A stretch of 64,000 bases of DNA from Pseudomonas baltica. Lineage in GTDB: Bacteria; Pseudomonadota; Gammaproteobacteria; Pseudomonadales; Pseudomonadaceae. Every line of letters starts with the position of its first letter. Position 1 is the first letter of the stretch. Positions 1-64,000 of this stretch are shown in pieces. The stretch spans positions 310,001 to 374,000 of the forward strand of contig NZ_CP134771.1 of NCBI RefSeq assembly GCF_031880315.1. The letters run 5' to 3'. A model generated the notes under the pieces. That model did no database searches and had not been told where the DNA came from. It saw only the letters and a list, made by a program, of their open reading frames with translations. The position numbers were made by a program, and so were the translations under genes.

Positions 1-160
1 TTTTTCCGGTAACAAGCAGATATTCGATCACAGAAAAAAAAGCATCTTTTTGCTGAGAGAACGATAGCTCAGGATTCCATGAACCAATGGCGCTGAAAAG
101 TGCCGATATCCACAGACCAAATGAATCACGCACTATTTCTTCAACAAACTTAGTATCCAT
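1..160 (-). CDS. Partial orphan immunity gene of a displaced CDI module
   Basis: An open frame starts with ATG at 160-158 and runs without a stop to the window edge, so only the first 53 codons are visible. It reads MDTKFVEEIVRDSFGLW at the start and contains the segment SWNPELSFSQQKDAFF. Its ATG overlaps the stop of the upstream toxin fragment (TAATG), the usual coupling of a CDI toxin to its immunity gene. I do not recognise the family; the immunity role is inferred from position and coupling. As an orphan pair behind a complete cdiBAI locus, it would protect against siblings that still carry this toxin. Confidence 0.55.
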   Translation of the reverse strand, partial: MDTKFVEEIVRDSFGLWISALFSAIGSWNPELSFSQQKDAFFSVIEYLLVTGK

Positions 161-552
161 TATGGATTTCCAATCAGGAATTTTATTTCTGGATTATACG
201 TCGTGCCTGTGGCGGCTTTAGGCACATCGATAGTCCAGGCTGGACCAGTCTGACCAGATGAAGAGGAAAAATTCCGAAGCGTGAAATTTCCTTCAGGCGT
301 ATTAACAACATATATATCCCCTTTCCCAGGAATAGTACGAGGAGAAGGCAAGCCTGTCGAGCCTGTCAATTCCGAAAAATACTGCTTAACTTCCACATCT
401 GTTGCACCAGAAAATATTTTTGCATTTCCTGTGTTTGGAACCTCAATGAGCGAGCGGTCTCCAATTTGAATACCGCTCCTAGTACTGGAAGAGCTAAACA
501 GCTCCGTTATTTCGGTACTGCGGGTTATGCTTGGAATGCCTTTTGCACCAAC
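160..552 (-). pseudogene. Orphan CdiA C-terminal toxin fragment
   Basis: After an in-frame TGA at 555-553, this frame stays open for 130 residues, beginning VGAKGIPSITRS and ending YNPEIKFLIGNP. It has no signal sequence, no TPS domain and no evident start codon at its head; the only plausible internal start is GTG at 396. The segments GNFTLRNFSSSSGQTG and WTIDVP resemble the tails of other CdiA/filamentous haemagglutinin proteins as I remember them. It lies directly behind the cdiI stop codon and overlaps the next gene by TAATG. This is the expected picture of a toxin tail displaced when a new cdiA-CT/cdiI cassette recombined in. The biochemical activity is not recognised. Confidence 0.6.
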
Positions 553-555
553 TCA

Positions 556-960
556 TCAACTGTCGCTCTGATTCAAAATCTTTACCTCGCGCCAGTAAAT
601 ATTTTCTGGTAAAGGCTGATTCTGATTGAATCGGGAGAAAACTTCGATCACATCGTCAATATTAAACCACTCATCTTTCTTTAATTGAACACGCCCTGCA
701 CCAAACGACAGCAAGCTCCCATCTTCAAAGTTCGTGCTAGAATTTGAATGATATCCTCTAAACAGAGCTTTACTTTTTGCGTCATATCTTTCAATAAAGC
801 AAGTGAATCTGCCTCCTGCCACTTGCACATAATTACCGTCGTCGTCAGTTATGCATGCGTATGAGCTTGGACCGTAGCTTTTTAATTTTTTTAACACTTT
901 TACAAGCTGCGCCTGGTTGACGTCAATTAATACGGGACTATTTTCGGCTTCGAGCTTCAT
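556..960 (-). CDS. cdiI: CdiI-type immunity protein
   Basis: A 134-residue, highly charged cytoplasmic protein with no signal peptide or membrane segment, lying 11 bases behind the cdiA stop. Position and size identify it as the immunity protein that binds and neutralises the toxin domain of the adjacent CdiA. A GTG at 975 in the same frame would overlap cdiA, but the ATG at 960 has a good ribosome site (AGGTGAGG) just upstream, so I chose the ATG. It contains the segments SYACITDDDGNYVQVAGG and KKDEWFNIDDVIEVF. I do not recognise the immunity family; specificity for the neighbouring nuclease is inference. Confidence 0.7.
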   Translation of the reverse strand: MKLEAENSPVLIDVNQAQLVKVLKKLKSYGPSSYACITDDDGNYVQVAGGRFTCFIERYDAKSKALFRGYHSNSSTNFEDGSLLSFGAGRVQLKKDEWFNIDDVIEVFSRFNQNQPLPENIYWREVKILNQSDS

Positions 961-971
961 ATTCCTCACCT

Positions 972-3900
972 TCACGGCACATAAACTGTTGTAGCGCTTT
1001 CGATGACTTCGCCTTTTAGCCGTCCCTTCCCTTGCGCCCCAAACTGATTGACAAAATAATCGGTGAATTCTTGATAGCTGGTCTTACTAGCAGTTCCGCT
1101 TTTCACCTCAAGACCGTGTAATTTACCATTTGCGTCACGGACTACAATGTCATACCTACGATCACCGAGAGGCCCTTTAACGACCATCTCAGTGCCTACA
1201 ACTTCCATTCCATTTGCTTCTAAATGCTTAGCAAACTCATCTGCCTTAACTGTTCCCGGAGGAGCTAGACCCTTCGGGCTAGCAAATTTTCCGTCAGGGG
1301 TTCGATAGCTTCCATCTGAATGCAGATTTACTTCGGGGGCTAGGTCGGTCTCTGGACCAACTTTCTTCCCGCCCGTCGCATCTGGGCTTGCTACCTCTTT
1401 TGCACCAACAACATCCGCCCCTACCCCACGATCGGAGCCATTATACTCCTTCCAATCCGGATGATAAGGGTCTGCCTTCATCTCGGGCGAAATCGTCACG
1501 GTTTTCCCCGCTCCGCTCTTCGCCCAAAGCGCACCAATCCCTGCTGCGGCCATACCAGCGACCGCAGCAATGGCGCCTGATATCAAAAATTTTGCGCCGA
1601 TCACTTCCGCCGAGCCATTCATACCATCGTTGCCTGACTTGGCGTATTCCTGTTTCCCCTCTTCGTTATTCTCGACTACCAGCTCAACGTCCTGATCCGT
1701 CAGCACGTTTACAATCTTCGTCGCTCCATTCTCCACCAACCGCTCGGCGGTTGGGCCTAGCGTATGTTCGAATACGACGGAACCCAGATATCCAGCAGCG
1801 GCTGTTACCGGTCCCAGGGCGACTTGGACCGCCAACATCCCAGCTGCAATTTGCTCTTTTGGCACCATGACACTGAATTTGGCAACATTTATCAGTGCAT
1901 CTTGATAAAGGTTGTTATGTATGTAGGTGTTATCCAGTTGAATCGACGGATTCCCGTTTTTATCCAAAACTGTGGTGGATGTTGATGTTCCTGGCAGTGG
2001 ATCCACGGCTTCTGGGCACTTTCCAGCACATTGCTGCAGCTTGCCAAAGCTTGTGAAGACCGCGTCCAGCGATGAGTAAACCTCTGGGCGCCAGGTGCCT
2101 AGGACAGAACTGGACAAACCGTTTTCCAGTAATTTTTTTGTCAGCGCCAGTGCCTTTTCATTTCCTAGAGCTGCTTTTGCTTGCTGAGGAACATCATCTA
2201 TCGTCACCAGCGGCGCACGCAGTCGATTCAGATTACCAAGAAGCTCATTGATTTGCGCCGAACCATAATTCTTGGCATCATCTTCCCACCGCTTCAAAGT
2301 CCCCGGCACATCCATCACCGCATCAACTGAAGACTTCGTCACATATAAATCAGTGCGGTGTTCTTCATCCTTGGTAATCTCATACGCCTTACTGACATCC
2401 CGATTCAGCCCAGCCGTAGAATCCGCCCCAGTCTGCTCATCCCCACGCACCACAACATTCCCCGCACCTACCGTCGCGCGGACGATCTGCTGGCGATCCT
2501 TGTCGTACTTGTAACCCGAGGCACTCCAGCCGGCTTCGCCGGTTTTACCCTTGCCGACCTGACTGCTGTCCTGCTGGGCGCTCGCGCCACCAGTGGCATA
2601 GCTCCCGCCAACATTCAGGTAATAGGCGTGCTCGGTATCCTTGCCCGCGATATCGCTGAAGCCCAGGGTGCCGGTATCGAGCAACAGCTTCCCGGCATCC
2701 GATGCGATCAATGCTCCATCAAGCTGGGTGTGATCCTGGGTACGGATGTTCACATCATTGGCAGCGGTTATGGACGTCTGCTGCTCGACCCATTTGGTCG
2801 AGCCCGTTGTTTGGCCATAGCCCACAGAGCCACTGGCACTGCCACCTCCCAGTCCCACCACGACGGTGGCACTCACGTCGAACTTCTTGCCGCTGACCTT
2901 GCCGGTGTCCAGCGCCGAACTGACGGTCAGGTTGCGGCCCACGTCCCCGTTGACGCTATCGCCACGCAGGGTCGCACCGCTGATGGTGGTGTCGCGGCCG
3001 CTGGTGAAGTTCAGCTGGTCGCCAGCATTGAGGTGGGCTTCCTGCTGTTGCGCGCCTTCACGGTCGAGGTTGCCGCGGCCGATATCGACACTGGCGTAAA
3101 CGCCGATGCCTTGCTGGCCGACGGCGATACCGGCGCTGCCGCCGCCGTTGTGGCGGGCATCCTGGCTGCTGGAATCGTTCTGCGCAGCCTTGATGGTCAG
3201 GTCGTTGCCCGCGTTGAGGTTGATGTCACGCTGTGCTTGCACCTGGGCGCCGATCAAACTCAGGTCGTTGCTGGCAACTAGGTTGATGTCGCGGACGGCG
3301 TTCAGGGCGCTCGGCGTCGAAGTACCTTGGCTAGAGTTGCCGGTAGCGATGCCGGTACTACCGCCCACCCCGATCTTGAAGCCGCCAGTGGTGCCACCGA
3401 TGACACCGCCTTTGCTCTGGGTCTCTTCGCTGTCGGTCCCTTGCGCACCTTTGGCGACATCAATGGTCACGTCGCGGCCACCGATGCTGATATCACGACC
3501 GGCGTTGAGACCACTGCCGCGCACGGTCACGTCATTGCCAGCGACCATCGACACATCGTTGCCCGCCTGCACGATCGAGCCGCGTTGGCTGTCGATGGTC
3601 TGGGTGACGGTCTGGCTCTGGCTGGTGTTGCCAATATGGCCGTCCATGGTCGGGCCGTTGAGGAACTGCGATATGGCGTCCACTGCCTTAAGCGTGCTCG
3701 ACGCTTTGCTGACACCGTCTTCACCTTTGCCTGCGCCGCTCAACGCATCGCGAGTGTTGCCCAGGTTGTGGTTGATGGTGCCGGAGATGCCGTTGGTACT
3801 GACGCTTTTACTGGCGGTTTGCTCGCTGTGTTCGCTGGCGGCATCGATGACGATGTTGCGACCAGCCTGGTAGGCAATGTCATTCCCGGCATAGGCATCG

Positions 3901-6900
3901 GAGCCCTGCTGCAGGATGTCGCGGCCGGCGCTCACGCTCAGGTCCTGACCGGCACTTAGTTGGCTGGCGGCTGCGGTTTGTTGGGCACCGTTCGCAGTTT
4001 CCTTTATGGCTTGCTGGCCAGCGAAGGCGGTGAAGCCGTTGCGGTCCGCACTGACCTTGACGCCGACGGACTTGGTCTTCTCCCAAGTGTCGCTCTGCGC
4101 CGTCGAGATACCCGCGATGACATTGACGTCCTGCCCCGCGCCCAAGGTGATGTTGCGCCCGGCGCTGACGCCGCTACCGACGATGTTGATGTCCCGAGCG
4201 GCGTTGAGGGTCGCATCCTGCTCGGCGCTGACCTGGCTTCCTACATTGGTTGTGCTCTGGGCCAAAGCGCCGGCCTTCTGAGCAGCGCTGAAGCTGATAC
4301 CCCCCTTTGTACCCATGATGCCGGTGCGTGTACTGTACTGCTCACTCTTGCTATAGGCCGTATCGCTGGCGGCCACCAAGTTGATATCACCGCTGCTGTT
4401 GATCAGACCGGCGTGCAGCTCGGCATCATTGGCAGCGGTGACATTACTGGCGCGCACGCGCACATCGTTGCCGGCAACCACGACCACGTCGTTGCCGCCG
4501 TCCACATCACTGGCCACTTGCGAAGCCGTGGTTTTCAGCTGGCTCTTGCCACTCTTCGAGAGGCCCAGGAAGCCCGATTTGGTCTTCTTGTTGTACGAGC
4601 CATGCTCTTCAGTACCGGACAGAATCGCCACGTCACCGGTGCCACCGACCATCACATCGTGACCGGCCTTGAGCTGGCTGCCGATGACGCTGACGTCACG
4701 GCCGCCATCGAGGCTGACGCCGCCATCAGCGGTACCCGATGTGTTGATGGTCAGATCGCTGCCCGCGGTGATGACCGAGGCGACATTGGTACTGTCGTAG
4801 CTTTCCTTTTGCTGGCTGCTGCTGCGGCCAAACGACCCTTTTTTCTTCTTGAAGTAGAACGAAGACTTCTCGTCCATGGCCGACGCGATGGTCACGTCCT
4901 GGCCCGCGTCGATATCGACCGCTTTGCCCGCAGTGACGTGGCTGGCAACGATGCCCAGGTCGGTACCTGCACTCAGGACAACATCGCTTCCAGCGCTGAT
5001 ATCGCTTGATACTTGAGTCACTTGATCGCGCTGACTAGTTACCTTTTTCGATTTGCTGTACGCATGCTCCTCATCCGCCGCCGAACTCACCGTCAAGTTC
5101 TCGGTGGCCGTCATCGCCACATCACCCTTCGCGGCCACCTGACTGGCGATCACATTGATATCCCGGCCGCCCTGCACAGCCACATCGCGGCCCGCGTCTA
5201 CGGTCGAGCCGAGCCGCGTGATATCACTGCTGGTGTGCTTGCTGTTCAACACCTGGCTGTTGGTGACCTGCGTAGCGGCGATATTCACATCGCGCCCGGC
5301 GGTCAGGGTCAGATCACGGCCGCTTTGCAGGGCGCTGCCGACGTTGTTGATGTCTCGCCCAGCAGAAATGCTCAGATCATTGGCCGCCTCGATACGCGAG
5401 GCGCTGTCGACATAGTCCTTGTGCAGTTGGCCGCGGGCGGTGCTGTCCAGCGCGACCACGGTCCGTTCGTTGACCACATCACCGGTGACGGCGGTGACCG
5501 CCACGTCGCGCCCAGCAATGATGCCGCCGGCCTTGTTGGTGACGTTGTTGATCGCCAGGGCATCCAGGCGGCCGCCAGCGTCGATCAGGCCGCTGTTGAC
5601 CAGGTCCTGGCCAGCGGTGGCGCTGAGGTTGCCGGTGGCTTTCAGGGTGCCGGCGTTATCGAGGTTCTGGCCGGCGGTGAGGCTGACGTCGCTACCGGCG
5701 ATGAGTGCGCCGGTCGGCCCGAGGCGGCCGTCGGCCTGGGCCAGATAGACCACGGGCACCAGGACCTTTTCGCCGTTCACTTCGTGCTCTTCGAGCCAGA
5801 CGATGTCGTGGGTCAGGGACGCGACTTGGGCGCTGCTGAGGCCGACGCCGATGGACAGGTTGAGGGCGTCCTTTTCGGCGACGGCGTTGTTCATCAGGTA
5901 TTGGTACATCGCCTCGTTGGAGGTCTGGCCGTCGATAAAGGCTTGGCCGGTGCGTGCGGTGACGGCTTGCTGGATCAGGCGTTGCTCGTAGAGGCCGTCG
6001 CCCAGGCGTTTGGCGCTGGTGTCGGGGTCGTAGCCGAGAGCCGCGAGCAGGTAGTCCGAGCTCATGAATTGCTTGAGGTCGGTGAGCGCGGGGTTGGTTT
6101 CGATCAGGTATTTGCCGGTGCTTGGTTTGGCGGCGGAGCTGGGCAGGCCTTGGACGCGCGCGATGTTCTGCGCCGAACTTGAGGCCGTTTGGATGTGGGT
6201 GGCGCTGCCCGCGACGGCGGAGCCCTCACGGTCGACAGCCGCAAGTTGATAGCCGCCCACGACGGTGTCATCGGTAGCGCTGATGCGAATGTCGCGGGAC
6301 TGCAGGCCAGGGATGGCTTGATCACGTTGCGCGGTGGTGATGCTTGCCCCGCCTATGGACCAGTCGTTTGCCGCTGCGCCTGGCTGGGTGCTGGTCTGGC
6401 CGCTGAGGCGGAACAGGCCGTTCTGACCGGTGGGCAGGCTGAAGCCGGGCAACGCGGTGGGGTCGATCTGTTGTTGTGCCAGGTCGGGGGGCAGCTGTGC
6501 GTTGACCCTGATGACCACCCGCGCGCCAGCGGCGGCTTGGGTGTTCTGGACTTGATTGGTGCCTACGCTGTAACCGTAATCCTCGTGGATCACGCTGTTG
6601 GTGAGGTTCTGGCTGGCGGTGATGGCCACCTTGCCGCCGGCCTGGATGACGGCGTTGCGCACGGTGCCGGTGCTGGCGGCACCGGTGCTGTCTTTGGCGA
6701 CTTCTACGTCGCTGACCAAGGTGTATTGGGTGATGGCGGTGGGAAGTGCCAGCAGATTGTTGGCGTCGTATTGCGAGGGGATCTTGCCCTCGAAACCATA
6801 GCTAAGGCCAGACATTGCCAGTCCGTAGCCTCCGGCCCCCCCAGGCCCTTGAATGGCACGAACTGCTGTCCCGGTTACGGTGTCGGTAAGCGCGACATTT

Positions 6901-9900
6901 TCAACCCAGCCATTGTCCCGCCCGCCCAGACGAACTTTTCGGGATACTGCATTCGCAGTACGTAGCGCGCCGGAATCGTCGATGTAATACACGACCGGAA
7001 AATCTGGATTGTTGCGCTGGTTATACGGCAACACCACACTGGACATCAGCCGATTGGCCGTGCCATCCGTGATATCCGGCGTTTTATAGGTGCGTGTGCG
7101 CTCAATGCTGCCACCTACCGAACCGACGTTCTGCAGGCTATCGGCCTGGATAGTGATATTGCCGCTGGCTGCAATCGTGCTTTTGCTATTGAGGAAGGTT
7201 CCACCGTGAAAGACGAAGTCTCTGCCTACAGACAGCGTCGAGGACGCACTGGTGTCGGCGTCAGCACCTTCAAACGTTTCCCGGGCGATGATCGTCAGGT
7301 CGTAGTTATCGCCCACACAATCTTCACATCTGACGGCAATAAGCCCCGACGTCAGCGTCCGCTCGCCCGTTCCAGTCCCACCCTCAGTCCTGTTCTCAAA
7401 CGCATCCGCATCAATCCCGAACGCCCCGGCACTCTCCATCCCACCCGAGATATTCAACACACTCGCCGAGCGCGTCACGCCGTTGTACCCACCAATGCTC
7501 ACATTACCCAAGCCGTACACATTGGCCGCGTGGTTGGTGAGTGCATTGGCGTGCAACGCCAGGTCGCCACCCGCGAAGATCAACCCGCCCTCGTTGAGCA
7601 ATGTGGGCGTGCTCAGGCTGACGTTCTGGCCGCCGCCCAGAGTCCCGTAGTTATTGATGGCACCGGCGCTGGCGGTCAAATCACCTCCGGCGGTGATGCG
7701 CCCGAGATTGCGCAGGGTCCCGGCTACCGAGAACACACCTTTACCGCCGCCACTCAGTCGCGAGGTAGCGGCGTTGAGGTCGGCCTGATTGGCGGAGAAC
7801 GTCAGGTCGCCGACGCTGGTCAGGCTCCCCGCGCCGCTGTAAGTACCCGCGATTTGCAGATCGGCGCTGCCATTGCTGGCGATCAGGCCGTCGTTGTTCC
7901 AGTTGCCACCGCGGCCGACAAAGGTGCGGTTGGTCAACAGTTGGCCGGTGGCAGACTGGTTGAAGGTGCCTACGTTGAGGTTGAGGTCGCCGACTTGCAG
8001 CACGCTGGTGTTGGTCCAGCTGTCGCCGCTGATGCTCAGGCTGCCGTTGCTGACCAGGTTGCCGCCCGCGTTCTGCAACAGATTGAGGCCCAGGCCAAAG
8101 GTGCCGGTGCCGCTGTGCAGGATGGAACCGCCGACGTTTTGCAGAGCGCCGACGTTGAGCGCCAGGTTGCTGTTGACCGTCTCTAGGGTGCCGTTGCTGT
8201 TGTTCAGCAGGCCGCTGACATTCAACAGCGTGGTACCGCTGGCGCCCAACGCTCGCAGCTTGCCAGTCTGGTTATCAATGCTCGCCGCAACAATGCTCAG
8301 CGTACTGTCGCTTTCAATTACCCCCAGCCGATTGTTCAGCGCCCCGCTCAAACTCAAATCAATCTGCTGCCCGCCAATCTGCCCGTCATTGTCGCCGCTG
8401 TTATCAAAGTTGTTGCCGGTAACGCTGACCCGCTGCTTGGCATACAACCCGCCATTACGGTTATCAAAATCACCGGTATTGATCAGCGCATCACCGGATT
8501 GCGCCGACACCCGCCCGCCGTAATTGTTGAAACCCGCCAGCGCCCGAATATCCAGGCTCTGCGCCTGAGTGATGCCGCCCTTGTGATCAAGGTCATAACC
8601 GTTTTTCAGCACGCCGGTAATGCGCGCCGTAAAAGCTTGCTGCAGGCTGGCCAGCACCCCACCGCGGTTGTCGACGTTAGTGGCGGTGACGTTCAACGCT
8701 CCGCTTTGCGCGAGAATCTTGCCGCTGAGGCTGTCGACATCGCCGGTAACCGTGAGGTCCAGCGCGCCTTGGCTTTGCAGTGTGCCTTTGCCGTTGGCCA
8801 GGCTGGCGGCTTGCAGTTTGAGGTTGGCATTCTTGCTGTAGATCAGGCCGTCATTGGCGTTTTGCAGCGCGCCGCTGGCGGTGATCAGCAACGCGTCGTT
8901 GGCGGCCAGCGTGCCGCGGTTGCTGTTGTCCAGCCCGCCGGTAAACAGGGTAATCGCCCGTTGGCTGGTCAGTTCGCCGCCTTGGTTATCGACCTGGGTA
9001 GCGCGCTTGAGCAACAGGTTGCCAGCGCTGGCGAGCTTGGCATTGGTGTTGATCAGTTTGCCGAGCAAGTCGAGGGTCACGCCGCCGTTGCTGGCGAGGC
9101 TGCCTGCGCTGTTGTCGAAGTCGGTCGCGGCCAGGCTCAAGTCCTGTTGCGCGTTGATCGTGCCAGCGGCGTTGCTCACATTACCGGCGTTGATCAGCAA
9201 CCCCGCGCCACTGTCGATCAGGCCGTTCTGGCCGTTGTTCAACAGGCCGCTGACGGTCAAGGTCTGCCCTGCTCCACTGGACAGAATCCCGCCTTGGTTG
9301 TCGACGCTGACCGCGCTGACGCTCATTGCTTGCTGGCTGACCAGCGCCCCCGAGTTGCCGTTGAGCAGCGCGCCGGCAAGGCTGACATTTACCTCGGCGT
9401 TGCGGCTCGACAGGGTCCCGCTGTTGCGGTTGTCGAGGCTGCCACCGCTGACGCTCAGCCCTTGCCAACCGGAGATCAAGCCCAGCGCGTTGAGCACCGA
9501 ATCGGCACTCACGGTCAGCACCTGATTGCTGATCAACTTGCCGCTGCTGTTATCCAGGGTACGGCCGCTGAGGCTGAAGCTTTGGCTGCTGGAGATTTCG
9601 CCATTAGCATTTTTCAGGTCGCGCAGGTGGCTGAGGGTCAGCGGGCTGCGGGTGGTGATGAGGCCGTTGCGGTTGTCGAGGTCGGCGCCGTTGAAATCGA
9701 GGTTCAGTGCGGTGGCGCCGAGCAAGGAGCCGCCGGCGTTGTCGATGCCGGTGGCTTTGACGGTGAGCGCTTGGGTGGCGTTGATCAGGCCGTCGTTCTG
9801 GTTGCCGAGCAGGCCGGTGACGTTGAGGGTCAGGTCGCTGCGGCTGGTCAGGGTACCGGCGCTGTTGTCGAGGCTGCCAGCAGCGGCATCGACACTGGCG

Positions 9901-12900
9901 GCGGCGATCATGCCTCTGACGTTGGCCAGCGCGTGCGCCACGCGCACCGTCAGCGCCTGGTTGCTGAGCAGTTTGCCGTTGCCGTTGTCGAGGCTGTCGG
10001 CGCTGAAGGTATAGGCCTGGCCGCTGGAGATCTCGCCGTTCTGGTTGTTGACGTCGGCGAGGTTGTTCAGCAGTAACGCGCCGGTGGCGTTGATCAGGCC
10101 GCTGCGGTTGTCGAGTTGGCCGTGGTTGAGGTCGAGGGTCAGGTCGGCATTGCTGAACAGTTCGCCGCCTTGTTGATCAAGGCCGATGACGTCAGCGCGC
10201 AGCGATTTGTCGGCACCAATGCTACCGCCATCGCGGTTGGTCAACTGCGCTGCGTGCAGTTGCAGGCCATCGGCACTGCTCACCCGGCCGTCATGGCTGT
10301 TGTCAAAATCACCGGTGTCGATCGACACCGCACCTTTAGCGCTCACCAGGCCTTTTTGCGTGTTGTCCAAGCGCGTGCTGCTGAGCACCAGCGTGGCATC
10401 GGTCACCAGCCGGCCGCCTTGGTTGGTGATCGCGCCGGTGCTGTCGACGGTCAATGCGTCCGCGCTGGACAGGCTGCCGCCATTGTTGGCCAGCGTGCCG
10501 GCGCGCACCTGCAGCGTGCCTTCACTGCTGATCAGGCCAAGCGTGTTGAGCAGATCGCCGTCGAGGCGCACATCAATGCCGTGTTGGCTCAGCAAGCTGG
10601 CGCCGCTGTTGTCCAGGCGGGTACCCGTCACTGTCAGGCCGGTGCTGCCGGACAACACCCCGGCATTGCGGTTAAGGGTTTGGTCGATAGCCAGCGCCAG
10701 GCCTTGCTGGGCGATGATGCGGCCGGCATCGCTGTTGTCGAGCTGTTCGCCGGTCAGGCTGATGTCGCCCTGGCTGGAGATCTCGCCGCCGCGGTTGTCG
10801 ATGCTGGCGACGTTGAGCACCATCGCGCCGTGGGCGCCGATCAGGCCGGCCTGGGTGTTGTCGAGGCTCGTACCGGTGAGGCTCAGGGTGGTCAAGGCGA
10901 TCAGCTGACCACCGGGCTGCTGCAGCGCGCCGATGGTTGCAGACAGACTTTTTTGGCTGGCGATCTGGCCGTTGCTGTTGTCGACGCGGGCGGCATGGAG
11001 GCGCAGGTCGCCGTCGGCGATCAGGGTCGCAGTGCGGTTGGTCAGGGTGCCGGTGACATCCAGGTCCAGGCCGCTGCGGCTGCTGAGTTCACCCTCGGTG
11101 TTGTCCAGGCTGGCGGCCTTGGCATCCAGCGCCGCCGCCGAGATCACCCCTTTGACGTTGCTGAGTGCCCGGGCGACTCGCACCACGAGCGCTTGATTGC
11201 TCAGCAGCTTGCCAGCGCTGTTATCCAGGCTGTCGGCATTGAACTGGAACGCCGACGCACTGGAGATTTCGCCGTTCTGGTTGTTGACCGCTGCCAGGTT
11301 GTTGAGCAGCAAGGCGCCAGGCGCGTTGATCAGGCCGTTCTGGTTGTCGAGCTGGCCATGGTTGAGGTCGAGCGTCAGGCGGGTATTGCTGAACAGTTGA
11401 CCGCCGCGCTGATCGAGGCCGGTGACGCTGGCCTGGAGTGCCTTGGCGGCGGCGATGCGGCCTTGATCCTGATTGGTGACCTGGCCGGCAGTGAGGTCGA
11501 GGCGATCGCTGCTGGTCAGCTTGCCGCTGTGGCTGTTATCGAAGGCCCCGGTGGTGACGGCGGTCGCGCCCTTGCCGGAGATCATGCCGCTGTTGCGGTT
11601 GTCGAGGCTGGCGCTGCTGAGGGTCAGGCCGCTGTCGGTGCTGATCGAGCCTTGCTGGTTGTTCACATCGCCATCGCTGGCGACGCTGAGTGCGCCGGCA
11701 CTGGAGAGTTTGCCGGCGGCGTTGTTCACGTGACTGGCAGCGGCGTTCAGCGCGCCTTCGCTGCTGATCAGGCCGTTGCCGTTGTCCAGCGCGCCGGTCA
11801 GGTGGACGACCACATCGGTCTGTCCGCTCAGTGTGCCGTGGCTGTTGTCCAGCTGCCCGCCGTCTAGGCGCAACGCGGTGCCGGCGTAGATCAAACCGTT
11901 GTTCTGGTTGATCACACGGGCGATGTCGAGGGCCAGCGCGGTGCCGGAAAGCAGCTTGCCGGCATCGCTGTTGGTCAATTGGCTGGCTTTGACTGTCACG
12001 CCCGCCTGGCTGGAGATTTCCCCGGCGCGGTTATCGATGCCGTTAGTGATAGCCAGGCTCAGCGCTTTTGTCGCACCTACCAGGCCGCCAGTGCGGTTAT
12101 CGAGGTCGCTGGCTTTGAGCGTCAGGTTGCCCTGGGCGGTGACTCGGCCTTGCTGGTTGTTCAGCGCAGCGACGGTGGCGTTGAGGTCGGCCTGGCTGGC
12201 AATCACGCCGTCGGCGTTATTGAGGTCGCCAGCGTCCAGTTGCAGGGCGTTGCCGCTCAACGTGCCGTTCTGGTTATTCAAGGCAGCACCAGCGCTTGCG
12301 TTCAGCGTGCGCCCGGCGTTCAGCTGGTGGCCGCTGTTGTCCAGCGCCTGGGTGAGCGTCGCAGTCAGGTCCCGACTGGCCACCACACTCCCGGCGTTGC
12401 GCAGATTCTGCGCCCTGAGCACCACATCGCCGTTGGCATTGCGGCTGTTGTCGGCATTGACACCGGCTTCGACGATAGCGTTGTTAGTCAGCTGCCCGCC
12501 ACTGCTGAGGCTGATGCGATCGCGCGCCGCCACGTTCTGCTGCACCGCCAGCGCGCCGACCGTTTGCACCTCGACGTTCTGTCCGTAGATCGCCCCCTGG
12601 GCCTCCAGGCTTGCCGCTTGCACCTTGACGGCGCCATTGGCCGAGGCCTGGGCCATGCTCAGGTGGCCGTTGGCGTCGATCTGAATGTCCTCGGCGCTGG
12701 CCGCCAGATTGCCGGCCAGACGCACGCCCACGCCCTTCTCGGTGCCCACCAGTTTGATCGCACCGGCGTACATGCCGCCCAGCGCTGAACTGTCGATGGC
12801 CAATTGTGGCGCGTCGCTGCCGTCGTCGGCCAGCGCGGTGGGGTTGAGGGTCTGCGCGTTGACGTCGTTGCGCCCGGTGACGAGGGTGAGGTTCTTGGCG

Positions 12901-13577
12901 TGCAGCTCGGCGTTGATTTTGGCGCTGCGGGTGATGATCTCGAACTGATCGACGTTGTCGGCGTTGAGCCCGGCGCCTTCGACCGTGACGCTGCCGTTCT
13001 GCACGTTGAAGTGGTCCAGCGCGCCATTGCTCAGCACCGGCTTGCCGGTGGTCAGGGTCACGCGCGGGGTGTTGATGAAGCCGCAGCCGTTGCAGGTGAC
13101 GCCGTAGGGGTTGGCGACGATGACGCGCGCTGCCTGACCGGCGACTTCGGTGTAGCCATTGAGCTGGCTGGCGTTGGCACCGGTCACTTCGTTGAGGATG
13201 GTGCTGGCGGCCTGCCCCTTGAAGTTGGGGTTGCCGACGATGATGCCGCCCAGTTGGGTGCTCTGGGTACGGCCGCTGGCGTTGTTGAGGATCACCCCCT
13301 GACTGCCGACGTTGTACTGCTGGTATTGGTTATGCGACAGGCCGCTGGCGTTGGGCGCGGCGATGTTGACGATCGGCACACCGTTGCCGGCCTGGCCCAG
13401 GGTCGTGTTGGGGGTGGCGACGACGATGCCCTCGGCCTGCGCCCACAGCGGTTGCCAGAACATGGCGTTGGCCAGCAAGAACGCCAGCCCGCGCTTGGGC
13501 AGGCCCCAGAAGCGCTCGCGCTCGATCAGGGCGGCCGAGGGCTGGCGGGCGAGCAGGTCGAATTGGTTAACGTCCAT
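972..13577 (-). CDS. cdiA: CdiA, giant two-partner-secreted contact-dependent inhibition toxin
   Basis: 4201 residues. The N-terminus carries an extended signal peptide (roughly residues 1-48, cleavage after AQA) followed by a TPS secretion domain to about residue 300, with NPNF and NPYG motifs and a CNGCGF segment. Then come more than 1500 residues of short filamentous-haemagglutinin repeats (LDNSxG...), a second haemagglutinin block rich in SAGxDVxIxA units, and a pretoxin region ending in VENN (residues 3968-3971). The last 230 residues form the variable toxin. CdiB exports the protein to the cell surface, and the toxin tail is delivered into neighbouring bacteria on contact. Start ATG at 13577, 21 bases behind cdiB, with only a weak ribosome site (GGAAA). 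The reading frame is intact over 12.6 kb. Confidence 0.93.
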   Translation of the reverse strand: MDVNQFDLLARQPSAALIERERFWGLPKRGLAFLLANAMFWQPLWAQAEGIVVATPNTTLGQAGNGVPIVNIAAPNASGLSHNQYQQYNVGSQGVILNNASGRTQSTQLGGIIVGNPNFKGQAASTILNEVTGANASQLNGYTEVAGQAARVIVANPYGVTCNGCGFINTPRVTLTTGKPVLSNGALDHFNVQNGSVTVEGAGLNADNVDQFEIITRSAKINAELHAKNLTLVTGRNDVNAQTLNPTALADDGSDAPQLAIDSSALGGMYAGAIKLVGTEKGVGVRLAGNLAASAEDIQIDANGHLSMAQASANGAVKVQAASLEAQGAIYGQNVEVQTVGALAVQQNVAARDRISLSSGGQLTNNAIVEAGVNADNSRNANGDVVLRAQNLRNAGSVVASRDLTATLTQALDNSGHQLNAGRTLNASAGAALNNQNGTLSGNALQLDAGDLNNADGVIASQADLNATVAALNNQQGRVTAQGNLTLKASDLDNRTGGLVGATKALSLAITNGIDNRAGEISSQAGVTVKASQLTNSDAGKLLSGTALALDIARVINQNNGLIYAGTALRLDGGQLDNSHGTLSGQTDVVVHLTGALDNGNGLISSEGALNAAASHVNNAAGKLSSAGALSVASDGDVNNQQGSISTDSGLTLSSASLDNRNSGMISGKGATAVTTGAFDNSHSGKLTSSDRLDLTAGQVTNQDQGRIAAAKALQASVTGLDQRGGQLFSNTRLTLDLNHGQLDNQNGLINAPGALLLNNLAAVNNQNGEISSASAFQFNADSLDNSAGKLLSNQALVVRVARALSNVKGVISAAALDAKAASLDNTEGELSSRSGLDLDVTGTLTNRTATLIADGDLRLHAARVDNSNGQIASQKSLSATIGALQQPGGQLIALTTLSLTGTSLDNTQAGLIGAHGAMVLNVASIDNRGGEISSQGDISLTGEQLDNSDAGRIIAQQGLALAIDQTLNRNAGVLSGSTGLTVTGTRLDNSGASLLSQHGIDVRLDGDLLNTLGLISSEGTLQVRAGTLANNGGSLSSADALTVDSTGAITNQGGRLVTDATLVLSSTRLDNTQKGLVSAKGAVSIDTGDFDNSHDGRVSSADGLQLHAAQLTNRDGGSIGADKSLRADVIGLDQQGGELFSNADLTLDLNHGQLDNRSGLINATGALLLNNLADVNNQNGEISSGQAYTFSADSLDNGNGKLLSNQALTVRVAHALANVRGMIAAASVDAAAGSLDNSAGTLTSRSDLTLNVTGLLGNQNDGLINATQALTVKATGIDNAGGSLLGATALNLDFNGADLDNRNGLITTRSPLTLSHLRDLKNANGEISSSQSFSLSGRTLDNSSGKLISNQVLTVSADSVLNALGLISGWQGLSVSGGSLDNRNSGTLSSRNAEVNVSLAGALLNGNSGALVSQQAMSVSAVSVDNQGGILSSGAGQTLTVSGLLNNGQNGLIDSGAGLLINAGNVSNAAGTINAQQDLSLAATDFDNSAGSLASNGGVTLDLLGKLINTNAKLASAGNLLLKRATQVDNQGGELTSQRAITLFTGGLDNSNRGTLAANDALLITASGALQNANDGLIYSKNANLKLQAASLANGKGTLQSQGALDLTVTGDVDSLSGKILAQSGALNVTATNVDNRGGVLASLQQAFTARITGVLKNGYDLDHKGGITQAQSLDIRALAGFNNYGGRVSAQSGDALINTGDFDNRNGGLYAKQRVSVTGNNFDNSGDNDGQIGGQQIDLSLSGALNNRLGVIESDSTLSIVAASIDNQTGKLRALGASGTTLLNVSGLLNNSNGTLETVNSNLALNVGALQNVGGSILHSGTGTFGLGLNLLQNAGGNLVSNGSLSISGDSWTNTSVLQVGDLNLNVGTFNQSATGQLLTNRTFVGRGGNWNNDGLIASNGSADLQIAGTYSGAGSLTSVGDLTFSANQADLNAATSRLSGGGKGVFSVAGTLRNLGRITAGGDLTASAGAINNYGTLGGGQNVSLSTPTLLNEGGLIFAGGDLALHANALTNHAANVYGLGNVSIGGYNGVTRSASVLNISGGMESAGAFGIDADAFENRTEGGTGTGERTLTSGLIAVRCEDCVGDNYDLTIIARETFEGADADTSASSTLSVGRDFVFHGGTFLNSKSTIAASGNITIQADSLQNVGSVGGSIERTRTYKTPDITDGTANRLMSSVVLPYNQRNNPDFPVVYYIDDSGALRTANAVSRKVRLGGRDNGWVENVALTDTVTGTAVRAIQGPGGAGGYGLAMSGLSYGFEGKIPSQYDANNLLALPTAITQYTLVSDVEVAKDSTGAASTGTVRNAVIQAGGKVAITASQNLTNSVIHEDYGYSVGTNQVQNTQAAAGARVVIRVNAQLPPDLAQQQIDPTALPGFSLPTGQNGLFRLSGQTSTQPGAAANDWSIGGASITTAQRDQAIPGLQSRDIRISATDDTVVGGYQLAAVDREGSAVAGSATHIQTASSSAQNIARVQGLPSSAAKPSTGKYLIETNPALTDLKQFMSSDYLLAALGYDPDTSAKRLGDGLYEQRLIQQAVTARTGQAFIDGQTSNEAMYQYLMNNAVAEKDALNLSIGVGLSSAQVASLTHDIVWLEEHEVNGEKVLVPVVYLAQADGRLGPTGALIAGSDVSLTAGQNLDNAGTLKATGNLSATAGQDLVNSGLIDAGGRLDALAINNVTNKAGGIIAGRDVAVTAVTGDVVNERTVVALDSTARGQLHKDYVDSASRIEAANDLSISAGRDINNVGSALQSGRDLTLTAGRDVNIAATQVTNSQVLNSKHTSSDITRLGSTVDAGRDVAVQGGRDINVIASQVAAKGDVAMTATENLTVSSAADEEHAYSKSKKVTSQRDQVTQVSSDISAGSDVVLSAGTDLGIVASHVTAGKAVDIDAGQDVTIASAMDEKSSFYFKKKKGSFGRSSSQQKESYDSTNVASVITAGSDLTINTSGTADGGVSLDGGRDVSVIGSQLKAGHDVMVGGTGDVAILSGTEEHGSYNKKTKSGFLGLSKSGKSQLKTTASQVASDVDGGNDVVVVAGNDVRVRASNVTAANDAELHAGLINSSGDINLVAASDTAYSKSEQYSTRTGIMGTKGGISFSAAQKAGALAQSTTNVGSQVSAEQDATLNAARDINIVGSGVSAGRNITLGAGQDVNVIAGISTAQSDTWEKTKSVGVKVSADRNGFTAFAGQQAIKETANGAQQTAAASQLSAGQDLSVSAGRDILQQGSDAYAGNDIAYQAGRNIVIDAASEHSEQTASKSVSTNGISGTINHNLGNTRDALSGAGKGEDGVSKASSTLKAVDAISQFLNGPTMDGHIGNTSQSQTVTQTIDSQRGSIVQAGNDVSMVAGNDVTVRGSGLNAGRDISIGGRDVTIDVAKGAQGTDSEETQSKGGVIGGTTGGFKIGVGGSTGIATGNSSQGTSTPSALNAVRDINLVASNDLSLIGAQVQAQRDINLNAGNDLTIKAAQNDSSSQDARHNGGGSAGIAVGQQGIGVYASVDIGRGNLDREGAQQQEAHLNAGDQLNFTSGRDTTISGATLRGDSVNGDVGRNLTVSSALDTGKVSGKKFDVSATVVVGLGGGSASGSVGYGQTTGSTKWVEQQTSITAANDVNIRTQDHTQLDGALIASDAGKLLLDTGTLGFSDIAGKDTEHAYYLNVGGSYATGGASAQQDSSQVGKGKTGEAGWSASGYKYDKDRQQIVRATVGAGNVVVRGDEQTGADSTAGLNRDVSKAYEITKDEEHRTDLYVTKSSVDAVMDVPGTLKRWEDDAKNYGSAQINELLGNLNRLRAPLVTIDDVPQQAKAALGNEKALALTKKLLENGLSSSVLGTWRPEVYSSLDAVFTSFGKLQQCAGKCPEAVDPLPGTSTSTTVLDKNGNPSIQLDNTYIHNNLYQDALINVAKFSVMVPKEQIAAGMLAVQVALGPVTAAAGYLGSVVFEHTLGPTAERLVENGATKIVNVLTDQDVELVVENNEEGKQEYAKSGNDGMNGSAEVIGAKFLISGAIAAVAGMAAAGIGALWAKSGAGKTVTISPEMKADPYHPDWKEYNGSDRGVGADVVGAKEVASPDATGGKKVGPETDLAPEVNLHSDGSYRTPDGKFASPKGLAPPGTVKADEFAKHLEANGMEVVGTEMVVKGPLGDRRYDIVVRDANGKLHGLEVKSGTASKTSYQEFTDYFVNQFGAQGKGRLKGEVIESATTVYVP
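975..1676 (-). other. CdiA-CT toxin domain, predicted PD-(D/E)XK nuclease
   Basis: Segment of cdiA from the VENN motif (codons at 1676-1665) to the last codon. After a hydrophobic stretch (AIAAVAGMAAAGIGALW, possible entry region), the final 75 residues contain RYDIVVRDANGKLHGLEVK. The D4143...E4157-V-K4159 pattern is the D-x(n)-E-x-K core of restriction-endonuclease-like folds, and several known CdiA tRNases and DNases use this fold. The fold call comes from motif spacing only, and the substrate (DNA or tRNA) cannot be told from sequence. Confidence 0.6.
9674..12145 (-). repeat. Tandem duplication of a ~412-residue super-module inside cdiA
   Basis: Two consecutive blocks of about 1236 bp within cdiA match each other along their length. 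Examples are LDLNHGQLDNQNGLINAPGA versus LDLNHGQLDNRSGLINATGA, and NNQNGEISS in both. Near-identical DNA (gttgatcaggccg at 11325 and 10089; ccggcatcgctgttg at 11959 and 10723) keeps the same 1236-base offset. Ends are approximate because the basic 20-residue haemagglutinin repeat continues on either side. Confidence 0.7.
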
Positions 13578-13598
13578 GTTGAAAGTTTCCGAACAGCG

Positions 13599-15299
13599 TT
13601 AAAGGAAGAAATCGAGGCGAAAGTAGATCGGCGATTCGCGCTCGATCAGTCCCGCAGGGCGTTCCAGGGAGTGGGCGTAGGTCGCGCTGACGGCAACGTG
13701 CTGGCCGCGCGCGAACAGCTCGAAGGCGTTGCTCGACAGGCGCCCATGCTGGTCGCCGTTGTAGCGGTCGTGGCGGATCACGCCCTGGTCGTAGCCGATG
13801 GCGGCGCCGTATTCGCTGAAGGCCGGGCGCAGCCAGTCGAGGTTGACCGGGCGGGTCAGGCGCAGGTCATTGCGCCAGTAACCGCCGCTGTCGCCACTGA
13901 GGAATTGATCCTTGTAGCCGCGCACCGAGGACGAGCCGCCGAGGCTGGTGCGCTGGGCACTGAACAGCACGTCTTCGCTGCGCTGCCCGGTGGCCAGGCT
14001 GCTGAAGCTGAGGCGCTCGCCCCAGAGGGTGAACGGCTGCAGGTAGCTGAGGGTGCCAGTGTATTTGCGGTAGCGCGAATCGGGTGCGCCGGGGCCGGAA
14101 TGATCCTCGCTCTGTGCGCCGAAGCCGCCGACGCCTTGCTGCATGCCGAGGTCGAGGTTGACGAAGGCCGAGCCGATGCGCCGGCCGTGGTTGAAGCCGT
14201 ACTGCACTTCGCTGAGGCTGGGGCTGCTGCCGCCGAGCAGGCTGTCTTCGACGTAATTGCGGGTGCGCATGTGGGAGAAGCCGACACTCAGGGAGGTCTT
14301 GCTCACCGCGTCGCGATGGATCACCCGTTCGGCATGCAGGGTGTGAGTTTCGCTGTCCCCGCTTTGCTCGAACGAGTAGCCGTTGGCTTGCGCAACGGAG
14401 CGGTAGTCGCTCTGGCTGTAGCTGTAGTTGAAGGTCCACCAGCCCAGCGGCAGGCTGTAGTTGAGCATGGCGTTTTTCGACAGTTGCTGGTGATCGCTGA
14501 CCGCATCGTGGCCGCCGCGCAGGGCCAGCTGATCCATCAGCCCCAAGGGGCTGTCCCATTCGAAACCGGTGTTCCACTGCTGCTCGCCGGTGCTCTTCTG
14601 GCCGTCGTTGTTGCGTGACAGGTTGGCGCGCCAGGGCTTCTGCTCGGTGTTTTTGACCAGTACGTCGCTGCCGCCGACCTCGGTGCCGGGCGCCAGCTCC
14701 ATCTGCGCCTGGTTGGAGGGCAAGCGGTTGACCTGATCCAGCAGTTGTTCGACTTCGCGCAGATTGAGGCGTTGGCCCTCGTGGCCGGGGAACGCCATGG
14801 TCAGCTCGCGCGGCGACAGACCACTGCCCGCCTCGCTGCGCAGGTGTTCGAGCTTGCCTTCGACGATCAGGACTTGCAGGTGGCCAGTGGCGAGGTCCTG
14901 CTGCGGCAGGTAGGCGCGGGAGGTGACCAGGCCTTTGTCGATATACAGGTTGGTGATGACCTTGAGCAGCTCGTTGAGCTGGGCGACGCCCAGGCACTGG
15001 CCGATGTAGGGCTTGGTGAGCGTCTCGCGCTCACCGGCAGACAGCGCGTCTGCGCCTCTGAGTTCGATGCTTTGGATGGTGAAGCAGCGGCTGCTGGCCG
15101 GTGCTGCGGGGGCGACCGGGGCGGTGGTTTTACCGGGCAGGTCACGCAGCTCTTCGAGGCGCCGCTGTTGGTCTTGCAGCAGACGGTCCTGACGGTCGCG
15201 GATCAGGTCTTGGTCGCCAGGGGTGGGCGCGGCATCGACGGTAAAGGGGGCAGCGGACAGCACAAGCAGCAATGCAATCCTGGCAGAGGCAAAATCCAC
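13599..15299 (-). CDS. cdiB: CdiB/TpsB outer-membrane transporter
   Basis: 566 residues with a signal peptide (cleavage near VDAAPTP), a proline/glutamine-rich linker helix (DRLLQDQQRRLEEL), a first POTRA domain starting about residue 70 (CFTIQSIELRGAD), a second POTRA domain containing GLVTSRAYLPQQDL, and a ShlB/FhaC/HecB beta barrel ending in DFFL, with a C-terminal phenylalanine expected for BAM insertion at residue 565. It recognises the TPS domain of CdiA and exports it through the outer membrane. The start is GTG at 15299, preceded by AAGGA at six bases. A long inverted repeat lies immediately upstream of the ribosome site. Confidence 0.93.
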   Translation of the reverse strand: MDFASARIALLLVLSAAPFTVDAAPTPGDQDLIRDRQDRLLQDQQRRLEELRDLPGKTTAPVAPAAPASSRCFTIQSIELRGADALSAGERETLTKPYIGQCLGVAQLNELLKVITNLYIDKGLVTSRAYLPQQDLATGHLQVLIVEGKLEHLRSEAGSGLSPRELTMAFPGHEGQRLNLREVEQLLDQVNRLPSNQAQMELAPGTEVGGSDVLVKNTEQKPWRANLSRNNDGQKSTGEQQWNTGFEWDSPLGLMDQLALRGGHDAVSDHQQLSKNAMLNYSLPLGWWTFNYSYSQSDYRSVAQANGYSFEQSGDSETHTLHAERVIHRDAVSKTSLSVGFSHMRTRNYVEDSLLGGSSPSLSEVQYGFNHGRRIGSAFVNLDLGMQQGVGGFGAQSEDHSGPGAPDSRYRKYTGTLSYLQPFTLWGERLSFSSLATGQRSEDVLFSAQRTSLGGSSSVRGYKDQFLSGDSGGYWRNDLRLTRPVNLDWLRPAFSEYGAAIGYDQGVIRHDRYNGDQHGRLSSNAFELFARGQHVAVSATYAHSLERPAGLIERESPIYFRLDFFL

Positions 15300-15312
15300 G
15301 AGACGTCCTTGA

Positions 15313-15352
15313 GTGGCTCTTTAATATCACGGCGGCGATATTATTGAGCCAC
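15313..15352 (-). promoter_or_regulatory. Long inverted repeat abutting the cdiB ribosome site
   Basis: GTGGCTC-tt-TAATATC, a 9-base overlapping centre, GATATTA-tt-GAGCCAC: two pairs of perfect 7-base arms separated by a symmetric TT mismatch. It ends about three bases upstream of the AAGGA of cdiB. It could be an operator, or a leader hairpin controlling cdiB translation. The sequence does not decide between these. Confidence 0.6.
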
Positions 15353-15358
15353 AATTCT

Positions 15359-15406
15359 GGCGTCAACGTTTTGTATCAAATCATGTCGAAAACGTTACTT
15401 GACGCC
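15359..15406. promoter_or_regulatory. Second inverted repeat upstream of cdiB
   Basis: Left half GGCGTCAACGTTTT (15359-15372) and right half AAAACGTT-ac-TTGACGCC (15389-15406) pair over 8 and 6 bases with a small bulge, around a 16-base centre. It stands just upstream of the first repeat, in the 218-base gap between the GNAT gene and cdiB, where the cdi promoter must lie. Confidence 0.5.
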
Positions 15407-15517
15407 GACGAATGGTCAAGAGGCGTCTAGCACGCACTGTACCGAGCTCGCATACCCCTCATTGGCCCGCCAGGACAACTCAATTCCCCCGAACGATTAT
15501 CGGAACAAGCCCCCTCG

Positions 15518-16201
15518 CTACTGCGCAGACCGCTGCTGCACGCACAACACCGCCTGCCGCGTCAGCTGGTCCAGATACCGGTCACGTTGCTTCTCGGCAT
15601 CGGCCATGGCGCGCTTGCCGTGCTGCTTGAGCAGGTAGGCATGAATCTGCTGGACCTCGACGCTGCGGTAGATCGGCGCGATGTCCAGCTGTGGGACCAG
15701 CCCGTGGGTCGCGTGGTCGCGGGTGTTCATCAGCACTTGCGGGCCGCGCGCGCCGAGCACCTCGAAGCCCAATGCTTCAAACGTCAGGACTTTGCCCGGA
15801 TGGCAGGCCAGTTCGGCATGGGGATAGCGGGCGGTCATGGCCGCGAGCAGGCGGCGCGCGATACCGCGGCGGCGATGGCCCTTGCTCACGGCCAGGTAGG
15901 CCAGCGCGCAGGCATCGGCGTCGTCCTTGACCGGCAGGTACAGGGCGAAGCCGAGCACGGTGTCCGGGTCGTCGGGGTCGCAGGCGGTGATCAGCTCGGC
16001 GGGGATGCCCTTGGCGCCATCCATGCCGTCGAGGTACAGGTGGACCTCGAAGCCCACACCGTATTGATAGAGGTTGTACAGCGGGTTGCTTGGCGCGATG
16101 GCGACGCTGCTGATGTCGGTGAGGTTGTCGACCACCAACTGCAGGATCTGGCTTTTGATCGGTTCGGCCGGGGTGGTGCGGTAATGGTTGAGGCTGTACA
16201 T
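15518..16201 (-). CDS. GNAT-family N-acetyltransferase
   Basis: 227 residues. The central part carries the acetyl-CoA-binding signature of GNAT enzymes: a beta strand ALAYLAVSKGH followed by RRRGIARRLL (R/Q-x-x-G-x-G/A), at about residues 101-119. Strand VLGFALYLPV precedes it and FEALGFEVLG follows, as expected for motif B. The N-terminal 80 and C-terminal 60 residues are extra relative to minimal GNAT proteins. The substrate is unknown. Start ATG at 16201 with a GGAG eleven bases upstream, somewhat far. It is on the same strand as cdiB but separated by 218 bases with palindromes, so probably a separate unit. Confidence 0.8.
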   Translation of the reverse strand: MYSLNHYRTTPAEPIKSQILQLVVDNLTDISSVAIAPSNPLYNLYQYGVGFEVHLYLDGMDGAKGIPAELITACDPDDPDTVLGFALYLPVKDDADACALAYLAVSKGHRRRGIARRLLAAMTARYPHAELACHPGKVLTFEALGFEVLGARGPQVLMNTRDHATHGLVPQLDIAPIYRSVEVQQIHAYLLKQHGKRAMADAEKQRDRYLDQLTRQAVLCVQQRSAQ

Positions 16202-16274
16202 CAGGGGGACGGCTCCGGGGTCAAGTCAGGCTCGGGCATGATAACCCGATCAGAGCGTATCCCCCGCCAGCAAC

Positions 16275-16363
16275 TGTAGCGAGGGCGCTTGCCCCCGAAA
16301 AAACCGATCATTCAGCCCTTGCTACGCCGGCTCGGCCAATCGGGGGCAAGCCCCCTCGCTACA
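16275..16363. repeat. REP hairpin pair (Pseudomonas type)
   Basis: TGTAGCGAGGGCGCTTGCCC at 16275 and, inverted, CGGGGGCAAGCCCCCTCGCT at 16341. The two elements face each other between the GNAT and alginate lyase genes. This is the familiar intergenic Pseudomonas REP sequence; the left copy has one substitution. Confidence 0.8.
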
Positions 16364-16373
16364 TGGGGTGGCA

Positions 16374-17042
16374 TCAGCTCTTCTTGGCGTGCTCTGCAGT
16401 CAATTTGTAGAACGTCGCCGCGCCGCCTTCAGTGGCGTAGCCGGTGTTGTCCTGGGTATACACGCCGGCCTTGAAATACAGGGCTTTGGGTGCCCAGGTG
16501 CTGTCGACCTTGGTGCTCCACTGGTAATTGAAGGCGTTGACCGTCAGGTTGCCCGCAGGCGTCAGGTGGATGGTGTAGGTGAAGCGCTGGTTCATCGGCA
16601 CCATCTGCGCGACGGTAATCACTTCAGGCTCCGCGGTTGGGGTGACACGGTACTTGACCACCAGGTTGCCCAGGCGCTTGGCATCCTTGTACTGGTATTC
16701 GAGTTTGAGCATCGGCTCGGTGCTGCCGAAGCAGTGGATCTGGCCGATGACGATCTTGCCGGTCGAAGGCACCTGATTGACGGCTACCGCAGCGCGCAGC
16801 ATGTTGTCGGCGGCGCCGTATTGCCAGTTGTTGACGCTGCCATCGGCTTTGGTTTCACGCAGTTCGGTACGTGGGTACACGGCGTTGGCGGTCTTGCTGC
16901 CGGTCACCGGTGCCCAGAAGAACAACGTGTCGCCCGACTTGAAGTAACCGTCGGTGTAACCACTGACCAGCTGCGGGGTATTGATGGTCACCGAGGGGGT
17001 GCCGACGGGGATGCTCAGGTTCCAGGTATCGAGAGTGATCAT
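16374..17042 (-). CDS. Polysaccharide lyase family 7 (alginate lyase)
   Basis: 222 residues covering a single PL7 jelly-roll domain. The three PL7 signatures are present: RTELRE (58-63), QIH (101-103) and YFKAGVYTQ (189-197), which hold the catalytic Arg, Gln, His and Tyr. PL7 enzymes cleave alginate by beta-elimination. There is no signal peptide, so the protein is cytoplasmic or leaves by an unrecognised route; some Pseudomonas PL7 enzymes are known to lack one. The start is ATG at 17042 with GGAG six bases upstream; a TTG twelve bases earlier is less likely. It may act on self-made alginate or oligomers. Confidence 0.88.
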   Translation of the reverse strand: MITLDTWNLSIPVGTPSVTINTPQLVSGYTDGYFKSGDTLFFWAPVTGSKTANAVYPRTELRETKADGSVNNWQYGAADNMLRAAVAVNQVPSTGKIVIGQIHCFGSTEPMLKLEYQYKDAKRLGNLVVKYRVTPTAEPEVITVAQMVPMNQRFTYTIHLTPAGNLTVNAFNYQWSTKVDSTWAPKALYFKAGVYTQDNTGYATEGGAATFYKLTAEHAKKS

Positions 17043-17473
17043 GCTTGACTCCAAAGGGGGCGCGATTAGCCGTTGAACGGTCAGGCTGAGGTGCCCACCG
17101 CTTGGTCAATGCTGTTATCGGCGCTCCTGACTGGAGCTGAAACGGTACGGCCATAAAGATGACGCCGTTAATTTGGCGAATTCTGTAAGGGCCATTATTG
17201 CGCTATCAAGGGCCTATTCCGGGCCTGAAAAGCCAACTCAATCCCGCCGCGCCTTTGCGGGCAGCGGTACCGCCAAGCTTTTGGCTGAAACCCGTCAAGG
17301 CAGATGAAAAATAATTCAGTCGGCTGCGCCAGTTCCCGACCAATGGCACTCACGTGGCAGCGGTTGCAACGTATTTTCCGGCAATTTCCCGCAGGGCCTT
17401 CAGCTTGCGGAGTACTTTCCGATACCTTGTAGATAACCGCCAAAAACCACTGGCATCGCCGCCGAGACCGAAC
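17043..17473. other. Divergent intergenic region, lyase / diguanylate cyclase
   Basis: A 431-base gap between the two divergent genes. Promoters for both must lie here. I see no clear operator, no RNA gene and no convincing small coding frame. The minus-strand frame at 17195-18202 is only the shadow of the diguanylate cyclase gene. Confidence 0.5.
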
Positions 17474-19321
17474 ATGTTGATCGCGCCCCATCCGACCAAT
17501 GAAGAAGCCCGCTTGCGCCTGCTGCGCAGCCTCGGGGTGCTGGATACGCCGCCGGAGGAAGACTTCGATCGCATTACCCGGGTTTGCGCCGAACTGCTGC
17601 AGGTGCCCATCACGTTGGTGTCGCTGGTGGACGAGAATTGCCAGTGGTTCAAGTCCAAGATCGGCCTGGAGGTGTGCGAAACCTCGCGGGACGTGGCGTT
17701 CTGCGCCCACGCCCTGCATGTCCAGGACATCCTGCTGATCAAAGACGCCACCCAGGACCCGCGCTTCAGCGACAACCCGCTGGTGGTCGGTTCCCCGCAT
17801 ATCCGCTTTTATGCCGGGGTACCGCTGCGCAGTGACGACGGCCTGGTGCTGGGCACCTTGTGTGCGATCGACACCCGCCCTCGCGACCTGACGGCCAAGG
17901 CCCTGGCCGCGTTCAAGGACCTGGCCAGGGTGGTGGAACGCGACCTGTTGCACCGCAGCGCAGCCCTGGATATGCGCGCGGCCTGGGAGGGCGACCGCCA
18001 GGCCAAGGTGCTCAGCGAGACGCGCTTCGCCCTGGTGTTCCAGCAGACGCCCAGCGGCAAGGCGATCGTCGATCTGCAGGGGCGCTTCAATGCAGTCAAC
18101 CCCAAGCTGTGCGCCATCACTGGTTACTCGGAAGACGAGCTGCTCAAGCTCACCTTCGCAGCAATCACCCACCCGGACGACCTCGAAAAAGACCTGCTTC
18201 ACGTGGCCGATCTATTGTTCGGCCGAAACACCACCTATGCCATGGAAAAGCGCTATATCCGCCGTGATGGCTCACTGGTCTGGGTCGAGATCAACGTCTC
18301 GCTGGTGCGTACCGAGCAAGGTGAGCCTGACCACTTCATCGCGGTCATCCTCGACATCACCGATCGCAAACGCGGCGAAGAAGTCTTGCACAATTACCAG
18401 GAGGAGTTGGAAAGCAAGGTTGTCGAGCGCACCCGCGAACTTACCGCCAGCCGCGAGACCCTGCAGGCGATCGCCGATAACATGCCGATCCTGATCGCCC
18501 ACGTCGACCGCGACCTGCGCTACCTGTTCAACAACGACGTGTATCGCCAGGTATTCGGTATCGATCCGGCGACGCTGCGTGGCAAGTACGTCAAGGAGGT
18601 GCTGGATCCGGAACTGTTCAGCGAGCTGCTGCCGAACTTCCAGCGCGCCCTGGCCGGCGAGCGGGTGGTCCATGACGGCCTTATCTACAACCTTGAGCAG
18701 GGTCGAATCTGGACCGCGACCTACGTGCCAGATGTGCGCAACGGTGAAGTGGTGGGCTTTTACGTGATGTCGCAGGACGTCACCGACCGCACGCGGGTGG
18801 AGCGCAACCTGCGCGACAAGGCCATGCTCGACCCGCTCACTGAACTGCCCAATCGACGTGCCTTGCATGAGCACCTGGAGCACGCGATCGGCAACGCTGT
18901 CCGTTCGCCCGAACCGTTCGCGCTGTTCTTTCTCGATCTCGATGGCTTCAAGGCGGTTAACGACCAGCACGGCCACGACGCCGGTGACGAGCTGCTCAAG
19001 CAGGTCGCCACGCGCCTCGAGCAGACAGTGCGCAAAGGCGATTTCGTCTGCCGTCTGGCGGGCGACGAGTTCGTGGTGGTGGCCCACGGGGTGCCGAATC
19101 CGGAGACTGCCGGGCGCATTGCCGAAAACCTGTGCGAGGCGATCGCGACACCTTTCGCGTTGAGCCTGGGCGCCGTGAAGATCGGCACCAGCCTGGGCAT
19201 CGCCCTGAGCCCTCCAACCGGGGGCGTTGCCGCGGCATCCTTGCTCACCCAGGCGGATAACGCGATGTACGAAGCCAAGCGTCGGGGGCGCAATGGCTAT
19301 CGGTTTGCCAGCGGGGATTAA
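17474..19321 (+). CDS. GAF-PAS-PAS-GGDEF diguanylate cyclase
   Basis: 615 residues, no membrane segment. An N-terminal GAF domain (about 25-160, with FCAHALHVQDILLIKDA) is followed by two PAS/PAC domains (about 185-300 and 335-450) joined by a coiled coil (YQEELESKVVERTREL), and a GGDEF domain (about 455-612, LDPLTELPNRRAL). The signature is AGDEF (529-533), a variant still compatible with activity. An RxxD inhibitory site (RKGD) lies exactly five residues ahead, so product feedback is expected. It should make cyclic di-GMP in response to a cytoplasmic signal. The start is taken at ATG 17474, because the frame upstream (17354-17473) looks non-coding and the GAF domain follows directly. Confidence 0.9.
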   Translation: MLIAPHPTNEEARLRLLRSLGVLDTPPEEDFDRITRVCAELLQVPITLVSLVDENCQWFKSKIGLEVCETSRDVAFCAHALHVQDILLIKDATQDPRFSDNPLVVGSPHIRFYAGVPLRSDDGLVLGTLCAIDTRPRDLTAKALAAFKDLARVVERDLLHRSAALDMRAAWEGDRQAKVLSETRFALVFQQTPSGKAIVDLQGRFNAVNPKLCAITGYSEDELLKLTFAAITHPDDLEKDLLHVADLLFGRNTTYAMEKRYIRRDGSLVWVEINVSLVRTEQGEPDHFIAVILDITDRKRGEEVLHNYQEELESKVVERTRELTASRETLQAIADNMPILIAHVDRDLRYLFNNDVYRQVFGIDPATLRGKYVKEVLDPELFSELLPNFQRALAGERVVHDGLIYNLEQGRIWTATYVPDVRNGEVVGFYVMSQDVTDRTRVERNLRDKAMLDPLTELPNRRALHEHLEHAIGNAVRSPEPFALFFLDLDGFKAVNDQHGHDAGDELLKQVATRLEQTVRKGDFVCRLAGDEFVVVAHGVPNPETAGRIAENLCEAIATPFALSLGAVKIGTSLGIALSPPTGGVAAASLLTQADNAMYEAKRRGRNGYRFASGD

Positions 19322-19454
19322 GGCGAGCCAGTGCAGTTTATTCATAGCGGCCATGCCCATGACAAACGCCGAGCCTCTGCGTCGAGCTTTTCGCAACTTT
19401 ATCGTGTCAGCCCCCTCGAACACTGGGCACCCTTTATTCATCGAGGAGACTCCC

Positions 19455-20291
19455 ATGGCATCCGCCCCCCTGATTACCCTCAACGACGGCGTGAAAATCC
19501 CCCAGCTCGGCCTTGGCGTCTGGCAGCTCGACGACGATCAGGCTTATGCGTCGTCCACCGCCGCGCTCAAGGCGGGTTATCGGCACATCGACACCGCGAA
19601 AATCTACGGCAACGAAGCCGGCGTCGGCCGCGCGGTGGCTGAAAGCGGCCTGCCCCGCGAGCAGATCTTTATCACCACCAAGCTGTGGAACGAGGATCAG
19701 GGCTACGACAACACCCTGCGCGCCTTCGACGCCAGCCTTGAGCGCCTGGGCCTCGAGACCCTGGACCTGTACCTGATCCACTGGGCCATCCCGAAAAAAG
19801 GCACCTACCGCGACACCTGGAAGGCCTTTGTGCGGCTGCAGGAAGAAGGCCGCGTACGCTCGATCGGCGTGTCCAACTTCAATGTCGATCACCTGGAACA
19901 CATCATCGAAGACACTGGCGTCACGCCCTCGGTGAACCAGATCGAGACTCACCCCGACTTCGCCCAGACCGACCTGCACGCCTGGTGCCGCGCCAAGGGC
20001 ATCGTCAGTGAATCCTGGAGCCCGTTGGGTCAAGGCGGCGAGCTGCTCAAGCTGCCGCTGTTCGCCGACATCGCCAAGCGCCACGGCAAGACACCAGCCC
20101 ACGTTGTTCTGCGCTGGCACTTGCAGCATGGCCATGTGGTAATCCCGCGGTCGTCGAATGCCGAGCGCATCGCGGCCAATATCGACGTGTTCGATTTCGA
20201 GCTCAGCAGCGAAGAGCTCAAGGCCATCGACGGTATTCGCCAGACCGGCCGCCTGGGGCCTGATCCAGAAACCATCGACATGGGCCTGTAA
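19455..20291 (+). CDS. Aldo/keto reductase (2,5-diketo-D-gluconate reductase type)
   Basis: 278 residues, the normal length for the AKR5-like DkgA/DkgB group. The catalytic tetrad is visible: D46, Y51, K76 and H109 (IDTAKIYGNE, TTKLWN, LIHW). The NADPH-binding end has IPRSSNAERIAANIDVFDF. The enzyme reduces aldehydes and ketones such as 2,5-diketo-D-gluconate or methylglyoxal with NADPH in the cytoplasm; the exact substrate is unknown. ATG at 19455 is preceded by GAGGAG at a good distance. Confidence 0.9.
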   Translation: MASAPLITLNDGVKIPQLGLGVWQLDDDQAYASSTAALKAGYRHIDTAKIYGNEAGVGRAVAESGLPREQIFITTKLWNEDQGYDNTLRAFDASLERLGLETLDLYLIHWAIPKKGTYRDTWKAFVRLQEEGRVRSIGVSNFNVDHLEHIIEDTGVTPSVNQIETHPDFAQTDLHAWCRAKGIVSESWSPLGQGGELLKLPLFADIAKRHGKTPAHVVLRWHLQHGHVVIPRSSNAERIAANIDVFDFELSSEELKAIDGIRQTGRLGPDPETIDMGL

Positions 20292-20368
20292 GCTTTATCC
20301 CCTTTTTTTGCACCCCGCGGCGCGGTGGGCCTGCAACGGCCACCCTCGTCGCCACGGAGGTTTTGTGT

Positions 20369-21430
20369 ATGTCTGAATCAGCATTGGTCGTCGGCGTCAC
20401 CGGCATCGTCGGCAGCGCCATTTCCCGTTTGTTGCTCGATCGCGGCTGGCAGGTGGCCGGGCTTTCGCGCACGCCCACCGAGCAGCAAGGTGTGACCCCG
20501 GTGGTCGCCGACCTCAACGATCCCGAAGCCCTCAAATCCGCACTCAAGGGCCTGGCGCCGACTTACGTGTACCTGGCGACCTGGTCGCGCCAGGCTACCG
20601 AAGCCGAGAATATCCGCGTCAACGCCGCTCACATACGCAATGTGCTGGACGCCCTGGCGGTGGACGGCTCGGTGCGCCACGTAGCGCTGGTGACCGGTCT
20701 CAAGCACTACCTTGGCCCGTTCGAGGCCTACGGCAAAGGCGCCCTGCCGCAGACGCCGTTTCGCGAAGAACAGGGCCGCCTCGACGTCGAGAATTTCTAC
20801 TACGCGCAGGAGGACGAAGTCTTCGCGGCGGCCGCGCGTGACGGTTTTACCTGGAGCGTGCATCGGCCCCACACCATCATCGGCGTGGCGGTAGGCAATG
20901 CCATGAACATGGCCACGACGCTGGCCGTGCATGCCTCGATCTGCAAGCACACCGGCCGGCCGTTCGTGTTCCCCGGATCTGCAGCGCAGTGGAACAGCCT
21001 GACCGACATGACCGATGCCCGGCAGCTCGCCCGGCAACTGCTATGGGCGGCGACGACGCCGGCCGCCGCCAATCAGGCCTTCAACATCGTCAATGGCGAC
21101 GTGTTCCGCTGGCAATGGATGTGGGGCCGTATCGCGCAGTGGTTCGATATTCACCCGGCGGCCCTGCCTAGCGAAACCCAACCGTTGGAGCAGCAGATGG
21201 CCAACGACGCCGAGGTGTGGAAGACCATGGCCAGCCAGTACGGACTGCAGGAAGCGGATATCACTCGTTTGATCTCGCCTTGGCACACCGACGCTGACCT
21301 CGGCCGGCCGATCGAAGTGGTCACTGACATGTCCAAGAGCCGCAAGCTGGGCTTTCTGGATTACCAGGCCACCGATGATGCCTTCTTCGATGTCTTCACT
21401 CAGTTGCGTGAGGCGCGGTTGATTCCCTGA
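20369..21430 (+). CDS. SDR oxidoreductase of the PRISE (progesterone 5-beta-reductase/iridoid synthase-like) group
   Basis: 353 residues. An N-terminal Rossmann motif VVGVTGIVGSAI (GxxGxxG) binds NADP(H). The segments VTGLKHYLGPFEAYGKG and FYYAQEDEVF match PRISE signatures, with the conserved K of TGxKHY and the Y of FYYxQED. Plant members reduce enones by 1,4-addition; bacterial members are largely uncharacterised and the substrate here is unknown. ATG at 20369 has GGAGG eight bases upstream. It follows the aldo-keto reductase by 77 bases and may be cotranscribed with it. Confidence 0.85.
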   Translation: MSESALVVGVTGIVGSAISRLLLDRGWQVAGLSRTPTEQQGVTPVVADLNDPEALKSALKGLAPTYVYLATWSRQATEAENIRVNAAHIRNVLDALAVDGSVRHVALVTGLKHYLGPFEAYGKGALPQTPFREEQGRLDVENFYYAQEDEVFAAAARDGFTWSVHRPHTIIGVAVGNAMNMATTLAVHASICKHTGRPFVFPGSAAQWNSLTDMTDARQLARQLLWAATTPAAANQAFNIVNGDVFRWQWMWGRIAQWFDIHPAALPSETQPLEQQMANDAEVWKTMASQYGLQEADITRLISPWHTDADLGRPIEVVTDMSKSRKLGFLDYQATDDAFFDVFTQLREARLIP

Positions 21431-21435
21431 CCCAC

Positions 21436-21508
21436 TGTGTCGCGAGGGCGCTTGCCCCGATGGCGCCGGCAGGAGTGCCGACTTCGGGGGCGAGGCCCCG
21501 CGCTACAA
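21436..21508. repeat. REP hairpin pair
   Basis: TCGCGAGGGCGCTTGCCCCG at 21440 and the inverted CTTCGGGGGCGAGGCCCCGC at 21482, diverged copies of the element seen at 16275. They lie between convergent genes and may also help end transcription. Confidence 0.65.
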
Positions 21509-21516
21509 GGGCGCCC

Positions 21517-21888
21517 TTACAACGCGTGCACGCGCACATCGGTGATGCCCATCACCGCAGCCTGGGCCAGCACCTGCTCGGCGCTAGCTTCGGCGTTGGG
21601 CATCAGCAGGCTGTTTTCGCCGTCACCAAAATGCAGCATCAACAGATGCAAGGCCGCCTCCGCTGTGGTCATCGAGGTCGCCTCCCATTGCACGTCGTGG
21701 TGATGGGGCTCGTGCTTGAGCAGGTAGTCGATACGCAACACCCGCACCGCTTCGCTGCTGATCGGCTGCTTCTCGCCGGTACGCTCGGCGCTGTCTGCCG
21801 GGCCGATCACCGGGTAAAGGTCGTCTGCCAGCGGCACTGCCGAATCGGCTGACTGGATACCGCTTTTGTAATGGGGATTGATGTCCAT
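21517..21888 (-). CDS. Conserved hypothetical protein
   Basis: 123 residues, soluble, no recognised domain. It starts MDINPHYKSGIQSADSAVPL and has an acidic N-terminal half. A C-terminal part (TTAEAALHLLMLHFGDGEN, then AQAAVMGITDVRVHAL) has the alternation expected of a small alpha/beta fold. ATG at 21888 is preceded by GAGG at five bases; an earlier in-frame start at 21912 has no ribosome site. Codon use is typical of the neighbours, supporting a real gene. Confidence 0.7.
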   Translation of the reverse strand: MDINPHYKSGIQSADSAVPLADDLYPVIGPADSAERTGEKQPISSEAVRVLRIDYLLKHEPHHHDVQWEATSMTTAEAALHLLMLHFGDGENSLLMPNAEASAEQVLAQAAVMGITDVRVHAL

Positions 21889-22121
21889 ACACACCTCGCT
21901 TGCCGGCCGCACGTATCGGGCCTGTTCGCTTTGGAGCCAGCCGAATCGTCAGGGTGCCCGGCAATGGGATGAGTGGTCATGGGGGAACCGTCGAGCAGAC
22001 CGATGGAATCCTCGCGCCGCCAGCCAGTCACAGCTGTCATGCAACCTGCAGTCGCCGCTGCTTGATGGCACACGGCGCTGGCAGGCATTGCATGTATTCA
22101 ATCACTGCATCAGAGGTAGAC

Positions 22122-22370
22122 ATGACCATTGATAAAGAGCTTGAGAAAGAAGTGCTCACTCGACTCCTGCACGCTCATCCACAAGGCCTGGGCAAGGAGA
22201 TCCTCGACAATTATCGCGGCGAGACGGCGGTGTTCGAAACCCTCGACGCCCTGCAGAACCGCGGTCTGATCCAGCACGGGCATGTCAGCGCCAAGGAAAG
22301 CGGCGCGCCGACGGTCAACTATCCCATCAAGCTCTCGGCGGCGGGGGTCAATGCCGCGCAGACGATGTAG
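22122..22370 (+). CDS. Small winged-helix-like hypothetical protein
   Basis: 82 residues, soluble. The order LEKEVLTRLLHAHPQGLGKEIL, ETAVFETLDALQNRGLIQHGHV, VNYPIKLSAAGV resembles a small winged-helix domain: helix, recognition-like helix ending in NRGLI, then a beta wing. DNA binding is therefore possible but inferred from the secondary-structure pattern only. ATG at 22122 has GAGGTAGA upstream. It is separated from its neighbours by more than 180 bases on each side and is probably monocistronic. Confidence 0.7.
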   Translation: MTIDKELEKEVLTRLLHAHPQGLGKEILDNYRGETAVFETLDALQNRGLIQHGHVSAKESGAPTVNYPIKLSAAGVNAAQTM

Positions 22371-22554
22371 TCAAGGGTGCCCGGCCCCTGCGCCGGGCAC
22401 CATAGCGCCCCCCCGCTACCTGAAGTTTTCGCCCTCAGCCGCGCAACAAACCGCCTTTAACCCCGCAACATGAAATTTCTCTCAGCTTTGTCTCTTAACT
22501 CTTTGTTACCGCTAATATTCAAAGCTCGAAATAATGCTTATGGAAGGTTTCTCC

Positions 22555-23787
22555 ATGCACCGGCGCCGATTGCTGACTTTCCTGCTTGCGGGTGTCACCC
22601 TGCCCGCTCCTTTTCTTGCCCAGGCGGCGCAAACCGTGTTGGCGGCCCGCGGCTGGCGACACGACGGCAAGATGCGCCTGGTGCTGGATCTCAGCGGCGA
22701 CGTGCGCTATCAAACTTTCGACCTGGATGCCCCGCCGCGGATGATCATCGATCTGCACGGCACCCGCCTGGCCAAGGCGCTCAACGATGCCTCGTTGGTC
22801 GGGGCGCCCCTCAAGGCCATCCGCAGCAGCGACCGCGGTAACGGCGATACGCGGCTGGTGCTGGAGTTCGTCGAGCCGGTGGACAGCAGCAGCTTTGTGC
22901 TGCCGCCTTCCGGCGAAGCGGGCCACCGCCTGGTGCTGGACTTCAAGCCCAAGTCCGCGCCGGCTACCGTCGCAGCCGTGACCGAGCCGGCCGCCCCAGC
23001 CGTGGTCGCGCAGACCACGCAGCCCGAGATCAACCGCCGGCCCGGCCAGCGGGACATCATCGTGGTGGTCGACGCCGGCCATGGCGGCAAGGACCCCGGC
23101 GCGCTAGGGGCCAACGGCGAGCAGGAAAAACACGTAGCGCTGTCGATCGCGCAGATGCTGGCCGCGCGCATCAACCGCCAGAAAGGCTACAAGGCCCGCC
23201 TGGTGCGCAACGACGATATCTTCATTCCGCTGCGCAAGCGCGTCGACGTGGCCCGCAAATACAACGCCGACATGTTCGTGTCGGTGCATGCCGACGCCGC
23301 ACCACGCCGCACCGCCTCGGGTGCTTCGGTGTTCGCGTTGTCGGAACACGGCGCTACCTCGACCATGGCGCGCTGGATGGCCGACCAGGAGAACAGCGCC
23401 GATCTGATCGGCAGCAAACAGCTGCTCAATCTCAAGGACAAGGACCCGATGGTCGCCAACGTGATCCTCGACATGTCGCTCAACTCCACCATCAGCGCCA
23501 GCCTCGACCTGGGCGGCATCGTGCTCGACAGCGTCGGCAAGGTCGCCGGGGTGCATGGCGAGCGTGTCGAGCAGGCAGGCTTTGCGGTGCTCAAATCGCC
23601 GGACATCCCTTCGATTCTGGTAGAGACCGGCTTTATCTCCAACGCCCGCGACTGCCAACGGCTGATGGACATGCGCCACCGGCAGAGCGTCGCCACGGCG
23701 ATCTTCGACGGCGTGAGCGGCTACTTCGGGCGCAATCCGCCGGCCGGTACCTACCTGGCCGAGGCCAAAGGCAATAGTCTGGCCTGA
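22555..23787 (+). CDS. amiC: Periplasmic N-acetylmuramoyl-L-alanine amidase, AmiC type
   Basis: 410 residues. The N-terminus MHRRRLLTFLLAG...FLAQA is a twin-arginine-style signal, as in E. coli AmiA/AmiC. An AMIN domain (about 28-130) targets septal peptidoglycan, a proline/alanine linker follows, then an Amidase_3 catalytic domain (about 168-400). Zinc ligands and the catalytic residue are visible: H176 (DAGHGGKDPGA), E191, H245 (SVHADA), E357 (VETGFISN). It cleaves the bond between MurNAc and the stem peptide during daughter-cell separation and is normally activated by an EnvC/NlpD factor. ATG at 22555 is preferred over the one at 22534 because GGAAGG lies seven bases upstream. Confidence 0.9.
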   Translation: MHRRRLLTFLLAGVTLPAPFLAQAAQTVLAARGWRHDGKMRLVLDLSGDVRYQTFDLDAPPRMIIDLHGTRLAKALNDASLVGAPLKAIRSSDRGNGDTRLVLEFVEPVDSSSFVLPPSGEAGHRLVLDFKPKSAPATVAAVTEPAAPAVVAQTTQPEINRRPGQRDIIVVVDAGHGGKDPGALGANGEQEKHVALSIAQMLAARINRQKGYKARLVRNDDIFIPLRKRVDVARKYNADMFVSVHADAAPRRTASGASVFALSEHGATSTMARWMADQENSADLIGSKQLLNLKDKDPMVANVILDMSLNSTISASLDLGGIVLDSVGKVAGVHGERVEQAGFAVLKSPDIPSILVETGFISNARDCQRLMDMRHRQSVATAIFDGVSGYFGRNPPAGTYLAEAKGNSLA

Positions 23788-23900
23788 GGCTCGACGATAG
23801 CCGCACCGGCCTCTTCGCCGCCGAACAGATCGAGCCGCGAGGAGGTGCTCCAACATACCGTATTTCTTCGAACCAACGCCGCGCCCCTCATGTCTACCGA

Positions 23901-23928
23901 TTTATACCGGCCGAGCACACGGTATAAA
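23901..23928. promoter_or_regulatory. Palindrome upstream of the HIBCH-like gene
   Basis: TTTATACCG (23901-23909) and CGGTATAAA (23920-23928) are perfect 9-base arms around 10 bases, about 100 bases ahead of the next start codon in a 243-base gap. It has the form of an operator, but no regulator gene is adjacent. Confidence 0.5.
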
Positions 23929-24030
23929 CGCTTTGGCGCGCTGCACGTTTACCGATTGATAGGGGCAAAAATCCCCTGTTAGCATCGATAGCCACCGTGC
24001 AGCCATCCAATAACAAACAGGGAGTCAGTC

Positions 24031-25122
24031 ATGACGGCACCGGTTTCATCGCTTCTGGGTAATGCCCCCAGCCTGCTGGACGCGCAAGTGACCAGTGAGG
24101 TGCGCAATCATATCGGCTATCTGACGCTCAATCGGCCGCAGGGGCTCAACACCCTGACGTTGGCGATGGTGCGCAGTCTGCAGGGCATTCTCGACGCATG
24201 GGCCCTCGACAGTCATATTCAGGCGGTGGTGCTCCGGGGCTCAGGCGACAAGGCGTTCTGCGCTGGCGGCGACATCCGTGCGCTGTACGACAGCCACCTG
24301 CAGGGCGACACCCAGCACGTGAGTTTTTTCCAGGAAGAATACGCCCTCGACCTGACCCTGCATCACTATCGCAAACCGGTGCTGTGCGTGATGCATGGCT
24401 ACACCTTGGGGGGCGGCATGGGCCTGGCCCAAGGGTGCGATCTGCGCATCGTCACCGACAGCAGTCGGCTGGGCATGCCAGAGGTCGCCATCGGCTACTT
24501 CCCGGATGTGGGCGCCAGTTATTTCCTGCCGCGTATCTGCGGCGAGCTGGGCATCTATCTGGGCGTCACTGGCGTGCAGATCGAAGCTGCGGATGCCTTG
24601 TACTGCGGGCTGGCCGACTGGTATTTGCCGCAGCATCAACTGGAAATGCTGGAGGACCGACTGGACCGCATCAGTTGGTCCGACATGCCGCTCAAGGACC
24701 TGCAGAACGTGCTGAGCAAGCTCGGCGTGCAAACCCTGCCCGATGCGCCGCTGGATCGTCTGCGGCCGGCCATCGACCACTTCTTTTCGCAGCCGAATGT
24801 CGGCAGCATGATCGAGCAGCTGCATCAAGTGACGGTCGCCAATAGCCACAAATGGGCCGATGGCATCGCCTCGCTGATGGAAACTCGCTCCCCTTTGGCG
24901 ATGGCGGTGACCCTGGAGATGCTGCGCCGCGGGCGCGGGCTGTCGATCGAGGGCTGCTTCGATATGGAGCAGCATCTGGGCCAGCAGTGGTTTGACCACG
25001 GCGACCTGGTCGAAGGGATTCGCGCGCTGCTGGTGGACAAGGACAAGCTGCCGAGGTGGCGTCATCGGGGGATGGCGGAGCTGAAGGCGGATCAGGTGCA
25101 GCGTTTTTTTGCGGGGTTGTGA
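24031..25122 (+). CDS. Enoyl-CoA hydratase/isomerase family protein, 3-hydroxyisobutyryl-CoA hydrolase-like
   Basis: 363 residues, longer than plain crotonases (about 260) and matching HIBCH-type proteins. The crotonase oxyanion-hole segments are FCAGGDIRALYD (about 77-88) and GYTLGGGMGLA (about 123-133). The hydrolase-type segment PEVAIGYFPDVGASYFLPR follows, with its conserved E and D. The C-terminal extension with DHGDLVEGIRALLVDKD and PRW is typical of HIBCH. It probably removes CoA from 3-hydroxyisobutyryl-CoA in valine degradation, in the cytoplasm. ATG at 24031 has AGGGAGT upstream. No other valine genes are beside it. Confidence 0.82.
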   Translation: MTAPVSSLLGNAPSLLDAQVTSEVRNHIGYLTLNRPQGLNTLTLAMVRSLQGILDAWALDSHIQAVVLRGSGDKAFCAGGDIRALYDSHLQGDTQHVSFFQEEYALDLTLHHYRKPVLCVMHGYTLGGGMGLAQGCDLRIVTDSSRLGMPEVAIGYFPDVGASYFLPRICGELGIYLGVTGVQIEAADALYCGLADWYLPQHQLEMLEDRLDRISWSDMPLKDLQNVLSKLGVQTLPDAPLDRLRPAIDHFFSQPNVGSMIEQLHQVTVANSHKWADGIASLMETRSPLAMAVTLEMLRRGRGLSIEGCFDMEQHLGQQWFDHGDLVEGIRALLVDKDKLPRWRHRGMAELKADQVQRFFAGL

Positions 25123-25210
25123 CCGCCGCGCAACACCGCAGCGACCGCTTCGTGGACCGAGCCCAGCCCCATAGGGAGTAGTGCGGGCCCACGCAGCGGC
25201 GTTTTTGCGG

Positions 25211-25852
25211 TTACTTGATCAACGGCACGCCACTGAGTTCTTGTAGCGCTTCAAAGCTGATATCCGCGACGATCTCGCGCACCTTCAGGCCATCCGAGGT
25301 CACGTCCAGAATCGCCAGATCGGTATAGATACGACTCACGCAGCCGATTCCGGTCAGGGGATAGGTACACTCGGGCACCAGCTTGCTTTCGCCGGTCTTG
25401 GTCAGGTGGTCCATCATCACGAACACCTGGCGCGCGCCGGTGGCCAGATCCATCGCCCCGCCCACTGCCGGGATCGAGCCTTCGGCGCCGGTGTGCCAGT
25501 TGGCCAGATCACCTTTGACCGACACCTGAAAAGCGCCCAGCACGGCGATGTCGATATGGCCGCCGCGCATCATCGAGAACGAGTCGGCGTGGTGGAAAAA
25601 CGCACCTCCGGTCAGCAGCGTCACGTGCTGTTTGCCGGCGTTGATCAGGTCGTCGTCCTCTTGCCCTTCGGCCGGGCTGGGGCCCATGCCCAGCACGCCG
25701 TTTTCACTGTGCAGGAACACTTCCTTGTCGCCCAGATAGTTGGCCACCAGCGTCGGCACACCGATACCGAGGTTGACGTAGGCGCCTTCAAGGATGTCTT
25801 CGGCCACTCGCTGGGCCATTTCGTTACGCGAGAGTTTCTTGGTGACAGTCAT
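25211..25852 (-). CDS. pcaJ: 3-oxoadipate CoA-transferase subunit B
   Basis: 213 residues, beginning MTVTKKLSRNEMAQRVAEDI. The sequence matches Pseudomonas PcaJ almost throughout as I recall it. The SENG motif with the catalytic glutamate (E51) is present, and GGAFFHHADSFSMMRGGH and WHTGAEGSIPAVGGAMDLA are family landmarks. With PcaI it moves CoA from succinyl-CoA to 3-oxoadipate, the penultimate step of the beta-ketoadipate pathway for protocatechuate and catechol. It starts eight bases behind pcaI with GAGG upstream, so the two are cotranscribed. Confidence 0.93.
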   Translation of the reverse strand: MTVTKKLSRNEMAQRVAEDILEGAYVNLGIGVPTLVANYLGDKEVFLHSENGVLGMGPSPAEGQEDDDLINAGKQHVTLLTGGAFFHHADSFSMMRGGHIDIAVLGAFQVSVKGDLANWHTGAEGSIPAVGGAMDLATGARQVFVMMDHLTKTGESKLVPECTYPLTGIGCVSRIYTDLAILDVTSDGLKVREIVADISFEALQELSGVPLIK

Positions 25853-25860
25853 GGCAGGCC

Positions 25861-26556
25861 TCAGACAGCGTTGGCGGACGAAGAAGTGGGGTAGCTCTGC
25901 ACCGCTACCACACGCTGGACAAAGATGCCCGGAGTGATGATGTGCTCCGGATCCAGCTCACCCAGTTCGACGATTTCGTTGACCTGGGCGATCGCGGTCT
26001 TCGCCGCCATGGCCATGATCGGGCCGAAATTGCGTGCTGCCTTGCGGTACACCAGGTTGCCCCAACGGTCGCCCTTGTAGGCCTTGATCAGCGCCACATC
26101 GGCGTGCAACGGCATTTCCAGCACATAGTTGCGACCATCGATCACGCGGGTCTCCTTGCCTTCAGCCAGCAGGGTGCCGAAGCCGGTGGGCGAAAAGAAC
26201 GCACCAATGCCCGAACCGGCGGCCCGGATGCGCTCGGCCAGGTTGCCCTGCGGCACGACTTCGAGTTCTACCTTGCCGGCACGGTACAGTTCGTCGAAGA
26301 CATAAGAGTCGGATTGGCGCGGGAACGAGCAGATGACCTTGCGTACGCTGCCGGCCTTGAGCAGCGCGGCCAGCCCCAGGTCGCCGTTGCCGGCATTGTT
26401 GCTGATGATGGTCAAGTCGCGCGCGCCGCTGGCGATGACGCCATCGACCAGCTCCGAAGGCATCCCGGCGGTGCCGAAGCCACCCACCATGATGACCGAA
26501 CCGTCGGCGATCCCTTCCACCGCGGCAGCGACGGACTCAAAGGTTTTATTGATCAA
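25861..26556 (-). CDS. pcaI: 3-oxoadipate CoA-transferase subunit A
   Basis: 231 residues, beginning MINKTFESVAAAVEGIADGS. Landmarks of the CoA-transferase alpha subunit are VGGFGTAGMPSELVDG (about 24-39), ISNNAGNGDLGLAALL and the end ELDPEHIITPGIFVQRVV, all as in P. putida PcaI. The start codon is TTG (26556-26554), with GGAG about seven bases upstream; no ATG is available nearby, so translation efficiency may be limited. A PcaR-type site lies about 200 bases upstream. With pcaJ it forms a two-gene unit, as in P. putida, where pcaIJ stands apart from the other pca genes. Confidence 0.93.
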   Translation of the reverse strand: MINKTFESVAAAVEGIADGSVIMVGGFGTAGMPSELVDGVIASGARDLTIISNNAGNGDLGLAALLKAGSVRKVICSFPRQSDSYVFDELYRAGKVELEVVPQGNLAERIRAAGSGIGAFFSPTGFGTLLAEGKETRVIDGRNYVLEMPLHADVALIKAYKGDRWGNLVYRKAARNFGPIMAMAAKTAIAQVNEIVELGELDPEHIITPGIFVQRVVAVQSYPTSSSANAV

Positions 26557-26758
26557 AGCGAGCTCCTGGTTTTCCTGGAGTATGAATGGATCGAGGCGCA
26601 GGCCATGAACAAGACTCGGCCACGTCTTCAGCTCTTGTTATCAGCGTAGCCGAGCGGGTGTCGGCAGCGACGGCAGGCGGCCGGGTGGGCGCGCTTGTCG
26701 TCTTGCCCCATAGCGTGCCGCAAGTTGAGGCCGGAGGAAAATATCTACGGCGAAATCG

Positions 26759-26773
26759 GTGCGATTATCGGAC
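26759..26773 (-). promoter_or_regulatory. PcaR box upstream of pcaIJ
   Basis: On the minus strand the site reads GTCCGATAATCGCAC, which matches 14 of 15 bases of the PcaR-binding sequence GTTCGATAATCGCAC described for P. putida pcaIJ (from memory). It suggests induction by 3-oxoadipate through PcaR, whose gene is not in the window. Confidence 0.7.
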
Positions 26774-26832
26774 CGCCGTTCGCTGACCGGCGGGCAGTCA
26801 AGCGAGCGCGCAGTGCAGGTTGCTAACCGCTA

Positions 26833-27783
26833 TCAGCTCACCGGGTTGCGCATCTGCACCGTGACCCAATAGCGGGTGCGCGATTGCACCTCGATAGGCA
26901 GGCTGGCGCTGAGCAGACGCAGGATGCGATCGGTATCGTCCAGCCGGAAGCTGCCGGTGACCCGCAGCGCCGCGACAGGCGGTGACCAGCGTAGTACGCC
27001 GGGACGATAGCGGTTCAGTTCCTCAAGGAAGTCCCCGAGTGGCTGGTCCATGGCTGTCAGCACGCCGTCGCGCCAGCCCAGTTGCAGGCCATCGAAGGCG
27101 CTCAGCGGGCCGACGCCCTGAGGCAGCAGGCGCACTTGTTCACCGGCCTGGAGCAGCATCGATGCGCCGTGCAAGGGCATTAATTGCGCGCTGCCGCGCA
27201 CCACCGCGACCTCGCAGCCGTGCGCCAGCTGGCGCACGCAGATGTCACCCTGATCGACCCGCACCTGACCGGCCGAGGTGAGCACGGTGGTGGTCTGCGG
27301 GCCCGGGACGCTGAGCGCTACTTCGCCTTCAAGGAGGCGGATCGAGCGCGCCGCGAGGTCGAGATCGACCGCCGTGGCAGTGTTGAGCTGCAGGCTGGCG
27401 CCATCGAGCAAGGCAATCGAGCGCCGCTCGCCGGTGGCGGTGCGCACATCGGCAGTCCAGCTGTCCCAAGGCATCTGCCGCGCTACCAGCCAGGCGCTGG
27501 GCACCACAGCGGCCACCGCCAAAGTGCGCTTGAGCAGTTGGCGGCGGTCGAGCGCCGGCCGATCGAGGCTGGCCAACGCCAGGGCCGGCGGCAATCCGGC
27601 GAAGCGCTCGCGCAATTGCTGGGCTTTTTGCCAGGCGTGTTCGTGGCGGGTGTCGCTGTCACGCCAATGCTGCAACCGCGCGTGATCGCCCGCATTGGCC
27701 CCGCCCGATTCCAGCAATGCCAGCCACTGCGCCGCGGCGCGGGCCACCTGGCGTGCCTCGGTGCTGGGCGCGAGGCTACTCAC
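26833..27783 (-). CDS. FecR-family anti-sigma/sigma regulator
   Basis: 316 residues. An N-terminal DUF4880-like segment (QWLALLESGG...RLQHWRDSDTRHEHAW) is followed by an inner-membrane helix near 88-104 (TLAVAAVVPSAWLVARQ), a periplasmic FecR domain (VRTATGERRSIALLDGASLQLN), and a C-terminal STN-like part. FecR proteins pass a signal from an occupied TonB-dependent receptor to the paired sigma factor. It starts with GTG at 27783, overlapping the end of the sigma gene (GTGA), so translation is coupled. Unusually, no receptor gene follows; the next gene downstream is pcaI. Confidence 0.88.
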   Translation of the reverse strand: MSSLAPSTEARQVARAAAQWLALLESGGANAGDHARLQHWRDSDTRHEHAWQKAQQLRERFAGLPPALALASLDRPALDRRQLLKRTLAVAAVVPSAWLVARQMPWDSWTADVRTATGERRSIALLDGASLQLNTATAVDLDLAARSIRLLEGEVALSVPGPQTTTVLTSAGQVRVDQGDICVRQLAHGCEVAVVRGSAQLMPLHGASMLLQAGEQVRLLPQGVGPLSAFDGLQLGWRDGVLTAMDQPLGDFLEELNRYRPGVLRWSPPVAALRVTGSFRLDDTDRILRLLSASLPIEVQSRTRYWVTVQMRNPVS

Positions 27784-28277
27784 AGCTCGGCCATCAGGCA
27801 GTGCTCATAGGCCTGCGCCATGTAGCGTTTGATGGTGCGCTCACTGACCCGCAGTCGCGCGGCGATGTCGCGGTAGCTGAGGCCCTCGAGCTGCGCCAGC
27901 AGAAACGCCCGGCGGACGGCGCCAGGCAGGCCGTCGAGCAAGGCATCCAGGGCTTGCAGCGCTTCGAGCAGGAGCCAGCGCTGCTCCGGCGACGGCGCAC
28001 AGGTCTCAGGCAGCAAGGCCAAGGCATCCAGATAGGCCCGCTCGAGGCTGCGCCGTTGGTAGAAGTTGATCAGCAGACGTTTGCCCAGCGTCAGCAGATA
28101 GGCGCGTGGCTCGCGCAGTTCGTGGAGCGGCTGATCGCTGGCGTGCAGGCGCAGGAACGTATCGTGGCTGAGGTCGGCGGCATCCCAGCGGTTGTCGAGC
28201 CGGCGCCGCAGCCAGCCTTCGAGCCAGCTGTGGTGGTCGCGGTACAAAATAGCGAGGGCGGCAGCTGAGTGGCTCAT
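27780..28277 (-). CDS. FecI-type ECF sigma factor
   Basis: 165 residues. The sigma-70 region 2 part is LYRDHHSWLEGWLRRRLDNRWDAADLSHDTFLRL, and region 4 is LPGAVRRAFLLAQLEGLSYRDIAARLRVSERTIKRYMAQ, close to FecI/FpvI iron-starvation factors. It directs RNA polymerase to iron-uptake promoters when the FecR partner is signalled. Frames further upstream run into a Fur-like box, so I take ATG 28277, which gives the usual family length; it lacks a clear ribosome site. Confidence 0.88.
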   Translation of the reverse strand: MSHSAAALAILYRDHHSWLEGWLRRRLDNRWDAADLSHDTFLRLHASDQPLHELREPRAYLLTLGKRLLINFYQRRSLERAYLDALALLPETCAPSPEQRWLLLEALQALDALLDGLPGAVRRAFLLAQLEGLSYRDIAARLRVSERTIKRYMAQAYEHCLMAEL

Positions 28278-28302
28278 GGAGGGGACGCGCACCAATCGAA
28301 TA

Positions 28303-28321
28303 TGAATGAGAAACATTCTAA
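28303..28321. promoter_or_regulatory. Fur-box-like site upstream of the FecI gene
   Basis: TGAATGAGAAACATTCTAA contains AATGAGAA-CATT, a close match to Pseudomonas Fur boxes (such as AATGAGAATCATTAT), 26 bases ahead of the sigma-factor start. It predicts repression by Fur with iron. Confidence 0.65.
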
Positions 28322-28482
28322 TTAATGATACGTCCACAGGCTATAGCGATCTTCGCCAGTTGCGTAGTCGCCTTATTGCGGCGCGCATGACCGACGAAAA
28401 CAGCCATTAATCTGCGCATCTGCGTTCAAGCGCACCAGCGCAATGCGTTCGGAGCACTACTGCGACCCCTCGCGCGCTGCAC

Positions 28483-29247
28483 TTAACGCGTCGCCACGAT
28501 AAACAACCGCGGAAACGGCAACAGTACCGTACCGTCCGGCAGCGCTGGATACGCGGCTTTGATCTGCGTCAGGTAGGCCTCGAGAAAGGCTACCTGCTCG
28601 CCCTCCTCCAGCCTTTGCAGATAAGGGCGCAACGCCGATCCCGTGAACCAATCCACCACGGCCTGATGGCCGCCGGCCAAGGGGTGCAGGTAGGTCGTGC
28701 GCCAGACGTCGACGCTGCTGCAATGGCTGGCCAGCAGTTGGTAGTAAAAGCTGGGCGCATGGCGATCGGGGTGTTTGACGCTGCCGATCTTGCTAGCCCA
28801 TGGCCCTTCGGCGGCCACTTGCCGCGCCAGGCGATGGGAGGGTTCTTCGAGGTTGTCCGGGGTCTGCACCGCGAGAGTGCCGCCCGGCGCCAACTGCCCC
28901 ACCAGCCGAGGATAAAGCGTGGCGTGGTCGGGCAGCCATTGCAGCGAGGCGTTGGCGAGAATCACATCGACTGGCTCGGGCGCTGTCCAATCGGCAATGT
29001 CCGCCAGCTCGAACGTCAGCGCCGGCAAGCGCTTGCGCGCATCGCCAAGCATGTCGGCGGAACTGTCCAGGCCGCTGACCTGCGCGCCAGGGAAACGCTG
29101 GGCCAGCACCTCGGTCGAATTGCCGGGGCCGCAGCCCAGGTCTACCGCCTGGCGCACGTGCTGGGTGGCGATGGCTGCGACCAGATCGCGGACCGGGCGC
29201 GTGCGTTGCTGTTCGAACATCGTATATTGCTTGGCAGACCAGCTCAT
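28483..29247 (-). CDS. tam: Trans-aconitate 2-methyltransferase
   Basis: 254 residues, the usual Tam length, beginning MSWSAKQYTMFEQQRTRPVRDL. The SAM-binding motif is VDLGCGPGNSTEVL (about 35-48), then the acidic residue in VSGLDSSADML, and NASLQWLPDH, all characteristic of Tam. It methylates trans-aconitate, a spontaneous by-product that inhibits aconitase, using S-adenosylmethionine in the cytoplasm. ATG at 29247 has AGGA six bases upstream. It stands alone between the FecI region and the stressosome operon, divergent from the latter. Confidence 0.9.
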   Translation of the reverse strand: MSWSAKQYTMFEQQRTRPVRDLVAAIATQHVRQAVDLGCGPGNSTEVLAQRFPGAQVSGLDSSADMLGDARKRLPALTFELADIADWTAPEPVDVILANASLQWLPDHATLYPRLVGQLAPGGTLAVQTPDNLEEPSHRLARQVAAEGPWASKIGSVKHPDRHAPSFYYQLLASHCSSVDVWRTTYLHPLAGGHQAVVDWFTGSALRPYLQRLEEGEQVAFLEAYLTQIKAAYPALPDGTVLLPFPRLFIVATR

Positions 29248-29431
29248 GGGGTGTCCTTTTTATAGCGCCCCGGTGGGGCGGGTTCACGCATGCAGCGCAA
29301 CAGAGTTGTAGCCGCGCCAGGTATCTGCTGGCGAGATTAGCATGCCTTCAGCGATGGATTTTATCGGCTGCCAACGGAACGATTTCTGGGCGCTATCCTC
29401 AATTGCCAAATAAGCGATCAGGCACCGTTTG

Positions 29432-29471
29432 GCAAATTGAAAAGTGCAAATCGACGGCACCGTCAATTTGC
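29432..29471. promoter_or_regulatory. Nested inverted repeats upstream of the stressosome operon
   Basis: GCAAATTG (29432-29439) pairs with CAATTTGC (29464-29471), and inside lies GACGG-ca-CCGTC (29453-29464). The site is 55 bases ahead of the rsbR-like start, in the divergent gap with tam. A regulator-binding role is inference. Confidence 0.45.
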
Positions 29472-29526
29472 TTGATACTCCGCACCACGTTGCCCACCTC
29501 TATTCAGAAAGCCCAGGAGCTCACCC

Positions 29527-30378
29527 ATGGCTGCGCTGCACGCCCGTACAGTCGACACTTTCAAGAAACAGCAACCAGCGATTGCCAGCGTCTGGCTGAC
29601 CGGTCTAGAAGCCGGTGGTGCGCTGCGCAACGTCAAGGAAGAAGAGGTCAAGCAGCAGACCCGGGATTTCCTCCACGCCCTGGTCAGCGGCCTGGAGCAT
29701 GGCGAGTCTCTGAACGTAGCCAGCAGCAACTGGGACGAGGCCCGTTCGTTCCTCGAGAAGCTTTCCAATAGCCGTGCACTGCTGGGCCATGATTCCCACC
29801 AGACCGCCAACTTCATCTTCGCGCTCAAGGGCCCGCTGTTCGAAGCGCTGCAACGTGAATACGAGGCCGACCCTGCGTCCCTGGCCAGCCAACTGCTGCA
29901 AGTTTCCGATCTGCTGGACGCGCTGGGCCTGCACACTATCCGCACCTTCCAGAAATCCCGCGAAGCGGTGATCAAACGTCAGCAGGAAGAACTGCTCGAG
30001 CTCTCCACCCCGGTGGTCAAGCTCTGGGACGGCGTGTTGGCGCTGCCGATGATCGGCACGCTCGACTCGCAGCGTACCCAAGTGGTGATGGAATCCCTGC
30101 TGCAGCGCATCGTCGATACCGGCTCGGAAATCGCCATCATCGACATCACTGGCGTGCCGACCGTCGACACCCTAGTGGCCCAGCACCTGCTCAAGACCGT
30201 CACCGCCATTCGCCTGATGGGCGCCGACTGCATCATCAGCGGCGTGCGCCCTCAGATCGCCCAGACCATCGTGCACCTGGGCCTCGACCTGCAAGGCGTC
30301 GTCACCAAGGCCAACCTCGCTGACGCCCTGGCGCTTGCCCTGCGCCGCCTGGGCGTGACCGTCAGCAAGGCGGTCTGA
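29527..30378 (+). CDS. rsbR: RsbR-type stressosome sensor (globin-like N-domain plus STAS)
   Basis: 283 residues. The N-terminal half (1-150) is all-helical, as in RsbR/RsbRD non-haem globin sensors; the C-terminal half is a STAS domain. The two phosphorylation-site threonines of B. subtilis RsbRA are conserved in position: T161 in LSTPVVKLWDGVLALP and T208 in IIDITGVPTVD. It should form the outer turrets of a stressosome with RsbS and be phosphorylated by RsbT. Whether the globin-like part binds haem, as the Vibrio homologue does, cannot be decided here. ATG at 29527 has AGGAG upstream. It is the first gene of six nearly contiguous genes. Confidence 0.88.
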   Translation: MAALHARTVDTFKKQQPAIASVWLTGLEAGGALRNVKEEEVKQQTRDFLHALVSGLEHGESLNVASSNWDEARSFLEKLSNSRALLGHDSHQTANFIFALKGPLFEALQREYEADPASLASQLLQVSDLLDALGLHTIRTFQKSREAVIKRQQEELLELSTPVVKLWDGVLALPMIGTLDSQRTQVVMESLLQRIVDTGSEIAIIDITGVPTVDTLVAQHLLKTVTAIRLMGADCIISGVRPQIAQTIVHLGLDLQGVVTKANLADALALALRRLGVTVSKAV

Positions 30379-30382
30379 GCCC

Positions 30383-30745
30383 ATGGACCGCATCCCGATT
30401 CTACAAATGGGGGCTTACCTGCTGGTGACCATCCAGGTCGACATGCATGACCAGCTGGCGCTGACACTGCAGGACGATCTGTCCGAGCGCATCAGCAAGA
30501 CCTCGGCCCGTGGTGTGCTGATCGATATCTCGGCGCTGGACATGGTCGACTCGTTCATTGGCCGCATGATCGGCACCATCTCTGGCTTGTCACGGATCAT
30601 GGACGCCGAGACCGTGCTGGTAGGCATGCAGCCGGCGGTGGCCATCACGCTGGTGGAGCTGGGCATGACGCTGCCTGGCGTGAGCACGGCGCTCAACGTC
30701 GAGCGCGGCATGCGCTTGCTGCAAGAACGCGTGGCGCAATCATGA
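30383..30745 (+). CDS. rsbS: RsbS stressosome scaffold (STAS)
   Basis: 120 residues, a single STAS domain. GVLIDISALDMVDSFIGRM carries S50, equivalent to the serine that RsbT phosphorylates in B. subtilis RsbS. It begins four bases behind rsbR and its stop overlaps the rsbT start (ATGA). In the stressosome it forms the core that holds RsbT until stress, when phosphorylation releases the kinase. Confidence 0.9.
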   Translation: MDRIPILQMGAYLLVTIQVDMHDQLALTLQDDLSERISKTSARGVLIDISALDMVDSFIGRMIGTISGLSRIMDAETVLVGMQPAVAITLVELGMTLPGVSTALNVERGMRLLQERVAQS

Positions 30746-31146
30746 ATGTACGCAGCAGCGGCACCCAGCCCGTGCGCATCGAGCAGGACGTGGTGCTGGC
30801 CCGCCAGACCGCGCGCAAGCTGGCAACGGAATGCGGCATGCGCCTGATCGACCTGACCAAGCTGGTGACGGCGGTCAGTGAGCTGGCCCGCAACACCGTG
30901 GTCTACGGCGGCGGTGGCGACATGGACTGGCAGATCCTCGAGGACGGCCCGCGCGTCGGCCTGCGCCTGACGTTTCGCGACGAAGGCCCTGGCATCCCCG
31001 ACATCAAGCTGGCGCTGACCGATGGCTGGACCTCCGGCGGTGGTCTGGGCCTGGGCCTGACCGGTGCGCGCCGGCTGGTCGAAGACTTCGAGCTGGACAC
31101 CGCTCCCGGCAAAGGTACTCGTGTGACGATCGCCCGATGGACTTGA
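30742..31146 (+). CDS. rsbT: RsbT switch serine/threonine kinase
   Basis: 134 residues, a GHKL-type ATPase: N-box TAVSELARNTVVYGGGG, G1 box FRDEGPGIPD and G2 box GGGLGLGLTGARRLVEDF. It phosphorylates RsbR and RsbS, then leaves the complex to switch on a downstream partner. In Bacillus the partner is the phosphatase RsbU, which is not in this window; the histidine kinases encoded next are the likely outputs, as proposed for Vibrio. It overlaps rsbS at the start and the phosphatase gene at the end (10 bases). Confidence 0.9.
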   Translation: MNVRSSGTQPVRIEQDVVLARQTARKLATECGMRLIDLTKLVTAVSELARNTVVYGGGGDMDWQILEDGPRVGLRLTFRDEGPGIPDIKLALTDGWTSGGGLGLGLTGARRLVEDFELDTAPGKGTRVTIARWT

Positions 31147-32147
31147 CCCTTTACAGCGCGCTGACCCAGGTCGTGGCCCTGGAAGATGAGACCCAGGTCG
31201 GCGAAGCCCGCCGTACCGCGCAAAAGCTCGCCGAGCTCGCCGGCTTCGACACCCATGACTGCGGGCGTGTGGCGCTGGTCGCCACCGAGCTGGCCAGCAA
31301 TACCCTCAAACACGCGGGCCACGGCCAGCTTCACCTGCGCGCGCTGCCTGCGCTGGCAGGGATCGAGCTGATCGCCGTGGATCGCGGCCCGGGTTTCGAC
31401 CTGCATGACTGCCTGCCCGACGGTGTTTCCAGCCGCGGCACCCAAGGCATCGGCCTGGGGGCGCTGCTACGCCAATCCGAGGTATTCGACGTTTATGCCG
31501 ATGCCCGTGGCTCGGTGGTGCTGGTGCGTCTGTTCGCCAAGCGCGAACGCGGCGGCGACTGGCCGGTGGGCATCAGTCAACATTCGCTGCACGACGATCC
31601 GGCCTGCGGTGACGCCTGGCAGATCTGCCGCCATGGTTCGCTGCTCAGCGCGCTGGTGGTCGATGGCCTGGGCCACGGCCCGGAAGCCGAGTTGGCCGCG
31701 CAGGCCGGTTGCAAGGCCTTCGCCCGCGCCCCTCACGGCAACCCGGCGCTGCTGTTCGACGACATGCACCAGGCCATGAACGGCACCCGCGGTGGTGCTG
31801 TGGCGGTGGCCCAGTTCGATGCGCACGACGGCAAGCTGCGCTTCACCGGCATCGGCAATATCGGCGCCTGCCTGGTCTCGCCTGACAAGAGCCGCGGCAT
31901 GGCATCGCATCCGGGCATCGTTGGCGCGCAGTTTCGGCGTGCGCAAACTTTCGACTTTCCGCACGCGGCGGGTCAACTGCTGATCCTGTTCAGCGACGGT
32001 CTGCAATCGCGCTGGAATCTTTTGGACTATCCCGGCCTGGTGCACCGTCACCCGGCCGTCATCGCCACCGTCCTGCACCGCGACTTCTGTCGGGGACGCG
32101 ACGACGTGACGGTCTTGGTTATTGCGCTGGAGGCACCCGATGTCTGA
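31137..32147 (+). CDS. RsbX-like PP2C phosphatase fused to an N-terminal GHKL kinase-like domain
   Basis: 336 residues, longer than Bacillus RsbX (about 200). Residues 1-135 form a second GHKL domain, with N-box LVATELASNTLKHAG and a G1-like VDRGPGFDLHDCL, then GIGLGALLR. Residues 145-335 form a SpoIIE/PP2C phosphatase with the metal-binding VVDGLGHGPEAELAA, GIGNIGACLV and LFSDGLQSRW, ending in RGRDDVTVLVI. The phosphatase part should reset the stressosome by dephosphorylating RsbR and RsbS. The role of the attached kinase-like domain is unknown. Both ends overlap neighbouring genes (10 and 8 bases), so it is fully embedded in the operon. Confidence 0.85.
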   Translation: MDLTLYSALTQVVALEDETQVGEARRTAQKLAELAGFDTHDCGRVALVATELASNTLKHAGHGQLHLRALPALAGIELIAVDRGPGFDLHDCLPDGVSSRGTQGIGLGALLRQSEVFDVYADARGSVVLVRLFAKRERGGDWPVGISQHSLHDDPACGDAWQICRHGSLLSALVVDGLGHGPEAELAAQAGCKAFARAPHGNPALLFDDMHQAMNGTRGGAVAVAQFDAHDGKLRFTGIGNIGACLVSPDKSRGMASHPGIVGAQFRRAQTFDFPHAAGQLLILFSDGLQSRWNLLDYPGLVHRHPAVIATVLHRDFCRGRDDVTVLVIALEAPDV

Positions 32148-33015
32148 CACTCCCGAACTCGATCCAGTCGCCAGTGCCGCCCTCATCAAGCGCTTGCAGG
32201 CAGAGGCCGAGGCCCTTCGCGCCGAGCTCGACGAAACCAACCAGGGCGTGCTGGCGCTGTATGCCGAGCTCGACAACCAGGCCGAAGAACTGCGCCAGGC
32301 GTCGGACCTCAAGAGCCGCTTCCTGTCGTACATGAGCCACGAGTTTCGTACCCCATTGGGGTCGATCCTCAGCATCACCAGTCTGCTCGCCGATGAGCTG
32401 GACGGCCCGCTGGGCCCCGAGCAGCACAAGCAGGTAGGCTTTATCAGCACCTCGGCGCGCGAGCTCAGCGACATGGTCGACGACCTGCTCGATCTGGCCA
32501 AGATCGAGGCCGGGCGCATCTCCATTTCGCCGGCCTGGTTCGACATGCTCGACCTGTTCGCCGCCCTGCGCGGGATGTTCCGGCCTATCGTCGATGCCGG
32601 CGCGGTGGACCTGATCTTCGAAGAACCCGTGGGCCTGCCACGGCTCTACACCGACGACAAGAAAGTAGCGCAGATCCTGCGCAATTTCATTTCCAACTCG
32701 CTGAAGTTCACCCAGGCCGGCGAGGTGCGCGTGTCGGCGCGCCTGGAGAACGACCGGGAGATCCGCTTCGCGGTCAGCGACACCGGTATCGGCATCCCCG
32801 GTGAATTGCACAATACCCTGTTCGAGGATTTCTCCCAGATCGATTCACCGCTGCAAAAGCGCCTGCGCGGCACCGGCCTGGGCCTGTCGCTGTGCAAGCG
32901 CTTCGCGATGTTGCTGGGCGGGCGCGTGGGCGTCGAAAGCACCCCTGGCGTGGGGTCGGTGTTCTATGTAGTGATTCCCTTGGCGCTTGCTCTGGAGCCT
33001 GACCATGATGCGTGA
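32140..33015 (+). CDS. Soluble sensor histidine kinase of the stressosome operon
   Basis: 291 residues with no membrane segment. A coiled coil (about 15-60, LQAEAEALRAELDETNQ) leads into a HisKA domain with the phospho-acceptor H67 (YMSHEFRTPLGS) and a HATPase_c domain (N-box LRNFISNSLKFTQ, VSDTGIGIPG, GTGLGLSLCKRF). There is no sensory domain, so the signal must come from partner proteins, probably released RsbT or the upstream stressosome. ATG at 32140 overlaps the phosphatase gene by 8 bases, and its end overlaps the next gene by 11. Confidence 0.88.
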   Translation: MSDTPELDPVASAALIKRLQAEAEALRAELDETNQGVLALYAELDNQAEELRQASDLKSRFLSYMSHEFRTPLGSILSITSLLADELDGPLGPEQHKQVGFISTSARELSDMVDDLLDLAKIEAGRISISPAWFDMLDLFAALRGMFRPIVDAGAVDLIFEEPVGLPRLYTDDKKVAQILRNFISNSLKFTQAGEVRVSARLENDREIRFAVSDTGIGIPGELHNTLFEDFSQIDSPLQKRLRGTGLGLSLCKRFAMLLGGRVGVESTPGVGSVFYVVIPLALALEPDHDA

Positions 33016-34945
33016 CACCCGTGTCCTCATCGTCGACGATAACGCGGCCACCCGTTACGCCCTGCGCCGCCGTCTCGAACGCCATGGCATCCAGATCCTC
33101 GAAGCCGGCACCGGGCTCGATGGCCTGCAGCTGATCGCCGTCGAGGCGCTCGATGCGCTGATCCTCGACGTCAACCTGCCGGACATGAGCGGCTTCGATA
33201 TCGTGCGCCAGTTGCGTGCGGCACCGGCCACTGCGCTGCTGCCGATCATCCACGTGTCGGCGGCTTCGATCCAGAGCGGCGACATCATCACTGGCCTTGA
33301 GGCGGGCGCCGATGCTTATCTGATCCATCCGGTCGATCCGGATGTGCTGATGGCCACGCTCAAGACCCTGTTGCGGGTGCGCGATACCGAGTCGGCACTG
33401 CGCGACAGCGAGGCACGCTTTCGCGAGATTTTCGTCAACATCGCGGCGCCCATCGCCGTCATCGATGAAGACCTGCAGGTGATCGAATGCAACTACGCCT
33501 TCAGCCAGCTGTTTCAGGATGACCTCAAGTCCATTCGCCTGCGCGAGCGCTTTGCGGCCCATCAGGACGCGGTGATCGACGACCTGTGCCTGCGCCTGCA
33601 AAGCAACGAACGCTGGCGTGGCAACCTGGCTGTGCAGGTCGATGGTCAGATGCGCGAAACCGAATGGCAGGTATCGCCCTATCGCACGCCTGGGCACAGC
33701 CTGGTGTTCATCGAAGACGTCACCGAGCATCGGCAACGCGAACGCCAGCAGCGCAAGCAACTGGCCACGGCCAACACCCTGCTGGCCGTGGAAGTGGCCG
33801 AGCGCGTGCGCACTGAAGCGCAGTTGTTGCAGGTGCAAAAGATGGACGCTCTGGGCAAGCTCACCGGCGGCATCGCTCATGACTTCAACAACCTGCTGAC
33901 CGGCATCATCACCGGCATTGAATTGATCAAGAAGCGCGTCGAAGCCTCACGAACCGATTCGGTGCTGCGCTATGCCGATGCCGCCTTGAGTTCCGCCACC
34001 AGCGCTGCCGCCCTCACCCATCGCATGCTCGCCTTCGCCCGCCAGCAGCCACTGGACACCCGGCCGATCGATATCAACGAGCACGTGCACTCGCTCGAAG
34101 ACCTGCTGCAGCGCACCATCGGTGAGCGCATCATCTTGACCCTGGACCTCACCGGTATCGCCGCCATCGCCATGATCGATCCTATCCAGTTCGAGAGCGC
34201 GGTCCTCAACCTGGTGATCAACGCCCGCGACGCGCTGCCCGACGGCGGCACCATCAAGCTGTCGACCTATGCCGCTCATTCCCGGGGCGACAGTCGCCTG
34301 GCCGATGGCGACTATGTGGTGCTGTCGGTACGCGACGATGGCGTGGGTATCGACCACACCGTGATCGACAAGGTCTTCGATCCGTTCTTTACCACCAAAC
34401 CAGTGGGCAAAGGCACCGGGCTGGGGCTGTCGACCATCTACGGCTTTGCCCGGCAGTCGGGTGGTGACGTGCATATTCGCAGCCTGGTTGGCCATGGCAC
34501 TGAGGTGACGCTGTTTCTCCCGGCCGGTCAGGCGGTCGAAGCCCCGGTAGCGGAGCTGATCGAGCAGCCGCACCGTGGCGCCGGCGAACACGTACTGGTG
34601 GTCGAGGACATGGCCTCGGTCCGCATGTTCGTGCATGACGTGCTGGTGGATGCGGGGTATCGCTGCACCCTGACGGAAGACGCCGATCAGGCCTTGACGC
34701 TACTCGCGGCGGATAGCTCGGTGGATATCGTGCTGACCGACGTCGGCCTGCCGCAGATGAATGGCCGCGAACTGGCCGACAGCGTGCGCCAGCGACATCC
34801 ACAGTTGCCGATCCTGTTCATGACCGGCTATGCAGAGAATGCGCTGGATTTGCAGACGTTTCTTGAAGAGCGGATGGACATGGTGATCAAGCCGTTTCGG
34901 ATTGCTGACTTGCTGGGGCGGTTGCGGACATTGTTAGCGCCTTGA
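33005..34945 (+). CDS. Hybrid histidine kinase, REC-PAS-HisKA-HATPase-REC
   Basis: 646 residues. An N-terminal receiver has phospho-acceptor D55 (LILDVNLPD); then a PAS domain (about 135-250, FREIFVNIAAPIAVI) and a coiled coil. A HisKA domain follows with the acceptor H in LTGGIAHDFNNLL, HATPase_c with VLNLVINARDALPDGG and FDPFFTTKPVGKGTGLGLS, and a C-terminal receiver with its acceptor D in VLTDVGLPQMNG. There is no membrane segment and no DNA-binding domain. The preceding kinase may phosphorylate the first receiver, relaying stressosome state; the final output is not in the window. ATG at 33005 has GGAG seven bases upstream. Confidence 0.88.
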   Translation: MMRDTRVLIVDDNAATRYALRRRLERHGIQILEAGTGLDGLQLIAVEALDALILDVNLPDMSGFDIVRQLRAAPATALLPIIHVSAASIQSGDIITGLEAGADAYLIHPVDPDVLMATLKTLLRVRDTESALRDSEARFREIFVNIAAPIAVIDEDLQVIECNYAFSQLFQDDLKSIRLRERFAAHQDAVIDDLCLRLQSNERWRGNLAVQVDGQMRETEWQVSPYRTPGHSLVFIEDVTEHRQRERQQRKQLATANTLLAVEVAERVRTEAQLLQVQKMDALGKLTGGIAHDFNNLLTGIITGIELIKKRVEASRTDSVLRYADAALSSATSAAALTHRMLAFARQQPLDTRPIDINEHVHSLEDLLQRTIGERIILTLDLTGIAAIAMIDPIQFESAVLNLVINARDALPDGGTIKLSTYAAHSRGDSRLADGDYVVLSVRDDGVGIDHTVIDKVFDPFFTTKPVGKGTGLGLSTIYGFARQSGGDVHIRSLVGHGTEVTLFLPAGQAVEAPVAELIEQPHRGAGEHVLVVEDMASVRMFVHDVLVDAGYRCTLTEDADQALTLLAADSSVDIVLTDVGLPQMNGRELADSVRQRHPQLPILFMTGYAENALDLQTFLEERMDMVIKPFRIADLLGRLRTLLAP

Positions 34946-34963
34946 TCAGGCATTGATACATCC

Positions 34964-35039
34964 AGCAAGCCTTGCTCCCACTGCATTGGCAGCGCCTGAG
35001 TGATACTCCTGTGGGAGCAAGGCTTGCCCGCGAAGAGGC
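34964..35039. repeat. REP hairpin pair, second family
   Basis: GCAAGCCTTGCTCCCAC (from 34965) and GTGGGAGCAAGGCTTGC (from 35011) are perfect inverted 17-base arms, followed by CCGCGAAGAGGC. It lies between the convergent stressosome operon and MFS gene and may help end both transcripts. Confidence 0.8.
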
Positions 35040-35065
35040 CCTCAAGAACACCGCCTATCCCTGCG

Positions 35066-36499
35066 TCACCGCTCCAGCACATGCTCCCCCGCCTTGCGTT
35101 CCAGCGCATAGATATCAATCAACGCCAGCAACCCAATCACCGCCACCCCCACGAAGGCTACGCGAAAATCGCTGGTCAGTGCATGGTCGCTGTGGCCTTG
35201 CACGGCCATCGACAAGCGCAGGAGCAAGGCCCCAACCGCCACGCCCATGCCCATCGCCAGTTGGAAGAACATGCTGAACATCGTCGACGCGGCGCTCATG
35301 CCGCTCTTGGGCACGTCCGCGAATCCAACCGAGTTGTAGCAGGTGAACTGCAACGAACGCGACAGCCCGCCCACAAACAACACCAGCGCGATGACCGGCC
35401 ATGGCGTATCGGCACTCAGCAACGCACAGGCGAGGATCGACAGCACGCCGATCACGCCATTGACCAGCAGCACCGTGCGAAAGCCCCAGCGGCGCATGGT
35501 CGCGGTGGTGAACGGCTTCATCAGCAAGTTACCGGCGAACACCGCCAGCACCAGCACCCCGGCCGTTACCGGAGGCAAACCGAAGCCGACCTGAAACATC
35601 AACGGCAACAAGAACGGCAAGGCGCTGATGGCGATGCGGAACAACGAGCCACCATAGATACTGGAGCGAAAGGTCGCGAACTTCAGGGCGTCCAGGGCCA
35701 GCAACGGCGCCGGATGCCGACGGCAATGGCGAATCGCGACCCACGCCAGCACCACCCCGACGACCAGCATCAGCACCGCCACGGTGAGCCGCTGCGATTG
35801 CGCTTCGCCCAGCCACTCCAGGCCCAGCATGATGGTCGCGCAGGCGCCCGCGAGCCACAGGAAACCCAGGCTGTCGAACGGTCGCACATGGTCGTCACGC
35901 CCGGCCGGCACCAGCACCAACGCGCCGGCGATCGCGATGATGCCCAGCGGAATATTGACGAAAAAAATCCACGGCCAGGTCGCATAGGTCACCATCAAGC
36001 CGCCCAACGGCGGCCCCAGAATCGGCGCCACCAAGCCAGGCCAGGTGATCAGCGCGATCATCTTCACCAGGTCCTTTTTCTCGGTGGTGCGCAGTACCGA
36101 CAAACGCCCCACCGGCACCATCAAGGCGCCACCGATCCCCTGCAATACGCGAGCGACCACAAAGGTGTCGAGCTCGGTGCACAGCCCGCACAGCAACGAA
36201 GCCAAGGTAAACACGGCAATGGCAATGGCGAAGATACGCCGCGCCCCGAAGCGATCGGCCATCCAGCCCGAGAGCGGGATGAAGATCGCCACGGCGATGA
36301 TATAGGCGGTGATGCCGATGTTCAGATCCACCGCGCCCACACCGAAGGTCTCGGCCATTTTCGGCAAGGCCGTGGTGATCACCGTGGCATCGAGGTTCTC
36401 CATGAAAAACGTCACCGCCACCAACAGCGCGACATTGCGGGCTCGGGTGGTGGTGGCCTGATCAGGGCTGGCGGCGATGGCCGGACTCGGGTTAGACAT
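35066..36499 (-). CDS. MFS drug/proton antiporter, DHA2 family
   Basis: 477 residues with about 14 predicted membrane helices. Motif A (GWMADRFGARR) follows the second helix, and FFMENLDATVITTALPKM in the first helix is characteristic of DHA2 exporters (EmrB/MdtD type). There is no adaptor or outer-membrane gene beside it, so it probably works alone in the inner membrane. Substrate unknown. ATG at 36499 is chosen; AAGGA lies nine bases upstream. A TTG at 36505 is an unlikely alternative. Confidence 0.85.
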   Translation of the reverse strand: MSNPSPAIAASPDQATTTRARNVALLVAVTFFMENLDATVITTALPKMAETFGVGAVDLNIGITAYIIAVAIFIPLSGWMADRFGARRIFAIAIAVFTLASLLCGLCTELDTFVVARVLQGIGGALMVPVGRLSVLRTTEKKDLVKMIALITWPGLVAPILGPPLGGLMVTYATWPWIFFVNIPLGIIAIAGALVLVPAGRDDHVRPFDSLGFLWLAGACATIMLGLEWLGEAQSQRLTVAVLMLVVGVVLAWVAIRHCRRHPAPLLALDALKFATFRSSIYGGSLFRIAISALPFLLPLMFQVGFGLPPVTAGVLVLAVFAGNLLMKPFTTATMRRWGFRTVLLVNGVIGVLSILACALLSADTPWPVIALVLFVGGLSRSLQFTCYNSVGFADVPKSGMSAASTMFSMFFQLAMGMGVAVGALLLRLSMAVQGHSDHALTSDFRVAFVGVAVIGLLALIDIYALERKAGEHVLER

Positions 36500-36524
36500 G
36501 GGCAATCATCCTTGGTTGAAACGC

Positions 36525-37328
36525 TCAGATTTTTCCGGTGTCCGGCATCGGCCGCAGCACGACGATGCCCGGAACACTCTTTACGTAGGCCAGAAACGGC
36601 GAATCCACCACCTTCATGTTGGCCACACGGTAGGACGCATTGCGCAGCATCGGCCCCTGCTCGGTGGCGATGTAGATGCCCGCGTGGGTCACATCCAGCC
36701 CCTGCTCGGGGGTATAGATGCCGATGTAGTCGCCCGTGCGCAGGCGCGCAAGCAGCGCCTGATCGACATAACGGCTGGGGATGTAGTTGACCTGCCGGCG
36801 AGTGACGCCCAGTTGCGCGAGGAACGGACTGCCGTCGGCTTTGCGATTGAGGTCCTTGGTGACGCTCAAGCTGTGCTCGCTCAGTTCGCGAGTGACGTCG
36901 TAGGCATTGACCGGCTGCGTCGCCGCCCAGTCGGTAAAGAAGTGCCGACGATGGAAGTAGCTGACCTGATTGTCGCTGTAGCGGGTGCGCACCAGGTTCT
37001 GCACGAAACCGGCATAGCTCGACGACTTGCGCAGCGCCTCGACGTAATCCAGGTAGGTGAAGCAATCCACGCTACGCAGGTCGACCACCAGTTTTTCCGC
37101 AGTCATGGGCGAGCCGATCAACGTCTGAGCCTGGTAAGGCGTACCGAGGAACTGCGCCGACACCGCAGCGATGCGCGCGCCGGCATCGTCGTTGGCGTCG
37201 CTGCGCGGCAGGTGCAAGGCACTGTCGATACGCTGCGCTGTGACCGGGTCGATCATCACCAGCGCCGCACTGGCCTGGCCGATCGCGCTGGCACACAGCA
37301 GTGCCAGCATCCACTTGAAGATCTTCAA
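36525..37328 (-). CDS. DUF1460 family protein (NlpC/P60-like fold), exported
   Basis: 267 residues from the chosen TTG start. A signal peptide (MKIFKWMLALLCASAIGQASA) is followed by a DUF1460 domain. The likely catalytic cysteine is in RSVDCFTYLDYVEALR and the histidine in LDVTHAGIYIAT, as in NlpC/P60-type papain folds; the family is annotated as N-acetylmuramoyl-L-alanine amidase-like. A strong G-rich ribosome site (GGGGGGG) ends two bases before TTG 37328, and this start places the signal peptide at the very N-terminus. The frame remains open upstream to 37445. It sits 25 bases ahead of the MFS gene on the same strand and may be cotranscribed. Confidence 0.78.
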   Translation of the reverse strand: MKIFKWMLALLCASAIGQASAALVMIDPVTAQRIDSALHLPRSDANDDAGARIAAVSAQFLGTPYQAQTLIGSPMTAEKLVVDLRSVDCFTYLDYVEALRKSSSYAGFVQNLVRTRYSDNQVSYFHRRHFFTDWAATQPVNAYDVTRELSEHSLSVTKDLNRKADGSPFLAQLGVTRRQVNYIPSRYVDQALLARLRTGDYIGIYTPEQGLDVTHAGIYIATEQGPMLRNASYRVANMKVVDSPFLAYVKSVPGIVVLRPMPDTGKI

Positions 37329-37542
37329 CGCCCCCCCTTTTTCGGTAATTGGCTGGGTATAGATTGCCGCGCTGCGTATCGTACATGGGGTGAGTGGGGG
37401 TTGAGTGTGAAAATTTGCCGCGAATCGGGCGGATGCAAACATCAATGCGAAATCCCACCGCGCAGCGAGTCCTTCAGGCTAATCAGGAATGGAACGTCTA
37501 ATGGGCGAAATTGCGCAATCTTCTACAGCACTACACCAGTGA

Positions 37543-38481
37543 TCACGTATGCGTGAACCAATCACTGCGTATACGGGCATTGATTTCAGCTCTCGTTAAA
37601 GTGTGTGTCGAATAGGCTGGAGGGAGACCTCTTGTGCTCTGATGTCCGAGAGGGGCTTCAACCTGGTAGGCAGGCGGAAGCTGACGAGTACCGTTTAGTA
37701 GCGCCGAAGTTTCATAATCCGGAATCAGGTGATTAAGGCCTGCGACGTTAAACGGCTCCGGTGGAACCGTCCCACGAGGCTGCATATAGCGGAACGGATT
37801 AAGATTTTCAGCGCCTGGACCTGGAGGAAGGTAAACGTCTGCGACACCGGCAACCATCTTGAGCATTCGAGCAGCAGTAGTACGGCGCTCGGCCACGAGC
37901 GGTAAGGTATGCGCCACAGTGGTCGCACCCATGATACGCGCTGTCAACTCGTCATGGTAACTGGCCAGACCAATTAACCTTTCCATACCAGGAGCACTTA
38001 TCAATGGCGGCGGTGAGCCAGAAGCAAATGGATATCCAGGTGGGAGCGCAGGCAGCGGTCGATATGAAACTGGGGGCCGGGCGAAGGTTTTTTTAAGCCA
38101 CTCCCATATTCTTCCTGAGGGATCAGAGCGATTGATCGGATCCCCCGCACAGTATACATACGCATTCAATCCTCCAGCGCTGAACGGACTCAATTCATCG
38201 GGTGCGCTGAATCGCCGCAACACCGGATTGAAAGCCCTGTAGCCATGACCCAATAAATAGTGGCCTGTCACTTGCTCACGTTTTTGCCCGCAGAAACTGC
38301 CAGAGGGCGAAAGCGAAAAGCCGAACGGGCAGTAGCTGATCCTGATGTGGGACACCTTTCCCACCCAATGCGTCACTGACCTGCCCTGCACCACGCCGGC
38401 CAAGATATTTGTTGATCCGTAGATGTGCACCACTGGGTCTCTCGAACTTTGGTTATCGGATCGACTATCCGCGTCGATCAA
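37543..38481 (-). CDS. Orphan Rhs-core protein with variable C-terminal tail
   Basis: 312 residues. Residues 65-125 contain the end of an Rhs repeat-associated core: LLGHGYRAFNPVLRRF, SAPDELSPFSAGGLNAYVY, GDPINRSDPSGR. The upstream YD-repeat cage is reduced to about 60 residues, and there is no signal or VgrG/PAAR domain. The last 180 residues form a unique, proline-rich tail (SYRPLPALPPGYPFASG, ARIMGATTVAHTLPLVAERR) of unknown function. Short solitary Rhs-core proteins are common in Pseudomonas; a toxin-tail role is possible but unproven. No immunity gene is obvious downstream (the next gene on that strand is the DUF1460 gene). It looks more AT-rich than its neighbours. Confidence 0.75.
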   Translation of the reverse strand: MIDADSRSDNQSSRDPVVHIYGSTNILAGVVQGRSVTHWVGKVSHIRISYCPFGFSLSPSGSFCGQKREQVTGHYLLGHGYRAFNPVLRRFSAPDELSPFSAGGLNAYVYCAGDPINRSDPSGRIWEWLKKTFARPPVSYRPLPALPPGYPFASGSPPPLISAPGMERLIGLASYHDELTARIMGATTVAHTLPLVAERRTTAARMLKMVAGVADVYLPPGPGAENLNPFRYMQPRGTVPPEPFNVAGLNHLIPDYETSALLNGTRQLPPAYQVEAPLGHQSTRGLPPAYSTHTLTRAEINARIRSDWFTHT

Positions 38482-38578
38482 CCAAGTGTCTACTCACAGA
38501 TCTGCTAGGTCGGTGATGTGCGCTGCGGCATTGGCGATCCTCCAAGAGCTCCTACAGTCGTAGCGCGCGCACCTTGGA

Positions 38579-38785
38579 TCAGCCATCCGATCCTATGGAC
38601 TGAGCGACGTCGTCCATTATCGCTTTGGCCATTTCGCCGAGGTACAGGGCTGACAGAGCCAGGTGCTTGGTCGGATCACTGTTGCCCAGAGCTGATTCGA
38701 AGATGAGCTTGTTGGCGCAGTCTTGCAGGATGGAGGCGTGTTCCAGCGCATCGGTGGCCGGGATGTGGGGGTTATCCAGCAGGTG
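38579..38785 (-). pseudogene. Truncated DUF3077-like gene
   Basis: A 68-codon open stretch on the minus strand ends with TGA at 38579 and contains IPATDALEHASILQDCAN and LSALYLGEMAKAIMDDVA. These fit the small DUF3077 proteins of Pseudomonas as I remember them. The frame is closed by a stop at 38788-38786 before any start codon, so the first ten or so residues are missing. It meets the transporter fragment head-on at about 38783-38790. Confidence 0.55.
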
Positions 38786-39106
38786 TCATCTGTTTTAATC
38801 GCATCTGCAGTCTCCTTCCTGGTGTCGGAATACGTCAACGCCTATCTGCTCTACAAGATCAAGGAACTGACCAACTCCAGATTTCTTTTCCTGCGGGTAT
38901 TCCTGAGCACGCTGTTCACAGTCATCCTCGACAGCTTTCTATTCTGCTTTATCGCGTTCTACGGAACATTGGATAATGCCGACATATTGAAGATGGTCTA
39001 CGTTCAAATCGCCATCAAAGTGATCTTGGCATTTATTAATATCCTCCCCGCTTACGGGGCCAGGGCATTATTCCGACGCTACATCCCGGCAAATCATCCG
39101 ACCTGA
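38783..39106 (+). pseudogene. N-terminally truncated queuosine-precursor transporter (YhhQ/VUT) fragment
   Basis: About 107 residues with three hydrophobic segments. SEYVNAYLLYKIKELTNSRF, RVFLSTLFTVILDSF and FCFIAFYG follow the C-terminal half of YhhQ/VUT family transporters. The first half of the family is missing. The coding frame continues upstream only through sequence that is antisense to the DUF3077 remnant. The nearest start (38723) would make a chimeric N-terminus, so function is doubtful. Confidence 0.55.
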
Positions 39107-39313
39107 AGCACAGTGGCGAGGTGCTTGAAATATTTTGTCACTTTTTCAAGCGCCACCGCCCAATCTGCATTGTGTTTTACCAAGCATCTGCACCGATGGA
39201 TAAATCATCAGTAACACCTAATTAAACCAATAGCGTAAGTTTCCGCCCTCGATCGATTCATTACAGGGCAATGCTTCCCTTTTGCCATCGATAAGAAGAT
39301 CAACTTAGGCGCA

Positions 39314-39368
39314 CCCCGGCAAACTTTGTCGGGAGTTCGGGCGCTACCAACACATCATGTGGGTAGCG
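39314..39368 (+). promoter_or_regulatory. Hairpin-rich leader before the 76-residue gene
   Basis: CCCGGCAAA/TTTGTCGGG (39315-39333) is followed by CGCTACC (39342-39348) and GGTAGCG (39362-39368). The second stem ends 20 bases ahead of the start codon. The layout recalls the leader of the next small gene. Confidence 0.45.
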
Positions 39369-39388
39369 TCATGACCGAGGACAAGACC

Positions 39389-39619
39389 ATGACTCATGAA
39401 AATAAACGAAATGCCATTGCCTATGTACGCGCGGACATCGACATGCTGTGCGAGCAAACAGAGGACAGCGAACGACGGGCCTTTCACAACCGTGCCCATG
39501 GTGGCCTGTTTGCCATTCGGGCCGGGGGCTTGATCACCGATGCAGAACTTCAGGTGATTGCGCAGGAACTTGACGCGGCGAATACCAAAGCGTGCGGCCA
39601 GGTGCGTGCTCGCCGGTGA
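39389..39619 (+). CDS. Small hypothetical protein
   Basis: 76 residues, soluble and helical: MTHENKRNAIAYVRADIDM, then RRAFHNRAHGGLFAIRAGGLITDAELQVI. I do not know its function, though similar small proteins are, from memory, found in other Pseudomonas. ATG at 39389 has AGGA eight bases upstream; another ATG at 39371 would add six residues (MTEDKT). It is preceded by two hairpins and followed by the leader of another small gene. Confidence 0.6.
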   Translation: MTHENKRNAIAYVRADIDMLCEQTEDSERRAFHNRAHGGLFAIRAGGLITDAELQVIAQELDAANTKACGQVRARR

Positions 39620-39620
39620 T

Positions 39621-39701
39621 GGGCGTAGTCGCCCAGGCGCACTCCCCAGGCCCGGCATGAAACCGGGTCGGCTTGGCAACAGGGGGACGATACCCGCCCC
39701 C
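39621..39701 (+). promoter_or_regulatory. Three consecutive hairpins before the 64-residue gene
   Basis: GGGCG-tagt-CGCCC (39621-39634), CCCGG-catgaaa-CCGGG (39651-39667) and GGGGG-(10)-CCCCC (39682-39701) fill the gap between two small genes. The first and second stems flank AGGCGCAC, which also occurs ahead of the previous small gene. No run of T follows any stem, so they are not ordinary terminators. Confidence 0.5.
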
Positions 39702-39722
39702 ATAACTGCAAGGACATACACG

Positions 39723-39917
39723 ATGACCCAGACAGTGGAACAAGCGCAGGCCGCTCTCGACGCCGCGAAGGCCAATTACCTCGCAGAATTGGAGCGCGAT
39801 TGTGAGCGTCGAGACGGCAGTTTCGCCCAGGAGCAACGCCGAGAGGAGCATCAGCAACGTTTGCGTGAGGCAGTTGCCCAGTGCGAACGCGACCTGGACG
39901 CGGCAAAGAAACCGTAA
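39723..39917 (+). CDS. Small coiled-coil hypothetical protein
   Basis: 64 residues, strongly charged and helical (TVEQAQAALDAAKANYLAEL, then HQQRLREAVAQCERDLDAAK), predicted to form a single coiled coil, perhaps a helical hairpin. No domain is recognised. ATG at 39723 has AAGGA upstream. It belongs to the run of small genes ahead of the NdpA-like pair. Confidence 0.6.
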   Translation: MTQTVEQAQAALDAAKANYLAELERDCERRDGSFAQEQRREEHQQRLREAVAQCERDLDAAKKP

Positions 39918-39977
39918 TCATTCAACGCGCGCAAAGAACCAAGGCGCGACATTCGCATCTCGACACCAGGAGCACTC

Positions 39978-40034
39978 ATGGCCACTCACGCAGAACTCGT
40001 CGCAGAACTCGTCGCAGAACTCGTAAAAGTGTAG
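39978..40034 (+). CDS. 18-residue repeat peptide
   Basis: ATG at 39978 with an excellent ribosome site (CAGGAG, seven bases ahead) opens an 18-codon frame, MATHAELVAELVAELVKV, ending TAG. It contains three tandem copies of AELV from a 12-base repeat GCAGAACTCGT(C/A). The peptide would be a short amphipathic helix. It ends 85 bases ahead of the NdpA-like gene, so it could be a leader peptide or an independent micropeptide. Confidence 0.45.
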   Translation: MATHAELVAELVAELVKV

Positions 40035-40119
40035 CAAGGGAATCCCGTTCCTCTCCCATCGACCAAACAATCAAAACAGCCCGTCATCTGACTATCAGAG
40101 GCTTTTGCAGGAGATTAGT

Positions 40120-41166
40120 GTGAGTTTCTTTACTGATGAAGAAATCGATTCGCTGTCCATCGAGAGTATGATTTTGCATGTCGTGGGCCCCCAGACGTTC
40201 ACAGCCAACCCAGCCCGCCAAGTGCAACACGAAGCGTTTTTTATCGGCAAAATTATCGATACGGCAGTGGATCCGGTGTTCAGCTTTGACACTCACTCTT
40301 CTACCAAACGCAAACTCGAAGACATCGCCAGCGGCAGGAATACCTTCGAACGCGGGGCTCAGGCGCTGGCGTCGAGTTTCAACAGCAAGCACGTGAGCAG
40401 CAGCAGTGATGGCGCGTTGTTCATCTTCGAAATGAGCGTCAAAGACCCCAACGTGCGCATCTACAGCTTGATCAAATATGATTATCGCGAGGCGCTGCAG
40501 CAAGATCCGAAGCAGCCGGACGGCGTATTGCTGCGGATTATCAATGCCTTTATCGACGACAACCGTGCAGTGCAGAAAGCCGCATTGATCCGCGTAGTCG
40601 CAGGTGTTGCCGAGGATGAAGTATCGGCCCGTGATCGGGTAAAACGGGCCGCGCCAGAGCTCTCGGACTACTTCCAGGACTTCCTCGGGGTAGCGCGCGA
40701 AGTCGACGATGCAGAGCTGAGCCAAAAGGCACTTGAAGTGGTTCAGGCGACGTTGCAGAAGTTCAAGGCTGTTCTTCCCGATAAGGATGTTTCCACCGCA
40801 CTGGCGACAGCGCGGGGGATTCTTGGCCAAGCGCCGAAGGTCAATAATCAAGCGATCATCGACGCGATTATCGAGGGCGCGGGTAACCCGACCGATGCCA
40901 CATTGACCAAGAAGATCACGGACGAAACCCAAAAACGTATCCGCAGGGCCAAACTCGAAAACCTGACCTTCAAGCCGGTGCGCAAGGTATTGCGTCAAGC
41001 GCCCACCAGGCGCCTGAAAACCACCGAGGGGGTGATCGTGATCTTCCCGGACGACGCCGCCGGATCAACCGTACAGATCCTCGACAATGGCGCTGCCGGC
41101 AAGCGCATCATCATCGACACCAAGCAGATCACGGAAGACGACCTTGTCGCTAGACGCGCTGGCTGA
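40120..41166 (+). CDS. NdpA/YejK-like nucleoid-associated protein
   Basis: 348 residues, soluble. The pattern fits the 37-kDa nucleoid-associated protein family (NdpA/YejK): SIESMILHVVG at the N-terminus, DGALFIFEM (97-105) where YejK has DGGFVLF, and ELSDYFQDFLGV (180-191) where YejK has KVADFFMDFLGA. The remaining third (LENLTFKPVRKVLRQAPTRR...GKRIIIDTKQIT) is also of the family type. The start is GTG at 40120 with AGGAG six bases upstream. YejK itself is a core protein of uncertain role; this divergent copy is in an accessory stretch and overlaps the next gene by 23 bases, so the two must work together. Confidence 0.65.
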   Translation: MSFFTDEEIDSLSIESMILHVVGPQTFTANPARQVQHEAFFIGKIIDTAVDPVFSFDTHSSTKRKLEDIASGRNTFERGAQALASSFNSKHVSSSSDGALFIFEMSVKDPNVRIYSLIKYDYREALQQDPKQPDGVLLRIINAFIDDNRAVQKAALIRVVAGVAEDEVSARDRVKRAAPELSDYFQDFLGVAREVDDAELSQKALEVVQATLQKFKAVLPDKDVSTALATARGILGQAPKVNNQAIIDAIIEGAGNPTDATLTKKITDETQKRIRRAKLENLTFKPVRKVLRQAPTRRLKTTEGVIVIFPDDAAGSTVQILDNGAAGKRIIIDTKQITEDDLVARRAG

Positions 41167-42589
41167 GCTGCTTGATACGCTCGCCAGCGAACACGGCGTA
41201 TGGATCAATGAAACCCCAGACTGCGTCCTGACATCCAGACTCGACGCCTGTTGCGCAGGCAGATTGGCGATGGCTGTCGAACACCTGGGCTGGTGCTATC
41301 AGCTGGTGGACAGCGCGAACAATCCATTCACGCTCGCCAGCCTGGATCAAGACTTCGCGCCCTATCGGCTGACGCTGCATAAAGTCCCTCCACGAGATGA
41401 CGGCGCGCTGTATCTGCTCACTGCCACAGGCTTCAGCGATACCCTGGATCGCGGACACCCGGCCGATCGCTGGCGGCTGGCGCGGCTGGAGCACTCCTTC
41501 ACGACCCAAGGACGGGCATACGGCAATTGGCAAGCGCCGCTGTCTTTCAACAAGGCTGCCGAGACCCAACCTCCGCGCACACTGGTCCGAGAAACAGCAG
41601 CCAACCGCCGTGTGCCAGAAGATATCCGGTTCTGGCTACTGGCTCAGCACAGCCATATAGATATGACGGATCCTTTGCACAGCATCTGGGCCAGCAAGGC
41701 CTTTGACGCGCTGACCCGCGCCTTGGCCAACGAGCTGGGTGCAGACGATGGCGCGCTGATGTTCCATGGCCCGCCGGCACTGCGCTTGCCAGCGTGTGAC
41801 TTGCCCCCCGCGCAACGGCCGCAGATAGACCCTCTCGGGTTCTCTCAGCTTCAATCCGCGGCGCAATGGGTCTATGAACTGTCCCGAGAGGCTGCCCTTC
41901 GCCACTCGATGCTCTCAGCGGAAATTGCGCGTGCAGGGCGGGAGCCCTGCGAACCGGCGAGGTACTTCGCCGCCCACCTGGCTAACGCATTGGACAGCGC
42001 GAAAACGGTGTATCAGCTGTATATGAGCGGGCTGGGCATCGATACGCTGAATTCGCTGACTGCCCTGCGCGGGAGTGTCTGTGATGATGCGGCCAGAACC
42101 ACCGAAGCGACACAGCAGGCCCTGACCAAGGTCGCTGCGGCGCTAGGCGTGGGGCTCACCGTCATCGCCACACGCATCAGCAGCGACATCAGTCCATGGC
42201 TCGTTTTCGCAGCCATGCTGGTCGCCTGTATCTATTGTTTTATCGAACTGTGGGCCGGCTGGCGATTGATCCAGATCCGCCGCAAGGCTCGCGATGCCTG
42301 GCATCCGCGGTTGTATCGGTTTTTGCCGTCAGCGGATTACAGAGAGATGGTCACTGCGCCTACTGAACACTCGGAATGCGTGTACCTGTGGTCTACGGGC
42401 GTCGGGTTTCTGATGGTGGTTTTGTTGAGTACCGTTGCAGTGGTTAACAGTTTCCTATACGTCAGCACGGAGCCTGTTTCAGTCGAGCCAGGACCGAGCA
42501 CAGAAACAGAGGATCAGGGGCCTACGCGCGAAGGAACTGAATATCCCCCACTCATGCGGCTCACGATTGGGCAACGGTCCACACATTGA
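41144..42589 (+). CDS. Unknown protein with C-terminal membrane helices, partner of the NdpA-like protein
   Basis: 481 residues from TTG 41144 (GGAAG eight bases upstream); the first 23 bases lie inside the preceding gene. Residues 1-320 are soluble with no domain I recognise. Two clear membrane helices follow at about 351-373 (PWLVFAAMLVACIYCFIELW) and 416-440 (STGVGFLMVVLLSTVAVVNS), with a possible third at 328-346. The helices are joined by a basic loop (RLIQIRRKARDAWHPRLYR); the tail is acidic and proline-rich. A large cytosolic part anchored by C-terminal helices, coupled to a DNA-associated protein, recalls sensor-effector pairs of phage defence, but that is inference. An alternative start at 41087 would overlap more and lacks support. 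Confidence 0.6.
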   Translation: MSLDALAELLDTLASEHGVWINETPDCVLTSRLDACCAGRLAMAVEHLGWCYQLVDSANNPFTLASLDQDFAPYRLTLHKVPPRDDGALYLLTATGFSDTLDRGHPADRWRLARLEHSFTTQGRAYGNWQAPLSFNKAAETQPPRTLVRETAANRRVPEDIRFWLLAQHSHIDMTDPLHSIWASKAFDALTRALANELGADDGALMFHGPPALRLPACDLPPAQRPQIDPLGFSQLQSAAQWVYELSREAALRHSMLSAEIARAGREPCEPARYFAAHLANALDSAKTVYQLYMSGLGIDTLNSLTALRGSVCDDAARTTEATQQALTKVAAALGVGLTVIATRISSDISPWLVFAAMLVACIYCFIELWAGWRLIQIRRKARDAWHPRLYRFLPSADYREMVTAPTEHSECVYLWSTGVGFLMVVLLSTVAVVNSFLYVSTEPVSVEPGPSTETEDQGPTREGTEYPPLMRLTIGQRSTH

Positions 42590-42902
42590 AGCCGCTGATT
42601 ACCTACGCTGGCCTTGATGAGCGCCATGAAGAAAAGCATCCAGGGGCTGCCTGGTCAGATCGTTCAAAGAAAACGGTCTGGCCCTCATAGCTGATCAGCG
42701 CTTGGATAAACTGCGACTTGCCAAACAGGCAATTATCTTCTGGTCTCGCCTTCGATCTGACGATAGCCCAGGCCCTTGAGCGGCGTACAGGGTTCAGGCC
42801 ACGTCACACACCGCTGAGGTTCAACAACCAAATAATCAATTTTGTTGTTTGGACATCGCACACGCCATCTGCGAGTAAATTCAGTCGCAGATGGCGCCAC
42901 CG
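42590..42902. other. Gap with a possible coding remnant and a hairpin
   Basis: No intact gene in 313 bases. On the minus strand a short frame (about 42733-42910) reads RVRCPNNKIDYLVVEPQRC and WPEPCTPLKGLGYRQ, which looks protein-like but has no start. Another minus-strand stretch near 42620-42730 reads GKSQFIQALISYEGQTVFFE. These may be decayed ends of lost genes. The strong inverted repeat at 42863-42896 lies inside. Confidence 0.4.
42863..42896 (-). terminator. Perfect 12-base inverted repeat behind the MBL gene
   Basis: CGCCATCTGCGA (42863-42874) and TCGCAGATGGCG (42885-42896) with a 10-base loop, seven bases past the MBL gene stop. It is placed as a terminator hairpin for that gene, but no T-run follows directly, so it could instead be a REP-like element. 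Confidence 0.45.
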
Positions 42903-44033
42903 TCAACTCTGGCTCACCCCTGACCCGTTGGGCCGCGCCATCCCCTCCCAATCCGGCTTCTGTTCGTTCCCCTGCGTCACCGCGGCCACCTCACCCTCCA
43001 CCACGCCAATCCACCACGGCGCACACGGGCTCGGGTAATCCAGATAAAACGGCTGCCCCATCTCCGGCGTGGCGATGCGCACATTGCTCTCCCATGCCAG
43101 CGCCTGAATGCGATCCAGCGGTTCGTGCCAGGCATGCAGGGCCAGGTCGAAGGTGCCGTTATGGATCGGCATCAGCCAGCGCCCACGCACATCGAGATGC
43201 GCTTGCAGACTTTGTTCGGGGTGCATGTGCACATCCGGCCAGTCGACGTTGTAGGCGCCGGTTTCCATCAGCGTCAGGTCGAACGGCCCGAAGCGCTCGC
43301 CAATCAGCTTGAAGCCGCTGTGGTAGCCGGTGTCGCCACTGAAGAACACCCGATGCTTGTCGGCGATGATTACCCACGATGCCCACAGGGTCTTGTTGCC
43401 GTCGCGCAGCCCGCGCCCGGAGAAGTGCTGGGACGGTGCCGCCACCAACTCGACGCCGTACAAGCGCACCGACTGCCACCAGTTGAGTTCATGCACCTTG
43501 GCCGCTGGCACGCCCCATTCGATCAAGGTCTTGCCGACGCCCAGGGGCGCGATGAAGTGCTCGGCGCGGTCCTTGAGGGCGAGGATGGTGGCGTGATCCA
43601 GATGGTCGTAGTGATTGTGCGAGAGAATCACCGCGGCCAGTGGCGGCAGCTCGTCAAGGCTGATGGGCGGCTGATGGAAACGCTTGGGGCCGGCCCACTG
43701 CACCGGGGATGCGCGCTCGGCGAACACCGGGTCGGTCAACCAGAAACGCTGGTTGAGCTTGAGCAGCACGGTGGAATGGCCGAGACGCCAGACGCCGTTG
43801 TCGGGCGCCGCCAGCAACTGGTGACGGGTAATGGCTTGCACTGGAATAGGTGCCGCAGGACGGGTATCGGCCGGTTTGTTGAACAGGCTGTTCCAGATGA
43901 TCCCAAGGGTCTTGAGGGTGCCGGCGCGATGGCGCGGCGCGTGGTTGACGTAGCGACCGTCCAGCTGGCGCAGGGTGGCTGGGGTATGGCTGGACGCGCT
44001 GACGGGGGCGAGGGTATTTGAGGGGTGGGACAT
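42903..44033 (-). CDS. Metallo-beta-lactamase-fold hydrolase (NAPE-PLD/UlaG-like)
   Basis: 376 residues, no signal peptide. The HxHxDH metal site is SHNHYDHLD (H139, H141, D143, H144), and GDTGYHSGFK and MPIHNGTFDLALHAWHEP supply the later ligands. The WRLGHSTVLL segment and the WPDVHMHPEQS element are typical of the NAPE-PLD/UlaG branch, which hydrolyses phosphodiester or lactone bonds. The substrate here is unknown. It is transcribed divergently from a TetR regulator with a palindromic operator between them, so it is probably the regulator's target. Confidence 0.85.
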   Translation of the reverse strand: MSHPSNTLAPVSASSHTPATLRQLDGRYVNHAPRHRAGTLKTLGIIWNSLFNKPADTRPAAPIPVQAITRHQLLAAPDNGVWRLGHSTVLLKLNQRFWLTDPVFAERASPVQWAGPKRFHQPPISLDELPPLAAVILSHNHYDHLDHATILALKDRAEHFIAPLGVGKTLIEWGVPAAKVHELNWWQSVRLYGVELVAAPSQHFSGRGLRDGNKTLWASWVIIADKHRVFFSGDTGYHSGFKLIGERFGPFDLTLMETGAYNVDWPDVHMHPEQSLQAHLDVRGRWLMPIHNGTFDLALHAWHEPLDRIQALAWESNVRIATPEMGQPFYLDYPSPCAPWWIGVVEGEVAAVTQGNEQKPDWEGMARPNGSGVSQS

Positions 44034-44107
44034 GGCGGCATGACTCCATGAAAGGTGCGGCGCTGGCGGGCTGGCCCGACCGAGTGACGGTAAAACGAAA
44101 GAGGTAC

Positions 44108-44122
44108 ACTACACAGTGTAGT
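44108..44122. promoter_or_regulatory. TetR-type operator between the MBL and TetR genes
   Basis: ACTACACAGTGTAGT is a perfect 7-1-7 palindrome, embedded in TACACT-acac-AGTGTA. A further half site, CAGTGTACTT, lies near 44160. It is in the middle of the 157-base divergent gap. Confidence 0.7.
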
Positions 44123-44190
44123 TTCTAGCTTGCATCATTCTCCCAGCCAAGTAAACTGGTCAGTGTACTTATTTTCATTCAAGAGCCCCC

Positions 44191-44802
44191 ATGACCACCC
44201 TGCCCCCGAGATTGACCGACCGCAAACGCGAAGCCATCGTCGAGGCTGCCATCGACGAGTTTCGCGATAACGGTTTCGAGGTCACCAGCATGGACCGCAT
44301 CGCGGCCCGTGCCGAAGTCTCCAAGCGCACGGTGTACAACCACTTCCCCAGTAAAGAAGAACTTTTCGCGGAAATCATGGAGCGACTGTGGTCGCGCTTT
44401 CCGCCCGCTTCCGACGACCCCTACCGTCCCGATGTGGGATTGCGCGAACAACTGCGCGAACTGCTCGAAGCCAAGATGGCCAGTTTGTGTGACCAAAATT
44501 GCATCGATCTGGCGCGTATCGCCATTGGCGCTACGGTTCATTCGCCTGATCGGGCCATGGTGTGGGTCACGCGTATAAACGAACGCGAGGAGACGGTCAG
44601 CGTGTGGGTGCGGGCAGCCCAGAAAGACGGCCGCCTCAAGCCCGTCGATCCCGGTTTTGCTGCCACCCAGATACACGCGCTGATGAAGTCCTTCGCTTTT
44701 TGGCCGCAGGTGACACTTAATGAATCACTTCTGTCGCCCGAGCGCCAGGCCGAAGTAGTCGATGGCGCGCTGGACATGTTCCTCAGCTGGTATGCTGTGT
44801 AA
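44191..44802 (+). CDS. TetR-family transcriptional regulator
   Basis: 203 residues. The N-terminal helix-turn-helix is RKREAIVEAAIDEFRDNGFEV...RIAARAEVSKRTVYNHFPSKEELFAEIM (about 11-60). The C-terminal ligand-binding part resembles the AefR-like TetR_C_7 group (ARIAIGATVHSPDRAMVW...). It probably represses itself and the divergent MBL-fold gene through the palindrome at 44108-44122. The ligand is unknown. Confidence 0.88.
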   Translation: MTTLPPRLTDRKREAIVEAAIDEFRDNGFEVTSMDRIAARAEVSKRTVYNHFPSKEELFAEIMERLWSRFPPASDDPYRPDVGLREQLRELLEAKMASLCDQNCIDLARIAIGATVHSPDRAMVWVTRINEREETVSVWVRAAQKDGRLKPVDPGFAATQIHALMKSFAFWPQVTLNESLLSPERQAEVVDGALDMFLSWYAV

Positions 44803-44935
44803 CGGGCCGGCAGCAAGGCCTACCTCTCGCTTCACCACAAACAATGATCGCCAGCTTGCACGCAATGCCAACGTCAATGGCAGACGCTGCGGCGTTCGGC
44901 ACAGGTCAGTCCGTGTCAAGTACGAAGGATTTTCA

Positions 44936-46294
44936 ATGGAACAGCAAGCGCGCCCCGGCCAATTGCGCCGCGGCCTCAAGAACCGTCACATCCAGCTGAT
45001 CGCCCTGGGCGGGGCCATCGGCACCGGGCTTTTCCTGGGCGTGGCTCACACCGTGGCCATGGCCGGCCCATCGGTCATCCTCGGCTACGCCCTTGCCGGC
45101 GTCATCGCGTTTTTCATCATGCGCCAGCTTGGCGAAATGGTGGTCCAAGAGCCGGTTGCCGGTACCTTCGCGCATTTTGCCGCGCGCTACTGGAGCCCGC
45201 AGGCGGGCTTCATGGCCGGCTGGAACTACTGGGTGCTGTATGTGCTCGTGGGCATGGCCGAGCTGACGGCGGTCGGCGTCTATATGCAGTACTGGTGGCC
45301 TGACGTCCCGACCTGGATGTCGGCGGCGATCTTTTTCGTGGCCATCAACCTGATCAACCTGCTCAATGTGCGCGTGTTCGGCGAGATGGAATTCTGGTTC
45401 TCGATGATCAAGGTCATCGCTATCATCAGCATGATCGTCTTTGGCGCCTACCTGCTGGCCAGCGGCAATGGCGGCCCGGACGCGAGTGTCGCCAACCTCT
45501 GGCAGCACGGCGGCTTTTTCCCCAATGGCGTGCGCGGCCTGCTGATGGCCATGGCCTTCATCATGTTCTCCTTTGGTGGCCTGGAGCTGATCGGTATCAC
45601 CGCAGCCGAAGCCGATGATCCCAAGGTGAGCATTCCCAAAGCGACCAATCAGGTCATCTACCGCATTCTGCTGTTCTATGTCGGCGCGCTGACCGTGCTG
45701 CTGTCGCTGTATCCGTGGCAGAACGTCGTCACCGGCGGCAGCCCTTTCGTGCTGATCTTTCACGCACTGGACAGCAACATCGTTGCCACCTTGCTCAACG
45801 TGGTGGTGCTGACAGCGGCGTTGTCGGTCTATAACAGTTGCGTGTACAGCAACAGCCGTATGCTGTTCGGCCTGGCCAACCAGGGCAATGCGCCCAAGAG
45901 CCTGCTCAAGGTCAGCGCTCGCGGTGTGCCACTCGCAGCATTGGGCGTCTCGGCAACAGCCACCGGCGTGTGCGTACTGATCAACTACGTGATGCCGGCC
46001 AAGGCGCTGGAAATTCTGATGGCCCTGGTGGTCGCGGCGCTCGTGCTCAACTGGATCATGATCACCATTACTCACCTCCAGTTTCGCAGTGCGCTGCGCG
46101 CTTCAGGCCAGGTGTCGAGTTACAAGAGCTGGGGTTACCCGATCACCAACTATATCTGCCTGGCATTTCTGGCAGGCATTCTGGTGATCATGGCGATGAC
46201 GCCGGGCATCAACGAATCGGTGCTGTTGATTCCGATCTGGTTGGCCATGCTGGCAGTGGCCTATAGAAGCAAGCTGCGTCGCGCGGGGCGTTAA
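44936..46294 (+). CDS. aroP: Aromatic amino acid permease AroP
   Basis: 452 residues with 12 membrane helices. The sequence follows E. coli AroP closely: LKRGLKNRHIQLIALGGAIG-type start, MRQLGEMVVQEPVAGTFAHF, GWNYWVLYVLVGMAELTAVG, FSFGGLELIGITAAEADDP, and NSCVYSNSRMLFGLANQGNA. It imports phenylalanine, tyrosine and tryptophan by proton symport across the inner membrane. ATG at 44936 has GAAGGA upstream; an in-frame extension to 44762 runs into the TetR gene and is not used. Confidence 0.88.
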   Translation: MEQQARPGQLRRGLKNRHIQLIALGGAIGTGLFLGVAHTVAMAGPSVILGYALAGVIAFFIMRQLGEMVVQEPVAGTFAHFAARYWSPQAGFMAGWNYWVLYVLVGMAELTAVGVYMQYWWPDVPTWMSAAIFFVAINLINLLNVRVFGEMEFWFSMIKVIAIISMIVFGAYLLASGNGGPDASVANLWQHGGFFPNGVRGLLMAMAFIMFSFGGLELIGITAAEADDPKVSIPKATNQVIYRILLFYVGALTVLLSLYPWQNVVTGGSPFVLIFHALDSNIVATLLNVVVLTAALSVYNSCVYSNSRMLFGLANQGNAPKSLLKVSARGVPLAALGVSATATGVCVLINYVMPAKALEILMALVVAALVLNWIMITITHLQFRSALRASGQVSSYKSWGYPITNYICLAFLAGILVIMAMTPGINESVLLIPIWLAMLAVAYRSKLRRAGR

Positions 46295-46351
46295 CCAGCA
46301 GCTTGACTGGCTGGCGGTGGCGTTGCGGCAATCGCTTTCGCCGCCGAACGC

Positions 46352-46427
46352 GCAACCTTGCTCCCACAGAGTCGACTGGAATGGCGTCGTACACCCGTAG
46401 GAGCAAAGCTTGCTCGCGAAGAGGCCA
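46352..46427. repeat. REP hairpin pair, second family
   Basis: GCAACCTTGCTCCCAC (46352) faces GTAGGAGCAAAGCTTGCTCG (46397), followed by CGAAGAGGCC. Diverged copies of the element at 34964, again between convergent genes. Confidence 0.7.
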
Positions 46428-46457
46428 GCACTGGCTGCAGCAAACCACCAGGCGGGA

Positions 46458-46988
46458 TCAGCCCTGGAAGCTCACCTCGGCAGTCGACAGCAATTTCACG
46501 AACGGCCCTGCCAATACCTGATTGTGATGCGCGATGATCGCCGCAGCGTCCAACACCGGACTGTCCATCGTGGTATGGGCATCCGCCACCAGCACCGCCT
46601 TGAAGCCCAGGTCCCCGGCCAGACGGGCAGTGCTGTCGATGCAATAATCAGTCTTCATCCCGCAGATCACCAACTCCCCTACCCCCGCGTCATCAAGCCA
46701 TTCGGCCAGCCCGGTGTTGAAGAAGCAGCTAGGTCGAGTCTTGTCGACAAAATGATCCTGATGAACATCAACCCCGAGCTCCGGCACCACTTGCCATAGC
46801 GCACTGCCGGCCGCGATTGGCGAGCCTTCGGGGCCGGTGTGGCGAACCACAACCACAGGCGCTCCGGCAGCTCGGGCTGCCACGATCAGCGCATTGATAT
46901 TGGCCAGCACCCGCTCCCCCTCGAAAGGCGCTTGCGGTCCATGAAACAAACCGACTTGCATGTCGATCACCAGCAGAGCTTTTTTCAT
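46458..46988 (-). CDS. Isochorismatase-family cysteine hydrolase
   Basis: 176 residues, cytoplasmic. The catalytic triad of the family is D9 (LLVIDMQVG), K83 (FVDKTRPSCFF) and C116 (GMKTDYCIDST), with a cis-peptide region ahead of the cysteine. Family members hydrolyse small amides such as nicotinamide or N-carbamoyl compounds, or act on isochorismate; this one is the short stand-alone type and its substrate is not clear. ATG at 46988 has GGAG seven bases upstream. A hairpin and a threonine-rich leader peptide lie upstream, suggesting attenuation control. Confidence 0.85.
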   Translation of the reverse strand: MKKALLVIDMQVGLFHGPQAPFEGERVLANINALIVAARAAGAPVVVVRHTGPEGSPIAAGSALWQVVPELGVDVHQDHFVDKTRPSCFFNTGLAEWLDDAGVGELVICGMKTDYCIDSTARLAGDLGFKAVLVADAHTTMDSPVLDAAAIIAHHNQVLAGPFVKLLSTAEVSFQG

Positions 46989-47031
46989 CGTCCTTCTCCA
47001 TCGTTGGCCAGCCTGGACGGAGAAAACAAAA

Positions 47032-47060
47032 GGCCCCGTCCAGTGTTTGCTGGCGGGGCC
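47032..47060 (-). terminator. Terminator or attenuator hairpin ahead of the isochorismatase-family gene
   Basis: GGCCCCG-t-CCAG (47032-47043), a 6-base loop, and CTGG-CGGGGCC (47050-47060). On the minus strand it is followed by TTTTGTTTTCT, a proper rho-independent terminator, 43 bases ahead of the 46988 start codon and 21 bases behind the leader-peptide stop. Confidence 0.75.
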
Positions 47061-47081
47061 TTTGTTGCATACCGATTCGAC

Positions 47082-47153
47082 TCAGGTACACACCAACGGG
47101 CCGCCAGAGGCGGTCGTGGTGGTGGTCGTGAGGTCGAGTTTGTGCGTGTTCAT
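47082..47153 (-). CDS. Putative 23-residue threonine-run leader peptide
   Basis: ATG at 47153 opens a 23-codon frame, MNTHKLDLTTTTTTASGG followed by five more residues and TGA. Six consecutive threonine codons (ACG and ACC) stand in the middle. It is followed after 21 bases by a strong terminator hairpin and then by the hydrolase gene, the order of a classic amino-acid attenuator such as thrL. The ribosome site is weak (AAGG, 13 bases ahead). A TTGACA at 47184-47189 could serve as the -35 of its promoter. Confidence 0.45.
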   Translation of the reverse strand: MNTHKLDLTTTTTTASGGPLVCT

Positions 47154-47199
47154 GGGGCAATGCTGCCCTTGCTGGCAATAGAGTGTCAACCCGCAACCG

Positions 47200-48018
47200 T
47201 CATTCGACTTCGTACAAACCGTGCACATTGGGAATGGCCTGCAAGCGCCTGCGCACGTCATCGTCGATCAGCGCATCATCTGGATGATAAAGCCGCACCT
47301 GACGATAGGCGTTGATGCGGTTGATCTCCAGCCCCAGAAACTCCCACACCACACGGGTGCAGGCCGGGTTGCGCCGGTCGCCACTGGACACCCCGGTTTT
47401 AAGACCGTTGAGGCGCGTAATGCGGCTCTTGAAGCTGGGGATAAGGATGGTCTGGCTCATCTCGTTGACCGTCAACGATTCGAAATCCACCAGAAACAGC
47501 CGATCCTGCAACGCGAACGCGGCCCCCAGGTAGCGGCAGCGCACCCAGTCGTCGGCGTGGGGATCGCTGGTGCTGGAACGCTCCTGACGCTCCTGGCGCT
47601 CGAACAGAAACGTGCCCTGCTCCTCACGCAGATGCACCAGGGACACCAGGATGGTGCCCGGCACCGACATGCAGTTGGAGTACTCGAAATAATAGCCGCA
47701 GTAGCGCGACAGATCTGCGGCCTTTTCCCGCAGCGGCGCCAGCATAGCCAGCAACGGGTCCTGCGGTGCTGGCGTCGGCGCGGAGGATGCGCGGGCACCG
47801 ATCAAACGCGCGAATTGCTCGGGCGGCAAACCAAGCTCGTAATCCTCGACCCCGAAAAAGTCGCCGATGCGCTTGAGGTTGTAGGCCGTTGGCTGGCTTT
47901 GCCCGCTAAGGTACTTGTTGAACTGCGCGCGGTTGATCACCAGCAGCCGACAGACTTCCGAGATAGAGCGGTAGTGGCTGCAGGCAAGTTTTAGATTGGT
48001 ACTGAAATGTTGACTCAT
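47200..48018 (-). CDS. XRE-type helix-turn-helix regulator
   Basis: 272 residues. The N-terminal HTH is SISEVCRLLVINRAQFNKYLSGQSQPTAYNLKRIGDFFGV (about 18-57), a Cro/C1-type domain. The remaining 210 residues form a ligand-type domain of unknown kind, with YFEYSNCMSVPGTILVSLVHL and ending in VHGLYEVE. It is divergent from the AGCS symporter gene and is its likely regulator. The start is uncertain: ATG 48018 gives the HTH near the N-terminus; starts at 48051 and 48072 are also open. Confidence 0.78.
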   Translation of the reverse strand: MSQHFSTNLKLACSHYRSISEVCRLLVINRAQFNKYLSGQSQPTAYNLKRIGDFFGVEDYELGLPPEQFARLIGARASSAPTPAPQDPLLAMLAPLREKAADLSRYCGYYFEYSNCMSVPGTILVSLVHLREEQGTFLFERQERQERSSTSDPHADDWVRCRYLGAAFALQDRLFLVDFESLTVNEMSQTILIPSFKSRITRLNGLKTGVSSGDRRNPACTRVVWEFLGLEINRINAYRQVRLYHPDDALIDDDVRRRLQAIPNVHGLYEVE

Positions 48019-48192
48019 GACCCAGCTTTGAATTGGTGCGACAGACGCCATAATAGCATCAAGTCGCACCAAATCGGAGCAACCCGCGAAATTGTCACAG
48101 AGTATGTATCAGCCAATCATGCCCCCCTTTCGCGGTGACGCGTCCGTTGCGCTTGTCTTTACAGGTCAAAACAACAAGAGGGAGCACCTAAC

Positions 48193-49635
48193 ATGCTTGA
48201 AATGATCAATGATTTCCTTTCCGGGAAAGTCCTTATCGTGCTGATCGTCGGACTGGGGAGCTACTTCACCCTGCGTTCACGATTCGTGCAATTCCGCCAT
48301 TTCGTGCACATGTTCAGTGTTTTCAAAGAGTCTATCCGTGGTCAGGGTGGCCAACTGAGCTCCTTCCAGGCCTTGATGCTGAGCCTCGCCGGGCGCGTCG
48401 GCGCCGGTAACATCGCCGGTGTCGGCATCGCCGTGACCCTGGGCGGCCCAGGTGCGGTGTTCTGGATGTGGGTCACGGCCCTGGTCGGCATGGCGAGCAG
48501 CTTCTTCGAGTGCACCCTGGCCCAGGTCTACAAGCGCAGCGAAGGCGAAGGCATGTACCGCGGCGGCCCGGCCTATTACATCCTGCACGGCCTGAATCTG
48601 CGCTGGATGGCGATCGTGTTCTCGATCCTGCTGCTGGTCACCTACGGCTTCGCCTTCATGGGCCTGCAGTCGTTCACCGTGACCCACTCGCTGCAGAATG
48701 CCTTCGGCTACGACCCGCATTACACCGGCATCATCCTCGCCGTGTTGCTGGGCGTGGTGTTCCTGGGCGGTATCAAGCGCATCGCCTCAGTCTCCGATTT
48801 GTTGGTACCGATCAAGACGCTGGCCTACATCGGCGTGACCCTGTACGTGATCTTCACCCAGATCGACCACGTGCCGGCCATGCTCGCCACCATCGTCAAG
48901 AGCGCGTTTGGCCTCGACCCGGCCTTCGCCGGCCTGCTTGGCAGCGCCATCGTCATGGGCGTCAAGCGCGGCGTATTCGCCAACGAAGCAGGCCTTGGCA
49001 GCGCCCCTAACGTCGCCGCTGTCGCCTCCGTGCGCCACCCGGCCGCTCAAGGCGTAGTACAGGCGTTCAGCGTGTTCCTCGACACCTTCGTGATCTGCAC
49101 CTGCACCGCGCTGCTGATCCTGCTCTCGGGCTTCTACACCCCTGGTTTCGAAGGCGACGGCATTGCCCTGACCCAGAACTCCCTGGCGGCGGTGGTCGGT
49201 GACTGGGGGCGCACCTTCGTCAGCATCGCGCTGTCGCTGTTCGTGTTCACCTGCATCCTCTACAACTACTACCTGGGCGAGAACAGCCTGCAGTTCCTCA
49301 GCCGCAATCGCTTCGTGCTGCTGGGCTACCGCGCACTGGTGATGGTACTGATCGTCTGGGGCTCGACCCAGGACCTGTCCACCGTCTTCGCCTTCGCCGA
49401 CATCACCATGACCGGCCTGGCGTTCGTCAACCTGACCGCGCTGTTTTTGCTGTTCAAGGTCGGCCTGCGGGTGATGCGTGACTACGATGAACAGCGTCGT
49501 GCCGGGGTCAAGCAACCGGTATTCGATGCGGCCAAGTTTCAGGATCTGGACATCGATGAAAAAGCCTGGCCGGTAGAGCCTCAGAAAGTTGCTGGAGGCG
49601 ACTACGCCGCCGAGTTGGCACAAGCGCAACGCTGA
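48193..49635 (+). CDS. AGCS-family alanine/glycine:cation symporter
   Basis: 480 residues with about 10-11 membrane helices. The AGCS signatures are SSFQALMLSLAGRVGAGNIAGVGIAVTLGGPGAVFWMW, KRGVFANEAGLGSAPNVAAV and YRGGPAYYI. It imports alanine or glycine with sodium across the inner membrane. The charged C-terminal tail is cytoplasmic. ATG at 48193 has GAGGGAG upstream. A clear terminator follows at 49655, so it is a single-gene unit facing the XRE regulator. Confidence 0.9.
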   Translation: MLEMINDFLSGKVLIVLIVGLGSYFTLRSRFVQFRHFVHMFSVFKESIRGQGGQLSSFQALMLSLAGRVGAGNIAGVGIAVTLGGPGAVFWMWVTALVGMASSFFECTLAQVYKRSEGEGMYRGGPAYYILHGLNLRWMAIVFSILLLVTYGFAFMGLQSFTVTHSLQNAFGYDPHYTGIILAVLLGVVFLGGIKRIASVSDLLVPIKTLAYIGVTLYVIFTQIDHVPAMLATIVKSAFGLDPAFAGLLGSAIVMGVKRGVFANEAGLGSAPNVAAVASVRHPAAQGVVQAFSVFLDTFVICTCTALLILLSGFYTPGFEGDGIALTQNSLAAVVGDWGRTFVSIALSLFVFTCILYNYYLGENSLQFLSRNRFVLLGYRALVMVLIVWGSTQDLSTVFAFADITMTGLAFVNLTALFLLFKVGLRVMRDYDEQRRAGVKQPVFDAAKFQDLDIDEKAWPVEPQKVAGGDYAAELAQAQR

Positions 49636-49654
49636 TTGACGCAGTAGAACGAAA

Positions 49655-49676
49655 AGCCCCTTGCGAGGGGCTTTTT
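49655..49676 (+). terminator. Rho-independent terminator of the AGCS gene
   Basis: GCCCC-ttgcga-GGGGC followed by TTTTTT, with AAAA ahead of the stem, 20 bases behind the stop codon. The gap from here to the riboswitch (about 290 bases) has no gene I can support. Confidence 0.9.
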
Positions 49677-49965
49677 TGTGGAGGAAAAACCGCTCCAGAT
49701 CCACCGCTACAGAGCTGCGTAGGATTAATTCCCGCAGATTTCGGAATCGTCCCACATCCAAAAACCTGTTTTTTTGCTACTCAACGATTGGACGTACGCG
49801 TAAGGATCTATCAATTACCCGATCCACCGGAATAGACGCGTGCCAATGAGGCTGCGCAGCGTTCCAGGCGCCTGGAAACAAACCCGAGCAAACGACCTGC
49901 ACCTCACGTCCTTCGCGACGCAGATCAGCATTTCCTCCCGCAAAAACAATCACGTACCATACCCC

Positions 49966-50135
49966 CGCTGGTTCCTTCACAGGATTAATAGGGAATCCGT
50001 CACGCGCCCACCCGCCGTGAAACGGAACTGCCCCCGCAACTGTAGGCGTCGAGCCGCATTCCGTGTACCGCCACTGGGCCCTCCCGGGAAGGCTGGAATG
50101 CAGCCATGACACGCCAGTCAGGAGACCTGCCGGCC
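49966..50135 (+). ncRNA. Cobalamin riboswitch
   Basis: The conserved pieces appear in order: GCTGGTTCC, GGGAATCCGT, the core CTGCCCCCGCAACTGTAGGC, then GGGAAGGCTGGAATG, ATGACACGCCAGTCAG and the B12 box AGTCAGGAGACCTGCCGGC at 50117-50135. It sits 55 bases ahead of the importer's first gene and should turn expression off when adenosylcobalamin is abundant. The first gene has a poor ribosome site, which agrees with control of translation. Confidence 0.92.
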
Positions 50136-50189
50136 GCAGTATCGAGTACCCACCGGCGGGGTGTCCGGAGTTCGTAGCGAGCATTTTTC

Positions 50190-51215
50190 ATGTCATTGAT
50201 TCGTCCAGCCCTTATGTTGAACGGCCTGTTGGCCGGCCTGATCACCTGTAGTCCGGCGTCTGCCGCAGCCACCCATTACCCGCTGACCGTGGACAACTGC
50301 GGCACCCCGCTGACCTTCGTACAGGCGCCGCGCCAAGCCGTGACCATCGGCCAGTCGACCACCGAGATTCTCTACGCGTTAGGCCTTGGCGAGCGCCTGG
50401 TCGGCACTTCGCTGTGGTTCAACCCGGTACTGCCGGCGTACCAGAGCATCGACGCCAAGGTGCCCCGCCTGGCCGACAATCAACCGAGCTTCGAGGCAGT
50501 GATCAACAAGCGCCCGGACCTGGTGGCGGTGCAGTTCGAATGGTCGGTCGGCCCGCAGGGCGCAGTGGCCACCCGCGAGCAGTTCAACGACCTGCACATC
50601 CCCGCCTACGTGATGCCCACCGATTGCGAAGGCAAAGACAATCTGGTCGGCGCCGACGGCACCCGCTTGCGCCCGTTCAGTATCGACAGCCTGTACAAGA
50701 CCATCACCCAGTTGGCGACGATTTTCGACGTCAGTGACCGCAGCACTCAGCTCAACGCCGAATTGGCGGCGCGGCTGGCGGCGGCGCAGGCCAAGGTCGC
50801 GGCCAAACAGCTGAACAACGCCACCGTGGCGTTCTGGTTCTCCAGCCCGGACCTGGCCAGCGACCCGTATATGGCCGGGCGCAAAGGCGTGCCGGATTTC
50901 ATGGCGACGACCCTCGGCCTGCACAACGTGGTGCAGTCGGATGAAGAATGGCCCACCGTCGGCTGGGAGAGCATCGCCAAGGCCAATCCCACGGTGCTGG
51001 TGATTGCGCGAATGGATCGGCGCCGCTTCCCGGCGGATGACTACCTGAAGAAGCTCGAATTCCTCAAGAACGATCCGGTGGCGCGCAACATGGAGGCGGT
51101 CAAGCACGGCCGCATCGTGATCCTTGACGCGCAGTCGATGGAAGCCACGGTGCGCATGTTCGATGGCATCGATGGCCTCGCCGATGCAATCGACCACTTC
51201 AAGCTGCCGAAATGA
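50190..51215 (+). CDS. Periplasmic cobalamin-type substrate-binding protein of an ABC importer
   Basis: 341 residues. A signal peptide (cleaved near SPASA) is followed by a type III periplasmic-binding fold of the BtuF/FhuD class: VTIGQSTTEILYALGLGERLVG, RPDLVAVQFEW, and a C-terminal KHGRIVILDAQSMEA. The cobalamin riboswitch upstream argues for corrinoids rather than siderophores. It delivers substrate to the permease encoded next (4-base overlap). Starts at ATG 50190. Confidence 0.85.
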   Translation: MSLIRPALMLNGLLAGLITCSPASAAATHYPLTVDNCGTPLTFVQAPRQAVTIGQSTTEILYALGLGERLVGTSLWFNPVLPAYQSIDAKVPRLADNQPSFEAVINKRPDLVAVQFEWSVGPQGAVATREQFNDLHIPAYVMPTDCEGKDNLVGADGTRLRPFSIDSLYKTITQLATIFDVSDRSTQLNAELAARLAAAQAKVAAKQLNNATVAFWFSSPDLASDPYMAGRKGVPDFMATTLGLHNVVQSDEEWPTVGWESIAKANPTVLVIARMDRRRFPADDYLKKLEFLKNDPVARNMEAVKHGRIVILDAQSMEATVRMFDGIDGLADAIDHFKLPK

Positions 51216-52249
51216 CCCGCAGCCTCGCTGTCGCCTTGCGCCAACTGCTGCTGCGCCTGAGCTGGGTGCTGCCGCTGCTGGCGCTGGCCTTGCTGGCCGG
51301 TGTGGCGATCGGTGAAACGCCGTTGGCGCCCAGCGTGGTGCTGCAGACATTGGCCAACCAGCTGGGCCTGGGCAACTATCCGCTGGATGCGATCGATCAA
51401 GGCATCATCTGGAACTACCGCCTGCCGCGCGCGCTGGTGGCGGCGGCCTGCGGCGCGGGTCTGGCGACGTGCGGCGTGGTGCTGCAGGCGCTGTTGCGCA
51501 ACGCGTTGGCCGAGCCGTATCTGCTGGGGATTTCCGCGGGGGCCTCGACGGGTGCGGTGCTGGTGGCGTTGATCGGCATCGGTGGCGGCGCCATCTCGTT
51601 GTCGATGGGCGCGTTCAGCGGCGCGGTGCTCGCCTTCGTGCTGGTGGTGTTGCTGGCACGCGCAGGCAACGCGGCGGGTGCCCGCGGGCAGATCATCCTC
51701 GCGGGTATCGCCGGCTCGCAGCTGTTCAACGCCCTCACGGCCTTCCTGATCACCAAATCGGCCAACGCCGAGCAGGCCCGGGGCATCATGTTCTGGCTGC
51801 TGGGCAACCTCAGCGGCGTGCGCTGGCCGGCGGTGACCCTGGCGGTGCCGGTGGTGTTGCTGGGCTTGTCGGTATGCCTGTGGCACCGGCGCGCGCTGGA
51901 TGCCTTCACCTTTGGTAGCGACTCGGCAGCGGCCTTGGGTGTCGCCGTGCGCCCGGTGCAATACGTGCTGATCGGCAGCACCGCACTGATGACCGCCGTG
52001 CTGGTGTCGCTGGTCGGCTCCATCGGTTTCGTCGGCCTGGTCATCCCCCATGCCATGCGTTTGCTGGTGGGCCTGCGCCATGCACGCCTGCTGCCGGCCA
52101 GCGCCTTGGCCGGGGCGGTGTTCCTGATTGCCGCTGACGTCATCTCGCGCACCCTCATCAGCGGCCAGGTGCTGCCCATCGGGGTGATTACCGCGCTGGT
52201 CGGCGCGCCGGCGTTCGCGCTCATCCTGATCAAGGCCAGACGCCCATGA
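51212..52249 (+). CDS. FecCD/BtuC-family permease of the importer
   Basis: 345 residues, about 10 membrane helices. The landmarks are NYRLPRALVAAACGAGLATCGVVLQALLRNALAEPYLLGIS (the FecCD signature near the N-terminus), GNLSGVRWPAV and VGSIGFVGLVIPHAMRLLVG, the coupling loop that meets the ATPase. It forms the dimeric channel in the inner membrane. ATG overlaps the preceding stop, and its own stop overlaps the ATPase start (ATGA). Confidence 0.9.
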   Translation: MTRSLAVALRQLLLRLSWVLPLLALALLAGVAIGETPLAPSVVLQTLANQLGLGNYPLDAIDQGIIWNYRLPRALVAAACGAGLATCGVVLQALLRNALAEPYLLGISAGASTGAVLVALIGIGGGAISLSMGAFSGAVLAFVLVVLLARAGNAAGARGQIILAGIAGSQLFNALTAFLITKSANAEQARGIMFWLLGNLSGVRWPAVTLAVPVVLLGLSVCLWHRRALDAFTFGSDSAAALGVAVRPVQYVLIGSTALMTAVLVSLVGSIGFVGLVIPHAMRLLVGLRHARLLPASALAGAVFLIAADVISRTLISGQVLPIGVITALVGAPAFALILIKARRP

Positions 52250-53028
52250 GTATTCATCCCACACCAGTACTGGCCTGTACGCAACTGGGCTGGCGCCACC
52301 AAGGCGCGACGATCCTTGAGGGAGTCGATCTGCAGGTGCACGCGGGTGAATCCCTGGCGCTGGTCGGCCCCAACGGCTCGGGCAAATCGACCCTGATCAA
52401 GCTGCTATGCGGCGTGCTCGCAGCGTCTGCCGGCGAGGTGCGCCTGTTCGGCCAGCCGTTGACCGACTACCTGCGGCGCGATATCGCTCAGCGCATCGCC
52501 GTGGTCGAACAGCACAGCGAGACACTCGACGCCATCAGCGTGCGCGATGCGGTGGAATTGGGCCGTACGCCATGGCTGAGCGCCTTGGCGCCGTGGTCGA
52601 CGGAGGACGATCGGCATGTCCAGCAAGCCTTGCAAGCCGTGGACCTCATGCACCTGAGCAAGCGCCGCTGGCACAGTTTGTCGGGCGGCGAGCGGCAACG
52701 GGCGCAGATTGGCCGCGCCATGGCCCAGCAGCCGCAAATCCTGCTGTTGGACGAGCCCACCAATCACCTCGACATCCAGCATCAACTGTCGATCCTGGGA
52801 CTGGTCCAGCGCCTGCCAGTGACCACGGTGATCGCCCTGCACGACCTCAACCAGGCACTCACTTGCGACCGCGTGGCGGTGTTGGACAAGGGTCGCTTGA
52901 TTGCCCTCGGTGCACCCGAAGAGGTCCTGGTGCCGGAGTTGTTGTTAAAGACGTTCGGCGTGCATGCGCATTATCTGGTCGATCCTGAAGATGGCGCGCG
53001 GCTGTTGCGCTTTCGACCGGTTGACTAA
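52246..53028 (+). CDS. ATPase subunit of the corrinoid-type ABC importer
   Basis: 260 residues. Walker A is GPNGSGKST (about 45-53), the Q-loop EQHSETLD, the ABC signature LSGGERQRAQIGRAMA, Walker B ILLLDEPTNHLD, and the H-loop VIALHDLNQAL. These match the FecE/BtuD group. Two copies drive import through the permease encoded immediately upstream. Third gene of a strict three-gene operon under the riboswitch. Confidence 0.92.
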   Translation: MSIHPTPVLACTQLGWRHQGATILEGVDLQVHAGESLALVGPNGSGKSTLIKLLCGVLAASAGEVRLFGQPLTDYLRRDIAQRIAVVEQHSETLDAISVRDAVELGRTPWLSALAPWSTEDDRHVQQALQAVDLMHLSKRRWHSLSGGERQRAQIGRAMAQQPQILLLDEPTNHLDIQHQLSILGLVQRLPVTTVIALHDLNQALTCDRVAVLDKGRLIALGAPEEVLVPELLLKTFGVHAHYLVDPEDGARLLRFRPVD

Positions 53029-53107
53029 CCTGCGCGCTTGATTTTCATGCAGTCTGCGCCGGCATAACCTAATCAATTGGAACCCAAACGCTCCAGCCAG
53101 GGTCGAT

Positions 53108-55552
53108 GTGACTACGATTTATCATTCGGCCAGATCCCTCCTCATGCCAATTCCCCAGACGCCGCTGTCGTTACCAATGCGACTGTGGCTCGTGCTGCTG
53201 AGCCTGTCGATCGGTGCTGCCGGGCTGTTCATGAGCCTGTTCGGCTATCGATTGCTTGCGCTGCACGGCAGCGCCTATTTCGTCGTTTGCGGCGTGGTCC
53301 TGTTGTTGTCCGCCGCGAAACTGGTGCGGGCAAAAACGGCAGGGGTGGCGCTCTTCGGCGTCGCGTATATCGGCTCGGTAGGCTGGGCAATCATGGATGT
53401 GGGGCTGGCCTTCTGGCCATTGATGTCACGCCTGCAGCTGCTGACCGTATTGATGATAGCGGTGCTGCTGACCCTGCCGCGGCTCAGGCGCGGCGAAGGT
53501 CGCCCCCCCTTGAAAACCCCGACTTACGCCTGCGCCACCGTACTAATACTGGCTTCGCTGGGCGCCGGCGGCTCGATGTTCTTGCCGCATGCAGAGGTAC
53601 ACGCCTCGACGCCCATCCCGCCGCGTATTCCCGTGACAGTCGGTCACGAACAAACCGATTGGCAGCACTACGGCAACACCCCAGGTGCGTCACGCTTCGT
53701 CGCCCTGGACCAGATCAACAGCGATAACGTCCAGCGCCTGCAAGTGGCCTGGACCTACCACACCGGTGATATACCCATCAGCCCCACCGGCAACGGCGCC
53801 GAGGACGAAACCACGCCGCTGCAGGTCGGCCAGCAGCTGTTCGTCTGCACCCCCCACAACAATGTCATTGCCTTGCAGGCCAGCACCGGCAAACAGTTGT
53901 GGAAGACCGAGATCAACGCCCAGCAGAAAACCTGGATGCGCTGTCGCGGGCTGGCTTATTTCGATGTCGATCAACCGGTGTCGCAACCCAGCGTCGCCGG
54001 TGCCACGGCTGTGCCATTACCCCTGCCGCAGATTGGCGCGCTGTGCCGTCAACGCATTGTGCTCAATACCATCGAAGCAGAACTGATCGCGCTGGATGCC
54101 CACACCGGCCAGTTCTGCACGGATTTCGGCATCGGCGGTCGAGTCGATCTCAAGCCGGGGATCGGCAAGGGCGTGGAATCCAATCAGTACTCGCTGACCT
54201 CGGCGCCGACCCTGGCCGGAACCACTGTGGTGGTCGGCGGCCGGGTTGCCGACAACGCCAGCACCGACATGCCCGGCGGTGTGATCCGCGGCTATGACGT
54301 GATGACCGGTGCGCTGCGCTGGGCCTTCGACCCCGGTAATCCGCAAGTCCGTTTACTGCCAACGCCCGGCCAGACCTACAGCCGCTCGACACCCAACGTT
54401 TGGGCGCCGATGTCCTACGACCCGGCCTCCAACACCGTCTACCTGCCCGTCGGCAGCGCGGCCATCGACTTCTATGGCGTGCAGCACCATCCCCTGGACC
54501 GCCAGTTCGGTGCTTCGCTGCTGGCGCTGGATGCCACCACCGGCTTGGAAAAATGGCATTTTCAAACCGTTCACGATGACCTCTGGGACTTCGACGTGCC
54601 CATGCCGCCAAGCCTCATCGACCTGCCCCAGGCCGACGGTACCAGCACCCCCGCGCTGGTGTTCGGGACCAAGGCCGGGCAACTGTTCGTGCTCGACCGC
54701 CTGACCGGGAAGCCCCTGACCCAGGTCGAGGAACAACCCGTGATGGCCGGTGATATCCCGGGCGAAACCTATTCGCCCACTCAGCCGGTGTCCGTAGGCA
54801 TGCCGCAGGTCGGCACCGAGCGTCTCAGCGAAGCGGATATGTGGGGCATCACGCCCTTCGACCAGTTGCTGTGCCGCATCGAGTTCAAGTCGCTGCGCTA
54901 TGACGGCCTGTTCACCCCACCCGGCACCCAGACCACGCTCAACTTGCCGGGCTCGCTGGGCGACATGAACTGGGGTGGCTTGAGTATCGATCCGACTCGC
55001 CAGTACCTGTTCGTCAACGACATGCGCGTGGGCCTGGAGGTCCAACTCGTGGCGCAGGGTGAAGAGGTCAAAGGCAAGAAGCCGCCACGTGCACTGCAGG
55101 GCACACCTTACGCCATCAGCGTCAAGCGCCGGTTTCTATCGCCGCTGGGCATCCCCTGCCAAAAGCCTCCCTTCGGCACCCTTACCGCCGTCGACTTGAA
55201 GACCCGCCAGATCGCCTGGCAGGCGCCGATCGGGACCGTGCAAGACACCGGTCCCCTGGGAATCAAGATGCACCTGCCGATGCCGATCGGCATGCCAACA
55301 CTGGGCGGCACCCTGGCGACCCAAGGCGGGCTGCTGTTCATCGCCGCAACCCAGGACCACTACCTGCACGCCTTCGACACCGGCAATGGCAGCGAGCTTT
55401 GGAAGGGCCGCTTGCCGGTCGGTAGCCAAGGCACGCCGATCAGCTATCGCGACCCGGCCACGGGTAAACAGTACGTGGTGGTCACCGCCGGCGGCGGCCG
55501 TGGCTCACAGGATCGCGGTGACTACGTGATCGCCTACGCGCTGCCGGAGTGA
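53108..55552 (+). CDS. Membrane-bound PQQ-dependent dehydrogenase, quinate/shikimate-like
   Basis: 814 residues. Five membrane helices lie in residues 20-155, followed by a periplasmic eight-bladed PQQ propeller. The segments IPCQKPPFGTLTAVDLKT, TVQDTGPLGIKMHLPMPIG and MPTLGGTLATQGG agree better with quinate/shikimate dehydrogenase (QuiA) than with E. coli glucose dehydrogenase, as far as I remember both. It oxidises its substrate in the periplasm and passes electrons to ubiquinone. The start is uncertain: GTG 53108 has AGGG five bases ahead, ATG 53144 has no ribosome site. It stands alone behind the B12 importer. Confidence 0.85.
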   Translation: MTTIYHSARSLLMPIPQTPLSLPMRLWLVLLSLSIGAAGLFMSLFGYRLLALHGSAYFVVCGVVLLLSAAKLVRAKTAGVALFGVAYIGSVGWAIMDVGLAFWPLMSRLQLLTVLMIAVLLTLPRLRRGEGRPPLKTPTYACATVLILASLGAGGSMFLPHAEVHASTPIPPRIPVTVGHEQTDWQHYGNTPGASRFVALDQINSDNVQRLQVAWTYHTGDIPISPTGNGAEDETTPLQVGQQLFVCTPHNNVIALQASTGKQLWKTEINAQQKTWMRCRGLAYFDVDQPVSQPSVAGATAVPLPLPQIGALCRQRIVLNTIEAELIALDAHTGQFCTDFGIGGRVDLKPGIGKGVESNQYSLTSAPTLAGTTVVVGGRVADNASTDMPGGVIRGYDVMTGALRWAFDPGNPQVRLLPTPGQTYSRSTPNVWAPMSYDPASNTVYLPVGSAAIDFYGVQHHPLDRQFGASLLALDATTGLEKWHFQTVHDDLWDFDVPMPPSLIDLPQADGTSTPALVFGTKAGQLFVLDRLTGKPLTQVEEQPVMAGDIPGETYSPTQPVSVGMPQVGTERLSEADMWGITPFDQLLCRIEFKSLRYDGLFTPPGTQTTLNLPGSLGDMNWGGLSIDPTRQYLFVNDMRVGLEVQLVAQGEEVKGKKPPRALQGTPYAISVKRRFLSPLGIPCQKPPFGTLTAVDLKTRQIAWQAPIGTVQDTGPLGIKMHLPMPIGMPTLGGTLATQGGLLFIAATQDHYLHAFDTGNGSELWKGRLPVGSQGTPISYRDPATGKQYVVVTAGGGRGSQDRGDYVIAYALPE

Positions 55553-55603
55553 ACTGCACGGACCCTTATGAGAGCGGGCAAACCTCGCTGACACAGGTGT
55601 CCG

Positions 55604-56437
55604 TCAGCCATTCGCTACCTCGTGCCACAACGCCCGCACCCGGTCCTTGAGCAACAGCGCCTCGGCCCAACGATCAGTGATGTCGCGGCCATCGGCGCCG
55701 GTAATGGCGTAGGGTGGCGGGCCCAGTTCGCAGGTAAACGACAGGCTGCCCGTGGTATCCGGCCGCGCCAACCAATCGCTAAAGCCATAGCGCCACCAGC
55801 TCATGAACTGCTCTACCCAAGGCTGATGCTGGACGAAGCTGATCGGTACCTGCACCTGTTCGCTACTGGCCACGCGGCCATGATAGGCCCAACTGCGTTG
55901 CAGAATCTGGCGGATCTGCGCGTCGTCCACCGGATCGGCCGGGGTCGGCAGCTCGCGGCCGACCACATAGTGCGACAGGTCGGCGAGCAGTTTCAGATCC
56001 GGCAGCGCATCGAGGAGGTCTAGGGTAAAGATCAAGTCGTTGGTGATGCGATAGCGGTGAGTCTCGATCAGCACCGGGAAGTCCACCTGCTCGGCCAGAC
56101 GCTGCCAGCCCTCGATCAGCCCGATGGCCTCCTTGAGGCTGCGCGGACGCACATCGGCTTGCAAGGTCAGGTGATGACAACCGTAACGACTGATCACATC
56201 CAGCGCCGCTGCCAGATCATCGACTGTGCGCGGGAACAGCTGGCCTTCGATCTGCAGGCCGAGGCCGTGGGCGGCCGTGGCCAGGCGCTGGACCGCCGCA
56301 GGCTGGTAGAAGTGATCGGTAATGCCGTCGAAGCCCGCCGCAGCGATCTGCTCGAGCTGGGCTTCGAGCGGCAGGTCGTTCTGGCCGCGATGGTCGAGCA
56401 TTGCCCACATCGACTGGAACACCACGAATGCTTTCAT
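55604..56437 (-). CDS. Sugar phosphate isomerase/epimerase family protein (AP-endonuclease-2 TIM barrel)
   Basis: 277 residues from ATG 56437 (GAGG six bases upstream). The TIM-barrel landmarks are LEAQLEQIAAAGFDGITDHF, HHLTLQADVRP, FPVLIETHRYRIT (metal-binding glutamate), KLLADLSHYVVGREL and HGRVASSEQVQV. Such proteins isomerise or epimerise sugars and inosose derivatives. Here it is the last gene of the MocDEF-like unit, starting two bases behind the reductase, so a role on an inositol-like product is plausible (compare the rhizobial MocC). The family assignment is firm, the substrate is inferred. Confidence 0.8.
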   Translation of the reverse strand: MKAFVVFQSMWAMLDHRGQNDLPLEAQLEQIAAAGFDGITDHFYQPAAVQRLATAAHGLGLQIEGQLFPRTVDDLAAALDVISRYGCHHLTLQADVRPRSLKEAIGLIEGWQRLAEQVDFPVLIETHRYRITNDLIFTLDLLDALPDLKLLADLSHYVVGRELPTPADPVDDAQIRQILQRSWAYHGRVASSEQVQVPISFVQHQPWVEQFMSWWRYGFSDWLARPDTTGSLSFTCELGPPPYAITGADGRDITDRWAEALLLKDRVRALWHEVANG

Positions 56438-56439
56438 GT

Positions 56440-57681
56440 TCAACCTCGCAACAGTTGCTTGAGTGACACGCCCGGGTCGGCAAGTTCGGTGCTCGACAGC
56501 ACTTTGCCGTCGAGGATCAGCCGCTCACAGAGCTTGATGTCCTTGCCGATACTGGCGCCCTGCCCCCAGCCACTGACACCTTGCAGGCGCTGATCGCCAT
56601 CAAGGTAAAACAGCAAAAAAGCCCCGTTGGGCAGTTCGCGGGTGGCATCGGGCGCGCTGTTGCCGGTACTGCCGACGGTCTGCAGACCCCAAGCGAATTG
56701 ATCCGACCAAAACGCCGGCAAGTCGCTGAACGGCAGTTGCCGGCCCAGTAGATTGAGCGCGGCATGACGGCCCTGAGCCTCGGCGTTGCGCCAGGTTTCC
56801 TGACGCTGGAACGGGCTGCCAGGGCGCAAGCGAAACTCGCACACATCGCCGGCGGCGTAGACGCCCTCGGCGGTGGTGCCCAAGCACGCGTCCACTTGGA
56901 TACCCTGGCCGATGTCGAGCCCGGCCGCGCGGGCGAGATCGACGTTGGGCTGCATGCCGATGCCAACCACCAGCAGGTCGCACGCCAGTTGTGAGCCATC
57001 GGCCAACTGCACGGCTGCGGCACGCTCGGCGCCCAGTACTGCGCTGATCTTCACGGCCAGGCGCACGTCTACGCCTTGTTCCTGATGCAAAGCCAGCAGC
57101 GCCGCCGACAACCGTTCTGGCAACACCCGTGCGGCCAGGCGCTCACCGGCTTCGAGCAAGATCACCTGGCAACCGAGCGCCCGCGCGGTCGCGGCCACCT
57201 CCAGGCCGATGAAACCGCCGCCCACTACCACCAGCCTGGCGCCGGGCTGCAGATGGTCGCGCAGCAACAGGGCCTCGTCATGGGTGCGCAGATACAGCAC
57301 GTTGGGCCAGTGCGAAGGCACCTGCGGCAAGCGCCGCGCCCGCCCGCCGGTGGCCAGCAACAAACCGTCGTAGGGCAGCACACGGCCATCGTCCAGGTGC
57401 AGTTCCCGCCGCTCGGTGTCGAGCCGCGTAGCACTATGGTCGGCTATATGCTCGATGGCCAACTGGTCCAGGCGCGCGGCGTCGCACAGGCTGTAGCTGC
57501 GCAGTTGCGCGGTGCCCTGCAGCAGGCCCTTGGACAAGGGTGGCCGCTCGTAGGGCAGATGCACCTCGTCACCGACCATGATCAAGCGCCCATCGAAGCC
57601 TTCTTCGCGCAGGGTCAATGCCGCTCGCCCCCCGGCGTGACCGGCGCCGACGATGATGATGGTCTCGGGTTGGTTGATCAT
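56440..57681 (-). CDS. FAD-dependent ferredoxin reductase (MocF-like)
   Basis: 413 residues. An FAD-binding GxGxxG motif is at the N-terminus (IIIVGAGHAGGRAAL), the NADH-binding one at about 150 (LVVVGGGFIGLEVAATA), and the second FAD motif YAAGDVCEF at about 290. It is a ferredoxin/rubredoxin/putidaredoxin reductase that should carry electrons from NAD(P)H to the Rieske protein encoded just upstream. ATG at 57681 has AGGAG eight bases ahead. Confidence 0.88.
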   Translation of the reverse strand: MINQPETIIIVGAGHAGGRAALTLREEGFDGRLIMVGDEVHLPYERPPLSKGLLQGTAQLRSYSLCDAARLDQLAIEHIADHSATRLDTERRELHLDDGRVLPYDGLLLATGGRARRLPQVPSHWPNVLYLRTHDEALLLRDHLQPGARLVVVGGGFIGLEVAATARALGCQVILLEAGERLAARVLPERLSAALLALHQEQGVDVRLAVKISAVLGAERAAAVQLADGSQLACDLLVVGIGMQPNVDLARAAGLDIGQGIQVDACLGTTAEGVYAAGDVCEFRLRPGSPFQRQETWRNAEAQGRHAALNLLGRQLPFSDLPAFWSDQFAWGLQTVGSTGNSAPDATRELPNGAFLLFYLDGDQRLQGVSGWGQGASIGKDIKLCERLILDGKVLSSTELADPGVSLKQLLRG

Positions 57682-57739
57682 GATGCGCACTCCTGGACCC
57701 ATCTGCGCCGGCAAGAGGCCAGTCGCGACACCCTGATAC

Positions 57740-58075
57740 TCATGCTCCAATCGCCAATTGCACTCTGCCCTGCTCGACGCGCACCGGGTAGGTCTTGAGG
57801 TTCACGCACACCGGCGCACCGAGGGCCTTGCCATTGCGGTAATCGAAGCGGCCGTTGTGTTTAGGACATTCGATCACATGGTCCATCACCAGGCCGTCCG
57901 CGAGGTGGATCTTCTCGTGAGTGCACAGGCCATCGGTGGCGAACCAGGCGTTGTCCGGCGAGCGGTACACGGCATACGTGTGGTCCTGGTGATCGAAGCG
58001 CAGCACATCTTCTTCGTCGACATCGTCCACGGCGCAGACATCGATCCATTGATTGATCAGAACTAATTCGGTCAT
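57740..58075 (-). CDS. MocE-type Rieske [2Fe-2S] ferredoxin
   Basis: 111 residues, a stand-alone Rieske domain. The cluster ligands are C51-T-H53 and C70-P-K-H73 (LCTHEKIHL, ECPKHNGRFDYRNG). The size and sequence resemble the MocE subfamily of rhizopine catabolism. It shuttles electrons between the reductase and the desaturase-like oxygenase encoded on either side. ATG at 58075 has AAGGA eight bases upstream; the gaps to its neighbours are 34 and 58 bases. Confidence 0.9.
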   Translation of the reverse strand: MTELVLINQWIDVCAVDDVDEEDVLRFDHQDHTYAVYRSPDNAWFATDGLCTHEKIHLADGLVMDHVIECPKHNGRFDYRNGKALGAPVCVNLKTYPVRVEQGRVQLAIGA

Positions 58076-58109
58076 GGCTGTATTCCTTGTTATGGGTAGT
58101 GCAATCAGG

Positions 58110-59192
58110 TCAACCGGTCACGGCATGGGCGGTGTCGGGCGAGGCCTGGCGCTGCGGCGTCACTCGGTGCACGAAATACTCAGGGTCGCGACGCTGGCGC
58201 CACAGTGTTGGAACGATCTCCCGGTAGGCCGCGAACAGGCTCGGATAAGGCACTGGGCAGTCATCGCGCATCGCTTCGTGCAGCTTCGGCAGGGCGTGGT
58301 ACGGCACCATCGGATACATGTGATGCTCGAGGTGGTAGTTCATGTTCAGGTATAAAAAGCGCAGCACCGGGTTCATGTAGATAGTCCGGCAATTACTGCG
58401 GTGATCGAGGCTGTCCTCGGCCAGCCCGACATGCTGCGACACGCCGAACAGGTACGACAGCCAGCCGCCGTACAGCAGCGGCGTGCCGATCAGCAGGACC
58501 GGTAGCCAACTGCCCAGCACTGCGGCACTCATTACCGTAGCGGCGAAAATCGTCAGCCAGATGCGCGCGGTAAAGGTCACTTTTGGCCACTCGGATTCGG
58601 GGATGAACGTCTGCTCGGCATCGGTCATGCGCCCCTGGGCATGGCGCCAGAGCGAACCGAGGGTGTTCCAGGCGTGGGGGATCTGTGTGAGGTTGAGAAG
58701 CATCTTGCCGAGCTGCGGCGGGCGCGGCTCGACGATCTCCGGATCACGCCCGACGATAACGGTATCGGTGTGATGGCGGGCATGACTCCAGCGCCAGACA
58801 TGGGGCTCGAACAGGGTCATGAAGGACGCTATCTGATAAACCGCATCGTTCATCCAGCGGGTCTTGAAGGCCGTGCCATGACCGCATTCGTGCCAGCGCG
58901 CATTGGAGGCCGAGCCATACAGCACGCCATACACCAGCAAGAACGGCACGCAGCCCCAACTGCCCCACAACCACACGGCGCCGCCAGCGCTCAGCCCAAG
59001 GCTCAGGAACCAGATCGCGGTATCGCGCAGGGCCGGCCCATCACTGCGCTGCATCAGCTCCTTGAGGCGCTTGCGGGGAACGGGAGATTGGTACCAGGTG
59101 GCAGAGACCAGGCCGTTTTCGGCGGCCCGCCGGGCTTCGGGGCCGGTCAGGCTGTAGTCCCGGGGAGTGAAGGTGGAGCGGTCTTCAGGCAT
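58110..59192 (-). CDS. Fatty-acid-desaturase-type diiron oxygenase (MocD-like)
   Basis: 360 residues with several membrane helices. The three diiron histidine boxes are HECGH (101-105), HARHH (137-141) and H287-LE-HH (HLEHHMYP). This is the membrane desaturase/hydroxylase fold. With the MocE-type ferredoxin and reductase behind it in the same unit it resembles rhizobial MocD, proposed to demethylate the rhizopine 3-O-methyl-scyllo-inosamine. A different hydroxylation or desaturation is equally possible. ATG at 59192 is chosen (GAGAA seven bases ahead) over the open frame to 59354. Confidence 0.85.
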   Translation of the reverse strand: MPEDRSTFTPRDYSLTGPEARRAAENGLVSATWYQSPVPRKRLKELMQRSDGPALRDTAIWFLSLGLSAGGAVWLWGSWGCVPFLLVYGVLYGSASNARWHECGHGTAFKTRWMNDAVYQIASFMTLFEPHVWRWSHARHHTDTVIVGRDPEIVEPRPPQLGKMLLNLTQIPHAWNTLGSLWRHAQGRMTDAEQTFIPESEWPKVTFTARIWLTIFAATVMSAAVLGSWLPVLLIGTPLLYGGWLSYLFGVSQHVGLAEDSLDHRSNCRTIYMNPVLRFLYLNMNYHLEHHMYPMVPYHALPKLHEAMRDDCPVPYPSLFAAYREIVPTLWRQRRDPEYFVHRVTPQRQASPDTAHAVTG

Positions 59193-59313
59193 GTTGACGT
59201 TCTCGGCAAGTTTGATTATTGGAATACTTGCTTCGATGCGGTGCACATCGTTGAACAGAAATATAGGCAGCCACCTCCTGCCCCTCAAGACTGGCAGGGC
59301 ATTCCCTCTCAAG

Positions 59314-59343
59314 CTATCATTCGCGCCGTATGCGCCTTGATAG
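59314..59343. promoter_or_regulatory. Inverted repeat between the MocD-like and LacI genes
   Basis: CTATCA (59314-59319) and TGATAG (59338-59343), 18 bases apart, in the 182-base divergent gap, 32 bases ahead of the LacI start. A candidate operator for that regulator. Confidence 0.45.
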
Positions 59344-59374
59344 TTTTCTTTCAAGGCCTGATCCAGGCCCCGCC

Positions 59375-60424
59375 ATGAACAATAAGAAACGCCCCACCAT
59401 CGCCACGGTCGCGGCCTTCGCCGGGCTCAGCGTGGCCACCGTCGACCGGGTACTCAATGCCCGCGCACCGGTCAGCGAGGACACCGCCCAGCGCGTATTC
59501 GCCGCCGCAGAAGCCGTCGGTTACTTCGCCGCGCGGCTGATCGGCCAGCGCATCCGCGAACGACGCCCCAGCTACCGCTTCGGCATCCTGCTGCTGGGCA
59601 CCGCCCCGGACTTCTACAACAACCTCGCCAACGCCATCCGCGAGGCCGCTCGCGATCACCCCGCGGCCAACCTGACCTGCCAGTTCGAGTACATCCACGA
59701 CCGCAGCCCGGCCGCCATCGTCGAGCAGATCGAGCAGCTCGCGGTGCAATGCGACGCGCTGGCGGTGGTCAGTTACACCCATCCGCTGATCAACGCGTGC
59801 CTGGCCCAGATACGTGCCGCAGGAGTGCCGGTGGTCGCCCTGCTGTCGGACATCGACGAGCATTTTCAAGAACCCTACGTCGGGCTCGACAACCACGAGT
59901 TCGGTCGCACGCTGGGCTGGCTGCTGGCCCATACCTGCGGTGCGCGCGAGGGCAGCGTCGGCGTGCTGTTGGGCGGCCATCGCTTTATCGGCCATCAGAC
60001 CCGCGTCGATGGCTTGCGCAGCTACCTGCACGAGCATGCGCCGGGCCTGCGCCTGCTCGATGCGTTGATCAACATGGACAACAGCGACATCAGCGAGGAA
60101 GCCACCCTCGACCTGCTGGCCCGCCATGACGACTTGCGCGGGCTGTGCGTGGTGGGGGGTGGCGGCGACGGCATCATCAGCGCACTGCGCCAACTGCCAT
60201 TACCCGCGCGGCTGTGCTGCGTCGTGCCCGAGTCCACCGCCCGCTCCCATCAGGCGTTGCGCGATGGCCTGGTGCGCGCGGTCATCGACACGCCAGCCAC
60301 CGCTACGGCGCAAGCGTTGATGAATCTGTTGGTGACGTTACAGGCGGGCGAGCCCTTCGATGCGCAGCGGCACCGCATCCAGGTGGCGCTGCAGATCATC
60401 ACGGCCGAGAACGCCCGGCTGTGA
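59375..60424 (+). CDS. LacI-family transcriptional regulator
   Basis: 349 residues. The N-terminal HTH is PTIATVAAFAGLSVATVDRVLNARAPVSEDTAQRVFAAAEAVGY (7-50), with the hinge following. The periplasmic-binding-like core (YRFGILLLG...CVVGGGGDGIISAL) binds an effector, probably a sugar or inositol derivative. The VATVDRVLN variant of the recognition helix is common in regulators of sugar-acid and inositol pathways. It is divergent from the MocDEF-like unit and is its likely regulator. Its last 26 bases overlap the tail of the convergent hydrolase gene. Confidence 0.9.
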   Translation: MNNKKRPTIATVAAFAGLSVATVDRVLNARAPVSEDTAQRVFAAAEAVGYFAARLIGQRIRERRPSYRFGILLLGTAPDFYNNLANAIREAARDHPAANLTCQFEYIHDRSPAAIVEQIEQLAVQCDALAVVSYTHPLINACLAQIRAAGVPVVALLSDIDEHFQEPYVGLDNHEFGRTLGWLLAHTCGAREGSVGVLLGGHRFIGHQTRVDGLRSYLHEHAPGLRLLDALINMDNSDISEEATLDLLARHDDLRGLCVVGGGGDGIISALRQLPLPARLCCVVPESTARSHQALRDGLVRAVIDTPATATAQALMNLLVTLQAGEPFDAQRHRIQVALQIITAENARL

Positions 60425-61694
60425 CCACCGGGCCGACCGCATCCTGCTTGCGCAGGGTATCGACCACCGCATCGAAAAACACCATCGGGTTGATGGCGTC
60501 CTTGTTCAGCGGCCGGGGCTGGGCGGCGAAGGTGACGATCACGACCTTCTGCACCGGGTCGATGTAGATGTTCTGGCCCAGCAGGCCGACCGCCGCGTAG
60601 GCGTGATCCTGCAGCGAGCCTTTGGTCGAGGCGGTCCACCACATATAGCCGTAGCCGGCCTCCTTGCCGTTGGCCAACGTCTTGCTGGTGGTGGCGTCTG
60701 CGACCCAATGAGGCGGCAGGATAGTGCGACCGTCGACCAGGCCGTTGTCCATGAAAAACATGCCGAAACGGCCGTAGTCACGCAAGGTGGCGGCGATACC
60801 GCTGCCGCCGATTTCCGTGCCATCGGGCGAATCCAGCCACCAGGTGGCATCGGCCTCCATGCCGTACGGCTGCCAGACCTTTTGCGCCAGGTACTGGGAC
60901 AGTGGTTTGCCGGTTGCCGCGCGCACCAGTTCGCCCAGCACCTGGGCCTCACCGGTGTTGTAGTTGAACACCGTGCCGGGCGCACTGGCGCGCTGCAGGT
61001 GACTCATCAGCACCAGCGCCGCACCCGGTTGCTGGGCCATCTGCAGGCGCAGCAAGGCGCGGCGATCGGAGGTCGGGTCGGTGGCGGTTTCGTTCCATTT
61101 CGCGCCCGAGGCCATCATCAACAGATTGCGCACACTGACGCCGTCGTAGGCCGTGCCCTTGAGCTGCGGCAGGTAGTCGACCACTTGAGCGTCGAGGCCC
61201 TTGATGCGGCCTTCCTGAATGGCGATGCCAGCCAGGGTCGAGGTCACGGACTTGGCCACCGACATCGACATCCAGCGGGTCTGCGCAGTGTTGCCGCGCT
61301 GGTAGCTCTCGTGGACGATCTCGCCGTCGCGGATCACCAGCAGGCCGGTGATGCTGTCCAGCGCGAGAAACTCGGCCAGGCTGTAGGCGCGGCCCTGGTA
61401 GGTGAACTTGATGTCGGTGAGGGGCGTTTTGGCGTAGGGCAATGGCTGGGCATGACCGCCCGCCTTGATCACGCGACTGGGGAACAGCCGGTCGATATTG
61501 CGGTAGGTGTTGACGGCGATATCCGGGCTCAGCGTGCCTGCATACATCGCTTCGGCCGTGCCTATCGGCTGGTTGGCAAAAGGATAAGGTGCAGGTTTGC
61601 TCGCGCAGCCCCACAGGCCGATGGCGATCGCCAGCAACAGGGCGCCTCGAACGCTTGACTGCCCACACCCGATACGGACGAAACCTTGCAGCAT
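60399..61694 (-). CDS. Serine hydrolase lipoprotein, class C beta-lactamase fold
   Basis: 431 residues. The signal ends in a lipobox (IGLWGC, C30), so it is predicted to be a lipoprotein. The catalytic SxxK is SVAK (S145-K148), and Y245 in FNYNTGEAQ provides the tyrosine. The arrangement (SMSVAKSVTSTLAGIAI, YGYMWWT) resembles NylB-like and esterase-type serine hydrolases rather than true beta-lactamases. The substrate is unknown. ATG at 61694 has AAGGA six bases upstream. The gene ends inside the last codons of the convergent lacI-type gene. Confidence 0.85.
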   Translation of the reverse strand: MLQGFVRIGCGQSSVRGALLLAIAIGLWGCASKPAPYPFANQPIGTAEAMYAGTLSPDIAVNTYRNIDRLFPSRVIKAGGHAQPLPYAKTPLTDIKFTYQGRAYSLAEFLALDSITGLLVIRDGEIVHESYQRGNTAQTRWMSMSVAKSVTSTLAGIAIQEGRIKGLDAQVVDYLPQLKGTAYDGVSVRNLLMMASGAKWNETATDPTSDRRALLRLQMAQQPGAALVLMSHLQRASAPGTVFNYNTGEAQVLGELVRAATGKPLSQYLAQKVWQPYGMEADATWWLDSPDGTEIGGSGIAATLRDYGRFGMFFMDNGLVDGRTILPPHWVADATTSKTLANGKEAGYGYMWWTASTKGSLQDHAYAAVGLLGQNIYIDPVQKVVIVTFAAQPRPLNKDAINPMVFFDAVVDTLRKQDAVGPVVTAGRSRP

Positions 61695-61875
61695 GCACAG
61701 TCCTTGCTCGGTTCACGAGCGGCCATGGGATACACCGCTCGGCCATAGGGCGAGCGACATACATGAATATTTATTTATACCCGATCTGGAGTGCCAATAA
61801 ACCTCCCAGCCGCCAAGTGGCGTGGCTGGTGTGCTGAATGCCGGGGTTGTTGGGTGGCATCGAGGGTGGCATCGA

Positions 61876-61946
61876 GGCCGCCTTCGCCACCAAACTGAAC
61901 TGCACCGTTATGGGAGCAAGGGGGCGCGTTCAGTGGCGAAGGGGCC
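61876..61946. repeat. REP-like long inverted repeat
   Basis: GGCCGCCTTCGCCAC (61876-61890) pairs with GTGGCGAAGGGGCC (61933-61946), with one base inserted. The internal TGGGAGCAAGGGGGCGCGTT shares the GGGAGCAAG of the REP elements. It lies between the hydrolase and the sigma-54 activator genes. Confidence 0.6.
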
Positions 61947-61961
61947 CGCATGCTCGACGCA

Positions 61962-63860
61962 TCACGCCTCGATGTTCAACCGCTTTAGCCGCGACGCCAA
62001 CGTGGTGGGCTTGAGCCCAAGCATTTCGGCCGCGCCCCCTTTGCCGAACAGCTTGCCGTGGCACTGCGCAAGCGCGGCCAGGGTGTTGTCGCGCTCCAAC
62101 TGGCGAATCTGCTCGTCGGTGAGAATCCCCGGCGTCGCGCTGATCGCCGGACTGACGCCTGGCTGCGCGGTAACCTCCGGCAAATCGATTTTCAGGTCTC
62201 GGCCCTGGGAGGTAATCAACGCCCGCTCGATGACGTTCTGCAATTCGCGAATATTGCCCGGCCACGGATAGCCCTGCAGGCGTTCCAGATCGGACTGCAA
62301 CAAGCGCCTCCCCGTGAGGTTCAAGCGTCCACCGATCTGCTGGAGAAAATGCAACGCCAGCGGCGCGATATCCATGGGGCGCTCGCGCAGTGCCGGGGAC
62401 TGCAGCGGGAAGACGTTCAGGCGAAAGTACAGGTCCTCGCGAAAGCGCTTGGCCTCCACCTCGTGACGCAGATTGCGATTGGTGGCAGCGACGATGCGCA
62501 CATCGACCTTGCGTGTACGCTCCTCGCCGACCCGCTCGAACTGGCCCTCCTGCAACACCCGCAACAGCTTGCTTTGCAGATCCAGGGGAATCTCGCCGAT
62601 CTCGTCGAGAAACAAGGTGCCGCCATCGGCCAGTTCGAAGCGCCCTACCCGGTCCCGCACCGCGCCGGTAAAGGCGCCGCGAATGTGGCCGAAGAACTCG
62701 CTCTCGAACAGCTCCGCCGGTATCGCGGCGCAGTTGACCCGGATCAGCGGGTGGCCGCTACGCTTGCTGGCCTGGTGAATCGCCCGGGCAATCAGCTCCT
62801 TGCCAGTGCCCGATTCGCCATGGATCAGCACGCTGGCATCAGTGGGCGCGACCACGTCGATCTGCTTGATGATCTTGAGGATCGGCTCGCTCTGGCCGAC
62901 GATCTCGCGGTAGTTGTGCTCGATGTGGATTTCTTCCTGCAGGTAAGCGTTCTGTTCCTCCAGGCGTTTTTTCAGATCCTTGAGTTCATCCAGCGCGGTC
63001 TGCAGTTGCAGCTCGGTGGTGCGCCGCTCGGTGATGTCGCGAAACACTACCACCGCGCCGACGATGCGGCTGTCGGCGATCACCGGTGTGCTGGTGAATT
63101 CCACCGGGAACGAACTGCCGTCGCGGCGCCAGAACACTTCCTGACGCCCCTCGTGCACCACACCGTCGTGCACCGCGCGGTAGATCGGGCAGTCCTCGAC
63201 CGGATAGTGCGAACCGTCGGCGTGGCTGTGGTGATGGATGCGGTGGATGTTCTTGCCGATCATGTCCTTGGGCTGCCAACCGAGCATGCGCGCGCCGGCG
63301 GGGTTGACGAAAGTCGCCAGGCCCTGATTGTCAATGCTGTAGATACCGTCCCCGACCGCGCTGAGCAGCAACTGGTTGTCGCGCTCCGATTCCTGGAACA
63401 GGTTGAGGATATTGCGCCATTCCAGCAGGCCGCAGCGCATGGTCCGTGCGGTGTCGGCCTGATCGCGCTGGTACTGTTTTTCGCTGCGCTCGTGCAGCAC
63501 CAGGATGATCTGCAGCTGGCCCTTGATGCTGAGGGTGGTGGCGCTGATTTCGAGTTCGATGCGCTCGCCGCTTTTGCAGTTGCAACTGAGCCCGTCGGTC
63601 CAGCCACGGCCTTTTTCCAGTACGGCCTGACTGAACACGATGAGGTCGGCCAGTTGATGACCGAACAGCTTGCTCACGGGCAGCGCCAGCAACTCGTGGC
63701 GCGGGTAGCCAAGCAACTGGCACGCGGCGATGTTGAGATCCCCCAGGCGATCTCCATAAGGATCAAGCAGCGCGATGGCTTCACTGCAGTGTTCGAACAC
63801 CATGTGCCGTGACCCATAGGCCAGGTCCGCCCAGCCGCTGAGACAGTCATCGTCGGTCAT
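61962..63860 (-). CDS. PAS-containing sigma-54-dependent activator (bEBP, Fis-type HTH)
   Basis: 632 residues, soluble. Two PAS domains (about 20-130 and 165-285), a coiled coil, then an AAA+ domain (about 320-550) with Walker A GESGTGKE, the sigma-54 contact loop GAFTGA and Walker [12 protein letters not shown]. The C-terminal Fis-type HTH has [23 protein letters not shown]. It remodels sigma-54 polymerase in response to a cytoplasmic signal read by the PAS domains. The target is not certain. A TACGAA palindrome lies just upstream, and a divergent gene may begin beyond the window edge. ATG at 63860. Confidence 0.92.
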
Positions 63861-63882
63861 ACGAATTCTCGTGAAAAGCCGC

Positions 63883-63896
63883 TACGAAGATTCGTA
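63883..63896. promoter_or_regulatory. TACGAA palindrome upstream of the sigma-54 activator
   Basis: TACGAA-ga-TTCGTA, with another TACGAA at 63859-63864 at the start codon. Possible binding site for the activator itself or another regulator. The remaining 100 bases to the window end show no gene I can support. Confidence 0.45.
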
Positions 63897-64000
63897 TTTC
63901 TACGCCGTTGCCAAGGGATTGAACAGGGGCAGATGGCGTCGCAAAAGGCGGATCAGCGATCATCGCCGAGCCGGTTCACCCTCGGCCTGTTCCTCACTGA

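Follow-up and report, generated by a model that had tools for sequence, protein, structure and literature searches.

According to the available portion of PMC12904381, Kiwa combines a KwaA membrane tetramer with KwaB DNA-binding dimers, with KwaA sensing at the membrane and KwaB binding incoming DNA without cutting it. In the DefensePredictor study (PMC13092281, Science 2026), the accessible part reports that 42 of 94 tested E. coli units protect against phages, and the validated units include a new domain termed the 'YejK nucleoid-associated domain'. Members of the NdpA family are also known from mobile DNA: NdpA2 of the ICE PAPI-1 acts with TprA against MvaT (PMC8565334), further NdpA proteins are carried on mobile elements (PMC9927451, PMC10561277), and two temperate phages of Pseudomonas protegens have an NdpA/YejK gene in an integrase cluster (PMC10305613), as these papers report.

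The locus considered here comprises two genes, N and M, in a 64,000-nucleotide stretch of the Pseudomonas baltica genome (hereafter the window; contig NZ_CP134771.1, positions 310,001 to 374,000). In window coordinates, its features are as follows.

37543-38481, minus strand: orphan Rhs end, a 312-aa ORF whose residues 62-123 match the Rhs-associated core (TIGR03696, 55.4 bits) and whose long C-terminal part matched nothing
38723-39106, plus strand: apparently truncated gene, a 127-aa ORF matching only about the C-terminal half of the Vut_1/queuosine precursor transporter profiles
39157-39921: small-ORF region upstream of N, also found in locus L002 next to the pair there (73% identity)
40120-41166, plus strand: gene N, GTG start, 348 aa, divergent YejK/NdpA-fold protein, NA37 (PF04245)
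41133-41146, plus strand: putative translation-coupling site, with a Shine-Dalgarno (SD)-like GGAAG at 41133-41137 within the 3' end of N and the TTG of M at 41144-41146
41144-41166, plus strand: 23 bases shared by the end of N and the start of M, read in different frames
41144-42589, plus strand: gene M, TTG start, 481 aa, no family found

On recheck, the gene positions, the GTG and TTG starts, and the 23-base overlap given in the preliminary description were all exact, and the surroundings were as claimed there, with the orphan Rhs end, an apparently truncated transporter ORF, and small ORFs. Among 33 named loci bearing the pair (see below), the small-ORF region recurred only in L002 and in L001, which is nearly identical to the window (98.7% over 21,468 aligned bases). 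The neighbors of the pair in the window encode an AmiA-like protein, a beta-lactamase-fold protein, a TetR regulator, and an amino acid permease; no obvious defense island surrounds it, and the window locus thus adds nothing to an island argument. When a syntenic empty site was sought with the downstream genes, the permease part and the hydrolase/TetR part lay at separate places among the matches listed, a search that thus yielded no empty site.

The N protein passed the Pfam cut-off for NA37 (PF04245; 33.7 bits, cut-off 24.6), and its model had one clear structural match, E. coli YejK. The other NA37 protein of the genome, apparently the housekeeping NdpA, scored 330 bits and is encoded about 2 Mb away (C1:2344869), which indicates that N is a divergent second NA37 copy, in agreement with the earlier view of N as a divergent nucleoid-associated protein. 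Although N shares its fold and the NA37 family with housekeeping YejK/NdpA, it is an accessory gene, found in 24 of 298 Pseudomonas genomes and in 22 of them with M beside it, and not a stand-alone core gene. Its likeness to NdpA2 of PAPI-1, as far as the cited portion of that work goes, lies in being an accessory NdpA of mobile elements; the described partner of NdpA2 is the regulator TprA and not a membrane protein, and this description sets the two apart.

For M, the predicted architecture consists of a soluble N-terminal part (about residues 1-290), a helical region, three membrane helices, and a disordered tail. The three hydrophobic segments (residues 327-345, 349-367, and 420-438) bear out the C-terminal membrane helices proposed in the preliminary description, and the AlphaFold2 model (pLDDT, 83.8) shows long C-terminal helices at residues 299-344, 351-390, and 396-439. 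The placement of basic residues between the second and third helices points to an inner-membrane protein whose large N-terminal part faces the cytoplasm. Searches of Pfam and NCBIfam gave no match of M above cut-off, those of PADLOC and PHROGs nothing convincing, and none of the four libraries a match better than E 0.009. When M was searched together with 46 relatives (47 M sequences), no single Pfam or PADLOC model matched more than one or two of them, with best E values of 1.2e-4 (RTA1) and 0.002. The M model had no match at E ≤ 0.001 in PDB or BFVD by Foldseek, and a known fold was rejected after searches of PDB (by sequence and Foldseek), BFVD, and VIA-align returned only long-helix or short common-motif matches. 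A total of 35 columns were kept in at least 85% of 60 aligned sequences, M included. Both genes are under purifying selection, with dN/dS values of 0.078 (against L002) and 0.10 (against the near-identical L001) for N, and of 0.204 and 0.25, respectively, for M; together with the recurrence of the pair, this argues that neither ORF arose by chance. No recognizable catalytic motif was seen in N or M.

Membership of the pair in Kiwa was rejected by sequence, using Pfam and profile comparison. N had no match to the KwaB family (PF16162) at E ≤ 1, and its own genome contained no PF16162 match. Comparison by hhalign gave a probability of 0.2 for 14 KwaB against the N profile and of 0.1 for KwaA against M, with a method insensitive enough to place N against the NdpA of its own genome at only 12.7 and 28.5. 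M was unmatched in PADLOC, and KwaA was absent among the PADLOC matches of the 47 M sequences. The gene order is also reversed, KwaA preceding KwaB in all 14 loci extracted, and the KwaA ORFs of these loci have 193-211 aa, in contrast to the 481 aa of M. Within Kiwa itself, three Pseudomonas loci (L088-L090) carried a KwaB group of 336-337 aa with a longer KwaA-like partner of 211 aa, scoring 58-64 bits against PF16162 compared with 95-148 bits in the other full-length Kiwa loci.

A search with the M alignment in GTDB species genomes yielded the 33 named loci, from alpha- and gammaproteobacteria, and an N homologue lay directly upstream of M on the same strand in all 33; in one of them (L019) N is broken into two ORFs. 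Of the 298 Pseudomonas genomes, 22 contained M and 24 contained N (both at E ≤ 1e-10), and every one of the 22 M-bearing genomes also had N at neighboring coordinates (Fisher p, 2.5e-31). The other two genomes held a short N fragment (G104, L057) and, in G202 (L068), an N followed by two pieces of M that a more sensitive profile detected. The preliminary description had named a failure of the genes to recur together as a ground for refutation; once this was run, the pair recurred at every named locus and in every M-bearing Pseudomonas genome. In a draw of 398 genomes from the phylum, M occurred in four, three of them Pseudomonas; for scale, KwaB of Kiwa was present in 12 of the same 298 Pseudomonas genomes.

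The junction between the genes was conserved as well. Of the 33 loci compared, which were the window plus L001-L033 without L019 (its N is broken), 29 have TTG at the aligned start of M, the exceptions being L023, L026, L028, and L032, and TTG makes up 17.8% of the leucine codons in these genes. Ahead of the TTG, within the 3' end of N, each of the 29 carries an SD-like sequence, which reads GGAGG in 21 loci, GGAAG in six (among them the window), and GGAGA in two. In the window, GGAAG falls in the codons of an ITED motif of N, six bases before the TTG. The overlap of N and M measured 23 or 32 bases in 27 of the 33 named loci, and the E. coli copy of M has an annotated ATG start with a GAGGA sequence ahead of it.

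Pairwise distances of N and M were closely correlated (r = 0.956; best of 2,000 permutations, 0.271) over 42 loci that were hand-chosen and partly dereplicated and in which shared host ancestry can add to the correlation. Over the same loci, M diverged faster than N, with mean identities of 27% and 34%, respectively. A search for a third system gene, in which ORFs of at least 60 aa from the 33 named loci were compared all against all, gave no family in more than 5 of the 33 besides N, M, and the ORFs overlapping them; no third gene was therefore added. On these grounds, we consider it highly probable that N and M form one functional two-gene unit.

The copies of this unit did not simply follow host taxonomy when identities were compared. 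The window N was 48-50% identical to one Pseudomonas group (L003-L014), 35-44% identical to 11 alphaproteobacterial copies on chromosomal contigs of named genomes, and 19-28% identical to seven copies in other Pseudomonas (L102-L111). That it stands nearer to the alphaproteobacterial copies than to those seven indicates horizontal transfer. At least four divergent N-M groups were apparent within Pseudomonas alone, as judged by pairwise identity and not by a tree. At a closer range, the 3.1 kb downstream of the pair was 92% identical between L002 and the window, whereas the pair itself was 79% identical, suggesting that the pair in L002 diverges or is exchanged faster than its neighbors.

Plasmid records were matched by tblastn with N (12 records), the window M (11), and an enterobacterial M (10), and six of the N matches and two of the M matches were opened and confirmed with profiles. 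The pair was present in plasmid records of Methylocystis heyeri, Pantoea ananatis, and Rhizobium ruizarguesonis and in the IncC plasmid pKAZ5, and in a Xanthomonas campestris plasmid with an M that was only weakly alike (30 bits); some of the pair-bearing plasmids are conjugative. The copies in Sinorhizobium pSymA and in Bradyrhizobium appear broken. A Klebsiella variicola plasmid (L165) carried an M fragment adjoining IS26 in an aminoglycoside-resistance region, with no N annotated.

One of 50,697 phage records, a Thiobacimonas phage found with an M relative, had the pair near a Cro/CI gene. The window N matched no phage record by tblastn, and the NdpA/YejK gene of the P. protegens phages, as partly documented in PMC10305613, may thus belong to another NdpA group. 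IMG/VR contributed seven loci, six with N adjoining M and a seventh cut by the contig end. One of these pairs (L172) was matched by 32 of 5,426 E. coli genomes, 29 of them over at least 80% of the query, with 30 matches at ≥99% identity and two at 60-80%; the E. coli homologues were found only with the IMG/VR copies, the DNA of the Pantoea, Klebsiella, and IncC copies giving no match. In the three E. coli loci opened (L174-L176), the pair lay in a Rac-type prophage with annotated intR, recE, recT, and racC; a hok gene stands on one side of the pair and antiterminator Q on the other, and the pair is encoded on the strand opposite to those phage genes. In strain S42 (L175), it occupies positions 12001-14464. 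In Pseudomonas, 13 of the 22 copies were on contigs longer than 1 Mb, counted irrespective of prophage location.

The flanks of the pair were rich in matches to defense models. In Pseudomonas, 143 ORFs (the four nearest per side in 18 of 20 loci) matched 88 PADLOC models at E ≤ 1e-12, whereas 144 ORFs elsewhere in the same 18 genomes matched six, namely mad3 in three ORFs, three RtcR-type models in two, and DpdF and mad2 in one each. In a second set, 144 flank ORFs from 20 non-Pseudomonas loci and plasmids matched 297 models at the same threshold, and the matches listed for this set included PtuA, PtuB, DrmA, DrmD, a PLD helicase, and a type I methyltransferase in two ORFs each, and mad3 in three. 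The values 88, 297, and 6 are counts of models and not of proteins, and one protein may match dozens of models. Control regions were drawn for the Pseudomonas set only, at random except in G056, whose region was shifted manually because it coincided in part with the test flank; L105 and L109 and their controls were dropped for near-synteny with other loci. The 20 loci of the second set were hand-picked among the named loci and plasmids, ORFs above 1,500 aa were skipped, and one of 145 ORFs (L159:14226-14957) was omitted; flank genes were called with a custom script and not with a standard gene finder. GajA and GajB were also among the flank models listed, and in one Pseudomonas genome (G282; L099) a GajA-GajB-like pair (AAA plus OLD-like TOPRIM, then a UvrD helicase) followed M after about 1.5 kb with one ORF between. 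On the Methylocystis heyeri plasmid (L159), the pair lies beside DUF262 genes, a PLD-type anti-phage gene, and an anti-phage-associated DUF1156 gene.

Sporadic distribution, horizontal transfer, and flanks enriched in defense-gene matches, which are general genomic marks of a defense system, were thus all observed. Judged from sequence comparison, the pair is conserved as a unit, accessory, located on mobile elements, present in distant hosts, and flanked by regions enriched in defense-model matches. The defense reading put forward in the preliminary description gains from the flanks (88 and 297 models against 6 in the controls), the plasmids, and the prophages, and receives nothing from the window itself, where no obvious island surrounds the genes. 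Because the pair travels between bacteria, plasmids, and prophages and often adjoins known antiviral genes, it is very likely one antiviral system, serving either defense or superinfection immunity. Its unity, mobility, and company make an anti-phage function likely, and among outside findings the DefensePredictor result lends this the most weight. We assign a probability of roughly 50% to the full reading that N and M are coupled in translation, move horizontally, and act together as a two-gene anti-phage system.

A tentative mechanism, which we hold to be less likely than not, can be drawn by analogy with Kiwa. M would be an inner-membrane protein exposing its large N-terminal part to the cytoplasm, would sense infection at the membrane, and would hold or recruit the YejK-fold N there; N may then bind entering or replicating DNA and block its replication or transcription. 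Since no catalytic motif was recognized in either protein, such a mechanism would need no enzyme. We favor M as the sensor or anchor and N as the DNA-binding effector because M diverges faster and because Kiwa offers a precedent, and this division of labor, a membrane sensor joined to a DNA trap, would reproduce the logic of Kiwa with proteins unrelated to its own. It is somewhat more doubtful that the pair represents an undescribed class of immunity mechanism, in which a membrane sensor, perhaps with a new fold, has co-opted a housekeeping-type YejK-fold protein to form a membrane-tethered DNA trap converging on that logic.

The same architecture could be read in the opposite direction, as abortive infection along the lines of the preliminary description, with N on the DNA sensing a foreign or altered nucleoid state and releasing M, whose helices would permeabilize the inner membrane. 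In many known abortive systems the last component to act is a membrane protein, M has three predicted C-terminal membrane helices behind a long soluble, possibly regulatory part, and the coupling of N and M fixes their ratio, as expected if N restrains M. However, the faster-diverging partner is more often a sensor than a killing pore, and here that partner is M (dN/dS, 0.20 versus 0.08 against L002; identity, 27% versus 34%); moreover, no pore-like fold stood out among its structure matches. We regard abortive infection as unlikely.

Less probable again is superinfection exclusion or lysogenic conversion, in which a pair on a resident prophage or plasmid would keep out the DNA of related phages or block their early expression and not provide general defense. 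The placement of the opened E. coli copies in a Rac-type prophage, on the opposite strand beside antiterminator Q, accords with this idea, as do the copy near the phage Cro/CI gene, the seven IMG/VR loci, and the plasmids, some of them conjugative. Against it, more than half of the Pseudomonas copies (the 13 of 22 above, whatever their prophage location) sit on contigs longer than 1 Mb, and the flanks match many general defense models; it is, in addition, a special case of the anti-phage-system reading and not a full alternative to it. A mobile-element regulator without any immunity function, with N countering H-NS/MvaT-type silencing like NdpA2 of PAPI-1 and M tuning or tethering N, is very improbable, given that the precedents of NdpA2 with TprA against MvaT (PMC8565334) and of NdpA proteins on mobile elements (PMC9927451, PMC10561277) are set against an available text of PMC8565334 that names no membrane partner for NdpA2, flanks that are unrelated from locus to locus (besides ORFs overlapping N or M, no further family reached more than 5 of the 33), and surroundings rich in defense-model matches.

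The preliminary description had proposed the pair as a candidate undescribed system. Among the results listed by searches that covered open PMC papers only, no description of the N-M pairing appeared. The validated E. coli YejK-domain unit, as presented in the accessible part of PMC13092281, and the presence of the pair in E. coli render the word 'undescribed' doubtful. The likeness, as far as that part goes, consists of the YejK/NA37 domain in N and the accessory occurrence in E. coli of a divergent N-M pair; because the pair exists in E. coli, the DefensePredictor unit may be the N-M family. The window pair and the E. coli Rac pair share 27% (N) and 19% (M) identity.

If the anti-phage reading is true, nucleoid-associated proteins would be both organizers of the chromosome and parts of membrane-linked immunity, and genes annotated as 'nucleoid-associated protein' beside 'hypothetical protein' in many genomes and plasmids could be relabeled as a candidate defense system. 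M, a conserved family to which no known fold could be assigned, would offer a defined target, and the pair in the E. coli Rac prophage makes the function directly testable in a laboratory strain. The site between hok and antiterminator Q/DUF977 in this prophage holds variable cargo: among 40 matches listed, at least four genomes besides the query strain had both flanks with other genes between them, and the hok and antiterminator Q flanks lay 1.5-3.8 kb apart in all those E. coli genomes.
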